Source of the DNA: a virus | Length of the DNA stretch: 60,054 bases | Virus record (IMG/VR): IMGVR_UViG_3300032092_000031 | Location: 1 to 60,054 of that record | Direction: 5' to 3' (one strand) | Shown here: positions 1 to 60,054 of the stretch, piece after piece | Layout of the letters: the number at the start of each line of letters is the position of its first letter | How positions within the stretch are numbered: the first letter of the stretch is position 1 | Program-made: the position numbers and the translations under genes | Notes under the pieces: model-generated | Told to the model about the DNA's origin: nothing | What the model saw: the letters and a program-made list of their open reading frames with translations, nothing else | The model's database searches: none

Positions 1-3000
1 TGTGCAGAAATTTCAGTATCACTTCTACCAACAATAAACATTCTACTATTAGAGTTACCAATTTCAAATGGCTTAAAATATATACTATCCCACGCACTCG
101 GTGTAACTCCTAATCCTAAATTGCCTGAAGTATTGAGAGTCATTTGCTTACTTCCACCTGTATAAAAAGTAAGTGGAACATAACTACCTGTTGAACCATA
201 AGTAGAATATAATCCTACTTCTCCAGATTGTGCATATAGTAATCCTTGTATATCGTTTGCATCTGATACTTGAGAATTTACTATTCCTATTACAGAAAAC
301 TTACGCAATGGACTTGTAGTTCCAATACCAACATTAGTTCCATTATCATATACTAAGCTATTACCTATTGTACTTGCACCTGTAAACTTAGGTAGGTAGT
401 TAGTAGTACCTGTACCCGTTACTGGATTAGTTAAAGCGTTTTGCTTATTGTTAAAGGTAGTCCAATCTGTAGAGCTTAAATAGCCATTTTGAGAGCCTGT
501 AGCCACTTGGATAGAGAAAGCCCCAGTTCCACTATTATAAGCCAATGGTGAGCTTGCAGATAGTGAAGAAAGGGTAATAAAGTTTGCACCATTAGTTAGC
601 TGACTTGTATTAGTTGGAATTGTAATAACACCGGTAGTATTATTATATGCTCCCGAACCTGCCGTAAAGCTTAATGCAAGTCTTGCTCTTGAATCTAAAT
701 AGTATAAATTAGTACCTTCTGAGATATTAGAAGTAGTCAAACTCACCGCTCCTGTAAACCCGTTCACCGAACTTACTGCGTCTGTATTGTCTACTTTATC
801 CCATGTAGAGCCGTTAAATATAGCCCAGTCACCCACTTTCCAATCGGTGATACCATTTAAGTTGGTAGAACCAGCTACATCTACTATGTAATAGTACCCC
901 TTAGTTCCTACAGAACTCGTTAATGTAGGGGTATTTGTAGATGCGTTCCATGTGCCTTGAAAAGTTACACCACCAGCTAGTCCTGAGATTTGGTTTTGCA
1001 CCTTACCAAAAGCCTGTAATATAGAATCAGTAGCAGCAATAGAGCCACCACCTGTTAAATTTAATCCTGTAAGTAATTTACCTGTAACAGCAGAAGTACT
1101 TAAAGTTACTGTTGCACTTCCCGGTCCTGAAGCTGTAGCCTCTCCCGTTAATGCAGTAATGTAACTTCCTGCTGCTTGTTTATTATAAAAAGTATTCCAA
1201 TCAGTTGAGCTTAAATAACCATCACTAGCAGCTCCTGATTGAGTAATGCCAATAGTACCTGTAGAAGTTATAGTTCCACCTGTTATTGGACCCGTAGTTG
1301 CAATGCTTGTAACTGTACCCACTCCTGAACCACCTACTAAAGCAATAGTTCCTGTAGCACTTGGTAAAGTATAAGTATAAGTACCATTAGTTATAGTAGA
1401 ATCTAATCTTAATTGACCTGTGAATCTACCCGTACCACTAACATCTAATTTATATGTGTCATTGGTATTTCCTATTGATAAATTTCCAGAGCCGTTTAAG
1501 GTCATTAATCTATTAGCTAATTGACCATTCCAAAAAGATATTTCGCCACCGGTTGTATTTGAACTTAATAAAAGGTTATTTAAATTTATACCAATTATTG
1601 CGTTTCCTACTCTAACTGTATTATCTGCATATAAAACTCCCGTAAACCTTCCTGCGCCATTAACATCTAATTTATACGAAGGTGATGCAGTTCCGATACC
1701 AACATTAGTTCCATCATCAAAGATTTGACTATTTCCTATCGTACTTGTACCCGTAAATTTAGGTAAATAATTTGTAGTTCCTGTTCCTGTTACTGGGTTT
1801 GTTAATACGCTTTGATATTGAGGAATATTTAAAGTAGCCCCTACTAATGTAGCAGCACCACTTGTACCTGTTGTTGTTAAAGTTAAAGCGTTTTGCTTAT
1901 TGTTAAAAGTAGTCCAATCTGCACTTGATAAAGCACCACGATTAGTAGCACTTGCCGTAGGTAGATTAAAGGTATGTGTAGCCGTTGCACTTGAAATATT
2001 AAAATCACTACCGCTTGTACCTGTTGCAAAATATTGTACTTGTGCAGTCAAGCCATTAAGAGCCGTTAAGCCTGTTGTAAACGTAGTAATAACTTGACAT
2101 AAATTACTATCTTCAGTATGTAAAGTAATTGTTCTACCTGCCGTTGTAACATAGATGCGAATAGCTAATCTATCCGTTAAAGTTAAAGTTGTTTGCGGAA
2201 CTGCTAAAGCAGTAAAATATGCTTCAACACTTGTTCCACTATTAATTATCTTAGGGTTTGTGCTATTAGAAGCAATTAGCGTAAAAGTAGTGCCATCGTA
2301 TTTGTATAACTCAATATAAAAAGTTGGAGTACCACCACCGCTTGAAGCCTCGAAATATGTTTCAAAATTAAAGTTACCTGCTGGAATATTTAACAAAGCA
2401 GGGTCATTAGCATCAGTTAAAAACGATGCAATATATCCGTTAGAACTTATTGAAAAATCTGTACCTGTACCGATAACAGGTGTCCTATTCATTTCGTAAT
2501 AAGTAACACCGCCTATTGTACCTTGATTAATAGAGCCGTTCAAATAGTAAGAAACAGATGCGCCACCACCGCTACCACTTGTTGGTAACGTAGCTAAAGC
2601 GCCATCTCCTCTAACATATTGAGTAGCGTTACCTTCAAAAGAAAATGCCAACGTACCTGCTGTAACGATAGGAGAATTACTTATTGAAATGCTATTCCCG
2701 GTAATAGAAGCAGCTACCGAGGTTACAGTTCCAGACGTTAACTGACTTGTTAAAGCTATTGTTCCACTTGCATCAGGTAAGCTATAAGTTCTTTGCGTAT
2801 TATTGGTAAGCGCAGATACATCAAATCTTCCTAACTTATAATTAGTACCTATTGAATCTTGGCTAAAATACATAGAAAGGTAAACCTTGCCTTCACCTGT
2901 AAGACTTGTGTATTCACCTCCTCCATATAATACACTTAAATTTTGTTTAAGACCTAAATACCCACCACCAAGTCCTCCTAATCCCGGACCAATTATATTT

Positions 3001-4439
3001 ATAGAATTTGCAGATAATGTATAAACACCTAAGTTAACATCATTAGTAGCTCCCGTATATGGTACATAATTACCTATAACGCTACCATAGTTAGGAATAT
3101 TTAAAGTTGTTCCTATTAAAGTAGCAGCTCCGCTTGAGCCTGTAGTGGTTAGCGTAATTGCACCTTGTTTACTATTGAACGTATTCCAATCGGTAGAGCT
3201 TAAAAAACCATTGCTTGAACTACCTGACTGAGTAATGCTTATTGCTCCTGTAGTGTTATTATATTGAATAGGAGCTGTTCCGCTTAAAGAAACTAAAGTT
3301 ATAAAGTTAGCACCATTTGTTAATTGGCTTGTATTTGTCGGTATTGTTATTACACCTGTTGTATTATTATAAGCACCACTTCCTGCAACAAAACTTAATG
3401 CAGTTAGAGGAATATAAGCATTTGGGTTAGAAGCTAAATAATAAGTACTATTATCATAGCTAATAGTTGTTCCGCTAATTTTAACAAAGCCAGTACCATT
3501 TAAAGCGCTCTGTTTATTATTGAAAGTTGTCCAATCAGTAGATGATAGATAACCATCAACAGAACCTGTAGCAACAGGAATAGAAACAACTCCTGAATTA
3601 TTTACTAATGGAGAGCTAAATGTTAGATTAATAATATCTCCAACTAGTGCAAATGTTCCATCTTTATCAGGGAACAAGTATTGTCTTGGAGTTGTTCCAA
3701 GAATAGCAGAACTTAATTGAGCAATCTTTTGGCTTCCATTAGCTTGGCTATATCTTATGTGTAAATCATTTTGAGTAACTGCATATATAGAAGTATAGCC
3801 GGGGATTCCTGATAGAGAAGTTGAGTATTGTTTGAAAGCCATGTAACCACCAACAGAACCTGTTCCATTTGAAAGATAGTTCTGTGCTGTTATATTATTA
3901 GCACCTAGATTTACACTAGTAGTTGCCCCCGTATAAGGAACATAAGAAGTAAGAGCACTACCGTAATTAGGAATGTTTAGTATATTGTTAATTAGGGTAG
4001 CTGTTCCTGAAGAGCCAATAGTAGTTAGGCTATTGATTCTATCTGTATAAGACTCATCCCAATTATCTATGTCTGATTGTGTTATTAGTTTTACCCATGC
4101 CGGAACTGTTGGGTCCGTCTCCTCTGTTAAGAAATTAACAGTGTTGATTCCTGTAACCTGAGCTACCTGGCTGTAAATAGGAGTTAAACTTCCGTAGTCG
4201 TATATCTCCATCATTGCCTCTAGCCTCTCTACAATAAAGTCCATACGAGCGTCTCCCACCCTGTCATTTACCTTACCCCACTCTACTGCGTATTTATATA
4301 AAAATATGATGTCTCTATCATACCAATAGGTTTCATCTAGCTCAGCGAACTTCTTGTTATAAGCTACGCTGCCTAATATGTGAATTGCCCTATCAGCTTT
4401 TGATAGTACTGCATTTATTTGAGTTAAAGTATACCCCAT
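1..4439 (-). CDS. Giant tail fibre, N-terminal part (open at left window edge)
   Basis: The reading frame starts at an ATG whose A is position 4439, sharing one base with the TAA stop of the upstream 176-aa gene, and stays open to base 1 (about 1479 codons). Residues 1-150 form a non-repetitive, helix-rich N-terminus rich in charged and aromatic residues, probably the virion attachment part. The rest is Ser/Thr/Gly/Asn-rich and repetitive. Five copies of a motif like SSTDWTTFNNKQ alternate with units like LNIPNYG and NYLPKFTGASTIGNS, as in trimeric beta-structured fibres of Bacteroidota phages. At the left edge the frame reads ...VGRSDTEISA with no stop. The natural continuation is the sequence at the right edge of the window (56225-60054), which carries the C-terminal chaperone. 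If they are one gene, the fibre is about 2,760 residues. The product is probably the receptor-binding fibre. Confidence 0.85.
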   Translation of the reverse strand, partial: MGYTLTQINAVLSKADRAIHILGSVAYNKKFAELDETYWYDRDIIFLYKYAVEWGKVNDRVGDARMDFIVERLEAMMEIYDYGSLTPIYSQVAQVTGINTVNFLTEETDPTVPAWVKLITQSDIDNWDESYTDRINSLTTIGSSGTATLINNILNIPNYGSALTSYVPYTGATTSVNLGANNITAQNYLSNGTGSVGGYMAFKQYSTSLSGIPGYTSIYAVTQNDLHIRYSQANGSQKIAQLSSAILGTTPRQYLFPDKDGTFALVGDIINLTFSSPLVNNSGVVSIPVATGSVDGYLSSTDWTTFNNKQSALNGTGFVKISGTTISYDNSTYYLASNPNAYIPLTALSFVAGSGAYNNTTGVITIPTNTSQLTNGANFITLVSLSGTAPIQYNNTTGAISITQSGSSSNGFLSSTDWNTFNSKQGAITLTTTGSSGAATLIGTTLNIPNYGSVIGNYVPYTGATNDVNLGVYTLSANSINIIGPGLGGLGGGYLGLKQNLSVLYGGGEYTSLTGEGKVYLSMYFSQDSIGTNYKLGRFDVSALTNNTQRTYSLPDASGTIALTSQLTSGTVTSVAASITGNSISISNSPIVTAGTLAFSFEGNATQYVRGDGALATLPTSGSGGGASVSYYLNGSINQGTIGGVTYYEMNRTPVIGTGTDFSISSNGYIASFLTDANDPALLNIPAGNFNFETYFEASSGGGTPTFYIELYKYDGTTFTLIASNSTNPKIINSGTSVEAYFTALAVPQTTLTLTDRLAIRIYVTTAGRTITLHTEDSNLCQVITTFTTGLTALNGLTAQVQYFATGTSGSDFNISSATATHTFNLPTASATNRGALSSADWTTFNNKQNALTLTTTGTSGAATLVGATLNIPQYQSVLTNPVTGTGTTNYLPKFTGTSTIGNSQIFDDGTNVGIGTASPSYKLDVNGAGRFTGVLYADNTVRVGNAIIGINLNNLLLSSNTTGGEISFWNGQLANRLMTLNGSGNLSIGNTNDTYKLDVSGTGRFTGQLRLDSTITNGTYTYTLPSATGTIALVGGSGVGTVTSIATTGPITGGTITSTGTIGITQSGAASDGYLSSTDWNTFYNKQAAGSYITALTGEATASGPGSATVTLSTSAVTGKLLTGLNLTGGGSIAATDSILQAFGKVQNQISGLAGGVTFQGTWNASTNTPTLTSSVGTKGYYYIVDVAGSTNLNGITDWKVGDWAIFNGSTWDKVDNTDAVSSVNGFTGAVSLTTSNISEGTNLYYLDSRARLALSFTAGSGAYNNTTGVITIPTNTSQLTNGANFITLSSLSASSPLAYNSGTGAFSIQVATGSQNGYLSSTDWTTFNNKQNALTNPVTGTGTTNYLPKFTGASTIGNSLVYDNGTNVGIGTTSPLRKFSVIGIVNSQVSDANDIQGLLYAQSGEVGLYSTYGSTGSYVPLTFYTGGSKQMTLNTSGNLGLGVTPSAWDSIYFKPFEIGNSNSRMFIVGRSDTEISA
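354..401. repeat. 48-bp direct repeat within fibre coding region (copy 1)
   Basis: These 48 bases are identical to 59501-59548 and encode the same peptide unit (NYLPKFTGASTIGNSL) in both halves of the fibre. A second identical pair of 42 bases lies at 89-130 and 59254-59295 and encodes the GNLGLGVTPSAW unit. Repeats this long can confuse short-read assembly, and the window happens to open close to them. Confidence 0.9.
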
Positions 4440-4969
4440 TAGTACCCTGTTTTAAGGTCATTTGTTATGTATTCTGCTCTATCTAAAGACGCTTGTGCAC
4501 TAGACATATTACCCTCTGCAGCAGCTTTTACGGCAGCAGATTGCTCTATGAATAACCTAATCACATCTCTTACAAACTTAGGATTCTTTTCTAATGACTG
4601 ATTTGTAGACATTAGACTAGTGTTAGTAAAGTATGCAGAGTTAGTGAAACATGTTAAACTGAAAATCTGTGTATCTGTATATATGCTTCCTGTTTGAGGA
4701 GAAGATGATGTCAACTGAAGAACAGCTGTAATAGCTAAGTCCCACGTAAGACCTGTAATTTCAATAGCGTCTCCGGCAGCATACGGCCATACATATTGAT
4801 TGTAAACAGTAGTACCAACGGTTACATAGGAACCATCTGACTTCTGCAATGTTAGCTTTCTAGAGCTGAATGTATTTTTGGCTTCAACCGCATATGTAGA
4901 CGTATCTGTGACAGTAAATCTAGCACAGTTTGAGCCCTGAGACGGTGTTATGATTGCTTCAAAAGGCAT
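4439..4969 (-). CDS. Virion-associated protein upstream of the fibre, 176 aa
   Basis: I do not recognise the family. The first 100 residues are beta-rich and Thr/Ser-rich. The last 60 residues are helical and alanine-rich (EQSAAVKAAAEGNMSSAQAS), a layout that would suit a fibre adaptor or tail-tip decoration protein. Its stop overlaps the fibre start by one base (TAATG), so the two are translationally coupled and the product probably works with the fibre. A TAnnTTTG element sits 17 bases before the start. Confidence 0.75.
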   Translation of the reverse strand: MPFEAIITPSQGSNCARFTVTDTSTYAVEAKNTFSSRKLTLQKSDGSYVTVGTTVYNQYVWPYAAGDAIEITGLTWDLAITAVLQLTSSSPQTGSIYTDTQIFSLTCFTNSAYFTNTSLMSTNQSLEKNPKFVRDVIRLFIEQSAAVKAAAEGNMSSAQASLDRAEYITNDLKTGY

Positions 4970-4985
4970 AAGTTATTATTTTATG

Positions 4986-4993
4986 CAAATTTA
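4986..4993 (-). promoter_or_regulatory. Candidate TAnnTTTG promoter for the 176-aa gene and fibre
   Basis: TAAATTTG followed by CA on the minus strand, 17 bases upstream of the ATG at 4969. It matches the Bacteroidota -7 element. No clear -33 TTG is seen. It lies just after the stop of the 1940-aa gene. Confidence 0.5.
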
Positions 4994-5001
4994 AGCTATT
5001 T

Positions 5002-8000
5002 TTACTTCCTGCGACCTAATTGGAATAGCTTCTCCTTTATCATATCTCCTTTTAGTGTTGTTTTCGAGTACTCTTCGCTTTCCATATATCTTAAATAATC
5101 TATAAAATCCAATTTCTTTTGTTTTACTTCTTTTGAATCGGAACTGAAATCCTTAGACTTTTTGTATAAATCTTCTATAACAGAAGCCTTTGTTTCAATA
5201 ATCGACTTCTTGTACGCATCTAAATATTCTGAACCAAAATTATCCTCGATAGCTCTCTCTGTATAAGCTCCTAGTACTCTTGAGTCTTTAAAAAACTCTA
5301 TAGCACCTAGAACTCCTGATATTTCAGACATTCTCTGGTCACTAGAAGCGCTGTTCATTATATCATATGCAACCCTTCCTCTTATTGATGGACTCCTTTC
5401 TTTAACTAAGTTTATTACAGCCACATCTCTAGTTACATTTCTAACTATAGTTTCTATAACTTTTTGATTCATTCCGTATACTACCATCTTCTTGTACTTA
5501 AGAGACTTTTCAGGACCAAGGTCTTTTTCTATATCTTTTAATAAAGAATTCATGTCATTTATAAGAAATTCTCTAAGCTCATCTATTGATTTACCTAAAG
5601 CCTTAGTCTTTTCTGCTCTTGATTTTATTAGATTCTGCATTACGTCATTCCCACCTATTTCTGTTGTAAGCAACGCATAATCCATCATCTTATTCGTAAC
5701 TTGATTTAAATAGTATTTCTCAGGAGAAGCAACCAGTCTGCTCCCAACAGATGATACAGGAGATGATATAAGTATACCCGGGTCTTCTTTTATAGCCTTT
5801 ATTAATGAATTATCCTTGCCTGCAGCTTTTTCATATATAGAGTTCATTAAGTTCACTGTTATCTGAGTTAATGGGTTTCTCTTAAAGTCTCCAGTAAAAG
5901 ATTCTATTGCAGCTTGCGTTCTAGGTCCTGAAACTAATCTGCTTTTTTCTGCTATAGCCTGAATCATAGGAAGTGTTCCGTCTTTTTTCTCTGCGTACGC
6001 AAAACCACCAGTAGATTCATCGCTTACAATCTCATATCCTGTAAAAGGGTCTATATTTAAAAATCCTTTAGATAGAGCACTTAGCGTTGGAGGTACAGAA
6101 ACTTGACCAACACCAACCATGTCTATAGCATCTCTTACAGAATGGAGCAAAGGAATCATCCATGAGTCAGTCTCTATAGGGTCATTCATATAATCTCTTA
6201 AGCCATAGCTAACGAATCCAGTATACATCTCTTTTGCTAGGAATGGGAGAGGCACTTTTATGAATGCATTAGTAACGCCATCTCCAATATTATGCTTTGG
6301 GTTTCTAATTATCGCATAATTCTTTTTGTAGTAATCAGGCAGAGCTCTATACATCTCTCCCCAATACTCCTTTTCTTTTTCGTCATCAGATAGCGCACCT
6401 ATTGAAAACAATGTGGCATACGTTGCGCCTGCAACCATTTGCGACATTACAAAACTCGTTCTTCCTGGGCTCTTTTTAAATGCCTTGATAACAGCTCTTT
6501 TAGTAGCGTATGATGCAGATAAGTAAGGTATAAAATTATTCATGAATTTAATTGCATCTCCAACTCTAGAAAAGTTTGCTGTATTTCTAGATTCAGATGC
6601 CGCCAACTGACCAGCCTCTTCTGAAGAAAACCCTTTATCCATAAAATATTTCTTAGACTTCTTATAAACTATAAGCCTTGTCATCTTCTCAGTTGCACTA
6701 ACAATTGACTCACTAAAATCTATTGTACTATTAATACCGGATACAACTTGTTTTACGCCAAATAGTTCAAGTGGATTAAATCCAACCTTCTCGAATATAT
6801 TCTTATGACTAATACTATCATCTATGTATTTAATTCCTGTAAATATTTTATTATCATAAAACTTATCCATTCCGGACCTTAGCGCAATATCGCCAAACAC
6901 TCCGTTCTTAACAGCTTCTTTGTATATGGCATCTTTGTTTCTAATACTTGTACTAGCGGAAACCCATTGAGCTGCTATTTCTGTATATCCTACAGGGAGA
7001 ACAGGATTAATACCTCTAGCTGTAAGTATTGCTTGTATCGGGTCTAATGTAACTAACTGTGTTACACCAAATCCAGCATTAGCGATAGTTGCAAAAAATC
7101 TTATGGCTTTTACTCCAAGCACCATTGATGCTATATTTACCCATCTATCAGTTTTAGAGCTTTGATAGAATTCTTTTGAAAACCACTCAGGTACAGTTAA
7201 CATCTTGTCTCCGTCACTATATCTAACTCTCATGTTGATGTATCCATCTTTTGGTTTTACATAAACTTTATCGCCAAATTTATCGGTCTTATCTGTGCCA
7301 TCATTATTCTTTTCAGTCTCAGCTACTTTTACTGCAATATCTTGATTAAATATATTGGTGCTATCCATCTGAGGTAGCTCCGACCTTACAGCAGTATCAA
7401 GCAACTGAAGGGCTTTGTTTGAAGCTATGTTCCTAAGTGCAGTTGTAGCATATACGTTAAATAACGCAGAATAATCTGTTATAGCGGCACCATCAGAACC
7501 TCCCTTCAAAGACTTTATTGTATTTCCGCCCTGAGTTGCTACGAATGAGTTATTCTCTAGTAGCGTTTCATTTATATATCTAATAGGAACGTATTTATAC
7601 TGAGATAAGTCGTCATATACTGCTTGAGATACCAAACCTGCCTCATATTGTTCATCTAATATTGATTTGAATGCAGAGAAGGCTGATTCTGACCTAGCAT
7701 CAATATCAGCGAATTTATCTGATTTAGAAGCTGCATTCAAAAAAACTTTAGCATAATCGGATGTGTATGGAACTCCATTTATAGACTCCATTTTATACTT
7801 ACCTAAAGAATATGTTCCATCTTGATTTCTTATCAAGACACCTCTTTCTGCTATATATTCTAAAGATTTTTGTCTTTTATTTCTAGCTTCTATAACCTTA
7901 TCTGTAGCTGCTTTAATTTCTTCTGACCTAGATTCTATTTCAGACATTATCTTGTCAGCCTTTTGATGCCTGTCTCTAACAAGTTCGACTAACTTATCAA

Positions 8001-10824
8001 ATTCACCTTGATTTTTTTCATCTAAATTAGCTTCTACTATTTTTTTATTTATTTCATTTATCTCTTCAGTTATACTGTCTAGCTTCTTTTTAACCTTTGC
8101 TGCAGCCTTATCTATTGTTTCATACTCTGCTAGTGCGGTATTGTATTCTGCATCAAATTGCTGAAACCTATTAAACTTATCGCCTAACATTCTTTGAATC
8201 TCTATCAATCTTTTTACTCTAATAACCTCTTCGAGTAAACCCTTCTCGCTAAACTTCTGGTTCCCTAGTTGAATTGTAGGCTTGTCGCTAAGTCCATTAT
8301 ATACATTTTTATTAAATTCATTTATCTTCTCGTTAGACTCTACTGATGTTTGTCTAATTTTTTCTAACGCAGATACTAGTAAATCAGAAAATTGACCAGT
8401 TTTTCTAAGCTCTTTTATTACATTTACTTGATTCTCATCAATAGCTTTCAGGAATTTTCTCAAATAAGTTTGATTTACTGTTTTAGCTTCTTTAGCCTGC
8501 TTTTGCTGTCTCTGCGTTCTTGTTGCTGCATGAACTAAAACCTCCTCTTCTGTTGGAATTATACTAGCTTCTGTATCTAATGTTGCATTTTCCTGCGACT
8601 CAGGAATAGTAGCGCCTGTTGTATCTTGTACTGTTGGTTCGTTTAACTGAGACTCAAACTTAGACTTAACATCTGCTTCGTTTATTTTAACATTATTTTT
8701 TTTGAACCAATCTGATATTCCTTTAAATGCTTTATCTGCAGCTTTCTTAAAATCTTTTAATTTTTCATATGTTTCTGCAAATACCTCAAGAGCCTTAGCA
8801 TAAATATTATTAATATCTAGCCCTTGTACTTCAGCTCCTTCAGGCAACTCAGCTCTTAACCATTCAGGTAATACATTAGTTTCACCGCTCCTTAATCTAG
8901 AAGCAGCCTGTCTTGCTTTTTCTGCAACGTCAAGTTTGGGTGCTACTTCCGCTTGGCTGCCGATATTGCTATCGCCAATATTTGCGCCCTGCTCCGTGGC
9001 TTGCCGTTGGCCCCCTTCTCCTTGCCCGACTTCTTGTTGTCTAGGAATAACTCCCGTAGGTTCTGCTGTACCGCCTTCTTGTACGGTAGAGACTTGCTCG
9101 TTTTCTTTAGTGGCATCTTGTTCTATTTTAGATTGTGTTTTATCATCTACTTCTTGAGGAACTTTCGTGTCAAGTGTAGTAATAATTCTTGTATTTAATT
9201 CATCTATTTCTGCTTGTACTTGAGGCTTTATTGTATCATCAGCGTCTTTTAGTTTATTTTGAAGCCCCTTCTTTTTCATTATCAAACCAACAATAGTTCC
9301 TTCTTCTTCAGTACCAACAGAATCCCCTGCAGCTTTTTTAGCCTCATTATATTTATTTACTTCATCTCTAACTGTTTTTGCAAAACCTGCTGGAGATTGT
9401 CCTGTTAATTCTAGCTCTGTAGCATAATCAACTAAGTCGTTAGGGTCTAATGAAGCTAGTGCACTAGTTGCATAAGACTGAAGATATTTAGGAACCTTGG
9501 TAGCCTTACCAACAATAGCAAACGCTAGACCAACAATACCCTCCATTTTTACATTATCTAGAATCTCTTGATTTCTATTTGGATTTTCTAAATTTTGGTC
9601 TGCAAGGGCTTCTTGTCTAACTATCTCCATTCCACCTGCGACAGTCATGTCAATAGCTAATGGGGCAGCCGACTTACCTGCGGCTGTTACGGAATCCTTA
9701 AGGAATTGCTTTGCTTGTTTTGCGAACCCTGTTAACGCCTTGTTAGCAGTAGGTGCAGCAAATGCTTTAAGTATCTTGCTACCAAAGAACTGGCTAGCAG
9801 CACCCTCTAATGCACCTGTTATAGCTCCAGGCTTCTCTGCATTCTTAGCAACCTGCAATGCCTCTTCATCACTCAGTCCATTCATTTTAGCTACCTGAAA
9901 TGCTTGTTGAGCTGCATTTATTCTTCCTGTTCTACCTTGTATGGCAGCAACTGAAGCTAAACTATATCCTGGAACTACTAGATTTACTGGGGCAGTTATT
10001 AGACCTGCAGCAATATCCGGAAGAACACCACCACCACCATAAGCAATTTCTCCTGCTGTACCTCTTTCTGTTGGGACAGCTCCTTGATATTCTTGAGTTG
10101 ATTGACCTGAATACAAGTCTCTTGTTGGTGAACCTACCTGAGAAAGCGTAGGCATTCTTAATGTGCTTTTACCAGATAGGAACTGTATCTTACCTTGGTC
10201 ATCTAATCTATCGTACTCATCTAGGCTCTTTATAGCGTTATATCTATCTTTTACCCCTAGTATTATATTCTCGAATATACCATCTACTTGCCTTGTTACG
10301 ATAGGGTATCTGTCCTTGTTTAATTTTGTACTAAGCTCTCCTGATTTAATATCTTCAGATAATGTTTTTCTTAAATTAGGAGCAACAAAATTGTCAAAAT
10401 ACATCTTGTCTGATGCACTGTTTCTAGCTGTAATTATAGTATTTTCTATAGCATCTGGAACGTACTTTGTTCTATCTTTCTCTATCTCAGCTTCTGTTAA
10501 TTGTCTTTGAGGAGCAAATGATTGTATATCACTAACTTCAGGAACAGCTATTGGCTGCACAGGAGCACCCTTTTCTACCTTGCCAACTAACTCTGGCTTT
10601 GGTTGAGCTTTAGCTTTACGTGGCTTTTCCATACCTGCACCCTGCAGAGATATAGGTCTAGGTTGAGCTTCAGATGTAACACCTGTTAATAAAGGCTGAA
10701 CTCTCCTAGCAGGACTAATAGGTCCTGATTGAATAGTTCCATCTTCAATTCCTCTATCAAAAATAGCTCTCAATAATCCTCCCCTAGGCGGCTGCTGTTG
10801 ATTGTCGTTCTGGGTATCTGCCAT
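5002..10824 (-). CDS. Giant internal virion / DNA-ejection protein, 1940 aa (LPD38-like)
   Basis: This is the largest complete gene in the window. The N-terminal 100 residues are Pro/Gln-rich and disordered. Around residues 255-345 there is a hydrophobic Ala/Gly segment followed by a GLSDEEALQVAKNAEKPGA-type motif. The middle (about 760-960) is long coiled coil. The C-terminal half contains the motif set I associate with large polyvalent protein domain LPD38 (KRAVIKAFKKSPGR, a hydrophobic stretch, then RALPDYYKKNYAI and PLPFLAKEMYTG). It is the last and largest of three genes (221, 433, 1940 aa) in the order and size ranking of T7 gp14-gp15-gp16, so I infer an ejection protein carried in the capsid that helps DNA cross the cell envelope. 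No lysozyme or transglycosylase motif was recognised. The fold assignment is by pattern only. Confidence 0.75.
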   Translation of the reverse strand: MADTQNDNQQQPPRGGLLRAIFDRGIEDGTIQSGPISPARRVQPLLTGVTSEAQPRPISLQGAGMEKPRKAKAQPKPELVGKVEKGAPVQPIAVPEVSDIQSFAPQRQLTEAEIEKDRTKYVPDAIENTIITARNSASDKMYFDNFVAPNLRKTLSEDIKSGELSTKLNKDRYPIVTRQVDGIFENIILGVKDRYNAIKSLDEYDRLDDQGKIQFLSGKSTLRMPTLSQVGSPTRDLYSGQSTQEYQGAVPTERGTAGEIAYGGGGVLPDIAAGLITAPVNLVVPGYSLASVAAIQGRTGRINAAQQAFQVAKMNGLSDEEALQVAKNAEKPGAITGALEGAASQFFGSKILKAFAAPTANKALTGFAKQAKQFLKDSVTAAGKSAAPLAIDMTVAGGMEIVRQEALADQNLENPNRNQEILDNVKMEGIVGLAFAIVGKATKVPKYLQSYATSALASLDPNDLVDYATELELTGQSPAGFAKTVRDEVNKYNEAKKAAGDSVGTEEEGTIVGLIMKKKGLQNKLKDADDTIKPQVQAEIDELNTRIITTLDTKVPQEVDDKTQSKIEQDATKENEQVSTVQEGGTAEPTGVIPRQQEVGQGEGGQRQATEQGANIGDSNIGSQAEVAPKLDVAEKARQAASRLRSGETNVLPEWLRAELPEGAEVQGLDINNIYAKALEVFAETYEKLKDFKKAADKAFKGISDWFKKNNVKINEADVKSKFESQLNEPTVQDTTGATIPESQENATLDTEASIIPTEEEVLVHAATRTQRQQKQAKEAKTVNQTYLRKFLKAIDENQVNVIKELRKTGQFSDLLVSALEKIRQTSVESNEKINEFNKNVYNGLSDKPTIQLGNQKFSEKGLLEEVIRVKRLIEIQRMLGDKFNRFQQFDAEYNTALAEYETIDKAAAKVKKKLDSITEEINEINKKIVEANLDEKNQGEFDKLVELVRDRHQKADKIMSEIESRSEEIKAATDKVIEARNKRQKSLEYIAERGVLIRNQDGTYSLGKYKMESINGVPYTSDYAKVFLNAASKSDKFADIDARSESAFSAFKSILDEQYEAGLVSQAVYDDLSQYKYVPIRYINETLLENNSFVATQGGNTIKSLKGGSDGAAITDYSALFNVYATTALRNIASNKALQLLDTAVRSELPQMDSTNIFNQDIAVKVAETEKNNDGTDKTDKFGDKVYVKPKDGYINMRVRYSDGDKMLTVPEWFSKEFYQSSKTDRWVNIASMVLGVKAIRFFATIANAGFGVTQLVTLDPIQAILTARGINPVLPVGYTEIAAQWVSASTSIRNKDAIYKEAVKNGVFGDIALRSGMDKFYDNKIFTGIKYIDDSISHKNIFEKVGFNPLELFGVKQVVSGINSTIDFSESIVSATEKMTRLIVYKKSKKYFMDKGFSSEEAGQLAASESRNTANFSRVGDAIKFMNNFIPYLSASYATKRAVIKAFKKSPGRTSFVMSQMVAGATYATLFSIGALSDDEKEKEYWGEMYRALPDYYKKNYAIIRNPKHNIGDGVTNAFIKVPLPFLAKEMYTGFVSYGLRDYMNDPIETDSWMIPLLHSVRDAIDMVGVGQVSVPPTLSALSKGFLNIDPFTGYEIVSDESTGGFAYAEKKDGTLPMIQAIAEKSRLVSGPRTQAAIESFTGDFKRNPLTQITVNLMNSIYEKAAGKDNSLIKAIKEDPGILISSPVSSVGSRLVASPEKYYLNQVTNKMMDYALLTTEIGGNDVMQNLIKSRAEKTKALGKSIDELREFLINDMNSLLKDIEKDLGPEKSLKYKKMVVYGMNQKVIETIVRNVTRDVAVINLVKERSPSIRGRVAYDIMNSASSDQRMSEISGVLGAIEFFKDSRVLGAYTERAIEDNFGSEYLDAYKKSIIETKASVIEDLYKKSKDFSSDSKEVKQKKLDFIDYLRYMESEEYSKTTLKGDMIKEKLFQLGRRK

Positions 10825-10858
10825 AAAAAATTAGCTTTACAGTAATATGCAAAGCTAA
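10825..10858 (-). terminator. Intrinsic terminator/attenuator between the 433-aa and 1940-aa genes
   Basis: On the minus strand an 8-bp stem (TTAGCTTT / AAAGCTAA, 12-base loop) is followed directly by TTTTTT, which runs into the ATG of the 1940-aa gene. The hairpin contains the TAGCTTTG element that could restart transcription, so stop and restart signals coincide. Confidence 0.6.
10850..10857 (-). promoter_or_regulatory. Candidate TAnnTTTG promoter for the 1940-aa gene
   Basis: TAGCTTTG followed by CA, with a TTG 22 bases upstream (10882-10880), a spacing within the range known for Bacteroidota promoters. It is embedded in the arm of the terminator-like hairpin. Confidence 0.5.
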
Positions 10859-10884
10859 CCATTTTTATACTAAGGAAGTCAATT

Positions 10885-12186
10885 CTATATTCCAGCTAAT
10901 GCAGCTGCTATCGAGCTCTTAGCTTCCTTCATATATCCTTCTAAAGCTCTATATGATTCTTGAATATTACCTTTTGTATTAGGAGCGTTTTTATTGATAA
11001 AATCAAGGACCTTTGGGTTTGCTTCTAGCCATTTACCAAATATTTGTGGATACAATAGCTTTCCTGTAGTAGGTTCTACCCAACTACCCCTAGACTCTCT
11101 GTAGTACCCTACAGCTAAATTTAACTGTTTAGTAGTTATTTCTTTTTCTTTTGAAGATTGATTAGCGGCTTTTGCTCTTTCAAGTTGCAGTTTTAATTCA
11201 GACATTTTTTCATTAAAATCCTGCTTCCTTTCACTCATTGCCATTTCCCAAGTTGCTTTTCCTTGTTTAAAGTCAGCCTCTCTTCTAGCATCTCCTGCTA
11301 TAGCGTATGCAAGTAAGTCATCTGCCGTTAATTGGTCAGGTGTCTTTTTAAATGCTGCAGCTATTTTAGTTTGCTTTAATCTAGCTATATCACTAATTGT
11401 TCCACCTTGAGCTAATTCTGCATTAAATTGTTGAAATACCTTTTTCTTCATTGCTTCAGGCTGAACCATAGCAAGTTGAAGAGCTTTATTGTAATCAGGA
11501 GTCTTCTCGAAAACAGGAATCTTAAATTCGTCTCCGTTTGGTAGTTTCTGTATTTGATACTCTACAGGAGCTGTGCTTGTTATATAGTTATTCTTATTTG
11601 AATTAAACGCTGTTATTGTTTTTCCAAGGCTCTCATTAAACTTATTATTATTATATTCTATTCCTGTCATTATATTACCCCAGGTATCAGGCTTTCCAAG
11701 CTTTACACCATTTACCTCAGTATTTTCTATGTCATTCAAATTTCCTGCTGTAAATATATTGAAGTAGTTTTTATAGTTATTATCATCTATTACAATCAAC
11801 CCCTTTCTCTCTTGGTCTTTTAATACAGCTAAGTCTGCTGCAACCTTTTTAGCTACAACTGATTTATTATACACGTCGCCCATATCGGCAATAGCCTTCT
11901 GCATTACATCTCTATTCTTGTTTATCTCATCTACGTTTCCGATTCTTCTAGCTTTATTTAATTGTTTAGCAGCTGTTTCGTAGTTTTTAAAAGAACTTTG
12001 CAATAATGGCAAATCATTTTCTCTAATAGACTTAGGATTGTAGTATCTAGTGAAATCATCTACCTGTTGTTCTACTAGCTTATTTTCATACAACTCTTCC
12101 TTCTTTCTCTCTTCTAGTTCTTTAGTATACCTGTCATATGCTCCAAGAACATCAAGCTGTTGTAAATTAAATTTAAATGCTGCCAT
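10885..12186 (-). CDS. Putative internal virion protein, 433 aa (middle ejection protein)
   Basis: A soluble, strongly helical protein with long charged coiled-coil stretches (residues about 15-115 and 300-350) and no membrane segment or recognised domain. It lies between a 221-aa Gly/Ala-rich membrane-active protein and the 1940-aa protein on the same strand. In podoviruses this middle position is taken by a helical ejection protein (gp15 of T7), and that analogy is the only basis for the call. The start follows the 221-aa gene by 26 bases. Confidence 0.65.
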   Translation of the reverse strand: MAAFKFNLQQLDVLGAYDRYTKELEERKKEELYENKLVEQQVDDFTRYYNPKSIRENDLPLLQSSFKNYETAAKQLNKARRIGNVDEINKNRDVMQKAIADMGDVYNKSVVAKKVAADLAVLKDQERKGLIVIDDNNYKNYFNIFTAGNLNDIENTEVNGVKLGKPDTWGNIMTGIEYNNNKFNESLGKTITAFNSNKNNYITSTAPVEYQIQKLPNGDEFKIPVFEKTPDYNKALQLAMVQPEAMKKKVFQQFNAELAQGGTISDIARLKQTKIAAAFKKTPDQLTADDLLAYAIAGDARREADFKQGKATWEMAMSERKQDFNEKMSELKLQLERAKAANQSSKEKEITTKQLNLAVGYYRESRGSWVEPTTGKLLYPQIFGKWLEANPKVLDFINKNAPNTKGNIQESYRALEGYMKEAKSSIAAALAGI

Positions 12187-12212
12187 TGTTTCTATTTGTT
12201 CTTTTTATAAGA

Positions 12213-12878
12213 TTATTGGTTTCTAGGTATTAAAAGAGGATTGATAGTGTTTATAGGACCAGCTGTTTTTTGTACTTTCTTAATAAAGTCGCCAACATTC
12301 ACTTCCGGTTTTTTGAATAAACCTGAGAATGGGTTTTTTTCCATTTTAGCTGCAGAACTAGCTGCGATTCCTAATCCTTGACTGGCTAGACCTTGCATTT
12401 GATTGTATCTCTGATTTAAAAAAGAAAGTTTTTCTTGATATGCATCTTGTCTATCTCTCTGAATTGCCATTTGATTTTGAGCCATCATACCTCTGGCTTG
12501 TTGAGCTTCTGCTAGATTTCTTCTCCTAGCAGCTTCATCTTGCATAGCCATTTGATTGGCAGAGTCTTGCTGTGCTCTAATTAGGCTTGTTGCGCCTGAA
12601 GCTAAAGCTCCTCTACCTGCCTTTTTTAAAGCAGATATTCCAGTAGACATTCCTTGAGCAGCACTTGTTTCAGCTAGATTCTTAGCAGCATCGGATATGC
12701 CCATACCTTCTCTAGACTCTGCTGTTGATACTAGCTTAGATAATGCAGCCGGAGTTGATAATCCGACCCTATTAGCCATAGCTCCTTCGATTTCTTTTCT
12801 TGCTTTTCTAGCCCCAATACCACCTATCAATGATGTGGTTAAGCCTATTGCTGTTCCTATTCCTGCTCCTGCTGCCAT
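12213..12878 (-). CDS. Putative small ejection protein, 221 aa (gp14-like)
   Basis: The N-terminus is a glycine-rich hydrophobic helix (GAGIGTAIGLTTSLIGGIG, about residues 4-22) that could insert in a membrane. It is followed by Ala/Gln/Met-rich amphipathic helices, including a QQARGMMAQNQMAIQRDRQ-type segment around 130-150. The C-terminus is short and proline-containing. This architecture and the position just after the large tail protein match small internal core/ejection proteins of podoviruses. There is no sequence motif that proves it. Confidence 0.65.
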   Translation of the reverse strand: MAAGAGIGTAIGLTTSLIGGIGARKARKEIEGAMANRVGLSTPAALSKLVSTAESREGMGISDAAKNLAETSAAQGMSTGISALKKAGRGALASGATSLIRAQQDSANQMAMQDEAARRRNLAEAQQARGMMAQNQMAIQRDRQDAYQEKLSFLNQRYNQMQGLASQGLGIAASSAAKMEKNPFSGLFKKPEVNVGDFIKKVQKTAGPINTINPLLIPRNQ

Positions 12879-12880
12879 AA

Positions 12881-15800
12881 TTATCTATTTTGTATTAACA
12901 AGTTTACTTCTACTAAATGCAAATTTACTTTATTTTGTGGTGATTTCGCTGATAGTTTTACCTTAATCCAATCCCCCTTTAATACGTCACCATTAATCAA
13001 TCCTCCTGGACTATTTGAATCCCTGAGCATTGTTGCGTGCTTCTTATCTTCTACGTTGCTAAAGTCAGCCTCTATCAAGTTACTATCCTGCCCAATAGAT
13101 GTATTAGATACCACCTCCCAAACCCCATCTCCAAGGTAGGTTAATGCATTAAATCTCTTTTTAGCATCTCTTGAAGAGTTGAATACGCATTGTATATAAC
13201 ATGCTCCTGAAACACCATAGAATCTAGCTCTTGAACCTGCCGTAGCAACATCATGTAAATAAGCCTTACCTGATTTCATGCTATAGAATCCTCCATTAGA
13301 GAAAACCATCGCTTCAGGGTAGTAGCTATAGAAACTAACAAATGAGTTAGATTGCTCATTGAAAGAAAGTGTATATGTATCTGTAATAGCTAAATCTGGT
13401 TCTATATTAGAAACAGCCTGAAGATGTAACACATAGTTATTATTTATCTTATCATAAGCTCCAAATATCACATCCTTATATCCGAACTTATAGTATTTAG
13501 ATAGTTTACTAACAGCCCAATCGTCTAGCTTGTATGTCTTACTTAATGCAGTAATACCATCTAAACTAACTCTTACTATAGCTCCATTTACAGTATCTAC
13601 AAAGTAGTCAACAAATGAAGATGAAGCTAATGAGCATGGCTGATTACCTATTCCATAGTTACCTGAATAGTACTGAATTTTATTTAGTATTTTATCACTT
13701 TGAGCTATTAGGCTAGAACCTTCTGTATCCTGAATCAATGATTGGAAGACAGGAACTGTCCCAGTGTTTCTTTGCTGGAATACCCTAAGAGACTTATCCC
13801 TAGATTTGAATCTTTCAATATCTCCATGCTGAAGGTCATATTCATCCTGATTACTATCGTAGAATCTATTAGTATCATTTATCGAACTTCCTGCTAAATA
13901 GTTTTGGCCATATCTAACAAGGTTGCCATAGTACCCTCTTTTTGCTGTTCTATCAAAAAGAAACGGTCTACCATTACCGCTAAAGTATAATCTACTAGAA
14001 TCTGATACTAGCTCCTCGGTAACATGTATTTTTTCTACATTCCTATAAACTTCAATATTAAATTCAGAGAATAAAACAACAGATTGAGAAAAAGTAGTAC
14101 CCTCCGCCATCAATGAAATCTTATCTGTTTGCCTAACAGATATTACCTTATCAAATTGGACTTCAACAGGAGTTCCTGGGCTTCCTGTAGCTACAGGCGC
14201 ATTTGATATATCCACAACTCCCGTAAGGTCTGTTGTAGTAACAGTAAGAGGGGCTAGTGAAGGAACTTTTTTAAGAACTAATTTCATGTATGAAGTTTTA
14301 GTTCCGTAAGCCCTAAATGTTCCTGTAATCCTTATCTTAAGTTCTTCCGTTGTTGATTTATTAAAAAAGAAGAATCCTGCATCGTTTGCATATAATGGAT
14401 AATCTCCTAATCCGTATCCGTTAGATAATTGCTCCGTTTGAGAGCTTACTCTAAATGATGTATTGTTTTCGCTAGGCATACTCATCTTCATTGTTGAGTA
14501 CTTGTCTCCGGCACTTACATTATGACTATATGAAGTTAATGAGCCCTCGTATTTACCAAGTACAATAGGTATATTACTCCTGTACTTTGTATAACAATCT
14601 CCTGTATGGAATCTTACTAATGCAGGATACGTCAAGTTTGTTGACTGATTACCATTGTTATCATCAGATGCCTGACCATTACCAATATGATATCTTGTGG
14701 CAAGTCCTGCATCTCCTATTCCTAAACTAGGTCCAAATTCATAAAAGAATGTCTTATCACTTGAAGACCTTTTCTTTTGTCTATAGATTACAATCAAGTA
14801 GTTACCAAAAAACATACTACCATCAACTTTGAATTGAGCTGATATATCACTAGATAAGTCAGAGTACCTTAATTTTAGATACTTACCATTTCTATCTTTA
14901 CCTCCTATTTTAGGATTAATTTCTGTTCCTATAATCTCGTAATCGTATGTTCCAGAAGGATACGTAATCTTAAGGTCATTAAATGTACCTGTTTGGTATC
15001 TTGATATAAATTTAACTCTATCTCCTTCTACAAAATCGTAATTTATTCCACTTTCCGAATTTAATATTTCGTTATATACTCCCATGTTCTGTATTCCAAC
15101 ATAGGTTACTAACGCATCTTGCGAGATAGAAGAATCAGATGAGCCTGTAGCTACGTCATTAGTAACCCAAGTTATCTGTTTGTCTATTGTTTTGTTATCA
15201 CTCCTTACAACAGAGTACTTAACAGCCCATGATGGCGGTCTGCTAGTTATTGATAGTTTTGTATAATTTACTATGTAGTCATACATAAGTGGAGGAAACG
15301 ATGCATATTCGCTAGTACTCTTATCGAATGCTTGAATAGGATATACAACTCCATTTGTTTTTCCTTTTACATCAAAGTAAACTAATCCAAAAGAGTAGAA
15401 TGAGTTTTTAGCTAATTCGCTATAAACATTAAACGAGTCAGCAACTATATTTTGATTATTTGCTCTAAAAGAAGAGTTTAATAATTTAACACCTGATTTA
15501 GATATAGTAATTGAGTGATTTGATATCGAAGACACCGTAAATCCTAAACCTGTAGCAACAGTTCCTATACCTGACAGTATTGTATCTACTGTTTGTGATG
15601 TTGCATCATACGTGATATTAACAGGAGCTCCTAAAGAGTCAACCATGTTTATTATATATGTATGCCCTGTTGCATTAACAGAATCTAAAATAGATGTGCT
15701 GTTATTTACGTCTAATGTTCCTGTTCCGGCAATAGTTAATACTATGCTTCCTGCAGTATTAGAACTATCTTCTCCTCTTGAAGAAGCTACAAATAAAATA

Positions 15801-16879
15801 CCATTTGGTTGAGTTAGATAGTTATTTAATTCAGATGATAACGAACCTGTTACAGTTGGATTATCATACCCCTCCTTAATGCCACCATATATAATTACGT
15901 TTCCATTCAATAACTCTTGAGTATTAGCTTCATCTGGAACCTTATCAAATATCAAGTCTATTTCTCTTTGGTCTAAAAACTCATAAACACCGTTATTGTA
16001 GAAATTGTATTTATAAACCGAATTATCTGATAATGATGATATTGCTTTATCTATAGAATCAACTAAGAAATAATCAGAAGTAACTTCTCCCTTTGTCTCT
16101 TTTGCCGCAATTTCTATCTTCTTTACATTGCTTCCGCCGGTTGACATAAACAATGCAATCCTTGAATTATTCTTCGTTCCCTGTTGTTTTAGGTAGTCAA
16201 AAGGAAGAGGGGTTATACTAGCCTGAGACCATGTACTTCTCTCATTATCATCATACACAAATCTATATCTGAATTGGAATAATGAATCCCTTACGTTATT
16301 TGCAGTAACAGCATTATCATGCTCGTATGTGCATTTAATAGGAGACATTGGAGGATTAACATGAACATCAATATATGTTCTGTTTATTTCAGATGCAGAG
16401 TATTCATTAGCTATGAATCTAGACATCTTCATTTTCGTAGGTCTTCCAAGGCTATCTACAAATAATAGAATATCATCAGCCTCTGTTTCTCCGTAAAGAA
16501 TATTTACAGAGTGTATTTTATTGGCTGTGTTAAAGTTTAATATATTTGGATAAGATGCGGTTCCTGCTTGATATATTCTAGTTGCTGCTGCAGAATCCAA
16601 TGTAGACATCTTGTATATCCCATCGAGTCCTAAAGAGTTAGCATTGAATATAATCAGCTTACCTCTTAATTCGTCATTATACGCACATATACATACGTTA
16701 GTTCCTGTATTAGGGAGTAATAATGATAAACTACCTAATTCTCTATTACCAAGTATATTTTCAGCTATGCCATTTCTGAATGTTATATTCATGGCATCAA
16801 TATGATGACCTGGCTGTATTATATCTTCTGAATCTTGAAGATTTAGTATACCCTGAAACTGCTTTTTCTCTTGAGGCAT
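12881..16879 (-). CDS. Large tail protein, 1332 aa (nozzle/muzzle-like)
   Basis: The N-terminus (QGILNLQDSEDIIQPGHH) and the C-terminal 350 residues, with repeated short beta units such as YGIGNQPCSLASSSFVDYFV and GGFYSMKSGKAYLHD, suggest a beta-propeller-like tail protein. Such 1000-1400-aa proteins follow the ring/adaptor genes in crAss-like and related podoviruses of Bacteroidota, where they build the tail nozzle (muzzle) or are annotated as stabilisation proteins. Here too it follows three 200-256-aa connector-type genes. No enzymatic motif is visible. Its start is 12 bases after the 256-aa gene stop, so the genes form one operon. The exact structural role is inferred. Confidence 0.7.
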   Translation of the reverse strand: MPQEKKQFQGILNLQDSEDIIQPGHHIDAMNITFRNGIAENILGNRELGSLSLLLPNTGTNVCICAYNDELRGKLIIFNANSLGLDGIYKMSTLDSAAATRIYQAGTASYPNILNFNTANKIHSVNILYGETEADDILLFVDSLGRPTKMKMSRFIANEYSASEINRTYIDVHVNPPMSPIKCTYEHDNAVTANNVRDSLFQFRYRFVYDDNERSTWSQASITPLPFDYLKQQGTKNNSRIALFMSTGGSNVKKIEIAAKETKGEVTSDYFLVDSIDKAISSLSDNSVYKYNFYNNGVYEFLDQREIDLIFDKVPDEANTQELLNGNVIIYGGIKEGYDNPTVTGSLSSELNNYLTQPNGILFVASSRGEDSSNTAGSIVLTIAGTGTLDVNNSTSILDSVNATGHTYIINMVDSLGAPVNITYDATSQTVDTILSGIGTVATGLGFTVSSISNHSITISKSGVKLLNSSFRANNQNIVADSFNVYSELAKNSFYSFGLVYFDVKGKTNGVVYPIQAFDKSTSEYASFPPLMYDYIVNYTKLSITSRPPSWAVKYSVVRSDNKTIDKQITWVTNDVATGSSDSSISQDALVTYVGIQNMGVYNEILNSESGINYDFVEGDRVKFISRYQTGTFNDLKITYPSGTYDYEIIGTEINPKIGGKDRNGKYLKLRYSDLSSDISAQFKVDGSMFFGNYLIVIYRQKKRSSSDKTFFYEFGPSLGIGDAGLATRYHIGNGQASDDNNGNQSTNLTYPALVRFHTGDCYTKYRSNIPIVLGKYEGSLTSYSHNVSAGDKYSTMKMSMPSENNTSFRVSSQTEQLSNGYGLGDYPLYANDAGFFFFNKSTTEELKIRITGTFRAYGTKTSYMKLVLKKVPSLAPLTVTTTDLTGVVDISNAPVATGSPGTPVEVQFDKVISVRQTDKISLMAEGTTFSQSVVLFSEFNIEVYRNVEKIHVTEELVSDSSRLYFSGNGRPFLFDRTAKRGYYGNLVRYGQNYLAGSSINDTNRFYDSNQDEYDLQHGDIERFKSRDKSLRVFQQRNTGTVPVFQSLIQDTEGSSLIAQSDKILNKIQYYSGNYGIGNQPCSLASSSFVDYFVDTVNGAIVRVSLDGITALSKTYKLDDWAVSKLSKYYKFGYKDVIFGAYDKINNNYVLHLQAVSNIEPDLAITDTYTLSFNEQSNSFVSFYSYYPEAMVFSNGGFYSMKSGKAYLHDVATAGSRARFYGVSGACYIQCVFNSSRDAKKRFNALTYLGDGVWEVVSNTSIGQDSNLIEADFSNVEDKKHATMLRDSNSPGGLINGDVLKGDWIKVKLSAKSPQNKVNLHLVEVNLLIQNR
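12920..12927 (-). promoter_or_regulatory. Candidate TAnnTTTG promoter for the 221-aa gene
   Basis: TAAATTTG followed by CA on the minus strand, about 40 bases before the ATG at 12878 and inside the last codons of the 1332-aa gene. No clear -33 element. Confidence 0.4.
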
Positions 16880-16891
16880 TTATTATTTTTT

Positions 16892-17662
16892 TTATCCTTT
16901 AACAACCAATTTCTGTCCTGCTCTTATAGTGCTATTAGCTTCCCATAGTCTTATTGGGTTAACTCTTTGTTTAGCTAATCTCTTTTGATTATAGTAGTTG
17001 CTCTTTCTAAGCTGCTTCTCTCCCATATTAACTTTTCTAGAAGAAGCAAGAAACTCTATATCTTTCCATGCTAAAAAAGCAATAGTAGCTTCTACTATCT
17101 GAATTGGTATTTTAAAATCTTGGTCATTAGAAGCATCTGATAGATACTCTAATATAATATAATCATAAGCAAAGTCGTTATCTAGATAGATGTAACCTTG
17201 CTCTTCATCTATATTAAACTCTCCTGCATCATTTAGCATAGAGCCATTACCGAATAAGTTAACATAACCTGCTCCGCTGTAATAGTTTACATAGCTCCAG
17301 AATCTGCTATCATAAGCATCACCTATTCCTTCGTCTGTGTTATTACTAGTTCTATCTGCATCAGCTATCTTGTAGGCTGTTTTATTTGGATTTCTTTTTA
17401 AGGTAGCAACTTCACCATCTGCATTTAGTACACCTATTTTAGTGTATGCTAAATAATCAGCAGGTAACTCAACAGTTTTGTTTGGCTTAACTACTAACTT
17501 CTCTGTTTTAGGAGTATAGAACACATCCATTCCTAACTCATTAACACCTCTAATTCCTAGAGCCCAAAGTCTTCTAAACTCTGCACTAGTTAGATGAGCC
17601 TGGTCTATATAGTTATATATAACCTCTGCTAACGGAACCCATTGTGCTGTTGCTTTACTCAT
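16892..17662 (-). CDS. Head-tail connector / ring protein, 256 aa
   Basis: It belongs to a run of three genes of similar size between the capsid genes and the large tail protein. The N-terminus is helical (VIYNYIDQAHLTSAEFRRLW). The middle is a beta-rich segment with VELPADYLAYTKIGVLNADG. The helical segment at 195-225 (ATIAFLAWKDIEFLASSRK) resembles podovirus tail adaptor proteins that sit under the portal. The family call rests on layout and composition. The gene is 6 bases after the 201-aa gene. Confidence 0.65.
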   Translation of the reverse strand: MSKATAQWVPLAEVIYNYIDQAHLTSAEFRRLWALGIRGVNELGMDVFYTPKTEKLVVKPNKTVELPADYLAYTKIGVLNADGEVATLKRNPNKTAYKIADADRTSNNTDEGIGDAYDSRFWSYVNYYSGAGYVNLFGNGSMLNDAGEFNIDEEQGYIYLDNDFAYDYIILEYLSDASNDQDFKIPIQIVEATIAFLAWKDIEFLASSRKVNMGEKQLRKSNYYNQKRLAKQRVNPIRLWEANSTIRAGQKLVVKG

Positions 17663-17668
17663 AATTTA

Positions 17669-18274
17669 TTACGCTTTATCAACACCATCATTAGCTAAAT
17701 CTTGAGGTGTTTGTTTTTTAATTCTTAATTGACCCATAATCCAATCCATAGCCGAAGCAATATAATCTTCAGGTATCTCATCTATTTTAGGGCTAACCAT
17801 CCTTACAATAGGAGCTTTGCCTATTAAGTTAATATAGCTCTTCATGTATAATCTTTTACCTTCAGGCCAGAAAAATATCTTACTTGGAGGCGTAGGTAAT
17901 TGGTCCATATAATCAAGTTCTTTAACAGATACTTGGATTGGAGCTTTAGCTAATCCTGAACTAACAGGAAAAGTTAATGTTGCTATATTGTAACCTCTTT
18001 TTGACGCTAATGGTGCTTGAGGTAAATCAAAGTAATAATACCCTGTATCGTTATCTTTAGCTATTGTAAAACCTTTGAATGTAGAATAGAATACATCTCC
18101 AATAGTTTCAATACCATCTAACTCAATAGCTTCTCTGTAGTTTATTGTAACAGCTCTACCTACGGCAGCATCTACATACAAATCAACTTCTTCCGGTGTT
18201 AATTCTGCATCAGAACTAGGAATACCATTGTAGTAATTCCTTCTTACTAATTCTATAAATTGACTTCTATTCAT
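17669..18274 (-). CDS. Head-tail connector / ring protein, 201 aa
   Basis: The start MNRSQFIELVRRNYYNGIPSS is followed by a helical adaptor-like N-terminal half with TPEEVDLYVDAAVGRAV, then a beta domain (YYYFDLPQAPLASKRGY). It is encoded 3 bases after the 220-aa gene and 6 bases before the 256-aa gene, so the three are co-transcribed and probably stack as rings below the portal. The function is inferred from position. Confidence 0.65.
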   Translation of the reverse strand: MNRSQFIELVRRNYYNGIPSSDAELTPEEVDLYVDAAVGRAVTINYREAIELDGIETIGDVFYSTFKGFTIAKDNDTGYYYFDLPQAPLASKRGYNIATLTFPVSSGLAKAPIQVSVKELDYMDQLPTPPSKIFFWPEGKRLYMKSYINLIGKAPIVRMVSPKIDEIPEDYIASAMDWIMGQLRIKKQTPQDLANDGVDKA

Positions 18275-18277
18275 GCG

Positions 18278-18940
18278 TTATTCTCCTTTAGCTTTAACTT
18301 GATTTGCAGCCTGTATGATTAATTGGTCATTAATGCTTACACCAATTAGACCAACAGCTCTCATTATTATCTTGTTTAAATCTGCGTCATTCCACTCTGA
18401 CTGCGTACTAGTTCCGGCATCATAAACAGGTCTTCCTGATACTGTTGTGTATCCCCAAACAGGAGGAGTTGGTAATCTAAGAAATGTTATATTGGCTGTT
18501 GTTAATGTTGTAGGATAAAACTTATAAGTAGAACCAACCTCATTGAAGCATGGCTTTGTTAAAGTTGGAGCATCTATTGAGCTATTTAATTTACTAGCAA
18601 GTTTTGAGTGGTCTATTCTAGGTATATCAACATTTCCTGTTGTTCTCATTGATATAGCCTTAAATAGGTTAGCAGGAACATTGGCACTTCCTGAAGTTAT
18701 GGTTAGGGTAGATGTCTGTATGAATGCAGATAATGCCTCATTTACATTATTACCCATTCCTAATCCTATTCTAGATATTGGTCTTCCTGGTTGAAAATCC
18801 TCAACACCACCTGCAAGCATATCAAAATAAGACCTTTCTGCCATAGGAAATATCCTATTAAAGTCCTCTGGAGATACGCCTGTTCCTTGATACTTATCTA
18901 CTAGATAGGCTACAATTTTAAAGCAGTCATTTATATTCAC
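18278..18940 (-). CDS. Head-tail connector / ring protein, 220 aa
   Basis: First of the three connector-type genes. The N-terminal helices (FKIVAYLVDKYQGTGVSPEDF and RSYFDMLAGG) and a following beta-rich part look like the paralogous adaptor proteins downstream. It has its own candidate promoter (TAACTTTG) 15 bases upstream and sits directly behind the terminator that ends the 292-aa gene, so it probably starts the tail transcription unit. Confidence 0.65.
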   Translation of the reverse strand: MNINDCFKIVAYLVDKYQGTGVSPEDFNRIFPMAERSYFDMLAGGVEDFQPGRPISRIGLGMGNNVNEALSAFIQTSTLTITSGSANVPANLFKAISMRTTGNVDIPRIDHSKLASKLNSSIDAPTLTKPCFNEVGSTYKFYPTTLTTANITFLRLPTPPVWGYTTVSGRPVYDAGTSTQSEWNDADLNKIIMRAVGLIGVSINDQLIIQAANQVKAKGE

Positions 18941-18954
18941 GTGTCAAATTTGTA

Positions 18955-18962
18955 CAAAGTTA
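18955..18962 (-). promoter_or_regulatory. Candidate TAnnTTTG promoter for the connector/tail operon
   Basis: TAACTTTG on the minus strand, 15 bases before the ATG at 18940. A TTG occurs 22 bases further upstream (18987-18985), inside the preceding terminator loop. Confidence 0.5.
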
Positions 18963-18969
18963 AGCATAT

Positions 18970-19006
18970 AAAAAGAAACCCCTCCAACTAAGAATAGTAG
19001 AGGGGT
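18970..19006 (-). terminator. Intrinsic terminator after the 292-aa gene
   Basis: On the minus strand a perfect 7-bp stem ACCCCTC / GAGGGGT (19006-19000 and 18984-18978), extended inside by a few pairs, is followed by TTCTTTT. It lies 32 bases after the stop of the 292-aa gene. Confidence 0.75.
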
Positions 19007-19037
19007 AAACCAAAAGCAAATGAAACAAAAACCTATT

Positions 19038-19916
19038 TTAAGATAACTCTTTCAATTTGTTATAGAACTCTGCTCCCTTTTCTGTAAGGGCAAATTCTGA
19101 TAGGAATTTAGCTGCATCTGCTCCGTCAGGAATCTGGGCAATAAGGAGTTTTGTTTGTCTCCAATGTGCCTGACCCTTGATATGTGCAATAGTAATAAGG
19201 TTATTCTCCATAGCCTTAGTTACCATGTACTTAGCTTTTACTACAGGATTATTTACAGTCTTTAAGAATAAATCAGGGTTGTTCTGTGCTTTAGTCACAT
19301 AATCAGACCTAATTGCACTTTCAGACCTTGGCTCTCCTGTTTCATAACTAAACTTAACATTCAAGAATTTAGCGTGAGCTAACATCTCTTCTTCACTAGC
19401 GTTCATTGCAACTTTCATTGCTTCTAGCTTGTTTTCAGACTTCTTAAGTTGCTCTTCTTCCGCTTCCTCATAATTAATCATTGTGTAGGTTGCAGGAGCG
19501 AACTTGTCCATTTTGTTCTTCTTCTTATCGTATTGGTCATTCTTTAATAAGAACTCTACCAATGTTGGCTTTGTAGAAGGAACTCTCAAGAATCCATCTT
19601 TAAACTGAATGTTAGGTCTTCTGTTTTGAATGCTTTCAGGTAAAGAATCCTGCTCATCTTGCCAGATAGTAGAAATACCCTCAAGGTATCTTGTAGCTCT
19701 TTCTCTACCTGTTTCCTCATCAAACACTACGCTTTTATTTCTAAGAGCAAATGTTGGAGGGAATGATAAGGTTCCGTCTTGATTTCTGAAATTTACTAAC
19801 AACTGGAATACATACTCCGAAGGTTGTCTTTTTTTCTTAACCTCTTGTTTAACAACAGGCTGTTCTACTTCGATGATTTCACCATCTTCAGATAGAATAC
19901 TTTTAGCTTTTGCCAT
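19038..19916 (-). CDS. Capsid-region protein of unknown function, 292 aa
   Basis: Not recognised. The protein is soluble, lysine/glutamate-rich and helical, with a basic N-terminal tail (residues 1-32), a middle containing GTLSFPPTFALRNKSVVFDE, and a C-terminal helical domain. It lies between the metallopeptidase and the connector genes and is bounded by its own TACCTTTG promoter-like element and a strong terminator, so it is expressed as a single-gene unit. That would suit a virion component such as a head-decoration or completion protein. Confidence 0.7.
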   Translation of the reverse strand: MAKAKSILSEDGEIIEVEQPVVKQEVKKKRQPSEYVFQLLVNFRNQDGTLSFPPTFALRNKSVVFDEETGRERATRYLEGISTIWQDEQDSLPESIQNRRPNIQFKDGFLRVPSTKPTLVEFLLKNDQYDKKKNKMDKFAPATYTMINYEEAEEEQLKKSENKLEAMKVAMNASEEEMLAHAKFLNVKFSYETGEPRSESAIRSDYVTKAQNNPDLFLKTVNNPVVKAKYMVTKAMENNLITIAHIKGQAHWRQTKLLIAQIPDGADAAKFLSEFALTEKGAEFYNKLKELS

Positions 19917-19935
19917 TTTATTTCTTTTGTTTTAG

Positions 19936-19943
19936 CAAAGGTA
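19936..19943 (-). promoter_or_regulatory. Candidate TACCTTTG promoter for the 292-aa gene
   Basis: TACCTTTG on the minus strand, 20 bases before the ATG. The surrounding 20 plus-strand bases ttttgttttagcaaaggtat are identical to those before the scaffold gene (23233-23240), so the two promoters and leaders are duplicates. Confidence 0.55.
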
Positions 19944-19954
19944 TGTATTTTGTA

Positions 19955-20575
19955 CTATATACCTTGTTCTTGATATACCTTGAGTAGCCTGTCAGGTAGA
20001 ACAGAGTAGTCCTTCATAAAGGTCTTTGGCATACTAGCTATCAATACTTTATTTCTATACGGGCTGTTTTTTGGAGAAGTCCACCTCCTGATATTCAGTA
20101 TGTAGTTGTAGAAATATATGTAAGCATTAGCTCCTCTAATATACTCGTCTATGTCTATAGGAAGATTGTATTTCTTTATCATTTTAACAGCCCTTTTTTC
20201 GGCATCAACCTCAAGGTCTCTACATATTGCTATGTGCTTTTTAATGTCTCTAATTTGCTTCCCTTCTATCCATTCGTGCATTGCTGAATGAGAGTTCTTT
20301 CTTGAAGCTAAATCCCATATATCGCTATTTTCTGCCCACTGATGAAAGTGCGAGAATTCATGAGCTAATAAAGCTAGTCCTTTATCGTGCTTCATACTAC
20401 ATACTAACTCTCTATCTTCTCCGTCAAACCATCCTCCACATTTGAATCCACCTAGCTTTACATATGATACGTCTCTTATGCTACATTTTACCCCATACAG
20501 CTTACAAGTAGCTATTACTTCTTTTATGAAATTTATACTATTCTTATCCTTAAACTTACTTAACACTTTTCTCAT
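19955..20575 (-). CDS. Zinc metallopeptidase-like protein, 206 aa
   Basis: A clear gluzincin motif AHEFSHFHQW gives H72, E73 and H76. A downstream segment, LEVDAEKRA (E122 or E126), could supply the third zinc ligand, as in ImmA/IrrE-like (M78) peptidases. Cysteines at 24, 31, 46 and 59 flank a short beta region. The gene lies directly downstream of the major capsid gene, behind that gene's terminator, with its own TAAATTTG element 15 bases before the start. A role in head maturation would be natural but is not shown by sequence. It could also act on a host protein. Confidence 0.65.
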   Translation of the reverse strand: MRKVLSKFKDKNSINFIKEVIATCKLYGVKCSIRDVSYVKLGGFKCGGWFDGEDRELVCSMKHDKGLALLAHEFSHFHQWAENSDIWDLASRKNSHSAMHEWIEGKQIRDIKKHIAICRDLEVDAEKRAVKMIKKYNLPIDIDEYIRGANAYIYFYNYILNIRRWTSPKNSPYRNKVLIASMPKTFMKDYSVLPDRLLKVYQEQGI

Positions 20576-20589
20576 AGCTACTATTTCAG

Positions 20590-20597
20590 CAAATTTA
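20590..20597 (-). promoter_or_regulatory. Candidate TAnnTTTG promoter for the metallopeptidase gene
   Basis: TAAATTTG followed by C on the minus strand, 15 bases before the ATG at 20575 and just downstream of the capsid-gene terminator. Confidence 0.5.
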
Positions 20598-20601
20598 TGA
20601 A

Positions 20602-20635
20602 CAAAAAAAGGGCCCTAGAATTAACTAGAGCCCTT
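20602..20635 (-). terminator. Strong intrinsic terminator after the major capsid gene
   Basis: On the minus strand AAGGGC (20635-20630) pairs with GCCCTT (20613-20608), with an inner CTAG/CTAG stem and loop, followed by TTTTTT. It sits 27 bases after the capsid stop and would isolate the highly expressed capsid transcript from the metallopeptidase gene. Confidence 0.85.
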
Positions 20636-20662
20636 ATATTTAACCTATTGATTAGTAATCAA

Positions 20663-22051
20663 TTATGGCTTCACAACTACGAATTGGTTAGCTGCGAATG
20701 TACGAAGACCTGCAGAGCAAGCGTGGCTGATAACTAAGTTCAACTTATCAGAAGTTGGAACTTTAGCAAGACCACCAGTTTCCCATACTTTCAACTCTTT
20801 ACCTGGCTCGATTTCGTTGTAAACAACTTGTAAGCTAGGAATGTTGTCGCCTGTACGAGCATCTCTGTTAGATTTCATAGGAGCCAAGATACCGAAGTTC
20901 TTGTACTTCTCTGTAGCAGGAGCTACACCGTATACAGCTTCAGCGTTGAATCCTAAGAACTTCTTAAGGTGGTAAGTAATACCATCAATCTTGATGCTAT
21001 CAAAACCATACTTAACAGCTACATCATTGCTACCACCTACTGCAGCCCACTGGATTGCACCATTTTGGTATTTAGCGAATAATGCATCATCAATCTTGCT
21101 ACGTAAGTAGCTATCCATCAAGAAGTGATACTCAGAAGCACCACCGTTGAAGTCTACTAAACGGCTAATTGCATGGAAATCTTCGATATCGAATACGCTA
21201 TCAGAATTCCACTGATGAGTTTGACCACGAGACTCGATAGTAGGGATAAGACCGCTAGTACCGTTATCGCCTGCACGGCTGTTAGTTGCTTGAACACCGA
21301 AAAGTAAAGTAAACTCTTTATTGTTTAAGAAACGATTAACCGCTTCTTTAGCACCTTTACGAGTATATTTCGCTTCGCCATCAAAGCTAACCCAAAGCTC
21401 TTGCATCATAGCCTTGTCAGTGATTTCGAAATCTTCACGAATCATAGTAGTCGTGTTAGTGTAACGATTTACTAATTCTGTTTGAGAATCAACTTTAGTT
21501 GAAGCCTCACCAGAAAGAGATGCGCCACGGCCTAATAACCAGCTACCTGAAGGTAAGTTAGTTGAGTTAAGAACGTAAGTGCTTTGTAAAGGAACAACTG
21601 TCATAGTGTGAGCACCTGCGGTTGCTTTGTTTACAGCTACGCATTTTACTAAAATACCTGTTGCTGCGATTTCATAAACTTCACCTACACGGATTGGAGA
21701 CTCTGCACCTGATGTGTTAGGGAAGTGAGAAGCTGCAGTAATGGTGATTGTAACACCTTCGCCTGCTTCGATAGTAGTATCTGCATCAGAATAAGCTGCA
21801 GTTTCTGCCGGAGCACCTGTAGTCTGTACAGCGAAATGACGCTTACCACGACTCTCATAGTGACCGAATTCTGTAGCTTGTACTACTTGTTTGTTACCTA
21901 GCATTTCTAGGATTTGAGTGTAAGATTGAGCGCCATAAGCCTCAATAAATTGGTCGTAGTTCTGTGGCTTCAATAAAGACAATGCGGTTACGAACGCTTG
22001 CGATACTGCTCCACCTTGAGGAACTACTCCACCTGGTTGTAATGTTGCCAT
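20663..22051 (-). CDS. Major capsid protein, 462 aa
   Basis: Position (terminase, portal, scaffold-like, then this gene), length and composition fit an HK97-fold major capsid protein. The N-terminus (GGVVPQGGAVSQAFVTALSLL) is followed by a mixed alpha/beta body and a C-terminal AGLRTFAANQFVVV strand. Codon use differs visibly from neighbours, with more regular C-ending codons and fewer rare ones, as expected for the most abundant virion protein. It is followed by one of the strongest terminators in the window. I rely on synteny and cannot name the capsid family by motif. Confidence 0.8.
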   Translation of the reverse strand: MATLQPGGVVPQGGAVSQAFVTALSLLKPQNYDQFIEAYGAQSYTQILEMLGNKQVVQATEFGHYESRGKRHFAVQTTGAPAETAAYSDADTTIEAGEGVTITITAASHFPNTSGAESPIRVGEVYEIAATGILVKCVAVNKATAGAHTMTVVPLQSTYVLNSTNLPSGSWLLGRGASLSGEASTKVDSQTELVNRYTNTTTMIREDFEITDKAMMQELWVSFDGEAKYTRKGAKEAVNRFLNNKEFTLLFGVQATNSRAGDNGTSGLIPTIESRGQTHQWNSDSVFDIEDFHAISRLVDFNGGASEYHFLMDSYLRSKIDDALFAKYQNGAIQWAAVGGSNDVAVKYGFDSIKIDGITYHLKKFLGFNAEAVYGVAPATEKYKNFGILAPMKSNRDARTGDNIPSLQVVYNEIEPGKELKVWETGGLAKVPTSDKLNLVISHACSAGLRTFAANQFVVVKP

Positions 22052-22070
22052 TTTAAAATTATTTTATTTA

Positions 22071-23216
22071 TTAAAAATTAAAGATTTTTTGAGACGCATT
22101 TCTCACTTCATCATTCGCTGCTGGGTTAGCTCCAATGCTAGGCTTAGATGATAAGTCTATTCCTTTTATTGATTTTAACCAATCTAACTTAGCCTTAGAT
22201 ACAGCCTGTGTTACAAGAGAGTTGATTATCTTATCTCTATTTTGCAAGAAGTATTTATCTTCTGCAATCTGTCTGGTATCATATTGGTCATCCTTGACGT
22301 ATCTGTTACCGAAATAGTCAACAAGGTCAAAGTCGTTTAACTCCTGCTTTAATGCAGTCTTATCCTCATCAGGGATAGAGAATTTGGCGTCAATAGAGAC
22401 TTCCTCGTCTTTGTACTTAACTTCAAATCCATTAAACTCATTTAGCCCTTTATCAACTTGTGATAGGTACTTTTCTCTCTCAGCTTTCGCAGTCTGTTCT
22501 GACTTAGTTTGCTCAGATTGAATATATTGATTTACATACTCCTTTGGGTCTACTACCGAAGCAAACTCTTTTGCCTTCGATAGAATGTCAGGGAAGCTAA
22601 TTTCTTTCTTATATGAAGAAAGCGTTTCTTTAGCAACTCTAGCATCTTTTTTAAGTTCTCTTTCTATTCGCTTAGATTCCTTCTCTACTTTTTTATTATA
22701 AGCAGAAAGCTCGTCTTCGCTCATATATTCTGTGTCCTCTTTTGGTACACCGTATCTAGAATCAAACTCCTCGTAAATTTCTTCTGGAGTTAAATCTGGA
22801 TACTGATATGCTAGAGCCATCATTACTGCATCTGAATCATTCATTTCTGATAGATTAGATAATAGCTTCTGCTCATAAAGCATATCGGATACTGAAGCAT
22901 AATCTCCGCTTATGAGGTTTTCATAAATAGTCTTAGATTCTTCATTATCCCATTCAAATTCAAAAGACTTAGTTTCAAAATCAACCGAACTTCCTGAATC
23001 GCCATCTTTGCTCGTAGAGCCTTCTTGTCCATCAGAAGATTGACCTTCTAATGATTGACCTTCAGTTGATGCAGTTTGATTTCCTTCTCCTTCGCCTTGT
23101 GTTTGGTCTTGTGATGTGCTACTAGTATCTTGACTGCCCTCAGCGTTATCTGTCATAGATTCTGCTGACATAGGCTCACTAGAATAGCCATCAATGTCAA
23201 AGATGTTTTTATCCAT
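22071..23216 (-). CDS. Putative scaffolding protein, 381 aa
   Basis: The N-terminal 90 residues are low-complexity Ser/Gln/Gly/Glu/Asp-rich, the middle (90-250) is acidic and coiled-coil helical, and the C-terminus is short and basic/polar (ANPAANDEVRNASQKIFNF). This acidic, helical, disordered composition between portal and capsid genes is typical of scaffold proteins that template the procapsid. The stop is 19 bases before the capsid start. A TACCTTTG promoter-like element precedes it, so scaffold and capsid are probably one transcript. Confidence 0.75.
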   Translation of the reverse strand: MDKNIFDIDGYSSEPMSAESMTDNAEGSQDTSSTSQDQTQGEGEGNQTASTEGQSLEGQSSDGQEGSTSKDGDSGSSVDFETKSFEFEWDNEESKTIYENLISGDYASVSDMLYEQKLLSNLSEMNDSDAVMMALAYQYPDLTPEEIYEEFDSRYGVPKEDTEYMSEDELSAYNKKVEKESKRIERELKKDARVAKETLSSYKKEISFPDILSKAKEFASVVDPKEYVNQYIQSEQTKSEQTAKAEREKYLSQVDKGLNEFNGFEVKYKDEEVSIDAKFSIPDEDKTALKQELNDFDLVDYFGNRYVKDDQYDTRQIAEDKYFLQNRDKIINSLVTQAVSKAKLDWLKSIKGIDLSSKPSIGANPAANDEVRNASQKIFNF

Positions 23217-23232
23217 GTTACTTTTGTTTTAG

Positions 23233-23240
23233 CAAAGGTA
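23233..23240 (-). promoter_or_regulatory. Candidate TACCTTTG promoter for scaffold and capsid
   Basis: TACCTTTG on the minus strand, 16 bases before the scaffold ATG, overlapping the 3' end of the portal gene (stop at 23244). The 20-base context is identical to the promoter before the 292-aa gene. Confidence 0.6.
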
Positions 23241-23243
23241 TAA

Positions 23244-25610
23244 CTATTCAGCCATTCCTTCATTATCTTGCTCTTCAACTTCCATCTCTTCTCCCATTTC
23301 TTCTCCTTGCATTTCTTCTTCCATATCCTCTCCCTCCATTTCTTGAGCTTGCATTTCCTGCATCTGCTGCACTTGTTGCTGCTGAATAGCTTGTTCTTTG
23401 GCTTGTTTTTTAGCCATATAAGAATCAACAATCATTCTTAATTCAGGGCTTAATGTGCTTCCTGTTTCAAATGATTTAAGTAATATATTTTGAACGAACT
23501 CTTGTTCTGCCATCTCTGCTTTCATAGACATCTCTATCTGAATAAGGCTAGCCTTAGATTGAGATTGCATCTGCTGTAATTGAGCATCAGATTGACCCTT
23601 AGCCTGAATAGACTTTTGTTGTGCTTCTGCGTTCATTTGAGAGTTCTGTTGAGCTATCTCCATCTGCTCTCTCTGTCTTCTTTTCTTAGACTTAGTAAGG
23701 TACATTTCAGCTAACTTAACATTCTCTATGTGTCTTATTTTAAATGCATCTTCAAATTCTATCTGTTGAGCAGATAAAGCGGTCTGAATCATAGCTTCTA
23801 AATACTGCTTATCTTTTTCATCAGGAAGAACTTGAATCTTAATATCAAACTTCTTATCCTTAACAGATTCTCCCATATACTCTCTGTACTGCTCTCCACC
23901 GTACATTGTAGCATCGTAGATTAAAAGACTTGCTTTAAATGCTGTCTGATTAAATATAGATAAGTATCCTTCGTATATGAAATCAGTTGCATTATTAGAT
24001 ACAGCTATTTGAGCTTGTGCTACACCTACGCCCATTCTTGGGTTTACTGAAGCACCTTCTGCAACCTCGTTCAAACCTATCTCTGCTCTAAGTCTATCTA
24101 AATAGAAATTATAAGTAGCTTGTAATTGTTGTAATTGAGCTGCACCACCGCTATTTGGAAGTTCTTGGAATGGAAGACCATTTGACCTTTCACCTTCCTC
24201 GTTCTTACTCTTATAGTATAATACACCTGTTTGGTCGTATACCGCTTGAGCATCTAATGGGGTTGAACTCTTACCTTGACCTAAGTCCATATCTGTTAAA
24301 GCATCTACATCAACAGCTACTCCTGGAGGTCTCATTTTAGCAACTAATTGCTGAATCTTTAAGTGAGCCAATGTCATCTGACGAATAGAAGTTTCCATTC
24401 TTTCAGGTATTGGCATATTCTCTAAATCAAGATTCTCATACATGTAAAGAGAGTAACTGAAATAAGCGTCTGCCATTTCTTTAACAACAGATGGCTTAAT
24501 CATATTCTTTTGAATACCCCAATGCAACATCTTATCCATGCCTAGCACATATACTCCATGGTATATAACGAACATGTCCTTGGTAATCAATTCTTTATTC
24601 TCTGAAACCTTTGTGGGTCTTTTGTCTTTTCTTTCTACGATTAGGTTACCAAACTTATTGGTTTTAGCTTGATACATTAAAGAATCAATAGTCCTAATCT
24701 CAAAGTCAATAACCTCAACAGTCCAATCATCATAAGGTCTGTCTACTTCGTATCTATATCTTTCTTGCCAACCTAAAGAAGAGTTTCTATTCTTACCGCT
24801 TTTAGCTAGTTTGAATAATTCATCTTCGCTCATATTTGGATACTCGTTTCTGATTTCTACAATCTTTTTAGAAACAACCTCTCCTATAAAAGATAGGTCT
24901 CTAAAATCATCATACTCAGAAAACGAGTAAATCATATTTTCAGGAACAACTCTCTTAATCTTTACTTGACCATTAGGAGCAACATACGTTTTAGTACCTG
25001 CTATACCCACTTCAATTAAATCCTCAAGTAGCTTTCTTTTAATTACCGGCCATGTATTCTGATGTAGAACAAAGCTCACACCTTGCTCAAACATAATCTC
25101 TTCTGGGGTTTGATAGTCAGAGAAGAATAATTCTAACTCATCTTCATCTTCAGGGGTAAATCCTTTAGGCATTAACTCAACCTGGAACTGCTGCTCCATT
25201 TGAGCTACTTCAGCTCCCTGATTCATTCTGAACTCAGCGTTCTCTCTTTCTATCTTTTTTCTTTCTGTAGAAACAGGGTCTACGGCAGATGCTCTCACTT
25301 TCTCTTCTCTCTTCATGAATCCGCCTATCATTACCTGTATGAACTTAGGGGCGATAGCCGGAGCCTTCATGTCTAGGTTAACGAAAGCCTCTTTACCATC
25401 AATGTTTAGATAGTCAAGGTATTCTTTCATTGGCTGACGGCCACGAGAGAAAGCTCTGTTCTTGATGAACTTTTTATTCCTTCTAGAGAAGAATCCCTCG
25501 TTAAATGCCTTTTCTAATATCTTTGCAACCTTGAGTCCTTCAGAGGCCTCACGCTTCAATGCGCCATTAGTCAAATGGAAGTTTAGAATCTTTTTATCGT
25601 CTAAGTTCAT
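23244..25610 (-). CDS. Portal protein, about 788 aa
   Basis: It follows the terminase and precedes scaffold and capsid. It is long, with an alpha/beta N-terminal half rich in aromatic and charged residues (VEVIDFEIRTIDSLMYQAKT) and a C-terminal third of Gln/Met/Glu-rich helix (residues about 660-788) that would form the portal crown. This length matches portals of crAss-like and related Bacteroidota podophages. The frame is open back to a TTG at 25628, but I prefer the ATG at 25610 (MNLDDKKIL). The TTG overlaps the TAACTTTG promoter element, and the ATG gives the same 15-20-base promoter-to-start spacing as other late genes. Confidence 0.85.
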   Translation of the reverse strand: MNLDDKKILNFHLTNGALKREASEGLKVAKILEKAFNEGFFSRRNKKFIKNRAFSRGRQPMKEYLDYLNIDGKEAFVNLDMKAPAIAPKFIQVMIGGFMKREEKVRASAVDPVSTERKKIERENAEFRMNQGAEVAQMEQQFQVELMPKGFTPEDEDELELFFSDYQTPEEIMFEQGVSFVLHQNTWPVIKRKLLEDLIEVGIAGTKTYVAPNGQVKIKRVVPENMIYSFSEYDDFRDLSFIGEVVSKKIVEIRNEYPNMSEDELFKLAKSGKNRNSSLGWQERYRYEVDRPYDDWTVEVIDFEIRTIDSLMYQAKTNKFGNLIVERKDKRPTKVSENKELITKDMFVIYHGVYVLGMDKMLHWGIQKNMIKPSVVKEMADAYFSYSLYMYENLDLENMPIPERMETSIRQMTLAHLKIQQLVAKMRPPGVAVDVDALTDMDLGQGKSSTPLDAQAVYDQTGVLYYKSKNEEGERSNGLPFQELPNSGGAAQLQQLQATYNFYLDRLRAEIGLNEVAEGASVNPRMGVGVAQAQIAVSNNATDFIYEGYLSIFNQTAFKASLLIYDATMYGGEQYREYMGESVKDKKFDIKIQVLPDEKDKQYLEAMIQTALSAQQIEFEDAFKIRHIENVKLAEMYLTKSKKRRQREQMEIAQQNSQMNAEAQQKSIQAKGQSDAQLQQMQSQSKASLIQIEMSMKAEMAEQEFVQNILLKSFETGSTLSPELRMIVDSYMAKKQAKEQAIQQQQVQQMQEMQAQEMEGEDMEEEMQGEEMGEEMEVEEQDNEGMAE

Positions 25611-25625
25611 TAAAATGTATTTGTG

Positions 25626-25633
25626 CAAAGTTA
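25626..25633 (-). promoter_or_regulatory. Candidate TAACTTTG promoter for the portal gene
   Basis: TAACTTTG followed by CA on the minus strand. Its first three bases are the TAA stop of the terminase gene, and it ends 15 bases before the preferred portal ATG at 25610. Confidence 0.5.
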
Positions 25634-27640
25634 AAGGTTTAGTTTATAAGATTTTATAGGCACTTTGCGAACCTTAATCTCTTCTTTTCTCATTTCTACA
25701 GAAACTCCTGCTAGTAAGGAAATCATAAAAGCAACAGTTTTATCGAAAGGTGTTCTATTCTCGTGGTCATAGTTCAATAACTCCTCTAGTAGTTCCCTGT
25801 AAAATATCTTATGACAATGAGTTTCAATGTAGTTGATACATGTCTCTAATTGCCTAGCCAGGGCAAATGGGTCTCTAGAAGCTACTCCGTATGTTACATT
25901 TCCTGTCCTCTTCTTGTTCCTGTCTATCGCAGCTTGTGGTGTTTTAGATAGATACTCCGAGTATCCTCTATCCCTGAAATAGTCAACATAGTCATCACCT
26001 ACGTCATTCTCATAATTTGCTTTCATTCCCCATAGAACACAAGCCTTTAACATTTCCTCATGTAGCATTGACTTTTGTCTCGGCCTTCCATAAAACTCCG
26101 CAACAGCCATTCCAGTATTCTCTGGGTCATTTGGGTCTAATCTCTTAAATACATAAGCTGCTGCCATAGACCCCTTTCCTGATATTATCGTAGAACGATA
26201 CGGGTCAATACCATTACAGAATATGTGCGTGTTTGCCGGAATCCTCCTGTCGTCTAGTTTCTTGTTTTGAAGTTCCTTTTCGGGTATCTCGTAAACAGAC
26301 CACATTCCTTCTTTATCATCTGACCAATCCACAACTCCTTCTGACTTCCAGTATAGCCTTATCCTTCTTGGAATAACTCTATCCTGTTCTATTTTTTCTA
26401 TTTGATTGTATATCTTTTCAGAGTTAAAGTAGCATCTCTTTTGGTCAATCATGAATGCCTCTTCTTCTGTGAATGGGTTCATTCTTATCTCTTCCGCTAA
26501 TAATGTAGGGTCAGATATTAGTGACCTTTGTCTCATTAAGAAATCCTTAGCTCCGCAATCTATATTCATGCCTAGCTTTTCCTTGATGTACTTTTTCTGC
26601 TCAGGTGTAGGATTTTCTATTATTGATTTGCCGTACCTATCTATAAAACCTTCATACCCATCATAAGCAGGACAGAAGTATCTATAAAGCCCCGTAGCAG
26701 TATATTCATTTTCAAAGTGATTTGATTCGTCAAATAGTTTCTTATATGGCTCACCACCTGATTTAGAATCGTTGGCAGTAGATGGCATCAAACAGAATCC
26801 TACTCTAAACGCACCCTTCCCCAGGGTCTTCTTAACGATAGGCCAATACTGATTAATAGGAACTTCTGCCGGATACTTACCACCCTCATCTACTAGTAGA
26901 GCGGTTACCCTTCCTGAATCATAAGAATTAAGTGCAGTATTCTTCCAATTTATCTTTGATTCAATACCAATGTCATCATCAAACATTTGACCCTTCTCTC
27001 TTACTTTTATCTTTCTGCTTTTCTTTTCCCTGAATACAAGTTCGGTCTTTGTGTCTTCATCTTCTGCTCTTGGCTTAAGATAAACAGGAAGGCTCCTGTA
27101 TCCGTTCATTACCATGTATATAAATGCGTCACTCGCATCTTTACCTGTTTTAGAGACTATACCACAGAATGATTTCTTCTTTGTAATTGATTTCCATACA
27201 AGATAACATGTAGCCTGTGATGTGGCACCCTCTCTACGCTTCTTTATTCTGACAATGCCAAAGCAGTGATTTAATGTTTCGCAGTGGTCTTGATAGTAAA
27301 ACCATCTTCTATCTACCTCTCTATAATCTGGTTTGCTACCATCTTCTAGTGTCCAATAGTTTAAGTAGAAATAATGAAGTCCTGTTATATATGTCGGCTC
27401 TCCATTATTAAAAAACCAATAGCCTTCATTTATTCTTTTGATTTCCTTTACAATAAACTCCTCTTGTTGTTCGTTATATATGGCGTTACCATTATCATCA
27501 AACTCCACATCTCTTAGATAGTCTGGTAGTTGTGTTAGCCTGAAATATTGGTCTTCTTTATCCAATTCGCTATTGCCTATTTCTATTAGCTTAGGCTTTT
27601 CAGGTAGTTCGTATTTTATGCCATATATCTCTTCTATCAT
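25631..27640 (-). CDS. terL: Terminase large subunit, 669 aa
   Basis: ATPase-nuclease of the DNA packaging motor. The Walker A region is the atypical KKRREGATS (about residues 133-141). Walker B is TALLVDEGGK (about 246-255). A coupling-type segment FCLMPSTAND follows near 282. The RNase H-like nuclease domain begins with FCNGIDPYRST (D479) and ends with a second acidic site in NRTPFDKTVAFMISLLAG. Length is normal for phages of Bacteroidota with this REGATS-type motor. It overlaps the upstream 172-aa gene by 4 bases, and its stop overlaps the portal promoter. Confidence 0.92.
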   Translation of the reverse strand: MIEEIYGIKYELPEKPKLIEIGNSELDKEDQYFRLTQLPDYLRDVEFDDNGNAIYNEQQEEFIVKEIKRINEGYWFFNNGEPTYITGLHYFYLNYWTLEDGSKPDYREVDRRWFYYQDHCETLNHCFGIVRIKKRREGATSQATCYLVWKSITKKKSFCGIVSKTGKDASDAFIYMVMNGYRSLPVYLKPRAEDEDTKTELVFREKKSRKIKVREKGQMFDDDIGIESKINWKNTALNSYDSGRVTALLVDEGGKYPAEVPINQYWPIVKKTLGKGAFRVGFCLMPSTANDSKSGGEPYKKLFDESNHFENEYTATGLYRYFCPAYDGYEGFIDRYGKSIIENPTPEQKKYIKEKLGMNIDCGAKDFLMRQRSLISDPTLLAEEIRMNPFTEEEAFMIDQKRCYFNSEKIYNQIEKIEQDRVIPRRIRLYWKSEGVVDWSDDKEGMWSVYEIPEKELQNKKLDDRRIPANTHIFCNGIDPYRSTIISGKGSMAAAYVFKRLDPNDPENTGMAVAEFYGRPRQKSMLHEEMLKACVLWGMKANYENDVGDDYVDYFRDRGYSEYLSKTPQAAIDRNKKRTGNVTYGVASRDPFALARQLETCINYIETHCHKIFYRELLEELLNYDHENRTPFDKTVAFMISLLAGVSVEMRKEEIKVRKVPIKSYKLNL

Positions 27641-28155
27641 ACGTTCTTTTTCATATACTTAATAAAAGAGTTTGCGGTCTTTGTACCAAGAGGTGTTATA
27701 AAGTATGTTTTAGCGTTCTCTATGTTCTTATGTTTTCCGATGTAGTTATTTTCCATAGCGTACCTGATAAATATAAAATAAGAGTTGCTATTAGCTATTC
27801 CGTCTTTCATATAATCAGAGTAACAGAATCTTTCATAGCACGATGCCCATATTAATATTCCCATATTGTATATACTTACACCTGTAGCTTTTTCTAAGTT
27901 ACGAGTAAATAGCATATACCTAGAAATAGTCTTTGCGTCATGCGTGATATTAACAGGTGCAAATCTCTTTATCCTAGCCTCTTTCCTATATCCTGCACTC
28001 CTTTCTACTAGCCTCTTTTGGTCTAGCTTTAATAGACTTAACTTTTTAGAAAGGTCAGAAGCCTTAGCTTTGAAGTGCTCTAATCTATTGAGCAAATCTT
28101 TCGATGATGGATTTGCTTTTTTTGATGTCTTCTTCTTTGTTTCCTGTAAGTCCAT
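27637..28155 (-). CDS. Unknown protein upstream of terminase, 172 aa
   Basis: Lysine-rich coiled-coil N-terminus (residues 1-65), then a compact helical domain with LEKATGVSIYNMGILIWASCYERF and a C-terminal ITPLGTKTANSF segment that looks like a winged-helix or HTH recognition part. The position directly before terL, with a 4-base overlap, makes a small-terminase or DNA-binding packaging role possible. No family was recognised. The start overlaps the previous gene by 71 bases; no later ATG would keep the N-terminal coiled coil. Confidence 0.7.
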   Translation of the reverse strand: MDLQETKKKTSKKANPSSKDLLNRLEHFKAKASDLSKKLSLLKLDQKRLVERSAGYRKEARIKRFAPVNITHDAKTISRYMLFTRNLEKATGVSIYNMGILIWASCYERFCYSDYMKDGIANSNSYFIFIRYAMENNYIGKHKNIENAKTYFITPLGTKTANSFIKYMKKNV

Positions 28156-28393
28156 TATCTATTCTTAGTTTTTTTAGAACATCGTTAATGTCGCCTATTG
28201 AGCTAAACAGTTTCATGATTCTCTCCCATGTTCCATCGTCTTTGTTATCTAGGCTTATTTGAGATAGGTCAGTTGCGTCTAATAGTTTATTAATCTCCAT
28301 TAGCTTCTTTTGAAGCTGATAGTAAGAACCAATGATATGGTCTTTTTCAATAATCTCTATTATCTCTTTTAAACTATCCTTATCACTTTTCAT
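28085..28393 (-). CDS. Small coiled-coil protein, 102 aa
   Basis: Not recognised. It is acidic/lysine-rich and almost entirely helical, with heptad-like leucines and isoleucines (LKEIIEIIEKDHIIGSYY). It overlaps both neighbours (11 bases with the upstream 207-aa gene, 71 with the 172-aa gene), a coupling chain that suggests the set is produced together ahead of packaging. Confidence 0.65.
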   Translation of the reverse strand: MKSDKDSLKEIIEIIEKDHIIGSYYQLQKKLMEINKLLDATDLSQISLDNKDDGTWERIMKLFSSIGDINDVLKKLRIDNGLTGNKEEDIKKSKSIIERFAQ

Positions 28394-29006
28394 AGATTAC
28401 ATACTTTGTTTTGTCAAACTTCTCTATTGCTACAACATCTCTAACCTTTACTCTTATTAGATACTCTAATCTTCCGTTATTATTGTATGGCAGTTCATAA
28501 TCAGACATCGTGTAGCAAATGGCTATATCTCCTTCTTTGATGTCTTCGTTAAAGCCTATCTCTTTAACTAGGAACTTATTATGAATATGCTTCTTCTTGG
28601 TATGTTCAGTATATATAACAGATTTTTCTTTTACCTCTTCTAGCCTATCTACCAATAAGTATCCATCAAAAGGATGAGGCACTCCATCTATTACATAAGC
28701 ATATACTTGAGCCGCGTCAATAGAGTATATATCATACTTCCCGTATTTAACAGGAAGACATGTTTCTTTGATACAGGCATTGTGGTTTATGACAATCATA
28801 GTACCACTCTTTACATTCTCATAATCATGCATAATGATTCCGAATGTATTTTGAGACATCTTACCATCCCAGTCAAACTGACGCTCAACTTGAATAGATA
28901 CTCCGTCTGCTAGTTTATGTTCTTTCTTCTCATCGTAGTTGACTCCTACGAGTACCTTACCCTTCAGTGGTTTCAGGCTCTGTAGCGTAATCTTCTCTGA
29001 GTCCAT
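28383..29006 (-). CDS. Possible GroES-like co-chaperonin, 207 aa, two domains
   Basis: The start of the first half, LKPLKGKVLVGVNYDEKK, resembles the GroES N-terminal strand (KPLHDRVIVK). The end of the second half, YLIRVKVRDVVAIEKF, resembles the GroES C-terminal strand (YLIL-ESDILAII). Both halves (about 10-105 and 115-205) are beta-rich, contain an exposed mobile-loop-like segment (DGVSIQVERQFDWDGK in the first), and carry KSGTMIVINHN and KEGDIAICY strands comparable with GDKVIFSKY. A phage GroES substitute, like T4 gp31, would help fold the capsid protein and would fit a gene placed just before terminase and capsid. This is a pattern-based guess. The alternative is an unrelated beta-rich virion protein. 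Confidence 0.45.
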   Translation of the reverse strand: MDSEKITLQSLKPLKGKVLVGVNYDEKKEHKLADGVSIQVERQFDWDGKMSQNTFGIIMHDYENVKSGTMIVINHNACIKETCLPVKYGKYDIYSIDAAQVYAYVIDGVPHPFDGYLLVDRLEEVKEKSVIYTEHTKKKHIHNKFLVKEIGFNEDIKEGDIAICYTMSDYELPYNNNGRLEYLIRVKVRDVVAIEKFDKTKYVIYEK

Positions 29007-29256
29007 ATTGTAGATTTAATTGGTTAAAATATTTCTTTGCTGCTGATTTTGAAACTTTGGCGTGCTTTCTAAATAGGATAATAGTTTGCTCTCTCCAATC
29101 CTCGAACTGCTCTTTGGATTTGAATGTATAATACTGAAACCATTGTTTCCCTTCTATTATGGGATTTTGTGAGATATGTAACATGCTTACACCGTATGGC
29201 TTAAGCATATACTCTATAGAGGCGATAACAGCCTCGTTTAATTTATCTTGCTTCAT
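28957..29256 (-). CDS. Unknown protein, 99 aa
   Basis: Not recognised. It has an alpha/beta N-terminal part (ASIEYMLKPYGVSMLHISQN), a strand-rich centre with WFQYYTFKSKEQFEDW, and a basic helical segment (RKHAKVSKSAAKKYFNQLN). It is the first gene after a TATCTTTG element (15 bases) and overlaps the next gene by 50 bases, so it opens the terminase operon. Confidence 0.7.
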   Translation of the reverse strand: MKQDKLNEAVIASIEYMLKPYGVSMLHISQNPIIEGKQWFQYYTFKSKEQFEDWREQTIILFRKHAKVSKSAAKKYFNQLNLQYGLREDYATEPETTEG

Positions 29257-29270
29257 ACTTTGATTTATAG

Positions 29271-29278
29271 CAAAGATA
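29271..29278 (-). promoter_or_regulatory. Candidate TATCTTTG promoter for the terminase operon
   Basis: TATCTTTG followed by C on the minus strand, 15 bases before the ATG at 29256, in a 31-base gap between two genes. Confidence 0.5.
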
Positions 29279-29287
29279 TGAATATAT

Positions 29288-29614
29288 TTACTTGAAACGC
29301 TCTCCTTTGCCGGAACTTTTTCCGTCTCTATAAACTTTAGAGCCCTTAGACCATAGGTCGTGGTATGCCCACCAACCTGCTGTTAACTTTGATGAGTTAG
29401 CTTCTTTAGCGTGACGCTTTCTATATTGTTGTCTAGCTTCGTCTGAGTAGTTTGAAGAATAACCTTTAGCACCATATCTAACAAGCTTAACCTTATCGCC
29501 TTCTTTAGCTAGCACCATTCTCTTATGTGTACTATCGTCAGACGGCTTAGGCTTGTTGAATTCAGTGAATCCGTATCTTTTCTTTAGTTTACTTAGTCTA
29601 TCTAGGTTTATCAT
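29288..29614 (-). CDS. Small basic phage protein, 108 aa
   Basis: Basic protein with KMVLAKEGDKVKLVRYGAKGY-type strands at about 32-52 and a helical RQQYRKRHAKEANSSK segment ending in YHDLWSKGSK. I know this pattern (VVLAKEGDKVKLIRFG...YRKRHAKN...) from small conserved proteins in many phages, possibly virion-associated, but without a proven function. Its ATG overlaps the TGA of the preceding 40-aa gene (ATGA). Confidence 0.75.
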   Translation of the reverse strand: MINLDRLSKLKKRYGFTEFNKPKPSDDSTHKRMVLAKEGDKVKLVRYGAKGYSSNYSDEARQQYRKRHAKEANSSKLTAGWWAYHDLWSKGSKVYRDGKSSGKGERFK

Positions 29615-29733
29615 CTTCCTTGACCTCTATATTTTTTTGGCTTAGGTGAATGCTTATTGTAAGATTTCTTGGCAGAACCGCCTTTTCTCTTCCCAAAATT
29701 AGTTTTTACGCTATCGCTTTTTACCTTCGCCAT
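29611..29733 (-). CDS. Very small basic protein, 40 aa
   Basis: Forty residues with 14 Lys/Arg (KRKGGSAKKSYNKHSPKPKK), ending in RGQGR. The ATG is at 29733-29731 and the TGA at 29613-29611, coupled by an ATGA overlap to the 108-aa gene. It could be a DNA-binding or capsid-internal peptide. The call rests on the coupling and on the clean frame. Confidence 0.65.
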   Translation of the reverse strand: MAKVKSDSVKTNFGKRKGGSAKKSYNKHSPKPKKYRGQGR

Positions 29734-29822
29734 TTGTTAAAGTTTGTTAAAGTTACTATTTATTTCAAATTCATTATCTAATATTGCTTTATAAGCTTTT
29801 ATTAAAACAAAAATATTTTACC

Positions 29823-30116
29823 ATGACACAAGAAATCGTAGGATTCCTTCCATTAGCACAAGACACAGTAGATGAGTTATTTTGGATATGCGTTGATATC
29901 ATGACCATTATCGGAGATTTAACAGGACTAACTTATAACGAGATAAATGTCCTAGTATTCTGCTTTATATGGCCGGCTCATACAATGTATCTATTTTTTC
30001 TTTCCTACAGGTCCAGAAGACTTCTTCTTAAGCAATCCGGCAAATCCACCAGTAGAACCAGGGCTTTGTTTCCCTTCCTCTACAGGTTGTTCAACCTGCT
30101 TCGCTTCAGATTGTAA
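29823..30116 (+). CDS. Small membrane protein on the opposite strand
   Basis: A plus-strand frame inside the minus-strand block. From the ATG at 29823 it encodes TQEIVGFLPLAQDTVDELFW, a hydrophobic segment, then GDLTGLTYNEINVLVFCFIW and a second membrane helix. The TYNEIN motif followed by a hydrophobic helix recurs in small proteins of Flavobacteriia phages as I remember them. The frame runs on to 30116 but overlaps the convergent 341-aa gene by 126 bases, where the composition becomes basic and unconvincing, so the conserved part is residues 1-58. An upstream in-frame start at 29784 is less likely. Confidence 0.55.
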   Translation: MTQEIVGFLPLAQDTVDELFWICVDIMTIIGDLTGLTYNEINVLVFCFIWPAHTMYLFFLSYRSRRLLLKQSGKSTSRTRALFPFLYRLFNLLRFRL

Positions 30117-31016
30117 CTTACTGAAAATATCCTCAAAATCTTTACCTATAGGTTTTCCTGTTTGTTTATCAAAGTATATTCTTCCATAGACTCTAGGAGC
30201 GCTAGTTATCCCCATTTTCTCAGGAATACCTGTTACAACTTTGTCTATTCCTCTTTGAACTGATTTTGGCAACACTGCACCCATTGCAGAAGAAACCCCA
30301 TATAATGGATTAATATCCCACTTATCATAGTAACTGATATATGGACCTTTTGCGTCTTCTCCAATACTTACAGTGCCTTCTCCTAGCGACATGATTGTAC
30401 CTGTGTATCCTATTTTTTTACCTGAGTCATCCTTTGCTTCAGAGAAAAATCCTCCTTCTTTAATCTTAAGAGCGTTCTCTAAGTCTTGCTTTGATTTTAT
30501 AGGACCATTAAATCTTCCTTGCATTACTCCGTTTCTAACTAAATCAGAAAACAACTGTTTTTCAACACCAGGTATCTTGTAGTACTGCATATTAGGTTCA
30601 GCACCTACTGTTGGTTTATATTCTGATTTCTGAACAGTATTAAATCTTTGTGGCTTACCAGCCCACATATTAACTAGGTCTAATCTATTCTTCATTTCAT
30701 TATCACCTGAGTCAGATTTAACATAATGTTCAGTAAGCAATCTAGCCATACTCGTCTTGTTTAAGACTCCTGCATTAAAAAACTTTTTAGCAGATAAAAA
30801 TGCATTTTCAGCTTTTTGGTCTAACTTACTTTTAGATTGAGACAACTCATCGGTATATCCAAGTGGCTCTATATTACTAGCAATATTACTAGAAATCTGC
30901 TTACCTACTTTCTTAAGTGTAGTATAAGCCCCTCCTGCTGAAGGTAAAAATGCTCCACCCTCAAATAGCTGTCTTAATAATGACTGTTGTTTAGGTTTAG
31001 GATTAGTGTCTGCCAT
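29991..31016 (-). CDS. Unknown, probably virion-associated protein, 341 aa
   Basis: Not recognised. The N-terminus (MADTNPKPKQQSLLRQLFEGG) resembles in style that of the 1940-aa virion protein. The middle has IPGVEKQLFSDLVRNGVMQ and a beta-rich EGTVSIGEDAKGPYISYYDKW stretch, and the C-terminal tail is Gly/Ser/Lys-rich and disordered. It is the fifth gene of a tight minus-strand run of small basic proteins. It may be an internal or decoration protein of the head. Confidence 0.7.
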   Translation of the reverse strand: MADTNPKPKQQSLLRQLFEGGAFLPSAGGAYTTLKKVGKQISSNIASNIEPLGYTDELSQSKSKLDQKAENAFLSAKKFFNAGVLNKTSMARLLTEHYVKSDSGDNEMKNRLDLVNMWAGKPQRFNTVQKSEYKPTVGAEPNMQYYKIPGVEKQLFSDLVRNGVMQGRFNGPIKSKQDLENALKIKEGGFFSEAKDDSGKKIGYTGTIMSLGEGTVSIGEDAKGPYISYYDKWDINPLYGVSSAMGAVLPKSVQRGIDKVVTGIPEKMGITSAPRVYGRIYFDKQTGKPIGKDFEDIFSKLQSEAKQVEQPVEEGKQSPGSTGGFAGLLKKKSSGPVGKKK

Positions 31017-31019
31017 ATC

Positions 31020-31286
31020 TTATCCTTTTAATCTACTCATAAAAGCTTTCTGCATAGCGTTCTCAAACTGCTCGCTATTATCTTTACCACCCATCTCGGT
31101 CTTAACACCTTTTCTCTTCTTGATAACTTCCATAACTCTCTTCATGTTTACGTTAGGTTTGCTATCTTTCTTTTTCATCATATCGTCTCTTTGCTTCTGC
31201 ATAGATTCTTCAAACTTTGATTGTAAGCTAGGTTTACCCATTTCGCCTACTTTACCCTTATCCTGATTTTTACCTTTGTCTTGCAT
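31020..31286 (-). CDS. Small lysine/methionine-rich protein, 88 aa
   Basis: Not recognised. Highly charged (Lys, Asp, Met, Gln rich), probably helical or disordered, with a conserved-looking centre NVNMKRVMEVIKKRKG. Three bases separate it from the 341-aa gene and five from the 124-aa gene, so it is a middle member of one operon. Confidence 0.65.
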   Translation of the reverse strand: MQDKGKNQDKGKVGEMGKPSLQSKFEESMQKQRDDMMKKKDSKPNVNMKRVMEVIKKRKGVKTEMGGKDNSEQFENAMQKAFMSRLKG

Positions 31287-31291
31287 TTTAT

Positions 31292-31666
31292 CTATTTTTT
31301 AGGTTTACCTATTGTTACGTTTTTACCTTTTTTATAATTTTGAGTAAAATATAGTGCATCGTCATCGTTCTTGAACTTAATGAACTCTCCTGTCTTTCTA
31401 GCGTAGTCATAAGCATCATCTGAGCTTAAGAATTTTAATCCTTCATTTGTTTTCACAACCCTTGGATAAGCCATACCATCCGAAACCTCCATGAAATGCG
31501 TCATGCTTCTTGTGTTATCTTCTGGGTCTGGAATAGATTCTGGATTAGATTCGAACATTCTCTTAACAAAGTTTTTAGACATATTAGCATTCAATACGCT
31601 ATCAACATTCATTTTAGGTCCGCCTTGCCTTTGTCTTATAGCTTCAGATATTCTACCTAAATCCAT
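31292..31666 (-). CDS. Small phage protein, 124 aa
   Basis: The C-terminal half has the pattern VVKTNEGLKFLSSDDAYDYA ... FIKFKNDDDALYFTQNYKKG. It is a strand-helix repeat seen in small conserved proteins of many phages near the packaging genes. The function is unknown. The N-terminal half contains a NANMSKNFVKRM helix. It is separated by 2 bases from the upstream gene. Confidence 0.7.
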   Translation of the reverse strand: MDLGRISEAIRQRQGGPKMNVDSVLNANMSKNFVKRMFESNPESIPDPEDNTRSMTHFMEVSDGMAYPRVVKTNEGLKFLSSDDAYDYARKTGEFIKFKNDDDALYFTQNYKKGKNVTIGKPKK

Positions 31667-31668
31667 TA

Positions 31669-31929
31669 TTATCTATTTTTACCTTTATGTAATCCGTGAT
31701 TCGCGAATTGTTTACCTGCTTTAGTTGCTGCTCTTTTAGTAGCATTGGCTGCTGCAAGTTTTCTTTGTCCTTCCTGTGTACTCTTTAACTTAGAAATAGT
31801 CTTTGCCGGTGCATATACTTCCCCTGTTTTACCAGATGGCTTACCGCTTGCCGTTGTCCATTTCTGCTTAGTCCACCTATCTAGACTTTTTTGTGACTCA
31901 CTCTTTTCCATACTACTTGTATCCTCCAC
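31669..31929 (-). CDS. Small basic protein, 80-86 aa
   Basis: The core SLDRWTKQKWTTASGKPSGK and the C-terminal AATKAGKQFANHGLHKGKNR resemble a family of small basic proteins found in many tailed phages (DUF5872-like in the SLxxWxxxKW segment). The listed start at 31929 overlaps the previous gene by 17 bases. An ATG at 31911, right behind that gene's TAG, gives an 80-aa product and is equally likely. Confidence 0.7.
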   Translation of the reverse strand: MEDTSSMEKSESQKSLDRWTKQKWTTASGKPSGKTGEVYAPAKTISKLKSTQEGQRKLAAANATKRAATKAGKQFANHGLHKGKNR

Positions 31930-32083
31930 CTTTTGCTTTATATTCCTTAGCTAACATTTGACTTTTTCTAGCAGACCACTCTCCAGAGTTACCTCCTTTG
32001 TTACCTGCTTTGATTTTCTCAAACAAGCCTTTTCTCATAGTAGGCTTAGTATAGTTGCCGGCTTTGTTTACAGTGCTTTTCAT
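31913..32083 (-). CDS. DUF6321-like small protein, 56 aa
   Basis: The frame from the ATG at 32083 to the TAG at 31915-31913 encodes NKAGNYTKPTMRKGLFEKIK and GEWSARKSQMLAKEYKAKGG. This is the signature of a widespread small phage protein (DUF6321 as I recall it), often next to other short basic proteins. A TATCTTTG element lies 19 bases upstream, so this gene starts the operon of small head-region proteins. The function is unknown. Confidence 0.8.
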   Translation of the reverse strand: MKSTVNKAGNYTKPTMRKGLFEKIKAGNKGGNSGEWSARKSQMLAKEYKAKGGGYK

Positions 32084-32102
32084 TTTTACTTTATTCTGTA
32101 TG

Positions 32103-32110
32103 CAAAGATA
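32103..32110 (-). promoter_or_regulatory. Candidate TATCTTTG promoter for the small basic protein operon
   Basis: TATCTTTG followed by CA on the minus strand, 19 bases before the ATG at 32083. A TTG is 24 bases upstream (32137-32135). Confidence 0.5.
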
Positions 32111-32114
32111 TGCT

Positions 32115-32588
32115 TTAAATCATTTTGTGATTTTCAACTAGCTTGAGCCTGCTTCCATTAAACATGATATCCGGATTCAACCAATACTCTAAACTTGAAC
32201 CCATCTTCCTGGCAACCACATTAGCCTCAATAAGACCATTAATCGCAAGTCTAAATGTTGGTTCAGACATATTACCTAAAACAGCCGTAATATCATCCTT
32301 ATTGAGAAATACATAGTCTCTCATGGGTCGTACTCTAGAGCATATGTAAAAGAATATTCTCATGCTTTGGTACGGAAGATTCATCAAGACATCTGATTTG
32401 TCCTGGAACAGTTTTATGTATATCTTTGAATCGTGAAGCACCTTTTTATTTTTAGGAAGCTTCTTCATAGAGTAGAGTTCTCCTGTGTTAGGGTCAATCG
32501 TTATTGTCTCACTATCTGAGGTCATATACTCTTTCAACTCTATGCCTGTAGGCTTAAATGGATTTTGTAGGTATTCTTTCTGTTTCAT
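32115..32588 (-). CDS. RepL-like winged-helix protein, possible replication initiator, 157 aa
   Basis: The second half reads as a winged helix: SDVLMNLPYQSMRIFFYICS, then FLNKDDITAVLGNMSEPTFR (HTH), LIEANVVARKM (wing) and a terminal YWLNPDIMFNGSR. The last motif closely matches the YWINPxxxFNGDR end of RepL-type plasmid replication proteins. It is the first gene of the minus strand next to the 1-kb divergent intergenic region with short repeats, where an initiator or autoregulator would act. It has its own TACGTTTG element 5 bases upstream of the ATG. The alternative is a transcriptional switch protein of the same fold. Confidence 0.65.
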   Translation of the reverse strand: MKQKEYLQNPFKPTGIELKEYMTSDSETITIDPNTGELYSMKKLPKNKKVLHDSKIYIKLFQDKSDVLMNLPYQSMRIFFYICSRVRPMRDYVFLNKDDITAVLGNMSEPTFRLAINGLIEANVVARKMGSSLEYWLNPDIMFNGSRLKLVENHKMI

Positions 32589-32593
32589 ATCTA

Positions 32594-32601
32594 CAAACGT
32601 A
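32594..32601 (-). promoter_or_regulatory. Candidate TACGTTTG element upstream of the RepL-like gene
   Basis: TACGTTTG on the minus strand, only 5 bases before the ATG. If it is a promoter, the transcript would be nearly leaderless. No clear -33 TTG. Confidence 0.35.
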
Positions 32602-32807
32602 AATTCTTTCTTTTAAAGAAAAAAATTTTTCTATCCTAGTGTTAATAATCAATGAGTTATAACATTTCCTTCTTAATGTATATTAATAGTTACTTTTCTA
32701 ATAAATAGAGACCAAAAATAGTCCCTAATTTAAGCTCTAAAATGACCTAAAAAAGATATAGGTTTCTAGTATGACCCTATTTAACTGTTTCATTGCATGC
32801 CGGACTA

Positions 32808-32821
32808 TTGCTAAATAGCAA
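32808..32821. promoter_or_regulatory. Palindromic operator candidate TTGCTAAATAGCAA
   Basis: Perfect 6-bp arms TTGCTA/TAGCAA around AA. The same arms occur at 39394-39407 and 44029-44042, each in front of a gene, and a near match occurs at 34209-34222. Here it lies in the divergent control region, about 790 bases before the first early gene. Confidence 0.5.
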
Positions 32822-33273
32822 GATATACTTCCGAATTTGGACCTATTTTGTTACGGACTTTGGCAAATAGTCTCTAACAATTCTAAAAAATTACTAAATA
32901 CCATTTTCTATTTTAACAGCCTAAAATGGGGTTTAAAAAGTGTTTTGTGTATAACCGAGTGGGGTTCTCTCTATACACACCCCCAGGCGTACCGCTCGGG
33001 TAATTGCGTTTCCCTGCCCGTGTACCCTACACATATGAATTTTTTGTAATATGATGGCTTTTCTTTACATATGGTAATTTTATTTTATACGAAATAGCCT
33101 AAACTTTTTAGCATGGCTACTAAATATATTAGTACTAACTTCTTTGGGATACTTTACTAACTTTTTTAGTATTACCAGTACACAATATGTCGATGTTATT
33201 GCGTGTTTTTTATAGCGTCAATCCTTCTAATATATACCCCTAAATAACTACCTTACTATTCATACTTTACCCC

Positions 33274-33481
33274 TATATTTTTACCACTATATTTATACCC
33301 TTTCTTTGTCTTATTTAATATCCCCAAAATTTGCAAATAACTGTCAAATTTTGTGGCTATATTTTTACCCTTTATTAGCTGTTATTTTATCTTATATCCC
33401 TTGCTTTATTTTTTACTTGCCATTCTTTTTTTACTTGTATCTTTTCCAATTTTACCGCTTATCTAGCTATTTTACCGCTTA
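33274..33481. repeat. Iteron-like short direct repeats
   Basis: TATATTTTTACC at 33274-33285, a variant TATATTTATACCC at 33288-33300, and TATATTTTTACCC again at 33358-33370. ATTTTACCGCTTA occurs twice exactly 20 bases apart (33449-33461 and 33469-33481). All lie on the same strand in AT-rich DNA, as in iteron origins. Confidence 0.5.
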
Positions 33482-33596
33482 AATATAATTTGAAAAATAA
33501 ATACCCCTATTTGATTGTCGAATATACCCGCCCCCATAACTTCGTTCTCATATTTATTAATCGGGCAAAAAAGTAAGTCCCACAATTTTATGTTTT

Positions 33597-34028
33597 ATGA
33601 AAAATACAAAAGTGAATTTTACAATTGACGCCGCTTCGTTTGTTAATCTTAAAGGAGCGAATTTTTCAGGCTTAACTAGACACGCTGAAATTTCGGTTAA
33701 TGATTCGGACACTTGGGGTAAAGGTTTAACGCCTTTATTCAGTCAGTTAGTACAAAGTATGTTCAAAGGTATTGCAAAAGGTCAGCCAATTAATTGGGCA
33801 ATGTCGGTAATTAACGAATCAGGTAGCGTACTTGTTGAAGGTAGTGAAGTAATGAAGGGTGATTCTGTTAGCACTGCAAAAGCTATCTTTAAGGCTATAA
33901 GGGTACAATTTGCCCCTGAGGTTGAAGGGTTAGACATGCAGAATTTACCTAAAATTTCGGCTATAAAACAAGCCTATAAAGACGCTGCAAATAAGCGTTT
34001 AACCTTTGCAGAATTATGCGAAAATTAA
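33597..34028 (+). CDS. First early protein, 143 aa, unknown
   Basis: Not recognised. A beta-rich N-terminal half (KVNFTIDAASFVNLKGANFS) precedes a helical part with LTPLFSQLVQSMFKGIAKGQ and a charged C-terminus (IKQAYKDAANKRLTFAELCE). It is the first gene rightward of the divergent control region and is followed directly by a structured, gene-free stretch ending in a terminator, so it is probably transcribed early and separately from the genes after 34606. It could be an early takeover or regulatory protein, but the sequence does not show which. Confidence 0.75.
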   Translation: MKNTKVNFTIDAASFVNLKGANFSGLTRHAEISVNDSDTWGKGLTPLFSQLVQSMFKGIAKGQPINWAMSVINESGSVLVEGSEVMKGDSVSTAKAIFKAIRVQFAPEVEGLDMQNLPKISAIKQAYKDAANKRLTFAELCEN

Positions 34029-34490
34029 GGTAGTATTTCGGGCTATATTAGGACATTGCGAATAGATGTCCGCTAATATCGGATATTAGTATAGCCCCCA
34101 ATAGTTATGCAATTCGCTCTAAAATTGCCGTATGTATATAGTTGCTGCACATAGATAGCGTAATTCTATATATTTATATTGAATCTTTGAAATTGTTGTC
34201 CCTTTACTTTGCAATTTAGCAAAGTGAATCCAATTAGGATAAACACTAATTAACCGAAATATTTTTTCAAGTATTTCATTAGTGCCTGAATCATTACGCT
34301 ACATATACATATATGTAGGGGAGTTCGTAATTGTATATAAGTCAAGCATCGGTTACATTAGGAGTGTAAACGCGTGAAGGTATACGAGTCGAAAGTCAAT
34401 ATTGATAGCAAAATATATGAGTCGACTATAAACAAACATAACATATATACAGGAAAGGGTAATACTATTTAGTGTTACCCTTTTTCTTTA
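34029..34490 (+). ncRNA. Large structured non-coding RNA candidate, about 460 nt
   Basis: No frame of useful length, but dense nested pairing. A three-way junction directly follows the stop codon: outer stem GGGCTATA/TATAGCCC (34040-34047 with 34090-34097) encloses hairpins GGACAT/ATGTCC (34051-34056, 34066-34071) and CTAATAT/ATATTAG (34073-34079, 34083-34089). A long-range 9-bp pairing TAGCGTAAT/ATTACGCTA (34156-34164 with 34293-34301) encloses ACTTTGC/GCAAAGT (34206-34212, 34219-34225) and a two-part hairpin CACTAAT+GAAATA / TATTTC+ATTAGTG (34244-34284). A further hairpin CTACATAT/ATATGTAG (34299-34318) competes with the long stem. It ends in an intrinsic terminator. It could be an independent RNA or the 3' UTR of the 143-aa gene. 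Confidence 0.6.
34457..34489 (+). terminator. Strong intrinsic terminator
   Basis: A 10-bp stem GGGTAATACT/AGTGTTACCC (one T-G pair) with loop ATTT, followed by TTTTTCTTT. It ends the structured region after the first early gene. Confidence 0.9.
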
Positions 34491-34605
34491 TAGCCACGAC
34501 ACGAAAGGTGTAGCATTCGATTGCATCGTGGCACTATTTTATTTAACTATTTCGTAAAAACGGAATGGGGTAAAAATTTTTTATTTCATCATTAAATTAA
34601 ATTTT

Positions 34606-34788
34606 ATGGCAAAGTATTATCAAGTAGTTACTCATGAATTATTAGGGGAGGAGAAAGTTACATATGCTAGAAGGTATAGCAATAAGGAGAAGGCTATGCA
34701 GATAGCCGAATCTTTAATTGAAGACGGCTACACATATGTAAAGATAGAAGATAGTAAAGGAGAAACATATGCAGAATATGAAATCTAA
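34606..34788 (+). CDS. Small unknown protein, 60 aa
   Basis: Not recognised. It has a beta-alpha-beta pattern (KYYQVVTHELLGEEKVTYAR, helix NKEKAMQIAESLIE, then YTYVKIEDSKGE), possibly a small ferredoxin-like or dsRBD-sized fold. It is the first gene after the terminator, with an A/T-rich leader and no clear TAnnTTTG element. Confidence 0.65.
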   Translation: MAKYYQVVTHELLGEEKVTYARRYSNKEKAMQIAESLIEDGYTYVKIEDSKGETYAEYEI

Positions 34789-34799
34789 AATATAAGCAT

Positions 34800-35003
34800 A
34801 TGATATTTAGAAGGTGTAATTCCGGTAACTATACAGCTATAGTGTCCGGCTTTTTTGTGTCCGTAACTAGCTATAAGGATAACAAGGATACTATGTGGAC
34901 ATATAGCATAGACGGAAGTGAGCCCGATAGGGCTTACTATACTAAGAAGCTATGTGTCAAGCGGTTAAAAGAAGAATTAAATTTTATCATCAATAACAAT
35001 TAA
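34800..35003 (+). CDS. Small unknown protein, 67 aa
   Basis: Not recognised. An antiparallel beta pattern (NYTAIVSGFFVSVTSYKDNK, then MWTYSIDG) is followed by a C-terminal helix (KLCVKRLKEELNFIIN). It sits 11 bases after the previous gene and is followed by a tiny membrane protein, all in one direction. Confidence 0.6.
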   Translation: MIFRRCNSGNYTAIVSGFFVSVTSYKDNKDTMWTYSIDGSEPDRAYYTKKLCVKRLKEELNFIINNN

Positions 35004-35006
35004 GCT

Positions 35007-35126
35007 ATGTCAAATCTATTGCACATCGTACACGATACGCTGTTTACTTTATTTATTGGGCTCGGTCTATTCATTGTAGGCTCTGCGGTAAAATCTTTAT
35101 TCACTAAAAAGAAAGCAACATGTTAG
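35007..35126 (+). CDS. Tiny membrane protein, 39 aa
   Basis: ATG at 35007, TAG at 35124. It encodes one predicted transmembrane helix (LFTLFIGLGLFIVGSAV) followed by a basic tail KSLFTKKKATC, the orientation signal for a cytoplasmic C-terminus. The start is 3 bases after the previous stop, and the end overlaps the next tiny gene by 7 bases. Confidence 0.6.
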   Translation: MSNLLHIVHDTLFTLFIGLGLFIVGSAVKSLFTKKKATC

Positions 35127-35224
35127 TAGTAATTCCAGTCATGTCGATAATTTTTGCCATTCTGATTGTAAGAGATGCAAATAAAAGTGAAACAGGATAC
35201 ACGGATAAATTTCTAAACCTCTAA
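35120..35224 (+). CDS. Tiny membrane protein, 34 aa
   Basis: ATG at 35120 within the end of the previous gene, TAA at 35222. It has one N-terminal hydrophobic helix (LVVIPVMSIIFAILIV) and a polar tail. Translationally coupled tiny membrane proteins like this pair are common in phage early regions. Their function is not deducible. Confidence 0.5.
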   Translation: MLVVIPVMSIIFAILIVRDANKSETGYTDKFLNL

Positions 35225-35234
35225 ATAAAAAGTC

Positions 35235-35597
35235 ATGATAAATGCAAAGGAAGAGTTATTGGAAGTACTAAGTGATATTAAGAAAAAATATAACGCAGAA
35301 GTGCTATGTGCTAGTATTTACTTTGGTAGTGCTGCTAGCGTAAGCCTTGGAGAAGAACGCTTTGAATTAAAGCAAGGTTATACAAATGAAGAGTTTGATT
35401 TCTTCTTATCAAAACTTGATTTTGAATATCATAACGGATATGGTATTCAGTCATTATTTGGTAAAGTGTGGATGACAAATGGAGTTTGGTTAGATAGGGG
35501 AGAGTATGACGGCTCAGAGTGGTGGGAGGATTACAAATATCCTGAACTTCCCACTGATGTAATAATAAATGAATCACTTAAATTTCTAAACCTATAA
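35235..35597 (+). CDS. Unknown acidic protein, 120 aa
   Basis: Not recognised. Rich in aromatic and acidic residues (GVWLDRGEYDGSEWWEDYKY near residues 82-101), with an N-terminal helix and a strand pair around VLCASIYFGSAASVSL. Small acidic early proteins are sometimes DNA mimics that inhibit host defence, but no specific feature proves that here. Confidence 0.7.
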   Translation: MINAKEELLEVLSDIKKKYNAEVLCASIYFGSAASVSLGEERFELKQGYTNEEFDFFLSKLDFEYHNGYGIQSLFGKVWMTNGVWLDRGEYDGSEWWEDYKYPELPTDVIINESLKFLNL

Positions 35598-35607
35598 ATC
35601 AAATGTT

Positions 35608-37242
35608 ATGAAAACTTATGTAGATTGGTTCAATGAACTACCTGAGCCGTATAGGACTCAGGCCCTGGAAAATGTAAGGAGTGGTAGATGCTCGCATTCT
35701 AATGAGTATGACGAGAGCGACACATTCATATCAATGGCTCAAGCTATTACTATGACTATGCGTTGGAGTCATACCCCACAAGGTCATGAGTATTGGAATG
35801 AACTGTATGATAAGTACACGGAAGAACATAGGGAGGCGCAGCGTATACAAGAGGCTATAGAGGAGCAGAAGGAGGAGGAGGAACGTGCGAGGATTCGTGA
35901 ACTTCACAAGATTAGTGGAGATAGGCTTGTTACATTTAGTGATTCAACACGCTCTATGTTAAGAGAATTGTCAGACCATAGTATCATAGCTAGCTTAATG
36001 CTACACTATTCTGATAAGAATCTATTTTGCGACTACGTAACTATGCGTGGCGAAATGTTTTCTTATCTACCAAAAGGTAGACCCCACATCGTTAACGATA
36101 GCGGTAGATGGGCGAGAGAAGGTAGGCAAGAGATGAAGCCAGGCAAGTTGGCTAGAAAGATACTACACGAGGTAGATGAGGTAAGGGATACGCTTTTTCG
36201 CAGAGTTGAATTAACCGACAAGGACTTTGAGCAGTTCGGTAACATGGTAAGGTCGTACATAGGTATTAACGGAGATGAAGACGGAGAAGGTAGAACGCTA
36301 ACCATACAAGTATTGTCAGGCGAAGACATACGTAAGGGTTATCATGAGGATAACTATAGCCAACTTGCAGATAGTGGCAGCAACTTGTGGGGTTCATGTA
36401 TGAGGTACGGCTCTTGTCAAGATTACTTCGACATATATGTAGAGAACAATGTCAAGATGTTAGTAGCCAAAGATACGATTGGTAAGATTGTAGGCAGGGC
36501 GTTACTATGGGAGTGCGAGAACGGTAGGAAGGCAATGGATACTATTTACTGCCCTGACAAAGTTAGGCAAGTGTTTATCAAGTGGGCTATTGATAACGAT
36601 TACTATTACAAGTCTCAGCAGTCATGCCATCATCATGAGTTCGATATGTATGCAGGTGCTAGTTGTAGTGATTGGGAGGCTGTTGTAAAGTTATCTGATG
36701 CTGACTTTTGCGAGTATCCGTACATGGATACTATGATGTATCTTAATCAAGATAGAAAGTTATTATCTAACAGAGATGACGATTATACACATACGTTAAG
36801 ATGCACTGACGGAGGATATGATGAAAATGGCGTGTACGATGATTTAGATGACCGTACTATTAGTGAAGAGGATTCGGTTTATTTATCCTATTGCACTGAC
36901 CAAGTAAGTTGGAGTGGCACTACTCACATAGACAACACGGTTATGACACGAGACGGGTATAGAGTATTAGATAGAGATTCAGTTTATGTAGGATGCGATT
37001 ACTATGCAGAAGGTTCGGATAGTATAGTTTGGGTTGATTCAAGAGATGAGTATTGCCGTGTAGATGATACAACTGAAACATATGACGGAGATACTATTCA
37101 CGAAGATGATGCAGAAGAGTGTGCTCATACTGGCCACACATATCACAGAGATGACATGACAGAGGTTGAGGTGTATGTTTGGGTACACAAGGATAGCGTT
37201 GAAGATTATTTAGAACAATTAAAAGAAGAAGAAAATGTTTAA
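35608..37242 (+). CDS. Large early protein with PcfJ-like SCMR motif, 544 aa
   Basis: Residues about 60-105 form a highly charged coiled coil (AQRIQEAIEEQKEEEERARI). The middle contains NLWGSCMRYGSCQDYFDIY and IGKIVGRALLWE. This SCM-R...YFDIY...GRALLW arrangement resembles PcfJ-like and related phage proteins of unknown function. The last 170 residues are Asp/Tyr/Ser-rich with repeated short units (DGYRVLDRDSVYV, DSRDEYCRVDD, CAHTGHTYHRDD) and scattered Cys/His that could bind metal. It overlaps the peptidase gene by 8 bases, so the two products are made together. Confidence 0.7.
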   Translation: MKTYVDWFNELPEPYRTQALENVRSGRCSHSNEYDESDTFISMAQAITMTMRWSHTPQGHEYWNELYDKYTEEHREAQRIQEAIEEQKEEEERARIRELHKISGDRLVTFSDSTRSMLRELSDHSIIASLMLHYSDKNLFCDYVTMRGEMFSYLPKGRPHIVNDSGRWAREGRQEMKPGKLARKILHEVDEVRDTLFRRVELTDKDFEQFGNMVRSYIGINGDEDGEGRTLTIQVLSGEDIRKGYHEDNYSQLADSGSNLWGSCMRYGSCQDYFDIYVENNVKMLVAKDTIGKIVGRALLWECENGRKAMDTIYCPDKVRQVFIKWAIDNDYYYKSQQSCHHHEFDMYAGASCSDWEAVVKLSDADFCEYPYMDTMMYLNQDRKLLSNRDDDYTHTLRCTDGGYDENGVYDDLDDRTISEEDSVYLSYCTDQVSWSGTTHIDNTVMTRDGYRVLDRDSVYVGCDYYAEGSDSIVWVDSRDEYCRVDDTTETYDGDTIHEDDAEECAHTGHTYHRDDMTEVEVYVWVHKDSVEDYLEQLKEEENV

Positions 37243-38311
37243 TAAGCAACTACTAATAGACATATTATCCGTTCAGTCAGAAACTTACAACTCTGTTGAC
37301 ATGGAGAACTTCATCATGGATAGGCTTGATGAAATGAATATAGATTACGTTATGGATAACGGTAATATCTATGCAGCAAAAGGTGGAGCAGACTCTTACC
37401 CATGCATAGTTTCTCACATGGATACGGTGCACAAGATTATACCGCAAGATAGGTTCAAGATTATGCATGATGACTATTGTGCAATGGGTTTCGACAGGGG
37501 GCTTAATATGCCTAGTGGTTGTGGTGGCGATGATAAGGTAGGTATATTCGTATGCCTTACTATGCTCAAACACCTGGACAATGTAAAGGTTGTATTTTTT
37601 CGTGATGAGGAGGTAGGTTGTGTTGGTAGTAGCGATGCCATGCTAGAATTCTTCGATGATGTTAGATTTATATTGCAGTGTGATAGGAAGGGTAACAAAG
37701 ATTTTGTAAATAATATCTTTGGCTTGGATTTGCAGAGTTCCGACTTCTCTAATGACGTGCTCACTATCATCAAGCGTTATGGCTATGAGTTTTCCGATGG
37801 CGGTATGACCGATGTGTATCAACTTGCACTCGATGGTGTTGGCGTATCGGTTGCTAACATGAGTTGTGGTTACTACAACCCACATAGCGATGATGAGATT
37901 GTTGTATTCGATGATGTTAATAACTGTATGCTCATGGTATATGAGATTATGACTACTATGACTGACACTTACAAGCATAAGGCAGATAGGTCATATGCGT
38001 ATGGCACAGGTTATTATAGTGGATATGGTGGATACAATAAGTGGAGCAACACTACCGCCAATGATAAAAAGTATGACTCATACGATTGGGATTCATACGA
38101 TAGCTGGCTAGGGCTCGACACAAAGAAAAAGGGCAGCCTAAAAGATGATGAGTTCTTATGCGATGATTGTAACAACGTACATAAAGTAGGAGATGCCGAA
38201 TACTTACAAGACTTTGATGCGATAGTATGTAAATCATGCTTCGACATATACGAGAAAGATATGTATACGGCTCAAAAACATATTAAAAATAATCAAAAGC
38301 AATTAAATTAA
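37235..38311 (+). CDS. M20/peptidase T-like metallopeptidase with C-terminal zinc ribbon, 358 aa
   Basis: A co-catalytic di-zinc aminopeptidase pattern is complete: SHMDTVH (H61, D63), GGDDKVGI (D99/D100), FFRDEEVGCVGS (E125, E126 as general base and ligand), CDRKGN (D150) and NPHSDDE (H217). Residues about 250-295 are a Tyr/Gly/Ser/Asp-rich linker. The C-terminus has two Cys pairs (C309-C312 and C332-C335), a treble-clef or ribbon-like zinc site. The family (M20/M28/M42 clan) trims peptides in cells. Why a phage makes one is unknown; recycling host peptides or processing a specific target are options. The start overlaps the 544-aa gene. Confidence 0.8.
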   Translation: MFNKQLLIDILSVQSETYNSVDMENFIMDRLDEMNIDYVMDNGNIYAAKGGADSYPCIVSHMDTVHKIIPQDRFKIMHDDYCAMGFDRGLNMPSGCGGDDKVGIFVCLTMLKHLDNVKVVFFRDEEVGCVGSSDAMLEFFDDVRFILQCDRKGNKDFVNNIFGLDLQSSDFSNDVLTIIKRYGYEFSDGGMTDVYQLALDGVGVSVANMSCGYYNPHSDDEIVVFDDVNNCMLMVYEIMTTMTDTYKHKADRSYAYGTGYYSGYGGYNKWSNTTANDKKYDSYDWDSYDSWLGLDTKKKGSLKDDEFLCDDCNNVHKVGDAEYLQDFDAIVCKSCFDIYEKDMYTAQKHIKNNQKQLN

Positions 38312-38313
38312 TT

Positions 38314-38511
38314 ATGAACATAACAATAAACATAATAGAATTAGCTAGTGAGTTAGCTAGTGAAAGGCTTCACGATGATTGGGAAAACTCTGTAAAGATA
38401 TATAAAGATGATAATTCAGATATACTAGAGTATACTGATGAAGCACAGGATATATTCAATGACCTATACGATAAATATTATTCAATAATTGAAAACACTA
38501 AATCAAATTAA
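38314..38511 (+). CDS. Small acidic protein, 65 aa
   Basis: Not recognised. Acidic and helical, with a repeated LASELASERL element near the N-terminus. Two bases after the peptidase stop and one base before the next start, so part of the same operon. Confidence 0.6.
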   Translation: MNITINIIELASELASERLHDDWENSVKIYKDDNSDILEYTDEAQDIFNDLYDKYYSIIENTKSN

Positions 38512-38512
38512 C

Positions 38513-38752
38513 ATGAGTAAAGATTATGTAACAACTTGGAACACGAAAGCTAAAGAAGTATTAGTAGGAAAAAAGATAGTAGAAGCTAGATACCTGAATG
38601 ATGAAGAGATGGAGATGATGGGTTGGGGTAGTAGGTCACTATGCTTTTTTCTAGACGACGGAACATCATGTATGCTATCAATGGATGATGAAGGCAACGA
38701 TGGTGGTGTACTATTTTACGGCTCCAATGGAGTATTACCAACAATACATTAA
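38513..38752 (+). CDS. Small unknown protein, 79 aa
   Basis: The beta-rich sequence KKIVEARYLNDEEMEMMGWG followed by RSLCFFLDDGTSCMLSMDDE resembles small phage proteins with an EARYLTxEE motif. The function is unknown. The start at 38513 (MSKDYV) is preferred over an in-frame ATG at 38489, because the latter would overlap the previous gene by 23 bases. Confidence 0.7.
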   Translation: MSKDYVTTWNTKAKEVLVGKKIVEARYLNDEEMEMMGWGSRSLCFFLDDGTSCMLSMDDEGNDGGVLFYGSNGVLPTIH

Positions 38753-38755
38753 TAT

Positions 38756-39382
38756 ATGAGAGTACTTGTGGCTTGTGAAGAAAGCCAAACAATAACAAAA
38801 GAATTTAGAGCATTGGGTCATGAGGCGTACTCATGCGACATACTTGATTGTAGTGGCGGACATCCTGAATGGCATCTTAAAGGAGACGTGTTTAGTTTTG
38901 TGGATAGAGATTGGGACTTAATGATTGCTCATCCGCCATGCACATACCTTTCAGTAAGCGGTGCTAGGTGGCTGTATAATAAAGACGGAACTGCTAATAG
39001 AGATAGATATACGCAGAGAGATTTAGCAATAGGTTTCGTAAGTGATTTGATGAATGTCAATATACATAGAATAGCCATAGAGAATCCGGTATCGGTAATC
39101 TCTACACTAATTAGAAAGCCTGACCAAATTATACAGCCATGGATGTTCGGAGATGAGGCAACTAAGACCACTTGTCTTTGGCTCAAAAACCTACCAAAAC
39201 TAGAGCCTACAAATATTGTAGGTAAAGGTGAGCGAACTATATTTAAGTCCGGAAAATCGCATCCTAAATGGTATGCAGATGCATTAGCAAATGCTAAGAC
39301 GGCAGCAGAAAGAAGAACATTAAGAAGTAAAACATTTACAGGCATAGCAAAAGCTATCGCTCAACAATGGGGACAATTTTAA
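38756..39382 (+). CDS. Cytosine methyltransferase-like protein, 208 aa
   Basis: The N-terminus VLVACEESQTITKEFRALGH followed by AYSCDI resembles motif I and the following acidic residue of C5-cytosine methyltransferases. IAHPPCTYLS (about residues 58-67) has the catalytic-type PPC, and IAIENP (about 102-107) resembles motif VI (ENV). The protein is short (usual C5-MTases exceed 300 aa) and lacks an evident target-recognition domain. It belongs to a compact phage family usually annotated as DNA methylase. It may be a reduced methyltransferase or a derivative with another nucleic-acid role. It is encoded 3 bases after the 79-aa gene. Confidence 0.65.
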   Translation: MRVLVACEESQTITKEFRALGHEAYSCDILDCSGGHPEWHLKGDVFSFVDRDWDLMIAHPPCTYLSVSGARWLYNKDGTANRDRYTQRDLAIGFVSDLMNVNIHRIAIENPVSVISTLIRKPDQIIQPWMFGDEATKTTCLWLKNLPKLEPTNIVGKGERTIFKSGKSHPKWYADALANAKTAAERRTLRSKTFTGIAKAIAQQWGQF

Positions 39383-39393
39383 CATTTAAAACT

Positions 39394-39407
39394 TTGCTAT
39401 TTAGCAA
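39394..39407. promoter_or_regulatory. Palindromic operator candidate TTGCTATTTAGCAA
   Basis: Same 6-bp arms as at 32808 and 44029. It lies in the 40-base gap between the methyltransferase-like gene and the 99-aa gene and overlaps an AAACTTTG element (39389-39396) that is one mismatch from TAnnTTTG, as an operator at a start site would. Confidence 0.45.
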
Positions 39408-39422
39408 TTAATATTTAATTTT

Positions 39423-39722
39423 ATGAGTAAGTTATATGATGGACCACAAGAGGATATGTTAGACGCTGATTACGTATATGATGAGTGGGTAAAAGATAAT
39501 TTCTTTAATCATGTATTTGATTTTGCAAGAGAGCACTACTTCGATAAGTATGAGATTGATTATTGTATCGAGTTGAGGAGTATATTATCGGGTAAAGATT
39601 CTGAATTACTAAAACATATAACCGTAGAAGAGGCTGATTATCAATTCAATGAGAAGATGACATACATATTATCTACATCTATTATATCTTACACTATTAA
39701 AAATAAAAACAATGGAAGATAA
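39423..39722 (+). CDS. Unknown acidic protein, 99 aa
   Basis: Not recognised. Acidic, aromatic-rich and helical, with DEWVKDNFFNHVFDFAREHY and EIDYCIELRSILSGKDSELL. It follows the TTGCTATTTAGCAA palindrome by 15 bases and overlaps the next gene by 11 bases. Confidence 0.65.
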   Translation: MSKLYDGPQEDMLDADYVYDEWVKDNFFNHVFDFAREHYFDKYEIDYCIELRSILSGKDSELLKHITVEEADYQFNEKMTYILSTSIISYTIKNKNNGR

Positions 39723-39918
39723 ATTTCAAGACTTAACGCCACTAGAAAGACAAATGGAGATGGCTAGACTGTATCATTACTTGTGGTATAACGACGACAT
39801 ATACAAGAAGTTTAAACTGTTTATGAATGACGCCTTAATGTTAAACAAAAGGTCATTTAAGATTATGTCATACGAAGAAAATATAGAAAATGAAATTACC
39901 CAAGACGATAATAATTGA
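39712..39918 (+). CDS. Small unknown protein, 68 aa
   Basis: Not recognised. Helical and charged (LTPLERQMEMARLYHYLWYN). It overlaps the genes on both sides (11 bases before, 29 bases with the following 31-aa frame). Confidence 0.55.
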   Translation: MEDKFQDLTPLERQMEMARLYHYLWYNDDIYKKFKLFMNDALMLNKRSFKIMSYEENIENEITQDDNN

Positions 39919-39985
39919 TGTAATTGTATGGTATATAATACTCATGCAACTCTATTACCATATTAAGTATAGAGATAAGAGATAG
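39890..39985 (+). CDS. Tiny membrane protein, 31 aa
   Basis: ATG at 39890, TAG at 39983. It is predicted as one transmembrane helix (IIIDVIVWYIILMQLYY) with a basic C-terminus. It overlaps the preceding gene in another frame and ends exactly where the structured non-coding element begins. Confidence 0.45.
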   Translation: MKLPKTIIIDVIVWYIILMQLYYHIKYRDKR

Positions 39986-40137
39986 GGATAGTAGGAGGAC
40001 ATAACGCTTGTGCTATATCCTCGTGGCTGCGGTAGACACAGCATTCTTGACATTGGGTTTCCATCTATCCGAAAGTTATAATCCCCATAAAGAATGCAGA
40101 GGGGCTTATGGTTGTGCCAGAACAACCAACTTTTTTT
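39986..40137 (+). ncRNA. Structured non-coding RNA candidate, about 150 nt
   Basis: No gene here. Possible pairings: GGATAG/CTATCC (39986-39991 with 40065-40070) enclosing a well-formed hairpin GAGGA/TCCTC with inner ATA/TAT and GC/GC pairs and loop TTGT (39995-40022). GCATTCTT/AAGAATGC (40041-40048 with 40090-40097) crosses the first stem and would make a pseudoknot; CCCC/GGGG (40083-40086 with 40101-40104) is an alternative. It ends in an intrinsic terminator. No TAnnTTTG element lies directly upstream, so it may be processed from the operon transcript. Confidence 0.5.
40109..40137 (+). terminator. Intrinsic terminator
   Basis: A perfect 7-bp stem TGGTTGT/ACAACCA with loop GCCAGA, followed by AC and seven T. 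It separates the structured RNA element from the gene starting at 40155. Confidence 0.85.
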
Positions 40138-40154
40138 AACTAATAACTATATAT

Positions 40155-40382
40155 ATGAAAAAAATTGTAGGGTATTTATTATGGGCTGTTTTACTTGTGT
40201 TCCTTGTTATAGCTAGGATTCAGGTAAACGATTTAAGGGAACAGAATTCAGACATGTCTAAGGAGTTATTCCATACGCAAGTACTTATATCTAGGTACGC
40301 ACATGGTTTAGAATACCTGGAACTTATTGAACCGAAGGTACATTATAGGGTTATGGAATACATCAGTAATGAAACAGAGTAA
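40155..40382 (+). CDS. Small membrane protein with coiled coil, 75 aa
   Basis: An N-terminal transmembrane helix (IVGYLLWAVLLVFLVIARI) is followed by a helical coiled-coil domain that would face the periplasm. Size and layout resemble an i-spanin, but the lysis genes are elsewhere (54-56 kb), so another membrane role is as likely. The leader is A/T-rich. The stop is 2 bases before the next start. Confidence 0.65.
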   Translation: MKKIVGYLLWAVLLVFLVIARIQVNDLREQNSDMSKELFHTQVLISRYAHGLEYLELIEPKVHYRVMEYISNETE

Positions 40383-40384
40383 TC

Positions 40385-41113
40385 ATGAAAAGAATCATAA
40401 ATTTTAGTGGCGGTAGAACATCTGCATTGATGACCATACAGAATTATAGGGAAGGAGATATTGTTCTGTTTACCGACACTATGAGAGAACACGAAGGAAC
40501 TTATAAGTTTATAGATGACTTCGAAAAGAATGAAGGTATACCTGTTACTAGGATTAGTTACGAAGGTGGGTTTACTGGCATGCTAGATAAGAAGGGTTTC
40601 CGTCAGATACCAAATAGAGTAAAGAGAATATGTACTGTTGAATTAAAGATACGTACTGCAAAGAGGTATATACGTAAGATGTATGGAAAGCAAGACTATG
40701 AGTGGCTTGTAGGATTTAGAGCTGATGAAGAAAGAAGAGTGAAGTCATACAATCCAGGAGTTAAATACATTAAACCTATGTTCCCTCTTTATGATAACGG
40801 AACAACAAAGGAAATGGTGATAGACTATTGGAAGAATAAGCCATATGATTTATCTATACCATCTATTCTAGGTAACTGTACTCTATGCTTTCTTAAAGGC
40901 AAGAACGTTTTGATAAGCATTATGAGGGACTATCCCGAGTTAGCTAAGGAGTGGATAAGAGACGAAGAGATGTCTGCTAAAGCAGGAACTAACAGAACAT
41001 ACTTTCAGGATACTACCTACAAAGAGTTGTTTAATATATCGCAATCAGATTTATTCAAAAAGCAAGACCTATCAAACTTGTCACCGGCATACGATTGCTC
41101 TTGCACAAACTAA
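40385..41113 (+). CDS. PAPS reductase / PP-loop family protein, 242 aa
   Basis: The PP-loop FSGGRTSALM (residues 7-16) binds ATP in this adenine alpha-hydrolase family. VLFTDTMREHEGTY follows the second strand, RICTVELKIR contains Cys83, NCTLC gives C165 and C168, and the tail CSC holds C238 and C240, which together could hold a metal or iron-sulfur centre. Family members include PAPS reductase, QueC/TtuA-type nucleotide-modifying enzymes and DndC of DNA phosphorothioation. The phage version lacks sulfate-assimilation neighbours, so modification of DNA or tRNA is more plausible than sulfate reduction, but the substrate cannot be read from the sequence. Confidence 0.75.
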   Translation: MKRIINFSGGRTSALMTIQNYREGDIVLFTDTMREHEGTYKFIDDFEKNEGIPVTRISYEGGFTGMLDKKGFRQIPNRVKRICTVELKIRTAKRYIRKMYGKQDYEWLVGFRADEERRVKSYNPGVKYIKPMFPLYDNGTTKEMVIDYWKNKPYDLSIPSILGNCTLCFLKGKNVLISIMRDYPELAKEWIRDEEMSAKAGTNRTYFQDTTYKELFNISQSDLFKKQDLSNLSPAYDCSCTN

Positions 41114-41119
41114 AAACAT

Positions 41120-41263
41120 ATGATACAAGGATTCTTTATTGGGATTTTATTAATGGTTGTAATAGCTGTTATAGCTTGTTTATCAATGACTTACATTGTT
41201 GATAGGAAGATAAAAAAGATTAAGGATGAGGACTTTGGATTCGATGAACAAGATATATATTAA
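41120..41263 (+). CDS. Tiny membrane protein, 47 aa
   Basis: ATG at 41120, TAA at 41261. A transmembrane helix (IGILLMVVIAVIACLSMTYI) is followed by a basic then acidic cytoplasmic tail (DRKIKKIKDEDFGFDEQD). It starts 6 bases after the PP-loop gene. Confidence 0.6.
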   Translation: MIQGFFIGILLMVVIAVIACLSMTYIVDRKIKKIKDEDFGFDEQDIY

Positions 41264-41265
41264 TT

Positions 41266-41367
41266 ATGAAAAGAGATGAACACGAGCCTTACCCTAGATT
41301 AATAATGTTTGGGTGGACAATGGTAATACTTTACATTATATTTATTATTTACATATGCAAAAGTTAG
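41266..41367 (+). CDS. Tiny membrane protein, 33 aa
   Basis: ATG at 41266, TAG at 41365. A polar N-terminus KRDEHEPYPR is followed by one hydrophobic helix (LIMFGWTMVILYIIFIIYI). It overlaps the start of the next gene by 13 bases, a coupling sign. Confidence 0.55.
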   Translation: MKRDEHEPYPRLIMFGWTMVILYIIFIIYICKS

Positions 41368-41612
41368 TAGACTATTTATTTAGGATTATAGCCTATCCGG
41401 CTGTACTGTTTATTATATTACTGAACGTTATTAGATTCATAGTAGTGTTTAGTGCTAGGTATTTTAAGTACGGCATGGAAGTATTAATCCATAAGCAGTT
41501 CGATAGAGAGACTATTAGAGAGTTATTAGATTTATTAAAAAGTTTTAATGATAAGCTAAATGAAGACAGTAAGACAGCACTTGATAGAGAAATTAACTCC
41601 GGAACTATATGA
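41355..41612 (+). CDS. Small membrane protein, 85 aa
   Basis: The hydrophobic N-terminal half (YLFRIIAYPAVLFIILLNVI) is followed by an amphipathic helical part rich in Lys, Glu and Leu. I start it at ATG 41355 (MQKLVDYL) rather than at 41313, because the longer version would lie inside the 33-aa gene. It overlaps the next gene by 53 bases. Confidence 0.6.
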   Translation: MQKLVDYLFRIIAYPAVLFIILLNVIRFIVVFSARYFKYGMEVLIHKQFDRETIRELLDLLKSFNDKLNEDSKTALDREINSGTI

Positions 41613-41784
41613 GAAAGCTATGGCTAATGTTATTCACGAGTCAGGATTAGATATGGAGATGAAAACTCCGGCAGGAGCTGTTGCATCAGCATTTGTTTGG
41701 TCTTTGAGTAATGAGAAGTTTGAGTTTTGGGATAAGGTATTTGATGACCTTGTACAAGATGTGGATATCTATGTTAGGAAATAA
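41560..41784 (+). CDS. Small unknown protein, 74 aa
   Basis: Not recognised. A soluble helical protein (LIEKLTPELYEKAMANVIHE, then ASAFVWSLSNEKFEFWDKVF). It is the last gene before the promoter-bearing non-coding RNA region. Confidence 0.65.
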   Translation: MKTVRQHLIEKLTPELYEKAMANVIHESGLDMEMKTPAGAVASAFVWSLSNEKFEFWDKVFDDLVQDVDIYVRK

Positions 41785-41814
41785 TTGTAATTATCAAAAA
41801 ATTATATACCTTTG
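41785..41814 (+). promoter_or_regulatory. Bacteroidota-type promoter of a small RNA
   Basis: TTG at 41785-41787, 19 bases, then TACCTTTG at 41807-41814. This is the best full match to the TTG-N19-TAnnTTTG consensus in the window. It lies right after the stop of the 74-aa gene, and no start codon follows before a strong terminator at 41893-41931. Confidence 0.75.
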
Positions 41815-41819
41815 TATCC

Positions 41820-41931
41820 TCATCAAAGAGATTGGAAGCTCGTAGATGATTCTTACTCAGTGACTTGTTAATAGACATAGCTTAAAAAGAATCCCCACCC
41901 GTCTTCCAACCAGAGGTGGGGTTTTTCTTTT
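41820..41931 (+). ncRNA. Stand-alone small RNA, about 110 nt
   Basis: It is bounded by its own promoter (41785-41814) and a strong terminator. A stem GATTCTT/AAGAATC (41848-41854 with 41887-41893) encloses a 32-base loop. TTGGAAG (41832-41838) is complementary to CTTCCAA (41903-41909), which is the loop of the terminator hairpin, so a pseudoknot or switch between the 5' part and the terminator is possible. No open frame of more than a few codons. It does not match a family I know. Confidence 0.7.
41893..41931 (+). terminator. Strong intrinsic terminator of the small RNA
   Basis: A perfect 7-bp stem CCCCACC/GGTGGGG with a 15-base loop, followed by TTTTTCTTTT. Confidence 0.9.
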
Positions 41932-41934
41932 AGG

Positions 41935-42222
41935 TCTTAACAGCGTTTCAATCCTAATCTGCAAGTAACAAATCAGATAAATGAAAGTTTACAGTTCTTA
42001 TCATTTAACGAATTAGATTTTGCGAAATACGTTTGGCTAATTCGGAGATATAAGTAGTAGTAAAAGTGGTAGCAATGTCTTCCTGGTTGACAACTGCCGA
42101 CAAGCAAAGGTTCTTAAAAACTACTACTCCCTTTGATATAGGGATATGATGTTGAGCTATGAAGCCACTAGTTACATATATAGAGTGGTAGAAGATTCAA
42201 GTTTAGGCTAGTACCCTTTTGC
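41935..42222 (+). ncRNA. Structured gene-free stretch, possible second non-coding RNA
   Basis: About 290 bases without a gene but with consecutive hairpins: CGAATTAG/CTAATTCG (42009-42016 with 42037-42044); a 9-bp stem AGTAGTAGT/ACTACTACT (42053-42061 with 42120-42128) enclosing GGTAG/CTGCC; TCCCT/AGGGA (42128-42132 with 42140-42144); and CCACT/AGTGG (42165-42169 with 42184-42188). No clear terminator follows before the next small genes, so it could be a long structured leader or an RNA processed from the transcript. Confidence 0.45.
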
Positions 42223-42253
42223 TTGGATATAGAACCAGACATGCACATATATT

Positions 42254-42343
42254 ATGAAAACAATAATAATAACAATAATAGTATGGGAGATAGTAAGAAG
42301 AACACTAGGAAAACTAATCCTAAAATACATGAACGAAAGATAG
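42254..42343 (+). CDS. Tiny membrane protein, 29 aa
   Basis: ATG at 42254, TAG at 42341. It encodes a hydrophobic start (KTIIITIIVWEIV) and a basic amphipathic end (RRTLGKLILKYMNER). It overlaps the following membrane protein in another frame, as several neighbouring tiny genes do. Confidence 0.4.
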   Translation: MKTIIITIIVWEIVRRTLGKLILKYMNER

Positions 42344-42453
42344 CAATAGCTTTCTTTACACTAGGAATAGTGGCTTATGTAGGTCTTTTTATTATGGGTA
42401 TCATACAAAAACTAAAACAAATAATCTATGAAAGTATCAGTATTCAAGAATAG
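42283..42453 (+). CDS. Small membrane protein, 56 aa
   Basis: A basic N-terminus (KKNTRKTNPKIHERK) precedes one transmembrane helix (AIAFFTLGIVAYVGLFIMGI) and a short tail. The frame is open further upstream to a TTG at 42223 and an ATG at 42241 through a run of Asn codons, but I prefer the ATG at 42283 because the Asn run looks like a shadow of the overlapping 29-aa gene. Confidence 0.55.
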   Translation: MGDSKKNTRKTNPKIHERKIAIAFFTLGIVAYVGLFIMGIIQKLKQIIYESISIQE

Positions 42454-42547
42454 ATTCTACTTTGCACTAACCCCATCTATAAATATATACACATGGTGGT
42501 TACTAGAAATAAGTTGGTTAAACATTACTATAAACATTAGAAGATAA
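42428..42547 (+). CDS. Tiny aromatic-rich protein, 39 aa
   Basis: ATG at 42428, TAA at 42545. Hydrophobic and tryptophan-rich (FYFALTPSINIYTWWLLEIS). Possibly a membrane-associated peptide. It overlaps the previous gene by 26 bases and ends 3 bases before the next ATG. It could be spurious. Confidence 0.45.
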   Translation: MKVSVFKNRFYFALTPSINIYTWWLLEISWLNITINIRR

Positions 42548-42550
42548 CAT

Positions 42551-42787
42551 ATGAAAACAGCATTACAAGATTTCATTGAACGTCTAAATTATGCTAGAGA
42601 CTTCAACACAATGATACCTGGAATAATAAAAGTAGCAGAGAGTCTATTGGAAAAAGAAAAAGAGCAGATAGTAGAAGCCTATGATAAAGGTTACAAAGCA
42701 TGTGATTTAGATGAGGCATTGGAAATAAATAAAACAATGTTTAGCGGAGAAAGATATTATGAACAAACCTATAACCAAAATAAATGA
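42551..42787 (+). CDS. Small helical protein, 78 aa
   Basis: Not recognised. Soluble and helical (LQDFIERLNYARDFNTMIPG, then KEKEQIVEAYDKGYKACDLD). The LxxFIxxL and EAYDKG pattern is common in small early proteins of Bacteroidota phages. It overlaps the next gene by 4 bases. Confidence 0.65.
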   Translation: MKTALQDFIERLNYARDFNTMIPGIIKVAESLLEKEKEQIVEAYDKGYKACDLDEALEINKTMFSGERYYEQTYNQNK

Positions 42788-43419
42788 AATTAAACTCAAG
42801 TATATCAAGTTTTAAGGCTCTAGTAAAGAAGTCCTATTTTACAAAGGATGCTTATGATGATGATGAATATTACAATGTCTACGTGTTTGGCATACAGTCA
42901 TGTGGTGGTAAGATACTTACGTTCCATGTCATTACTGATTCAGGTATGTTAAGAAGTAGAGTACCTATATCAGAGATATACACACATATACCAACCAATG
43001 ATATTCCATTCAACTATAAGCAGCTATGGGATTGTTTTAGCGAGAATGTAGCTATTACAGAGTACGACTTCCTAGCGTTCCATAGAGCACAGGTAGTCCT
43101 AAGAGACGGAAGCAAGGTATGGGCTACGTATATGTTTACTGTTGATTGGTATAACAACCCGTATAGTGATGAACCTTCCGACTATAAGTGCGGTCATATA
43201 ATGGCATCAGATGACGGCTACCTACTATGTATGCCTAATAATAGAATATTCTGGAAGGACTCTAACTTCGTAACCAAGCCACTACCTGAAGACCTAAAAC
43301 AGTTTAAGGTGGATACTGAATTACTTTCAGTAGAAAACAAGTCGGATAGATGGGTGGCAGAGGATACTAATTCATTTTATTACGACATAATAGAACAACA
43401 TGAAAAAACCAGTACATAA
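42784..43419 (+). CDS. Unknown protein, 211 aa
   Basis: Not recognised by function. A mostly beta-rich protein with YYNVYVFGIQSCGGKILTFH, LWDCFSENVAITEYDFLAF and VWATYMFTVDWYNNPYSDEP. The order of these segments (NVYVFGI, LWDCFS, YMFTVDW, GHIMASDDGY) is one I associate with a conserved hypothetical protein of flavobacterial phages. It shares 20 bases with the following gene. Confidence 0.7.
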   Translation: MKLNSSISSFKALVKKSYFTKDAYDDDEYYNVYVFGIQSCGGKILTFHVITDSGMLRSRVPISEIYTHIPTNDIPFNYKQLWDCFSENVAITEYDFLAFHRAQVVLRDGSKVWATYMFTVDWYNNPYSDEPSDYKCGHIMASDDGYLLCMPNNRIFWKDSNFVTKPLPEDLKQFKVDTELLSVENKSDRWVAEDTNSFYYDIIEQHEKTST

Positions 43420-43792
43420 GTACAACGGAGGTGCAGGAGCAACACTTTGCCATCATTGTAAGGTCATAATAAATACCGGACTAACTGATGATATTTATTG
43501 TAAGGACTGTGCAGATAATAAGGTTGTATACCACAATAGGTATAGAGACAAGATAATCTTTGAGCATATCGGGAATGAGGTTATTATGAAAGGAGGAACA
43601 TGGATGCGGTATGGCATAGCAGACGATACTAGTATTGACATGGTAGACCCATCAGGAGGACCTTATATAATCATAGGGGATAACCTATCGAAGTTCTGGC
43701 CAAGAGGAGAATACCAAGACCTTATAGTAGAATCCATTACATTAAGAAATGGAGAAAACGAAACCACTGACGTAATATTTAAAATCAAATAA
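43400..43792 (+). CDS. Zinc-ribbon protein, 130 aa
   Basis: The N-terminal CHHC and CKDC pairs (about residues 17-20 and 34-37) form a likely zinc finger. The rest is beta-rich with MKGGTWMRYGIADDTS and GPYIIIGDNLSKFW. The function is unknown. It overlaps the 211-aa gene and abuts the 77-aa gene. Confidence 0.65.
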   Translation: MKKPVHKYNGGAGATLCHHCKVIINTGLTDDIYCKDCADNKVVYHNRYRDKIIFEHIGNEVIMKGGTWMRYGIADDTSIDMVDPSGGPYIIIGDNLSKFWPRGEYQDLIVESITLRNGENETTDVIFKIK

Positions 43793-44026
43793 ATGATAAC
43801 ACCAATACAAGCTGTATTAACAGCTAAATCTTCCATGAATCAGAATGACTTTGACTCGTGGCTAGTTGACAATTATGCAAGGTTACTAGCCGATGAGAAG
43901 ACCTTGATTCACGATTCCATGATGTACGCATTCGATGAAGATGGGCATACCGGGCCCTGGAAGAGATTAGTCATAGACAAGTACTATAATGATAGGTATA
44001 TGAATGTTTCACTATCATCAAAATAA
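43793..44026 (+). CDS. Small unknown protein, 77 aa
   Basis: Not recognised. Helical (NQNDFDSWLVDNYARLLADE). It is the last gene before an operator-like palindrome and promoter at 44029-44059, so it probably ends the upstream transcription unit. Confidence 0.6.
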   Translation: MITPIQAVLTAKSSMNQNDFDSWLVDNYARLLADEKTLIHDSMMYAFDEDGHTGPWKRLVIDKYYNDRYMNVSLSSK

Positions 44027-44028
44027 AT

Positions 44029-44059
44029 TTGCTAATTAGCAATACTAGAATTACCTTTG
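44029..44059 (+). promoter_or_regulatory. Promoter with overlapping palindromic operator
   Basis: TTGCTAATTAGCAA (44029-44042) is a perfect 14-bp palindrome. Its first TTG is 20 bases upstream of TACCTTTG (44052-44059), so the operator covers the -33 element of a Bacteroidota-type promoter. The DnaA-like gene starts 13 bases downstream. This is the clearest promoter-operator arrangement in the window. Confidence 0.7.
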
Positions 44060-44072
44060 TTAAAACGATTAG

Positions 44073-44591
44073 ATGAAGAATGATTATTTACAGAACACGG
44101 AACTAAGTATAGATACTGTTATTTACAAGAGAAGATTGGAAGCTAGGCTTATTGCTGAATTTAAGCTAGAATTCAAAGAAAAGATTGGTTATGAGCCACA
44201 TGTTTTAACAATGATGGATGACAACTCTGACGTACCAAATATCCCACTGTTAACGCTCAGGGATACCATAGACGATATTCTATTAGAAATGTATGGGGAT
44301 AGGCTGTTTATACATGATATAGCTAGGCTTAGAAACCGTTCAAGGAAAATAGAATTAGTCAACATGAGGTTCATATATTTCAAGCTGGCTAGATTATTAG
44401 GGCACACACTAGATAGCATCGGAGATACGATGGCTACACTAAAATATCCTAGATACGACCATACAACTATTAGATACGGCATTGAGCAATTTGATAATCT
44501 AGTAGTTAGAGATGAGTCTTTTAAGGAATTATACTTAGACGTAATAAAAAGAATCAAACAAAAATATTCAAAAAATGATATCGACACCTGA
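44073..44591 (+). CDS. DnaA domain IV-like DNA-binding protein, 172 aa
   Basis: The C-terminal half reads RKIELVNMRFIYFKLARLLG, then HTLDSIGDTMATLKYPRYDH followed by TTIRYGIEQFDNL. This is the layout of the DnaA C-terminal domain (RxxxxxxRQIAMYL...LGGRDHTTVLHA), including the YPRYDHTT signature loop that contacts DnaA boxes. The ATPase domain is absent, and the first 90 residues are not recognisable. Such stand-alone domains occur in phages and could bind origin sequences or interfere with host DnaA. It is the first gene behind the promoter-operator at 44029-44059 and leads the DNA-metabolism operon. Confidence 0.75.
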   Translation: MKNDYLQNTELSIDTVIYKRRLEARLIAEFKLEFKEKIGYEPHVLTMMDDNSDVPNIPLLTLRDTIDDILLEMYGDRLFIHDIARLRNRSRKIELVNMRFIYFKLARLLGHTLDSIGDTMATLKYPRYDHTTIRYGIEQFDNLVVRDESFKELYLDVIKRIKQKYSKNDIDT

Positions 44592-44820
44592 ACAAACAGC
44601 TAACAACATTATGATGGAAGTTAGTAAGATAGTAAGAATAGGTATATGGGCATGCGTTCCAACACACCTACATCTTGTTCCTGAAATACATTCAGATAGG
44701 GCTGTTAAAGAAACAAGTATCCTAATGGTTGACAACATTATAGATGAGTTATCCCAAGAAGGAGTAACACCTAGAGTTCAACACTTCATTGATGTTAAAA
44801 AGATACTAGAAAACAAATAA
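44575..44820 (+). CDS. Small unknown protein, 81 aa
   Basis: Not recognised. Mostly helical (MISTPEQTANNIMMEVSKIV and SILMVDNIIDELSQEG). It overlaps the DnaA-like gene by 17 bases. Confidence 0.6.
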   Translation: MISTPEQTANNIMMEVSKIVRIGIWACVPTHLHLVPEIHSDRAVKETSILMVDNIIDELSQEGVTPRVQHFIDVKKILENK

Positions 44821-44830
44821 AACATAAACT

Positions 44831-45124
44831 ATGAAAGAAATCATGATTAAAGACTTGTCAACGGGCTCTTACGAGCACGAGTTTAATATTTCAGAAGATA
44901 AGGAACTATGGACATCAGATGATAAACTATGGACAACTACTGCTAGAAACAAAAGAGTAATGTCAGTAGACGACAACGGAAATGGATATGCTATTAAGAT
45001 GCACGACAACGGTAAGCTTCTTTTATTAGGATACGCAGAGGCTGTTCAGTTATATATCATGTTATCAGAATTTATGGATGTTAAGATAGATTTCGTAGAG
45101 AAGACCGTTGTAAAAAGTATTTAA
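44831..45124 (+). CDS. Small unknown protein, 97 aa
   Basis: Not recognised. Beta-rich with an acidic start (DLSTGSYEHEFNISEDKELW) and a C-terminal helix/strand (LLLGYAEAVQLYIMLSEF). It lies in the DNA-metabolism operon between the DnaA-like and kinase genes. Confidence 0.6.
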   Translation: MKEIMIKDLSTGSYEHEFNISEDKELWTSDDKLWTTTARNKRVMSVDDNGNGYAIKMHDNGKLLLLGYAEAVQLYIMLSEFMDVKIDFVEKTVVKSI

Positions 45125-45142
45125 AAATTAAAACAAAGTAAA

Positions 45143-45781
45143 ATGGTATATGGAATATCGGGATATGCTGGCTCAGGTAAAGATGAGGTTGCTAGCATGA
45201 TACAAAAGATTCAGCCTGATAAAGATTGGCAAGTAAAAAAGTTTGCAGGAAAATTAAAAACTGTTGCTTCTACTCTGACGGGTATACCTGAAAAGAATTT
45301 TGAAGACCAAGATTTTAAAAATACAATGCTAGGTAACGAGTGGGCAAATAGAAGAGGTAGCCATACGCAAATGAGCGTAAGAGAGTTCCTTCAAATATTA
45401 GGAACTGAAGCTATTAGAATAGGTCTACATAGAAATGCTTGGGTAAATGCCCTCATGTGTGATTATAAGACCGAACAAGGCATAGATATACTAGACGATG
45501 GCAATATGAAGATGTGGTTTAAAGATGTCCCTAATTGGCTTATAACTGACTGTAGATTCAATAATGAAGCCATAGCTATTAAGGAAAGAGGAGGTATCAT
45601 AATTAGAGTTAATAGGCCAGGTGTATTTCCTGTAAATAATCATCCTTCTGAGGTTGATTTAGATAGATGGAACTTCGATGCAGTGATTAATAATGACGGA
45701 AACCTAAACGATTTATATACAAAAGTTAAAAACATACTAGAAAATGAAAACATTATCCCAAGAGCAGATAGCTCTAATTAA
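45143..45781 (+). CDS. Deoxynucleoside monophosphate kinase, 212 aa
   Basis: P-loop GYAGSGKDE (residues 7-15), LGTEAIRIGLHRNAWVNAL with the RxGLH...W pattern, and LITDCRFNNEAIAIKERGG with a Walker B-like strand and DxRFxNE match the T4 gp1-type dNMP kinase family. It converts dNMPs to dNDPs to feed phage DNA synthesis. The length is normal. The last 38 bases overlap the start of the annealing-protein gene. Confidence 0.85.
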   Translation: MVYGISGYAGSGKDEVASMIQKIQPDKDWQVKKFAGKLKTVASTLTGIPEKNFEDQDFKNTMLGNEWANRRGSHTQMSVREFLQILGTEAIRIGLHRNAWVNALMCDYKTEQGIDILDDGNMKMWFKDVPNWLITDCRFNNEAIAIKERGGIIIRVNRPGVFPVNNHPSEVDLDRWNFDAVINNDGNLNDLYTKVKNILENENIIPRADSSN

Positions 45782-46334
45782 AAAACCGCTTCCTAAAGAA
45801 GCCGTTATGCCGCACCCTAGTAAGCAAAACTTATCTACTATTAAAGCTATCTATGTAACAGAAAGATTTAATGATGTTTTCGGTATTGGTGGTTGGACAA
45901 TTAAAACTGATTTAATCGACAATCCGCTTGCACTAGTAAAGAATATAAAGATAACGAAGGCTGGCGCTGAACGTACCGAGTATACGGCACTAATGAAAAC
46001 AAAGTTTGAGGCCGCAGAGTATGGCATATACTATGAGTGCGTAGCCTCATCTACTAATGATGATATTGGAGACGCTAGTAAAGGTGCGGCAACCGATGCT
46101 ATCACTAAAATAGCTTCTTACATAGGTATCGGAATTGATGTATTCAAGGGTCAACACGATAAGGCTCTTGTAGATTATTCTAACAACCTTTTCACTGACG
46201 ACATTAAATCTTCTATAGATAAATGTAAAACGAAAGAAGAGGTCATAGCACTATCTAAAAAGATGAGCGATGACGTAAAGAGTAATAAGGAGTTTAGATT
46301 GTACGTAACTAAAAAATTAGAATCATGCAAGTAG
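45744..46334 (+). CDS. Rad52-like single-strand annealing protein, 196 aa
   Basis: AIYVTERFNDVFGIGGWTIK (about 34-53) and SKGAATDAITKIASYIGIGI (about 112-131) are the two hallmark segments of the Rad52/Rad22-like annealing family: the ERxNxVFGxxGW motif and the G-A-x-TDAxKxAxxxLGIG motif. The last 50 residues are a charged helical tail. It pairs with the nuclease gene that follows (10-base overlap) as a Red/RecET-type recombination couple, acting on 3' overhangs during replication-linked recombination. Confidence 0.8.
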   Translation: MKTLSQEQIALIKKPLPKEAVMPHPSKQNLSTIKAIYVTERFNDVFGIGGWTIKTDLIDNPLALVKNIKITKAGAERTEYTALMKTKFEAAEYGIYYECVASSTNDDIGDASKGAATDAITKIASYIGIGIDVFKGQHDKALVDYSNNLFTDDIKSSIDKCKTKEEVIALSKKMSDDVKSNKEFRLYVTKKLESCK

Positions 46335-47098
46335 ATTTAGAGTTTTTGAAGAGCAGGCCACTTAGCTTTTCTTCAATCAAAGAGTTTGATAAAAGTCCGG
46401 CTCACTATGTACATTACATCAACTCTAAAAGAGAGCCATCAGATGTAATGAGATTCGGAAGCCTGGTGCATGCCCACATACTAGAACCTGATACAGTTGA
46501 ATCTAGATTCTTTGCCATGCCGGATGTAGACAGAAGAACATCGGAAGGTAAGGCTAAATGGAAAGAGGCAGAAGAGATGTCTCAGGGTAAAGAGATTGTA
46601 ACATCTGCTCAATGGAGTAATGCAAAATCAATGATTGATGTAATGAATCAGTCAACTGAATTTACTGATATTATTTCTAAGCTAACCCATAAGGAAAGAA
46701 AGTTTGAGTACGAACTATCAGGACTGCCTTTTACTGGCTACATTGATGGAGAGGCGGATGACTTTTTCCTAGAAGTAAAGACTATTGATGATGCTTCTTA
46801 TAGCAATATTCAAAAGAGATTCGCAGACCTTAAATATCATTGGCAAGCAGGCCTATATAGCGAGGTAACAGGTAAGAAATGCTTGTATCTAATCATTCAG
46901 ACAGGTTCTGTATTTGATTTTGGATTCATGATTCCTGACCAAGAGTTTATCGAGTTAGGTAAATATGCCGTTAAAAAGGCTGCTAATGACTTCTTAGGCT
47001 GTATGATAGCAGATGGCTTCAATGTGGGCATAGATTGGAAGGTAAACAATGAAAATACCTTGTCTCTTCCAGGTTGGATGATAAAAGTTAATAACTAG
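46325..47098 (+). CDS. PD-(D/E)XK exonuclease, RecE/YqaJ-like, 257 aa
   Basis: Typical order of motifs: SFSSIKEFDKSPAHY (N-terminal helix), FGSLVHAHILEP, GYIDGEADDFFLEVKTIDD with D141, E150 and K152 as the metal-binding triad, and the QxxxY motif as WQAGLYSE (Q174, Y178). This is the DUF3799/exodeoxyribonuclease VIII-type fold that resects 5' strands. Directly behind the Rad52-like annealing gene it completes a phage recombination pair. Confidence 0.85.
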   Translation: MQVDLEFLKSRPLSFSSIKEFDKSPAHYVHYINSKREPSDVMRFGSLVHAHILEPDTVESRFFAMPDVDRRTSEGKAKWKEAEEMSQGKEIVTSAQWSNAKSMIDVMNQSTEFTDIISKLTHKERKFEYELSGLPFTGYIDGEADDFFLEVKTIDDASYSNIQKRFADLKYHWQAGLYSEVTGKKCLYLIIQTGSVFDFGFMIPDQEFIELGKYAVKKAANDFLGCMIADGFNVGIDWKVNNENTLSLPGWMIKVNN

Positions 47099-47122
47099 TG
47101 GATAAATTGCTAAAAAACATTG

Positions 47123-47130
47123 TATATTTG
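47123..47130 (+). promoter_or_regulatory. Candidate TATATTTG promoter
   Basis: TATATTTG followed by CA, 15 bases before the ATG at 47146. The half-site TTGCTA (47107-47112) lies upstream, but only 13 bases separate its TTG from the element. Confidence 0.45.
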
Positions 47131-47145
47131 CAATAAATATATTGA

Positions 47146-47481
47146 ATGTCAAAAAGATTCGACATAATTAAATGGATGGATGAGCTTCCTGAGACAACTC
47201 AAAGAGGCCTGATATTCCAAACTCACGACCTAGACAGAGAATGGCTAGAGTTTACCGTGAGAGATAGCAATGTAACATACGAAGATTATGAGTTCCAGTT
47301 AGTAGATAATACCGATGATGATGGCCTCTTCTCCAAAAAGATGGAGGCCGTTCCTTTGGGTACTAAAAGATACAACGGGGATAAGGATATTAGAATGTAC
47401 ACATTCCACAACAATGAACCATTTGTATATGATGTAAAAATAGTGTTTGGGAAAGTAAAGCACGTAAGGAGGGTTAAATGA
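47146..47481 (+). CDS. Unknown protein, 111 aa
   Basis: Not recognised. It starts KRFDIIKWMDELPETTQRGL. The middle is acidic and the C-terminal half is beta-rich and basic (KHVRRVK end). It follows its own promoter-like element and overlaps the next gene by 4 bases. Confidence 0.65.
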   Translation: MSKRFDIIKWMDELPETTQRGLIFQTHDLDREWLEFTVRDSNVTYEDYEFQLVDNTDDDGLFSKKMEAVPLGTKRYNGDKDIRMYTFHNNEPFVYDVKIVFGKVKHVRRVK

Positions 47482-47714
47482 GTCGCCTCAAATATATAAA
47501 CAAAAGCAAATTACAAAAATCATTCCCAAGTTTAGCAGAGCAGTTAGAAGAAATACCTAAAAACCATAAGTCACACTTCTACTGGTTCTTTGCCAACTAT
47601 TCAGGGAAGTATAAAGATGTGAAGGGTAAACCAAGAACAGTATCCATAGGGGCTGTATTAGATGTATTCGACCAACTAGGATACGATATTCAAATCAATG
47701 TAACAAAAAAGTAA
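47478..47714 (+). CDS. Small basic protein, 78 aa
   Basis: Not recognised. The sequence SLAEQLEEIPKNHKSHFYWF and SIGAVLDVFDQLGYDIQINV suggests a small alpha/beta, HTH-sized protein. It sits between the recombination genes and the SSB-like gene. Confidence 0.6.
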   Translation: MSRLKYINKSKLQKSFPSLAEQLEEIPKNHKSHFYWFFANYSGKYKDVKGKPRTVSIGAVLDVFDQLGYDIQINVTKK

Positions 47715-47725
47715 ACCAAAAGCAA

Positions 47726-47995
47726 ATGTCACAAACCAATTACATTAATGGCATCAAATTTGCCAAGTCTAGTCAGTATGGCGTTAAGTTCCTTATTGAT
47801 GTTAAGTTGTTAACAGAAGAGTTAACTAAACTTCAAGATGAGAAGGGCTCTGTAAAAGTTGAATTAAAGAATAGAAAGAGTCCGGATAAGTTCGGCTCTA
47901 ACATGTTCGCTGTTCAAGATACATGGGTTCCAACAAAGTCTGCAACTCAGGAAAGAGTTCCTGTTAAGGAAGCAGATGACGACCTACCATTCTAG
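47726..47995 (+). CDS. Short single-strand DNA-binding-like protein, 89 aa
   Basis: The C-terminus EADDDLPF matches the acidic tip of bacterial SSB (DDDIPF), which recruits replication and repair proteins. The preceding sequence is a compact beta-rich body (YGVKFLIDVKLLTEELTKLQ, then SVKVELKNRKSPDKFGSNMF) that is short for an OB fold but possible. It lies between recombination genes and the primase-helicase, where an SSB is expected. The call rests mainly on the tip and the context. Confidence 0.6.
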   Translation: MSQTNYINGIKFAKSSQYGVKFLIDVKLLTEELTKLQDEKGSVKVELKNRKSPDKFGSNMFAVQDTWVPTKSATQERVPVKEADDDLPF

Positions 47996-48007
47996 AAAAA
48001 AGACCAC

Positions 48008-48083
48008 ACTAGGTGCAGTAAATAATCAATGTAAATTAATTAAATTATTAATCGCGAATTATTTAATGGGAACTGCATCTAGT
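48008..48083 (+). ncRNA. Long stem-loop upstream of the tRNA-like element
   Basis: ACTAGGTGCAGT (48008-48019) pairs with ACTGCATCTAGT (48072-48083) over 12 positions with one G-U. AAATAAT (48020-48026) pairs with ATTATTT (48058-48064), leaving a one-sided bulge AATGGGA and an AT-rich loop. It starts 12 bases after the SSB-like stop and ends 5 bases before the tRNA-like acceptor stem. Confidence 0.6.
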
Positions 48084-48088
48084 TGGCA

Positions 48089-48156
48089 ATCCGGTTAGTT
48101 TAATTGGTAAAACTATTCGTACGGATAAGATATTGGTTCGATTCCAATACCGGATT
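48089..48156 (+). tRNA. tRNA-like element without a normal anticodon loop
   Basis: Acceptor ATCCGGT/ACCGGAT (48089-48095, 48149-48155, perfect). The A-box region is TAGTTTAATTGG with D stem GTTT/AAAC and loop AATTGGTA. The T arm ATTGG-TTCGATT-CCAAT (48132-48148) is perfect and contains the B-box GGTTCGATTCC. Only 18 bases (48114-48131) remain between the D and T arms instead of about 23. They can form a 4-5-bp stem with loop GTAC but no 7-base anticodon loop. No CCA is encoded. Total 68 bases. It is therefore a tRNA-derived mimic or decayed tRNA, placed 16 bases before the primase-helicase start. Confidence 0.7.
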
Positions 48157-48172
48157 CTCTCAACTTTAAGCT

Positions 48173-49975
48173 ATGAACGTCACAGTATTCAAACATTACT
48201 CGGATGTAGGTAATCCAATTTACACATCCGTGGATAACGTATTACATTCCATCAAGACAGGTGGTAAGAATTTAGAACTTATAAATAAGATTAGGAACTC
48301 GGAAGACAAATCCGAGAGAACAGAACTCAAAAAGGAGTTACCGTGTGTATGTTTCGCAGGAGAGTTTAGAAGACCGATAGCTGACTCTGGAAGAGAGTCG
48401 TACAGAAACGATAGGTCGCTTACAAAACACAGCTCATTAGTTCCTATTGATGTTGATTCCATAGACAATGTAGAAGAGTTAAAGGAGGCATTAATGCACG
48501 AGCCTTATGTATACGCATTGTGGACATCATCATCAGGTAGAGGGCTTCATGGTCTAGTTAGAATATCTGACGGCAATAAACATAGAGAGCATTATAGAGC
48601 ACTATGTAAGAAGTTTCCATTCCTAGATACTACTGCACAAAACGAGAGTCGTATTTTATTCCTATCGTATGACCCCGACATTTACATCAATGAGATTGCT
48701 GTTCCTTTTTACGAACTAGAACAAGAAGAGGCTGTTTTTTTTGGAGACGCAATAAACTTGTCGCAAATATCTACTGATTACAGAAAGCTAGATGTAGCTG
48801 CTCGTATGATTAGGAAGGCTCCTGATGGGGAAAAGCATAAAGTTTTATTGTCTGCATCAAATCTTATGGGTGGATATGTTTCTGCCGGAATCATGGAGTA
48901 TGATGTGGCTAGGGAAACATTGATACACGAGATTTCAAAAAGAAATGTAGATGATATATCGTTAGCAAAGAAAACTATTGAAGACGGTTTAAGATTCGGT
49001 ATGACAAGACCTTTAACAGAGGTTAATTCTGAACTGTTAAATGTAGAGCATGACCTTGGTATTATAGACCAAGAGTTATCGTTTCTTTCAGATAACATAG
49101 CTGATGAAGATTACATCTACAAGTTTAAGCATGGCATGATTCCTATGGGTATGCCTTATGGGTATAAAGACCTAGATGAACATTTGCTTCTAAAAGAAGG
49201 AGAGTTCTATGGAATACTTTCTCACGCTAATACCGGAAAGACAACTATCAACTTATGGTTAGCTTTTCTTGCTGCACACAAATACGATTGGGGTTGGTTT
49301 ATATTCTCAGGAGAGAACAAGACCGCATCAATAAAGATGAGGCTAATAGAATATTATACAGGGTACAAGATTAAAGATGTGCCCCAAGATATTTTTGAAG
49401 TCGCTATGAAGTGGGTAAATGATAGATTTTTTATTATGAATAATCTAGATATGGTAACATATAAAGACATATTAAATAACGTCATCACCACAGCTAAATA
49501 TCGTTCAATAAAAGGATTGCTTATAGACCCATACAACTCACTAAGTATGGAGTTAGGTAGAGCAACACAATATGATTACAATGTTAGAGCGTACTCTGAA
49601 ATATTATTATTCACTAAGAAGCATAACATCAGCACATTCCTATCTGTTCATACTAATACTAATGCACAAAGGACTGTTGACAAAGATGGTAACCAACTTC
49701 CACCAAGGGCAGCAGATGCTGAAGGTGGCTCTGTCTTAATGAATAAGACGGACAACTTTATAACTATTCATAGAAATATATATGATGCAGCCACGTGGAT
49801 GAACACGGAAATCTATGTTCACAAGATTAGAAACAAAGACACTGGCGGTAATCCTACGCAGTCGAAGAATCCTATCATCTTAAAGTTAAGAGGTGGAGTT
49901 GAGTTCGTTGACTTGTATGGAGATACGCCTATTAAAAGAATTCCTAAACCAACATCAAAAAATATTCCGTTCTAA
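48173..49975 (+). CDS. Primase-helicase with BT4734-like N-terminus, 600 aa
   Basis: Residues about 50-180 carry the BT4734/VirE-like N-terminal pattern: CFAGEFRR, SSLVPIDVDSIDN and ALWTSSSGRGLHGLVRI, a primase-type domain often fused to helicases in Bacteroidota elements. The C-terminal half is a RecA-type DnaB helicase: Walker A ILSHANTGKTT (about 348-358), Walker B GLLIDPYNS (about 448-456), and a sensor-like FLSVHTNTNAQR. It should unwind and prime phage DNA. No DNA polymerase is encoded nearby, so host polymerase is probably recruited. The preceding gap holds the hairpin and tRNA-like element. Confidence 0.85.
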   Translation: MNVTVFKHYSDVGNPIYTSVDNVLHSIKTGGKNLELINKIRNSEDKSERTELKKELPCVCFAGEFRRPIADSGRESYRNDRSLTKHSSLVPIDVDSIDNVEELKEALMHEPYVYALWTSSSGRGLHGLVRISDGNKHREHYRALCKKFPFLDTTAQNESRILFLSYDPDIYINEIAVPFYELEQEEAVFFGDAINLSQISTDYRKLDVAARMIRKAPDGEKHKVLLSASNLMGGYVSAGIMEYDVARETLIHEISKRNVDDISLAKKTIEDGLRFGMTRPLTEVNSELLNVEHDLGIIDQELSFLSDNIADEDYIYKFKHGMIPMGMPYGYKDLDEHLLLKEGEFYGILSHANTGKTTINLWLAFLAAHKYDWGWFIFSGENKTASIKMRLIEYYTGYKIKDVPQDIFEVAMKWVNDRFFIMNNLDMVTYKDILNNVITTAKYRSIKGLLIDPYNSLSMELGRATQYDYNVRAYSEILLFTKKHNISTFLSVHTNTNAQRTVDKDGNQLPPRAADAEGGSVLMNKTDNFITIHRNIYDAATWMNTEIYVHKIRNKDTGGNPTQSKNPIILKLRGGVEFVDLYGDTPIKRIPKPTSKNIPF

Positions 49976-49977
49976 GT

Positions 49978-50232
49978 ATGAAGGTAAGTATTGAAAATAT
50001 TTTTGAGAGCACGCCCATTGCTCTATATGATTTAACACTTCCAATAGAGGAGAGAGCAAAGAATAAAATAGTATTTAAGAGAGTAACTGATTGCTTAAAG
50101 TTCCTAGGAGCAAGTCAAGGAAAGTTCTCTTACTCAAAACTAAGAGGCAATGGCAAGATAACAGATAGGAATGGTAAGCCTTACGCAATAAGGCATATTG
50201 ATTACGAGAAGTATTTAAAAGAACAGAAATGA
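49978..50232 (+). CDS. Small basic protein, 84 aa, possible DNA-binding
   Basis: Residues 35-75 (FKRVTDCLKFLGASQGKFSY, then KITDRNGKPYAIRHI) resemble a short HTH plus beta-hairpin unit found in small phage proteins. The function is unknown. It starts 2 bases after the helicase and overlaps the nuclease gene by 4 bases. Confidence 0.6.
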   Translation: MKVSIENIFESTPIALYDLTLPIEERAKNKIVFKRVTDCLKFLGASQGKFSYSKLRGNGKITDRNGKPYAIRHIDYEKYLKEQK

Positions 50233-50591
50233 AATACTCATCTAGCTTTACGCACGACATAGACTTTGGAACTGTTGGAGAAGATTGGGTAAATGATATA
50301 TTTACTAGCGGTAAGAAGGTAGAAGTAAAGACCGACAGGATAGCACACAAGACAGGCAACGTATTTATAGAATACGAGTCAAGGGGTAAGCCTTCGGGAA
50401 TATCTACATCTGATGCTCATTATTGGATATACATCATAGATGAATCCAAATCAGCCATTATACTAGATGTTAATATCCTTAAAGACAAACTAAGACAGTT
50501 TCATAAGGAAGGAAGATATTTAATGAATGGAGGAGATAATGATACGTCTAAAGGTTTTCTAGTTCCTATAATAGAATTTTTTAAACTATGA
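50229..50591 (+). CDS. PD-(D/E)XK nuclease, Holliday-junction-resolvase-like, 120 aa
   Basis: GTVGEDWVNDIF (E18), then KKVEVKTDRIAH with E32 and K34, and VFIEYESRGKPSGISTSDAH with the S/T-A-H-YW strand, follow the order of the resolvase branch of PD-(D/E)XK nucleases. The size fits. It probably resolves recombination or replication branches before packaging, working with the annealing protein, exonuclease and NinG-like neighbour. It overlaps its neighbours by 4 bases on both sides. Confidence 0.75.
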   Translation: MKYSSSFTHDIDFGTVGEDWVNDIFTSGKKVEVKTDRIAHKTGNVFIEYESRGKPSGISTSDAHYWIYIIDESKSAIILDVNILKDKLRQFHKEGRYLMNGGDNDTSKGFLVPIIEFFKL

Positions 50592-51112
50592 GTATAACTC
50601 CTAAGAAAAAGATATGCGTATCGTGTGGGGCATTAGACTATTACTTCTCTAAAAAGATGTGCAAGCGTTGTGCATATATAAACAAAACGCCAAAGGTTAG
50701 CAAAAAAGAAACTCAAACAAGCTCCTCTAATCTTATAGAGGATTTAGATTCTGTATTTAGTCAGTACATAAGATGCAAGTATGCTAACAGCGATGGAATG
50801 GTTGAGTGTTATACTTCGGGTAAGCTAATGAGGTGGCAAGATGCTCAATGCGGACACTTCATAAGTAGAAAACAATTAGCAACAAGATGGCTGCCTCAAA
50901 ATTGTAGACCTCAATCTGAATACGATAATTGTTTTCTTTCAGGAAACATTCATGTGTATAGAGTTAAACTCGAAGAAGAACAACCTGGTATCGTTGAGTA
51001 TCTAGAAGAGCAAGCTAGGTCTATTTATAAACCTAGTGTAGAAGACTTGAAAGAAATGATTCACGAGTATAGATATAAATTAAACCTAATTAAAACAAAA
51101 TTTAACAAATGA
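50588..51112 (+). CDS. ninG: NinG-like recombination protein, 174 aa
   Basis: A Cys-rich N-terminus (CVSCGALDYYFSKKMCKRC) is followed by the NinG core QDAQCGHFISRKQLATRWLP and NCRPQSEYDN. Lambda NinG (Rap) is a structure-specific endonuclease that stimulates recombination by cutting branched DNA. The length and HNH-like Cys/His pattern agree with the family. It is part of the recombination operon, with 4-base overlaps on each side. Confidence 0.88.
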   Translation: MSITPKKKICVSCGALDYYFSKKMCKRCAYINKTPKVSKKETQTSSSNLIEDLDSVFSQYIRCKYANSDGMVECYTSGKLMRWQDAQCGHFISRKQLATRWLPQNCRPQSEYDNCFLSGNIHVYRVKLEEEQPGIVEYLEEQARSIYKPSVEDLKEMIHEYRYKLNLIKTKFNK

Positions 51113-51510
51113 GAGAGATTTTCAAAGACGAATTATTGAATAGAAAGTTTGAATCAACCATTAGCAACTACGAAGCTATTCGTAAGGTCTTATCTAACAA
51201 AGTGGATATGGACAACCCTGCGGCTGTACTAAGGCAAATGGAGAGTATTCAGTCCGTTCAGGCTCTAGCTGCCCACACAAAAGCATCTTTGACATATTTA
51301 TGCAACAAATATGCACTACAAAAGCTACCTTTGTTAGACCAAGAGAGTGGAAAGAACGCAAATGAGAAGAAGTATATACTCAATGCAGAGATGGGAGATG
51401 TTCTTTTTTATGATGAAGTAATGGAACTTTTAATCAAAGAGATGCACTATCAGGTAGAGATACTTAGAAGTATCTTATCTTATTTGAAAACCGAAATGGA
51501 AAAATTATAA
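51109..51510 (+). CDS. Unknown helical protein, 133 aa
   Basis: Not recognised. Entirely helical with heptad-like spacing (NPAAVLRQMESIQSVQALAA, and a C-terminal YHYQVEILRSILSYLKTEME-like helix). It sits between NinG and small nuclease genes, so a recombination- or replication-associated role is possible. Confidence 0.65.
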   Translation: MREIFKDELLNRKFESTISNYEAIRKVLSNKVDMDNPAAVLRQMESIQSVQALAAHTKASLTYLCNKYALQKLPLLDQESGKNANEKKYILNAEMGDVLFYDEVMELLIKEMHYQVEILRSILSYLKTEMEKL

Positions 51511-51511
51511 T

Positions 51512-51781
51512 ATGAAAGGAAAAACACAAGAGTTCTACGACAAGAACCCTGAAGCTAAAAAGAAAAAGGCTGACTACGACAAGGCTTTCAATAAAAAGAA
51601 AGAGCAAGTAGAGAAGCGTACAGAACTTAATAAGGCCAATAGAAAAGCCGGCACCTATGGTAACGGAGATAAGAAAGATATGGCTCATACCAAGTCAGGC
51701 TTAAAGGTTAAGTCAGAATCAGCTAACCGTGGCTCAAAGTCAGACCAACCTGGAGACAAAAGAGCTAGAGGTAAGAAATGA
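51512..51781 (+). CDS. Lysine-rich disordered protein, 89 aa
   Basis: Very basic, low-complexity protein. NKANRKAGTYGNGDKKDMAH and the end SDQPGDKRARGKK recur in small proteins of many aquatic phages, as I remember them, sometimes packaged in virions. The function is unknown. It overlaps the next gene by 4 bases. Confidence 0.7.
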   Translation: MKGKTQEFYDKNPEAKKKKADYDKAFNKKKEQVEKRTELNKANRKAGTYGNGDKKDMAHTKSGLKVKSESANRGSKSDQPGDKRARGKK

Positions 51782-52188
51782 TAAAAAAGGTGCACAAGCA
51801 TGGACTTAAATTTGATTCTAAACTAGAGCTCTACATGTACGAGCTACTTGTTAAAAGTAAGTTAAGATTCGAGTTTCAAGTAGAATATGTACTCTTTGAC
51901 AAAATAAAATACAATAGTGAGACGTTAAGGAAAATGACTTTAACAGTCGACTTTGTAGTGTATCCAAAAGACTTTCCAGTCATCGTTGATACCAAAGGTT
52001 TTTTTAGACCCGAGAATAAATTAAGATGGAAGTTATTTAAATACTTCTTGTCTTCTAGGGAAGAGTTCACTCCGGAGATATTCTTCCCTTCATCTCAAAC
52101 AGAATGCATAGAGCTAATAGCCAAGCTAAAAGCCAATGACCTATCTGCTGTAAAGAAAAGTGCGAAAAGGGGTAGGATAAAAAACTAA
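51778..52188 (+). CDS. DUF1064-like PD-(D/E)XK nuclease, 136 aa
   Basis: FDSKLELYMYELL (E17), TLTVDFVVYP (D58) and IVDTKGF (D71, K73) match the DUF1064 phage endonuclease arrangement, followed by KLRWKLFKYF. It has been proposed in this family to cut branched or host DNA. The C-terminal tail is basic. It belongs to the recombination/replication operon. Confidence 0.75.
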   Translation: MIKKVHKHGLKFDSKLELYMYELLVKSKLRFEFQVEYVLFDKIKYNSETLRKMTLTVDFVVYPKDFPVIVDTKGFFRPENKLRWKLFKYFLSSREEFTPEIFFPSSQTECIELIAKLKANDLSAVKKSAKRGRIKN

Positions 52189-52209
52189 ACCCAATAAAGC
52201 AAATAAACA

Positions 52210-53250
52210 ATGAACAAAGAAATCAGACCTCGCATTACGCAAGAGGAATTCGAGATTCTAAAAGACATTAGAACTAGACATGAAGCCCTATCTAACGAGT
52301 GCGAGTTAAACGGAATCCCCATACAAGATGTAAAACATTATTGGTTCAAGGGAGACCACTTCTCTATTAACGTAGCAAACAGAGGTAAGGGTTATATGGA
52401 AGTTAGAGACGAGATTATCGACTCTATGAACAAGTATTCTCCTCAGTATAAATACCCAACAAGAGACAGAGTTCTAAAACAAGACGACTACCATTTGTTA
52501 GTTGTTGACCCAGCAGATATTCACATAGGTAAATTATCTAGTGCATTTGAGACAGGAGAAGATTATAACGTAGATATAGCTGTAAAAAGAGTTATGGAAG
52601 GTGTCTATGGAATCATAGAGAAGTCTAGTGGTTTCAAAAAAGATAGAATCCTTTACGTAATAGGTAATGATATTTTACACGTAGATACTCCAAAGAGACA
52701 AACTACATCAGGTACTCCACAGGATACAGATGGTATGTGGTACGATAACTTCTTGATTGCAAAGCAAATGCACATAGAAATCATAGAAGTTCTTAGAGAG
52801 ATTGCTGACGTGTACGTTCAGTATGACCCATCAAATCACGACTATACTAATGGCTTTTTCCTGGCGGATACGATAAACAGTTGGTTCTCGAAAGATAAGG
52901 CTGTTGTATTCAACTGCTCAATAGCTCACAGAAAGTATTTCAGATACCACAATAACCTAATAGGTACAACTCACGGAGACGGAGCAAAAGAATCTGATTT
53001 ACCTATGCTAATGGCTCATGAGGCCGGATTAGATTGGTCAGAGTGTAAGCATAAGTATTTTTATGTACACCACCTGCATCATAAACGCTCTAAGGATTAT
53101 ATGGGTGTTAATGTTGAGACCTTAAGAAGTCCATCAGGAGCGGATAGTTGGCATTCTAGGAACGGTTATGTCCATGCACCTAAAGCTATCGAAGGATTTT
53201 TACACAATAAAATACACGGGCAAATCGCAAGATTTTGCCATATATTTTAA
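52210..53250 (+). CDS. Calcineurin-like metallophosphoesterase, 346 aa
   Basis: The metal-binding motifs are in order: VDPADIHIGK (D103, H105), VIGNDILHVD (N153, D154), PSNHD (N209, H210), TTHGDG (H near 254) and VHHLHHKRS. The N-terminal 90 residues are not recognisable. Relatives are Mre11/SbcD-like nucleases and cyclic-nucleotide phosphodiesterases. Next to recombination genes a DNA-end nuclease is a fair guess, while cleavage of cyclic-nucleotide defence signals is an alternative that cannot be excluded. The last 4 bases overlap the convergent 68-aa gene. Confidence 0.8.
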   Translation: MNKEIRPRITQEEFEILKDIRTRHEALSNECELNGIPIQDVKHYWFKGDHFSINVANRGKGYMEVRDEIIDSMNKYSPQYKYPTRDRVLKQDDYHLLVVDPADIHIGKLSSAFETGEDYNVDIAVKRVMEGVYGIIEKSSGFKKDRILYVIGNDILHVDTPKRQTTSGTPQDTDGMWYDNFLIAKQMHIEIIEVLREIADVYVQYDPSNHDYTNGFFLADTINSWFSKDKAVVFNCSIAHRKYFRYHNNLIGTTHGDGAKESDLPMLMAHEAGLDWSECKHKYFYVHHLHHKRSKDYMGVNVETLRSPSGADSWHSRNGYVHAPKAIEGFLHNKIHGQIARFCHIF

Positions 53251-53453
53251 TTCATAAGAATAGTCTTGATAAGGAACGGGTCATTTTCAGGGCTCGTTCC
53301 ATATTTTGTTATAGACACTGAGCCGGCTAGTTCCGCCATGTCTAAAACCTCATCTAAGTCATCAGATTTAGATATAATAAACGATTTAACAACAATCTTT
53401 TCAGAGTCGTCAATTTCGCCTTCCATGATTAGATTATATGTTCTATATTGCAT
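53247..53453 (-). CDS. Small acidic protein on the minus strand, 68 aa
   Basis: Not recognised. The beta-alpha sequence RTYNLIMEGEIDDSEKIVVK, then SDDLDEVLDMAELAGSVSI, looks like a real small protein, whereas the plus-strand frame over the same bases is Ser-rich shadow. It is isolated between plus-strand genes and lies beyond the terminator of the minus-strand lysis block, so its promoter is unclear. Confidence 0.55.
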   Translation of the reverse strand: MQYRTYNLIMEGEIDDSEKIVVKSFIISKSDDLDEVLDMAELAGSVSITKYGTSPENDPFLIKTILMN

Positions 53454-53471
53454 CCCTAAATATTTAATAAA

Positions 53472-53648
53472 ATGATACCACTTTACGAATCAGTGCAAGA
53501 TAATGAAAGAGTAGAACTTCTAACTTCAGAGATAAACAAACTAACAGAAATGCTAGAATCAAGGATTAAGGAAAGAAGAAAGCTGGTATATAAGTACGAT
53601 AACACGAAGATAGACTTCTCTAAAAAAGAAAAGCCTAGCAAAAGCTAG
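53472..53648 (+). CDS. Small coiled-coil protein, 58 aa
   Basis: ATG at 53472, TAG at 53646. It is charged and helical (ERVELLTSEINKLTEMLESR, then IKERRKLVYKYDNTK). It is the last gene of the plus-strand block, and its final codons form the left arm and stop-codon part of the convergent terminator hairpin. Confidence 0.65.
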   Translation: MIPLYESVQDNERVELLTSEINKLTEMLESRIKERRKLVYKYDNTKIDFSKKEKPSKS

Positions 53649-53651
53649 GCT
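53632..53651. terminator. Bidirectional terminator between the early block and lysis block
   Basis: A perfect 8-bp stem AGCCTAGC/GCTAGGCT with loop AAAA. On the minus strand it is followed by TTTCTTTTTT, making a strong terminator for the lysis genes. On the plus strand the tail is CTATACTTT, which is weaker. Confidence 0.85.
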
Positions 53652-53666
53652 CTATACTTTAAGATA

Positions 53667-54071
53667 TTAATCTTCTTCAGGCTCTTCTGGCTTAGGATTA
53701 ACTCCTACAACCCATCCGTGAAGGAAATGCATATCTGCAATGTCTTCCACTGTTGCAACTCTAACAGATTCAAAATCAAACTCTTCTTTTAATAGAACCT
53801 TGATAGCGTCTGTTCTTTTCTTTTGGTCTTCTTTCTTGTACTTATATCCACCTTTTTCGTCTAGCAATAAAACGTCTTTATCGTCTGTTGCAGCGAAATC
53901 TAGGTTGATATCTCCTAGCTTCTCATTGTACTCTTCAATGTGCTTATCTAATCTTTTGTTGAATTTTTCAATGGCTTTTCTAGCCTTGGTTCCTTCAGAT
54001 AAGTTCTTAATAACTAGAGAAACTCCATAATTTACATTAAGTAAATCTTCGTAGCTTTTTTTTACGGTCAT
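53667..54071 (-). CDS. Unknown helical protein, 134 aa
   Basis: Not recognised. Helical and charged with the start KKSYEDLLNVNYGVSLVIKN and an acidic Pro/Glu tail. Small phage proteins of this type (an N-terminal LxxLxxxxGxxxxIKN stretch) sit near lysis or tail genes in many genomes. It is the last gene of the minus-strand block before the bidirectional terminator, with a TATATTTG element 20 bases upstream. Confidence 0.65.
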   Translation of the reverse strand: MTVKKSYEDLLNVNYGVSLVIKNLSEGTKARKAIEKFNKRLDKHIEEYNEKLGDINLDFAATDDKDVLLLDEKGGYKYKKEDQKKRTDAIKVLLKEEFDFESVRVATVEDIADMHFLHGWVVGVNPKPEEPEED

Positions 54072-54091
54072 TTTGCTTTTATTTTAGATTA

Positions 54092-54099
54092 CAAATATA
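54092..54099 (-). promoter_or_regulatory. Candidate TATATTTG promoter for the 134-aa gene
   Basis: TATATTTG on the minus strand, 20 bases before the ATG at 54071 and directly behind the stop of the 132-aa gene (54100). Confidence 0.45.
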
Positions 54100-54498
54100 C
54101 TATTTTAATACAAATAATGTTGCTAAAATACCAAAAATTAAATAAACCCACTTCACTTTTTGCTGAATGGCTAGTTTCTTATTGGTCTTTTTTAACTCCA
54201 TGCTCTTTCTAGACAGTTCACTATCATAGATTGCTTCCTTCATCTCTTGATTTAAGCCTATTTTCTTATAGTTTTCTATCTGTAAGTCCTTATTAGCTAT
54301 AATGTCGTTTTTAAGCATCAAAATCGACGTTAAAGTGTCGTTGTGTTGCTTTATTCCATCTAACAACAAAAGGTCCTTAATGACCTTCTTTGCTACGTTT
54401 ATGTGGATTTTTACTGTATCGTTATTTGTAACGGTCTGTGAACCAGCTTTGGACAGAATCAATAGACATACTATTGACATAAGTAGTATCTTTTTCAT
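54100..54498 (-). CDS. Exported protein with C-terminal membrane anchor, spanin-like, 132 aa
   Basis: An N-terminal signal peptide (KKILLMSIVCLLILSKAGSQ) is followed by a helical periplasmic region and a C-terminal transmembrane helix (WVYLIFGILATLFVLK). No canonical lipobox is visible, since Cys11 is preceded by SIV. The 77-base overlap with the upstream TM plus coiled-coil gene recalls overlapping Rz/Rz1 spanin pairs that disrupt the outer membrane. The C-terminal anchor is also compatible with a one-component spanin. Confidence 0.55.
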   Translation of the reverse strand: MKKILLMSIVCLLILSKAGSQTVTNNDTVKIHINVAKKVIKDLLLLDGIKQHNDTLTSILMLKNDIIANKDLQIENYKKIGLNQEMKEAIYDSELSRKSMELKKTNKKLAIQQKVKWVYLIFGILATLFVLK

Positions 54499-54754
54499 AC
54501 TGAATATATATTTCTTTAACTGAATATTCTTTAGATAACACTTGCTTCTCTATTTCCTTGGACTCTAATTCTAGGGATTTTATCTCGATTTTAGCATTAT
54601 TTATGGTTGAATCGTACTTTGAAAGGTCTAATTTGAGTTCTTTTTGTGATTTTTTCACAAAAATTACCATTAAGATAAATACAACTGCAATTAGACTACC
54701 TAAGATTCTTTTTGGTGTCATAAATTTCCTCATGCTTTGCAGGGTATCTTTCAT
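54422..54754 (-). CDS. Inner-membrane spanin-like protein, 110 aa
   Basis: One N-terminal transmembrane helix (ILGSLIAVVFILMVIFV, about 18-34) with a basic cytoplasmic side, then a periplasmic coiled coil (LDLSKYDSTINNAKIEIKSL). This is the i-spanin layout. It is encoded with holin and endolysin genes and overlaps both neighbours (59 bases upstream, 77 bases downstream). Confidence 0.6.
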   Translation of the reverse strand: MKDTLQSMRKFMTPKRILGSLIAVVFILMVIFVKKSQKELKLDLSKYDSTINNAKIEIKSLELESKEIEKQVLSKEYSVKEIYIQYEKDTTYVNSMSIDSVQSWFTDRYK

Positions 54755-54953
54755 ATAATGCTATTTTGCCTTTCAATTCTGTTATATCTCTTTCTGCTGT
54801 TGTTATCCTAACAGAGTATTCTCTGCTCTGACCTAGTAGTATCTTGATGTCAGACTTCATTTCTCTTATATCACTATAAAATATATAGCAGAATCCGCTC
54901 AGTAAAAGTGGCATCAGCCACGCTTTAACTTTATCTACTACATTGTCTTTCAT
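54696..54953 (-). CDS. Membrane/coiled-coil protein, 85 aa
   Basis: The transmembrane segment AWLMPLLLSGFCYIFYSDI is followed by a coiled coil (IREMKSDIKILLGQSREYSV). Small proteins with this layout are common in phage lysis cassettes and are sometimes called holin-like or XhlA-like. It starts behind a TATATTTG element and overlaps the next gene. Confidence 0.6.
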   Translation of the reverse strand: MKDNVVDKVKAWLMPLLLSGFCYIFYSDIREMKSDIKILLGQSREYSVRITTAERDITELKGKIALYERYPAKHEEIYDTKKNLR

Positions 54954-54958
54954 TAGTG

Positions 54959-54966
54959 CAAATATA
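54959..54966 (-). promoter_or_regulatory. Candidate TATATTTG promoter inside the lysis block
   Basis: TATATTTG followed by CA on the minus strand, 5 bases before the ATG at 54953, in the 33-base gap after the endolysin gene. Confidence 0.35.
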
Positions 54967-54986
54967 TGAAGGTATACGGATATATA

Positions 54987-55586
54987 TTAACTGAGTAATG
55001 AGTTGAATAGGCTGAACTTAGCTAATCTGTCCTCAAGCCCATGTGTACCACCATTTATACGCTTTGTAAGAGCTATTACGTCTTCTTTATCAGCTCCCCC
55101 ATCACAGATTTTCCATAGATTATTCTTCTCAAAGAAGAAAGCTGCAGACATTAATGGATACTTTGTAGCTATCAAATCAGGATTAGCCAGGATATCATCT
55201 TCTACAACCTTGTCGAATTGGCTGTAATTATCCTTGCCTGTAGTTTGTAGATATCCCCTTCCTCTAAACTTCCAACCATCTCCACTAGCTTCATCCCCGT
55301 TCCCCATTCTAGAAGCATATACTTTATTAGCTATTTTTTCAGGCTTTCTTTCATAAGCCTTAGCTGACACATCATCTTTAAAGTATTTCCCAAATATAGA
55401 ACGCAGTCCTTTTGAACCATAATTAAGGTTTTCAGTAACAGCCTTAAAGTTACCACTCTCGTGAGCACACTGAGATAGAAAGTGAGCTAACCTCAATGGC
55501 GTATTTATAGAGAACTTTTCCATCACTGATGGTATCTCTTCAAATACTTTTGCAGGAATCTTCGTTGATAATGCATCTAGCTTCAT
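54987..55586 (-). CDS. Endolysin, glycoside hydrolase family 19, 199 aa
   Basis: CAHESGNFKAVTENLNYG (E43 and E52 as likely catalytic acid and base) and KFRGRGYLQTTGKDNYSQ (about 106-123) are the GH19 hallmarks of chitinase-like phage lysozymes that cut peptidoglycan glycan chains. A NPDLIATKYPLMSAAFFFE segment follows, as usual. No signal peptide is present, so export depends on the holin encoded just upstream (one-base overlap). Confidence 0.9.
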   Translation of the reverse strand: MKLDALSTKIPAKVFEEIPSVMEKFSINTPLRLAHFLSQCAHESGNFKAVTENLNYGSKGLRSIFGKYFKDDVSAKAYERKPEKIANKVYASRMGNGDEASGDGWKFRGRGYLQTTGKDNYSQFDKVVEDDILANPDLIATKYPLMSAAFFFEKNNLWKICDGGADKEDVIALTKRINGGTHGLEDRLAKFSLFNSLLS

Positions 55587-55846
55587 TATTCTTCTGTTTT
55601 ACCTTGTTTAAAACCTTTTATAAGGCCCGTAACTGATTCAACAGTTGTAAGTCCAAGAGAAACCATTACTAATGCAGTAGTTGCCCATACAAGCGATTCT
55701 GCAGGGGCTACATGAGTCTCTGACTTAGAATTGGTATAAAGGGTCCAATAAAGAAAACCGGCCCCTATTATGCCTACTAATCTCTTGCTAGAATTATTGC
55801 TTTCTGAGGAGAAAAATCCCCCCATCCAATTAAACAGTTTCTTCAT
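55586..55846 (-). CDS. Holin, 86 aa
   Basis: Two hydrophobic segments (LVGIIGAGFLYWTLYT and WATTALVMVSLGLTTVESV) separated by a short polar loop, a charged N-terminus and a basic C-terminal tail. The size and position directly before the endolysin fit a class II holin that permeabilises the inner membrane. It overlaps the upstream gene by 17 bases. Confidence 0.75.
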   Translation of the reverse strand: MKKLFNWMGGFFSSESNNSSKRLVGIIGAGFLYWTLYTNSKSETHVAPAESLVWATTALVMVSLGLTTVESVTGLIKGFKQGKTEE

Positions 55847-56222
55847 TTTCTAAAGTTGTAGTTGGTTCTTCAAATACAGGTACTTCTGTTGGTGTAGATA
55901 CCCAAGGTAACTTTGGAGAAATAATCGGAGGATTAATTAGATTAGCAATTTGAGAATCTAAATTAGCATCCAATGACTCCATGTCCATTGAGTTTTCTAA
56001 CCAGCCACATACGATTTCAAACGTTAGGTCCTCGTAAGGAATAAAGTTTGTTACGTTTTCAGCGCTGAATGACTGAGCACCATACACATCTGCATTGTAC
56101 TCTTTTTCTCCTACTACTTCATGAGCCTGTCTGCGCCAATGGCAAACTACCACGAAGTCTTTTAAGTCGCCATCTTGAGGCAAACAATCTAATTGGGATA
56201 CGACCCAGTTCTTAGTACTCAT
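55830..56222 (-). CDS. DUF7936-like protein, 130 aa
   Basis: WVVSQLDCLPQDGDLKDFVV, VCHWRRQAHEVV, and then a FIPYEDLTFEIVCGWLENSM segment with LDSQIANLINPP, match a small family (DUF7936 as I recall it) encoded next to tail fibres in many aquatic phages. The Pro/Glu-rich tail is disordered. A role as fibre accessory or chaperone is inferred from position 3 bases before the lysis genes and directly after the fibre. Confidence 0.75.
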   Translation of the reverse strand: MSTKNWVVSQLDCLPQDGDLKDFVVVCHWRRQAHEVVGEKEYNADVYGAQSFSAENVTNFIPYEDLTFEIVCGWLENSMDMESLDANLDSQIANLINPPIISPKLPWVSTPTEVPVFEEPTTTLENEETV

Positions 56223-56224
56223 TC

Positions 56225-59200
56225 TTATTTATTTAATTGTGATTTTAATTCGTTGATTATAGAGCGTTGCTCATTAAGCTGAACCTGCTGCTCTTTGATT
56301 GCATTTACTAGGGTGACGAAGATTCCCTCATTCTCTAAGCCTAAGTAGTCAGTATCTGCTCCTAGTCTTCTAACTAGGTCAGGCATTACATCCTTAACTT
56401 CCTGAGCGATGAAACCATACTTCAATCTAGCCTTAGTAACATCATCATTGTAGTAGAAGGTCTTAGGGTTTAATTGAAGCACTTCGTTTAATCCGTAGGT
56501 TAAAGGCTTGATAGTATTCTTAAGCCTATAGTCTGATGGGTTAGTATTGGTTAGGAAGCCTGCGTTTGAATACAATGCTCCTGTTCCAAGGTTGCCTGCG
56601 TAAAGTTGGCCAAATGCGCCTATACCATTTACATAGAACTTGGCTCCTTGAGTAGTTGATGTTGCGTTTACTAATACATCCCCCGAGCTGGTGATACGCA
56701 TACGTTCGGTTTGGTCAAAAACATTTGTAGCACTTGACCTAAAAATTATTCCAGAAAAACCTGATATGTTTACTTGGTTGCTTGAAAAATACAAACCAGC
56801 CGAGTCAGCTGCTGACCCATTATATATTTTATAAGTAGACCCAATTGATATATTGCCTTCAACAGTTAATTTATCAGAAGGAGCAGTAGTACCTATACCT
56901 ACGTTACCTCCTCTAATAAACGAGTCGCCACCTGCATTGAATAAAACGTTTTGTGTTCCGCTTGAATTGAATAAACTCAAACCTGCACCTTGCGTTCCAC
57001 TAAATTGCTCTATTGCCGCAATCGTAGTTCCATTTGAATGTTTTAAGTAATAACCTGTTGAAGCCGTTACACTACTTGAGAATGTAGCTGCTCCTGTAGA
57101 GGCTAAGAAACTTACAAAATTTACACTTTGCCCACCTGAGTCATCGGTAAGAGTTCTGATATTCCAAGTACCATTTGCAGGATAACCCCAAATGTTAAAG
57201 TTTCTAGAACCACTTGCCATTGCAGTATTAGTAAGTTCAAATTCAGCATTAGCTCCTGTACCGCTAATATGTAAAGCTCTCTTTGGGTCTGAAGTACCAA
57301 TTCCAACTAACCCCCCACCTGTGATACGCATTTTCTCACTTCCACCTGTTCTAAACATAAGAGGCCCATAAGAACTGGTTCCCCAATATGATACTTCTAT
57401 AGCTGCACCACCTGACCCTACATTATCTGTACTCATTTCTAAGGTAGCACCTGATGACCCCCATCCATTACCGATTGATAATCCACCATTAACTGTAAGT
57501 CTTGCACTTAAATTACTTGTAACCCCTATTCCTACATTACCACCAGAGGTAATTCGCATACGCTCTATGTTGCTAGTATATACTAAAAAGTTACTACTTG
57601 AACTTATGTATCCACCACTGCTATCTACGGCAAACTCGTTTGTGTAACTATTGTCGCTTGTTCCAAGTCTAACAATACCACCCTGAGAAGTAGAAGCACC
57701 ATTTATTTGTAGGTATCTATAGTTTTGATATGAGATTGGTGAACTTGTGCCTATACCTACGTTGCCGCCAGAGGTTATGCGCATACGTTCTGCACCTGCA
57801 ACACTTAATACTAAAGGTTTGCTATCATTGGTAAACAAATAAGCCGGAGCAGTTGTACCTGCATCAATATAAAAACCTGCTCTATCAGTATCTCCGTCTG
57901 CTAATAATAAACCTGCCGTTCCACTTGCGGTGTTTATTTTTAATGTTCTTGTAAACCCTGAAGCAGTAGTGCTACCTATACCTACGTTACCGCCACTTGT
58001 TATGCGCATACGCTCAGCTGGACTTGTAGAGGCATCTTGTGTAAAAAATCTCATTACAGATTTTCCGTTAGTTCCGTCCCAATTTCCTATTGAAACAATA
58101 TCAGTATATCTCGCAAAGTTTTCTGTTGAATAAGTCCAACTTCTAATTACTCCACCTTGACTTGCACCACTTGTACCATTAGCATAAGTTTGCATAGTTG
58201 AGGTTTCTACATCAATGCCAACTGTAAATTTATAGCCCGGTGTACTTGTACCGATGCCCACTAACCCACCCGAAGTTATGCGCATACGTTCGGTGACAGA
58301 ACCACCATTAACCCTTGTTCCAAATTTTAACGCACCTGCATAATCACCGCTTGTGCCATTTTCTTTTATACCTTGTATATAAGCAAAAGAATTAGCATAC
58401 GTTGATGAAGCATAATAACCACCAAAGGATATACCTCCACCAACACCAGCAGCAAAGCTTGACTTATCAATAAAATGTGCGGTTATAGAAGAATCTCCTT
58501 GAGCAACATTTGTACCAAAAACTGCTAATGGAAAGTCAGGTGCAGAATAACCAATCCCAACATTCCCCCCACTTGTTATGCGCATACGTTCGCTTCCGCT
58601 TGTTTCAAAAGCTTGGTAATTATACGTTGATGTAATTAATGGAGAACTATTCCAAGTTCTAATAATACCATTAGTTCCGTCATATCCAATTTGTAGTGAA
58701 CCTACACTTGTATTGCTTGGAACAGATATACTTGTACTTGTGATACCGCCTACTATATGTAGCTTATCTATTGGCGATGTAGTACCTATACCTACGTTAC
58801 CGCCAGATGTTATGCGCATTCTCTCGGTATAACTTTCCGCACCAATACCACCAGTTGCGGTATAAAAAGCTAATGTTGAACTTGTAGGGCTACCCACTGC
58901 ACCGCCACCATTATTATCAAATGCAAAACCTGCAAATCCACCAAGAGAACTATTTAGTAATAATTTAACTGCTGTTGATGCTGTTGATGTAGTTGTACCT
59001 ACTAATAATCTACCACTCGCATCTAACGTCATTGCTTGGGTAAAGGATATAGCGTTACCTGCCGTTCCTGAAGGAGCGTTTACCCAATAATGCGCACCTT
59101 CTACTTGTCTATATGCAGATGCAAATCCATTGTTTGTATAAATAAACCCACTACCATTAAAATAAGAATTTTGTTCTAAATGAAGTTGTGATGTTTGAAA

Positions 59201-60054
59201 GCTAAATAATGAACCTGCATTTAATTGTAATGCTCTTGCACTATTTGAAGTTGCCCACGCACTCGGTGTAACTCCTAATCCTAAATTGCCTGAAGCGGTT
59301 AGCAACATTTTTGATGTGCCATTAGTATAAAAGTTTATAGGCTTAGAACCTGCTCCATAAACATAATGCTCCGCAGAAGTGCCACCTAAATATAAAATAC
59401 CTGTTGAAGAATTTATTTGCAAATACTTTTCGCTTGTATTACTTGCTCCTATTGATACTACATTGTTACCATAATTTAATGTAGTTCCATCGTCAGTTAA
59501 TAAGCTATTACCTATTGTACTTGCACCTGTAAACTTAGGTAGGTAGTTTGTAGTACCACTGCCTGTAATTGAACCACTACCAATTGCTTGAGTAGACAAT
59601 AGTCCATTAGCATCAGCAACAACCATTCTTGTTCCTGTGCCTGCAAGGTTAGAGAATGTAGCTGCTCCTGTAGAGGCTATTGTTAAAGCCGTTGTATTAT
59701 TTGTTTTTATATTTAATGTATGCGAAGTACTTGTACCAAAATTCATTGATGTATTAGCATCATTATAGGTCATATCAGCAGAAACCGCACCACCTACTCT
59801 TTGCCAAGTTTCTATTGCTACACTTCCACTTGCAGTATATGAAGCAGCAAACCTACCCGTACCACTAACATCAAGTTTGTATGAGTTATTAGTGTTTCCT
59901 AAAGATAAATTTCCTGAAGCGTGTAACGTCATAGCATCTGTCCAAGTTAATGCATTGCCACCTGTTCCACTTGCAGTATTTCTAAATACCATTTTAGCAC
60001 CTTCAAAATATAGCATTGAGGCTGCTCCTGTATTAGTATATTTCCAACCTGACT
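56225..60054 (-). CDS. Tail fibre, C-terminal part with peptidase S74 chaperone (open at right window edge)
   Basis: The frame is open from the window edge (SGWKYTNTGAAS) through the first ATG at 60016 to the stop at 56225. It is built of repeated units ending in ERMRITSGGNVGIG or close variants (eight copies), with spacers such as GNLGLGVTPSAW. The last 110 residues are an intramolecular chaperone of the S74 family: PSDYRLKNTIKPL, where self-cleavage occurs before or after the conserved Ser in characterised relatives, then YGFIAQEVKDVMPDLV, DYLGLENEGI and a terminal coiled coil. The chaperone trimerises the fibre and is then released. Most likely this is the same gene as 1-4439. Confidence 0.88.
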   Translation of the reverse strand, partial: SGWKYTNTGAASMLYFEGAKMVFRNTASGTGGNALTWTDAMTLHASGNLSLGNTNNSYKLDVSGTGRFAASYTASGSVAIETWQRVGGAVSADMTYNDANTSMNFGTSTSHTLNIKTNNTTALTIASTGAATFSNLAGTGTRMVVADANGLLSTQAIGSGSITGSGTTNYLPKFTGASTIGNSLLTDDGTTLNYGNNVVSIGASNTSEKYLQINSSTGILYLGGTSAEHYVYGAGSKPINFYTNGTSKMLLTASGNLGLGVTPSAWATSNSARALQLNAGSLFSFQTSQLHLEQNSYFNGSGFIYTNNGFASAYRQVEGAHYWVNAPSGTAGNAISFTQAMTLDASGRLLVGTTTSTASTAVKLLLNSSLGGFAGFAFDNNGGGAVGSPTSSTLAFYTATGGIGAESYTERMRITSGGNVGIGTTSPIDKLHIVGGITSTSISVPSNTSVGSLQIGYDGTNGIIRTWNSSPLITSTYNYQAFETSGSERMRITSGGNVGIGYSAPDFPLAVFGTNVAQGDSSITAHFIDKSSFAAGVGGGISFGGYYASSTYANSFAYIQGIKENGTSGDYAGALKFGTRVNGGSVTERMRITSGGLVGIGTSTPGYKFTVGIDVETSTMQTYANGTSGASQGGVIRSWTYSTENFARYTDIVSIGNWDGTNGKSVMRFFTQDASTSPAERMRITSGGNVGIGSTTASGFTRTLKINTASGTAGLLLADGDTDRAGFYIDAGTTAPAYLFTNDSKPLVLSVAGAERMRITSGGNVGIGTSSPISYQNYRYLQINGASTSQGGIVRLGTSDNSYTNEFAVDSSGGYISSSSNFLVYTSNIERMRITSGGNVGIGVTSNLSARLTVNGGLSIGNGWGSSGATLEMSTDNVGSGGAAIEVSYWGTSSYGPLMFRTGGSEKMRITGGGLVGIGTSDPKRALHISGTGANAEFELTNTAMASGSRNFNIWGYPANGTWNIRTLTDDSGGQSVNFVSFLASTGAATFSSSVTASTGYYLKHSNGTTIAAIEQFSGTQGAGLSLFNSSGTQNVLFNAGGDSFIRGGNVGIGTTAPSDKLTVEGNISIGSTYKIYNGSAADSAGLYFSSNQVNISGFSGIIFRSSATNVFDQTERMRITSSGDVLVNATSTTQGAKFYVNGIGAFGQLYAGNLGTGALYSNAGFLTNTNPSDYRLKNTIKPLTYGLNEVLQLNPKTFYYNDDVTKARLKYGFIAQEVKDVMPDLVRRLGADTDYLGLENEGIFVTLVNAIKEQQVQLNEQRSIINELKSQLNK
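56693..58830. repeat. Repeat array coding for ERMRITSGGNVGIG units in the fibre
   Basis: About eight spaced copies of a short sequence (for example gttatgcgcatacgttc on the plus strand) occur roughly every 200-300 bases. They are coding repeats of the fibre shaft and differ in the spacer sequence, as expected for a modular, recombining fibre. Confidence 0.85.
59501..59548. repeat. 48-bp direct repeat (copy 2, identical to 354-401)
   Basis: Identical over 48 bases to 354-401. The companion 42-base identity is 59254-59295 with 89-130. It supports a common origin of the two fibre halves. Confidence 0.9.

Follow-up and report, generated by a model that had tools for sequence, protein, structure and literature searches.

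A tRNA-like element without a usable anticodon loop as a candidate punctuation signal between phage SSB-like and primase-helicase genes

In mitochondrial transcripts, tRNAs located between genes act as punctuation and define the ends of the mRNAs. Small tRNA-like RNAs also occur at the 3′ ends of the eukaryotic nuclear lncRNAs MALAT1 and MENbeta; these elements, mascRNA and menRNA, consist of an acceptor stem, a T arm, a D loop with GG and a compact loop that replaces the anticodon loop, and RNase P cleavage at them generates the 3′ terminus of the RNA that precedes them (PMC11693755). RNase P and RNase Z recognize the elbow of the tRNA shape and measure from it to the cleavage site (PMC11693755), and a hairpin built from the acceptor, the T stem and the T loop suffices as an RNase P substrate (PMC11143913). 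Among phage RNAs, host RNase P cuts M3 RNA, C4 antisense RNA and the mRNA of T4 gene 32 (PMC11143913), which are, however, not described as anticodon-less cloverleaves replacing terminators. Our literature search, which covered open-licence papers, turned up no account of phage terminators being replaced by tRNA-like elements that lack an anticodon.

The element studied here occupies positions 48089–48156 (+ strand) of the IMG/VR record IMGVR_UViG_3300032092_000031, whose whole 60,054-base sequence is referred to below as the window. An Rfam profile search matched RF00005 to exactly this extent with 47.9 bits (gathering score 29; E 3.5e-07 for the window against all 4227 Rfam families), and the Rfam tRNA model gave no other match in the record. 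When the mascRNA-menRNA model was tested, RF00005 was the top match of the clan; one lower-scoring match of the same clan was hidden, with its family name not displayed. A preliminary description had claimed a tRNA mimic with a perfect acceptor stem and T arm, 18 bases between the D and T arms and a 4-base loop, and both the profile match and the sequence confirm it.

The acceptor stem (48089–48095 with 48149–48155) has all 7 of its 7 pairs, and an eighth is possible between A48088 and U48156. The latter takes the place of the discriminator base and is followed by C48157; U8 and A9 are present as well. The D arm (48098–48113) is formed by a 4-bp stem, GTTT/AAAC (48098–48101 and 48110–48113), and the loop AATTGGTA, which contains GG. 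In the T arm (48132–48148), a 5-bp stem, ATTGG/CCAAT (48132–48136 and 48144–48148), closes the loop TTCGATT. All three helices are fully paired over the seven haplotypes described below. Between the D and T arms lie the 18 nt of a shrunken interior (48114–48131), in which the Rfam alignment lacks the anticodon loop; they are best read as U26, a mini-arm ATTC-GTAC-GGAT (4 bp with a loop of 4 nt), and AAGAT, a variable region of 5 nt. The usual spacing is 22–23 nt, and it was 22 or 23 nt in 236 of the 288 tRNAs with a normal anticodon arm in the scanned phage loci.

Thus, the element has a score above the RF00005 threshold and the acceptor, D and T arms of a canonical tRNA, but not its 5-bp anticodon stem, 7-nt loop and U33. 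A functional tRNA with an odd loop is ruled out by the missing 7-nt loop and U33, and a tmRNA by the negative ARAGORN result (neither a tRNA nor a tmRNA was called at the element) and by an interior of 18 nt, too small for a tag reading frame. Searching 50,697 phage records with blastn returned only chance matches or tRNA fragments. The folding energy is unremarkable (z −1.35): the acceptor survives in the unconstrained minimum-energy fold, in which the D and T arms are lost, and forcing the acceptor together with the T arm costs 2 kcal/mol. Since thermodynamics alone is not special, the case for the element is built on the profile match and on conservation.

Among the systems introduced above, the element resembles mascRNA and menRNA, with which it shares the small size, the acceptor stem, the T arm, the GG of the D loop, the compact loop and a position at the 3′ end of another transcript. 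It differs from them in its normal-size D arm, in an anticodon arm that is shortened rather than lengthened, and in lying at a phage mRNA boundary, where cleavage is only inferred. As in mitochondrial punctuation, a tRNA shape stands between genes; mitochondrial tRNAs also decode, however, and this element cannot. With phage tRNA genes it has in common the acceptor, U8, the D arm, the T arm and a C at position 74, but it has no 5+7+5 anticodon arm, no 7-nt loop and no ARAGORN call. The element would work like mascRNA or like mitochondrial punctuation, by analogy rather than by demonstrated membership in either group.

The element is co-directional with the genes on both sides. Upstream lies an SSB-like gene (47726–47995, +), assigned from its C-terminal tail DDDLPF, from its position and from a weak resemblance to SSB-like proteins in relatives; its product had no Pfam match. 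Downstream, 16 nt past the element, starts a gene for a primase-helicase (48173–49975, +) with domain matches to a BT4734-like N-terminal domain and, weakly, to DnaB_C. The rest of the gap between the two genes is filled by a predicted long imperfect hairpin (48004–48086, +), which lies between the stop codon of the SSB-like gene and the tRNA-like element, ends 1–2 nt before the acceptor stem, and whose outer stem is kept while the inner part varies. The entire intergenic region is thus predicted to be structured. No intrinsic terminator, in the sense of a G+C-rich hairpin followed by a T tract, was found at this junction. There is only a weak, overlapping terminator-like site at 48079–48098 with the tail TTTAATTGGT, and three such sites were found against 0.8 in shuffled sequences. 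The same stretch can form an alternative hairpin, CTAGTTGG/CCGGTTAG, whose formation would come at the expense of the upstream hairpin as well as the acceptor stem.

Eight IMG/VR contigs retain the element; seven are mostly 92–95% identical to the window locally and one is 99.98% identical. Within the 68 nt, only two columns vary and one is gapped, all in the D loop, where the variants are AATTGGTA, AATGGTA and AACGGCA. The D loop of true tRNAs also varies in length and keeps its GG. Of about 94 columns in the adjoining hairpin region, 10 vary and 5 have gaps. All nine genomes have the same short interior, which excludes an assembly error or a private deletion. None of the eight near relatives has the full anticodon arm that, according to the preliminary description, would have spoken against its claim, and the acceptor and T stems are intact in every one of them. 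The SSB-like gene itself varies slowly (11 of 270 columns), so conservation within the window lineage alone is only moderate evidence.

More distant relatives were gathered by primase and SSB-like protein searches, with primase identities of about 50% and 37%. No element was found before the primase in those at about 50% identity. A different short-arm element, TTCGGT...ACCGAA, is present in a sister lineage (L311–L314, L316, L317, L374, L375, L378–L382, L384–L386), where it measures 69 nt (71 nt in L380) and lies 22–31 nt 3′ of the stop codon of the SSB-like gene. The gene downstream of it varies, being terminase-like in L311 and a homologue of window 50229–50591 in L314. As the sister elements lie behind the SSB-like gene regardless of which gene comes next, the element is tied to the 3′ end of SSB, and a link to the primase was rejected. 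The preliminary description had set the element directly before the primase-helicase gene; the comparison corrects this, in that it is the SSB 3′ end with which the element goes. Six SSB sequences proved too diverse for an alignment usable as a search query. The upstream hairpin is absent from the sister lineage, and L377, a close relative of the sister phages, lacks the element.

Three of the four sister haplotypes fold into a cloverleaf whose reduced anticodon arm has 5 bp and the 4-nt loop AUUU. The short arm therefore holds for most variants of the sister lineage but not for L380, whose full-length arm has the non-canonical loop CGATTAA (G33 rather than U33) and is called by ARAGORN as tRNA-Asn(att). 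This arm makes descent from a real tRNA likely. In the Flavobacterium phage vB_FspP_elemoF_6-3D (L011:8483–8557), the genes for the replication protein and the primase-helicase are preceded at a short distance by a complete tRNA-Met(CAT), a neighbourhood matching that of the window element.

When the seven haplotypes from both lineages are compared, 99.2% of the cells in 19 pairs are paired, and in 10 of the 19 both sides have changed. Many of these changes are differences between one lineage and the other. The sister lineage by itself shows compensatory changes in the acceptor (columns 7–66), the D stem (13–23) and the T stem (51–63 and 52–62). As a control, sliding the partner by 1–3 columns lowered the pairing to 19–53%. 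Pairing retained through compensatory changes, with the slid controls far lower, indicates that the frame is under selection and the anticodon loop is not. The earlier suggestion that selection keeps the fold is thereby supported, also by near-relative variation limited to the D loop. The loss of stem pairing expected of a decayed tRNA was not seen, the acceptor, D and T stems being paired at the level given above.

In other relatives, terminator-like hairpins stand where the window has the tRNA-like element. At the SSB 3′ junction of seven contigs (L305, L306, L307, L327, L403, L426 and L428), we found hairpins with T-rich stretches, read as intrinsic terminators mostly by eye. In L333, about 620 nt before the primase, the SSB-like gene is followed by a terminator-like hairpin and then by a complete tRNA-Arg; true tRNA genes are thus carried by relatives in the neighbourhood of the window element.

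A second site in the window offers a further comparison. At 40110–40137 (+), the terminator-like hairpin GGTTGTGCCAGAACAACC is followed by T7 and then by an ATG. The same hairpin, with a T6–T7 tract, is present in G003 and G008. The hairpin is also present in two further near relatives, G004 and G006, whose similarity to the window across the adjacent kilobase is about 88–94%. Their T tract, however, is replaced by AACAT or AAAAT and a tRNA-like element of the AGTCAGG type, 100 or 114 nt long, with the next ATG about 20 nt past it. Judged from these sequences, the site is a natural exchange of a terminator for a tRNA-like element (loci listed for it: window 40110–40155, L043:106–229 and L048:18525–18662). 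A conserved non-coding stretch upstream of it, at about 39,990–40,127, may be a small RNA.

The reading that we favour, with modest confidence, is that the window element descends from a tRNA and punctuates the SSB transcript at its 3′ end. This reading would best account for the retention of the parts read by RNase P and RNase Z, for the position at a message boundary and for the exchange with terminators; the tRNA-like flanks and the start-codon spacing of the AGTCAGG-type elements described below also speak for it. Against it count the sister lineage, which has no upstream hairpin, and L377, which does without the element. The acceptor stem, the T arm and the elbow-building GG of the D loop are kept, and the part needed only by the ribosome is lost. 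Host RNase P would cut the SSB–primase cotranscript at about 48088/48089, and RNase Z, or an equivalent 3′ activity, would cut after 48156. The SSB mRNA would then end one or two nt past the 48004–48086 hairpin and the primase mRNA would begin about 16 nt before its ATG, so that each message could have a stability of its own. The RNA cut out between them is probably a by-product. The element likely derives from a phage tRNA gene, located 3′ of SSB, in which the anticodon arm shrank after decoding had become dispensable. T4 gene 32, whose mRNA was mentioned above, encodes the SSB of T4. Of the three functions put forward in the preliminary description, the comparative evidence agrees most closely with an RNase P or RNase Z signal that separates the SSB-like and helicase mRNAs.

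Another of those suggestions, a decoy, is conceivable but unlikely. The excised RNA would tie up host enzymes, or nucleases of defence systems, with an affinity for the acceptor/T-arm half of tRNA and thereby spare real tRNAs, and the several AGTCAGG copies per contig in tRNA-rich phages (see below) would suit such a role. However, this copy is the only one in the window phage, which has no other tRNA, and a decoy predicts neither the position at the SSB 3′ end, nor the exchange with terminators, nor the spacing before start codons. We consider it quite improbable that the element is a functionless remnant of a phage tRNA whose anticodon arm is gone. The full-length non-canonical arm of L380, the intact tRNAs in the same neighbourhood of L333 and the elemo phage, and the absence from L377 would agree with such decay; the compensatory changes in three stems of the sister lineage and the restriction of changes to the D loop in the window lineage would be unexpected without constraint. 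Very doubtful is a local regulatory switch in which only one of three structures (the upstream hairpin, the alternative hairpin at 48079–48098 or the tRNA-like fold) can form at a time and primase expression is under their control, with SSB or host proteins that bind tRNA as conceivable mediators: the alternative hairpin would disrupt both of its neighbours within a wholly structured region, but the T tract past it is weak, such sites are also expected by chance at the rate given above, and the sister lineage has other downstream genes and no upstream hairpin. Nothing was found in favour of the remaining suggestion, a replication primer.

The elements of G004 and G006 represent a type with a tRNA-Leu-like frame and an expanded, unrelated interior. 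In IMG/VR, L127:7183–11500 and at least about 70 other loci carry a hypervariable family of this kind, in which the acceptor AGTCAGG/CCTGACT and the T arm are near-constant and whose copies lie between small ORFs in tRNA-rich phages. Elements with this acceptor or a near variant occur in up to 9 copies per locus among the matches listed, and almost every copy has a different interior. The sets were gathered by patterns of the T arm plus the D arm or acceptor, so that conservation there is partly by construction; this does not apply to acceptor pairing in the 128-element set, spacing, flanks and interior diversity. Among the matches listed from an IMG/VR frame scan whose pattern did not include the acceptor, the acceptor is fully paired (7 of 7) in 108 of the 128 extracted elements; more than 40 different pairings occur, and the interiors differ almost every time. 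Among the AGTCAGG-type matches listed, 120 of 129 do not overlap an ORF of at least 70 aa by more than 30 nt, and 78 have same-strand ORFs on both sides. Their interiors fold slightly better than shuffled ones (mean z −0.64, n = 158). In GTDB, strict-pattern matches were confined to four contigs, all of them from metagenome-assembled genomes.

An ATG opening an ORF follows at 10–29 nt in 54 of 176 AGTCAGG-type elements versus 18 of 201 ordinary tRNAs, and the 16-nt spacing of the window element falls within this range. The leader and tail bases of the class (−4 A, −2 A, −1 T, A73, C74) are similar to the ones found at ordinary tRNA genes on the same contigs. The leader of the window element, GGCA, is without the −1 U and −4 A common in the class, which weakens the case for processing of this element specifically. 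Upstream hairpins precede 17 of 176 AGTCAGG elements, 17 of 524 shifted controls and 19 of 199 ordinary tRNAs, and were rejected as a clearly AGTCAGG-specific feature. By analogy, the window element may be placed with this larger class. Tentatively, and with less confidence than for the window element itself, we propose that aquatic phages carry a large unannotated class of anticodon-less tRNA-like elements that serve as interchangeable substitutes for terminators, keeping the acceptor/T-arm frame and either losing the interior (4-nt loops, as in the window) or swapping it for hypervariable structured inserts.

If the punctuation reading holds, the logic of mascRNA and mitochondrial punctuation would extend to bacteriophages, with a tRNA shape that ends and starts mRNAs without decoding. 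Close phages with a terminator or a tRNA-like element at the same site form natural swap pairs on which the idea can be put to a direct test. When phage tRNA genes are counted with covariance models, elements incapable of decoding are included, and a sizeable unannotated RNA family comes to light in viral metagenomes.

Several other unusual tRNA-like sequences were noted. Among the matches listed, a scan for short interiors gave mostly chance or ordinary hits, together with further short-arm candidates such as L187, L250, L263 and L222. A phage with 36% primase identity contains a 115-nt tRNA-like match with an expanded interior (L367:318–432), and within the hypervariable AGTCAGG family the interiors of L165 and L058 resemble, by eye, H-type pseudoknots. 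In MW202828.1 (L021), an expanded element (523–630, 108 nt) stands beside a shortened one (637–697, 61 nt) at a convergent gene junction; the expanded interior is common to L066, L081, L094 and L119, with paired changes, read by eye, in its long stem.
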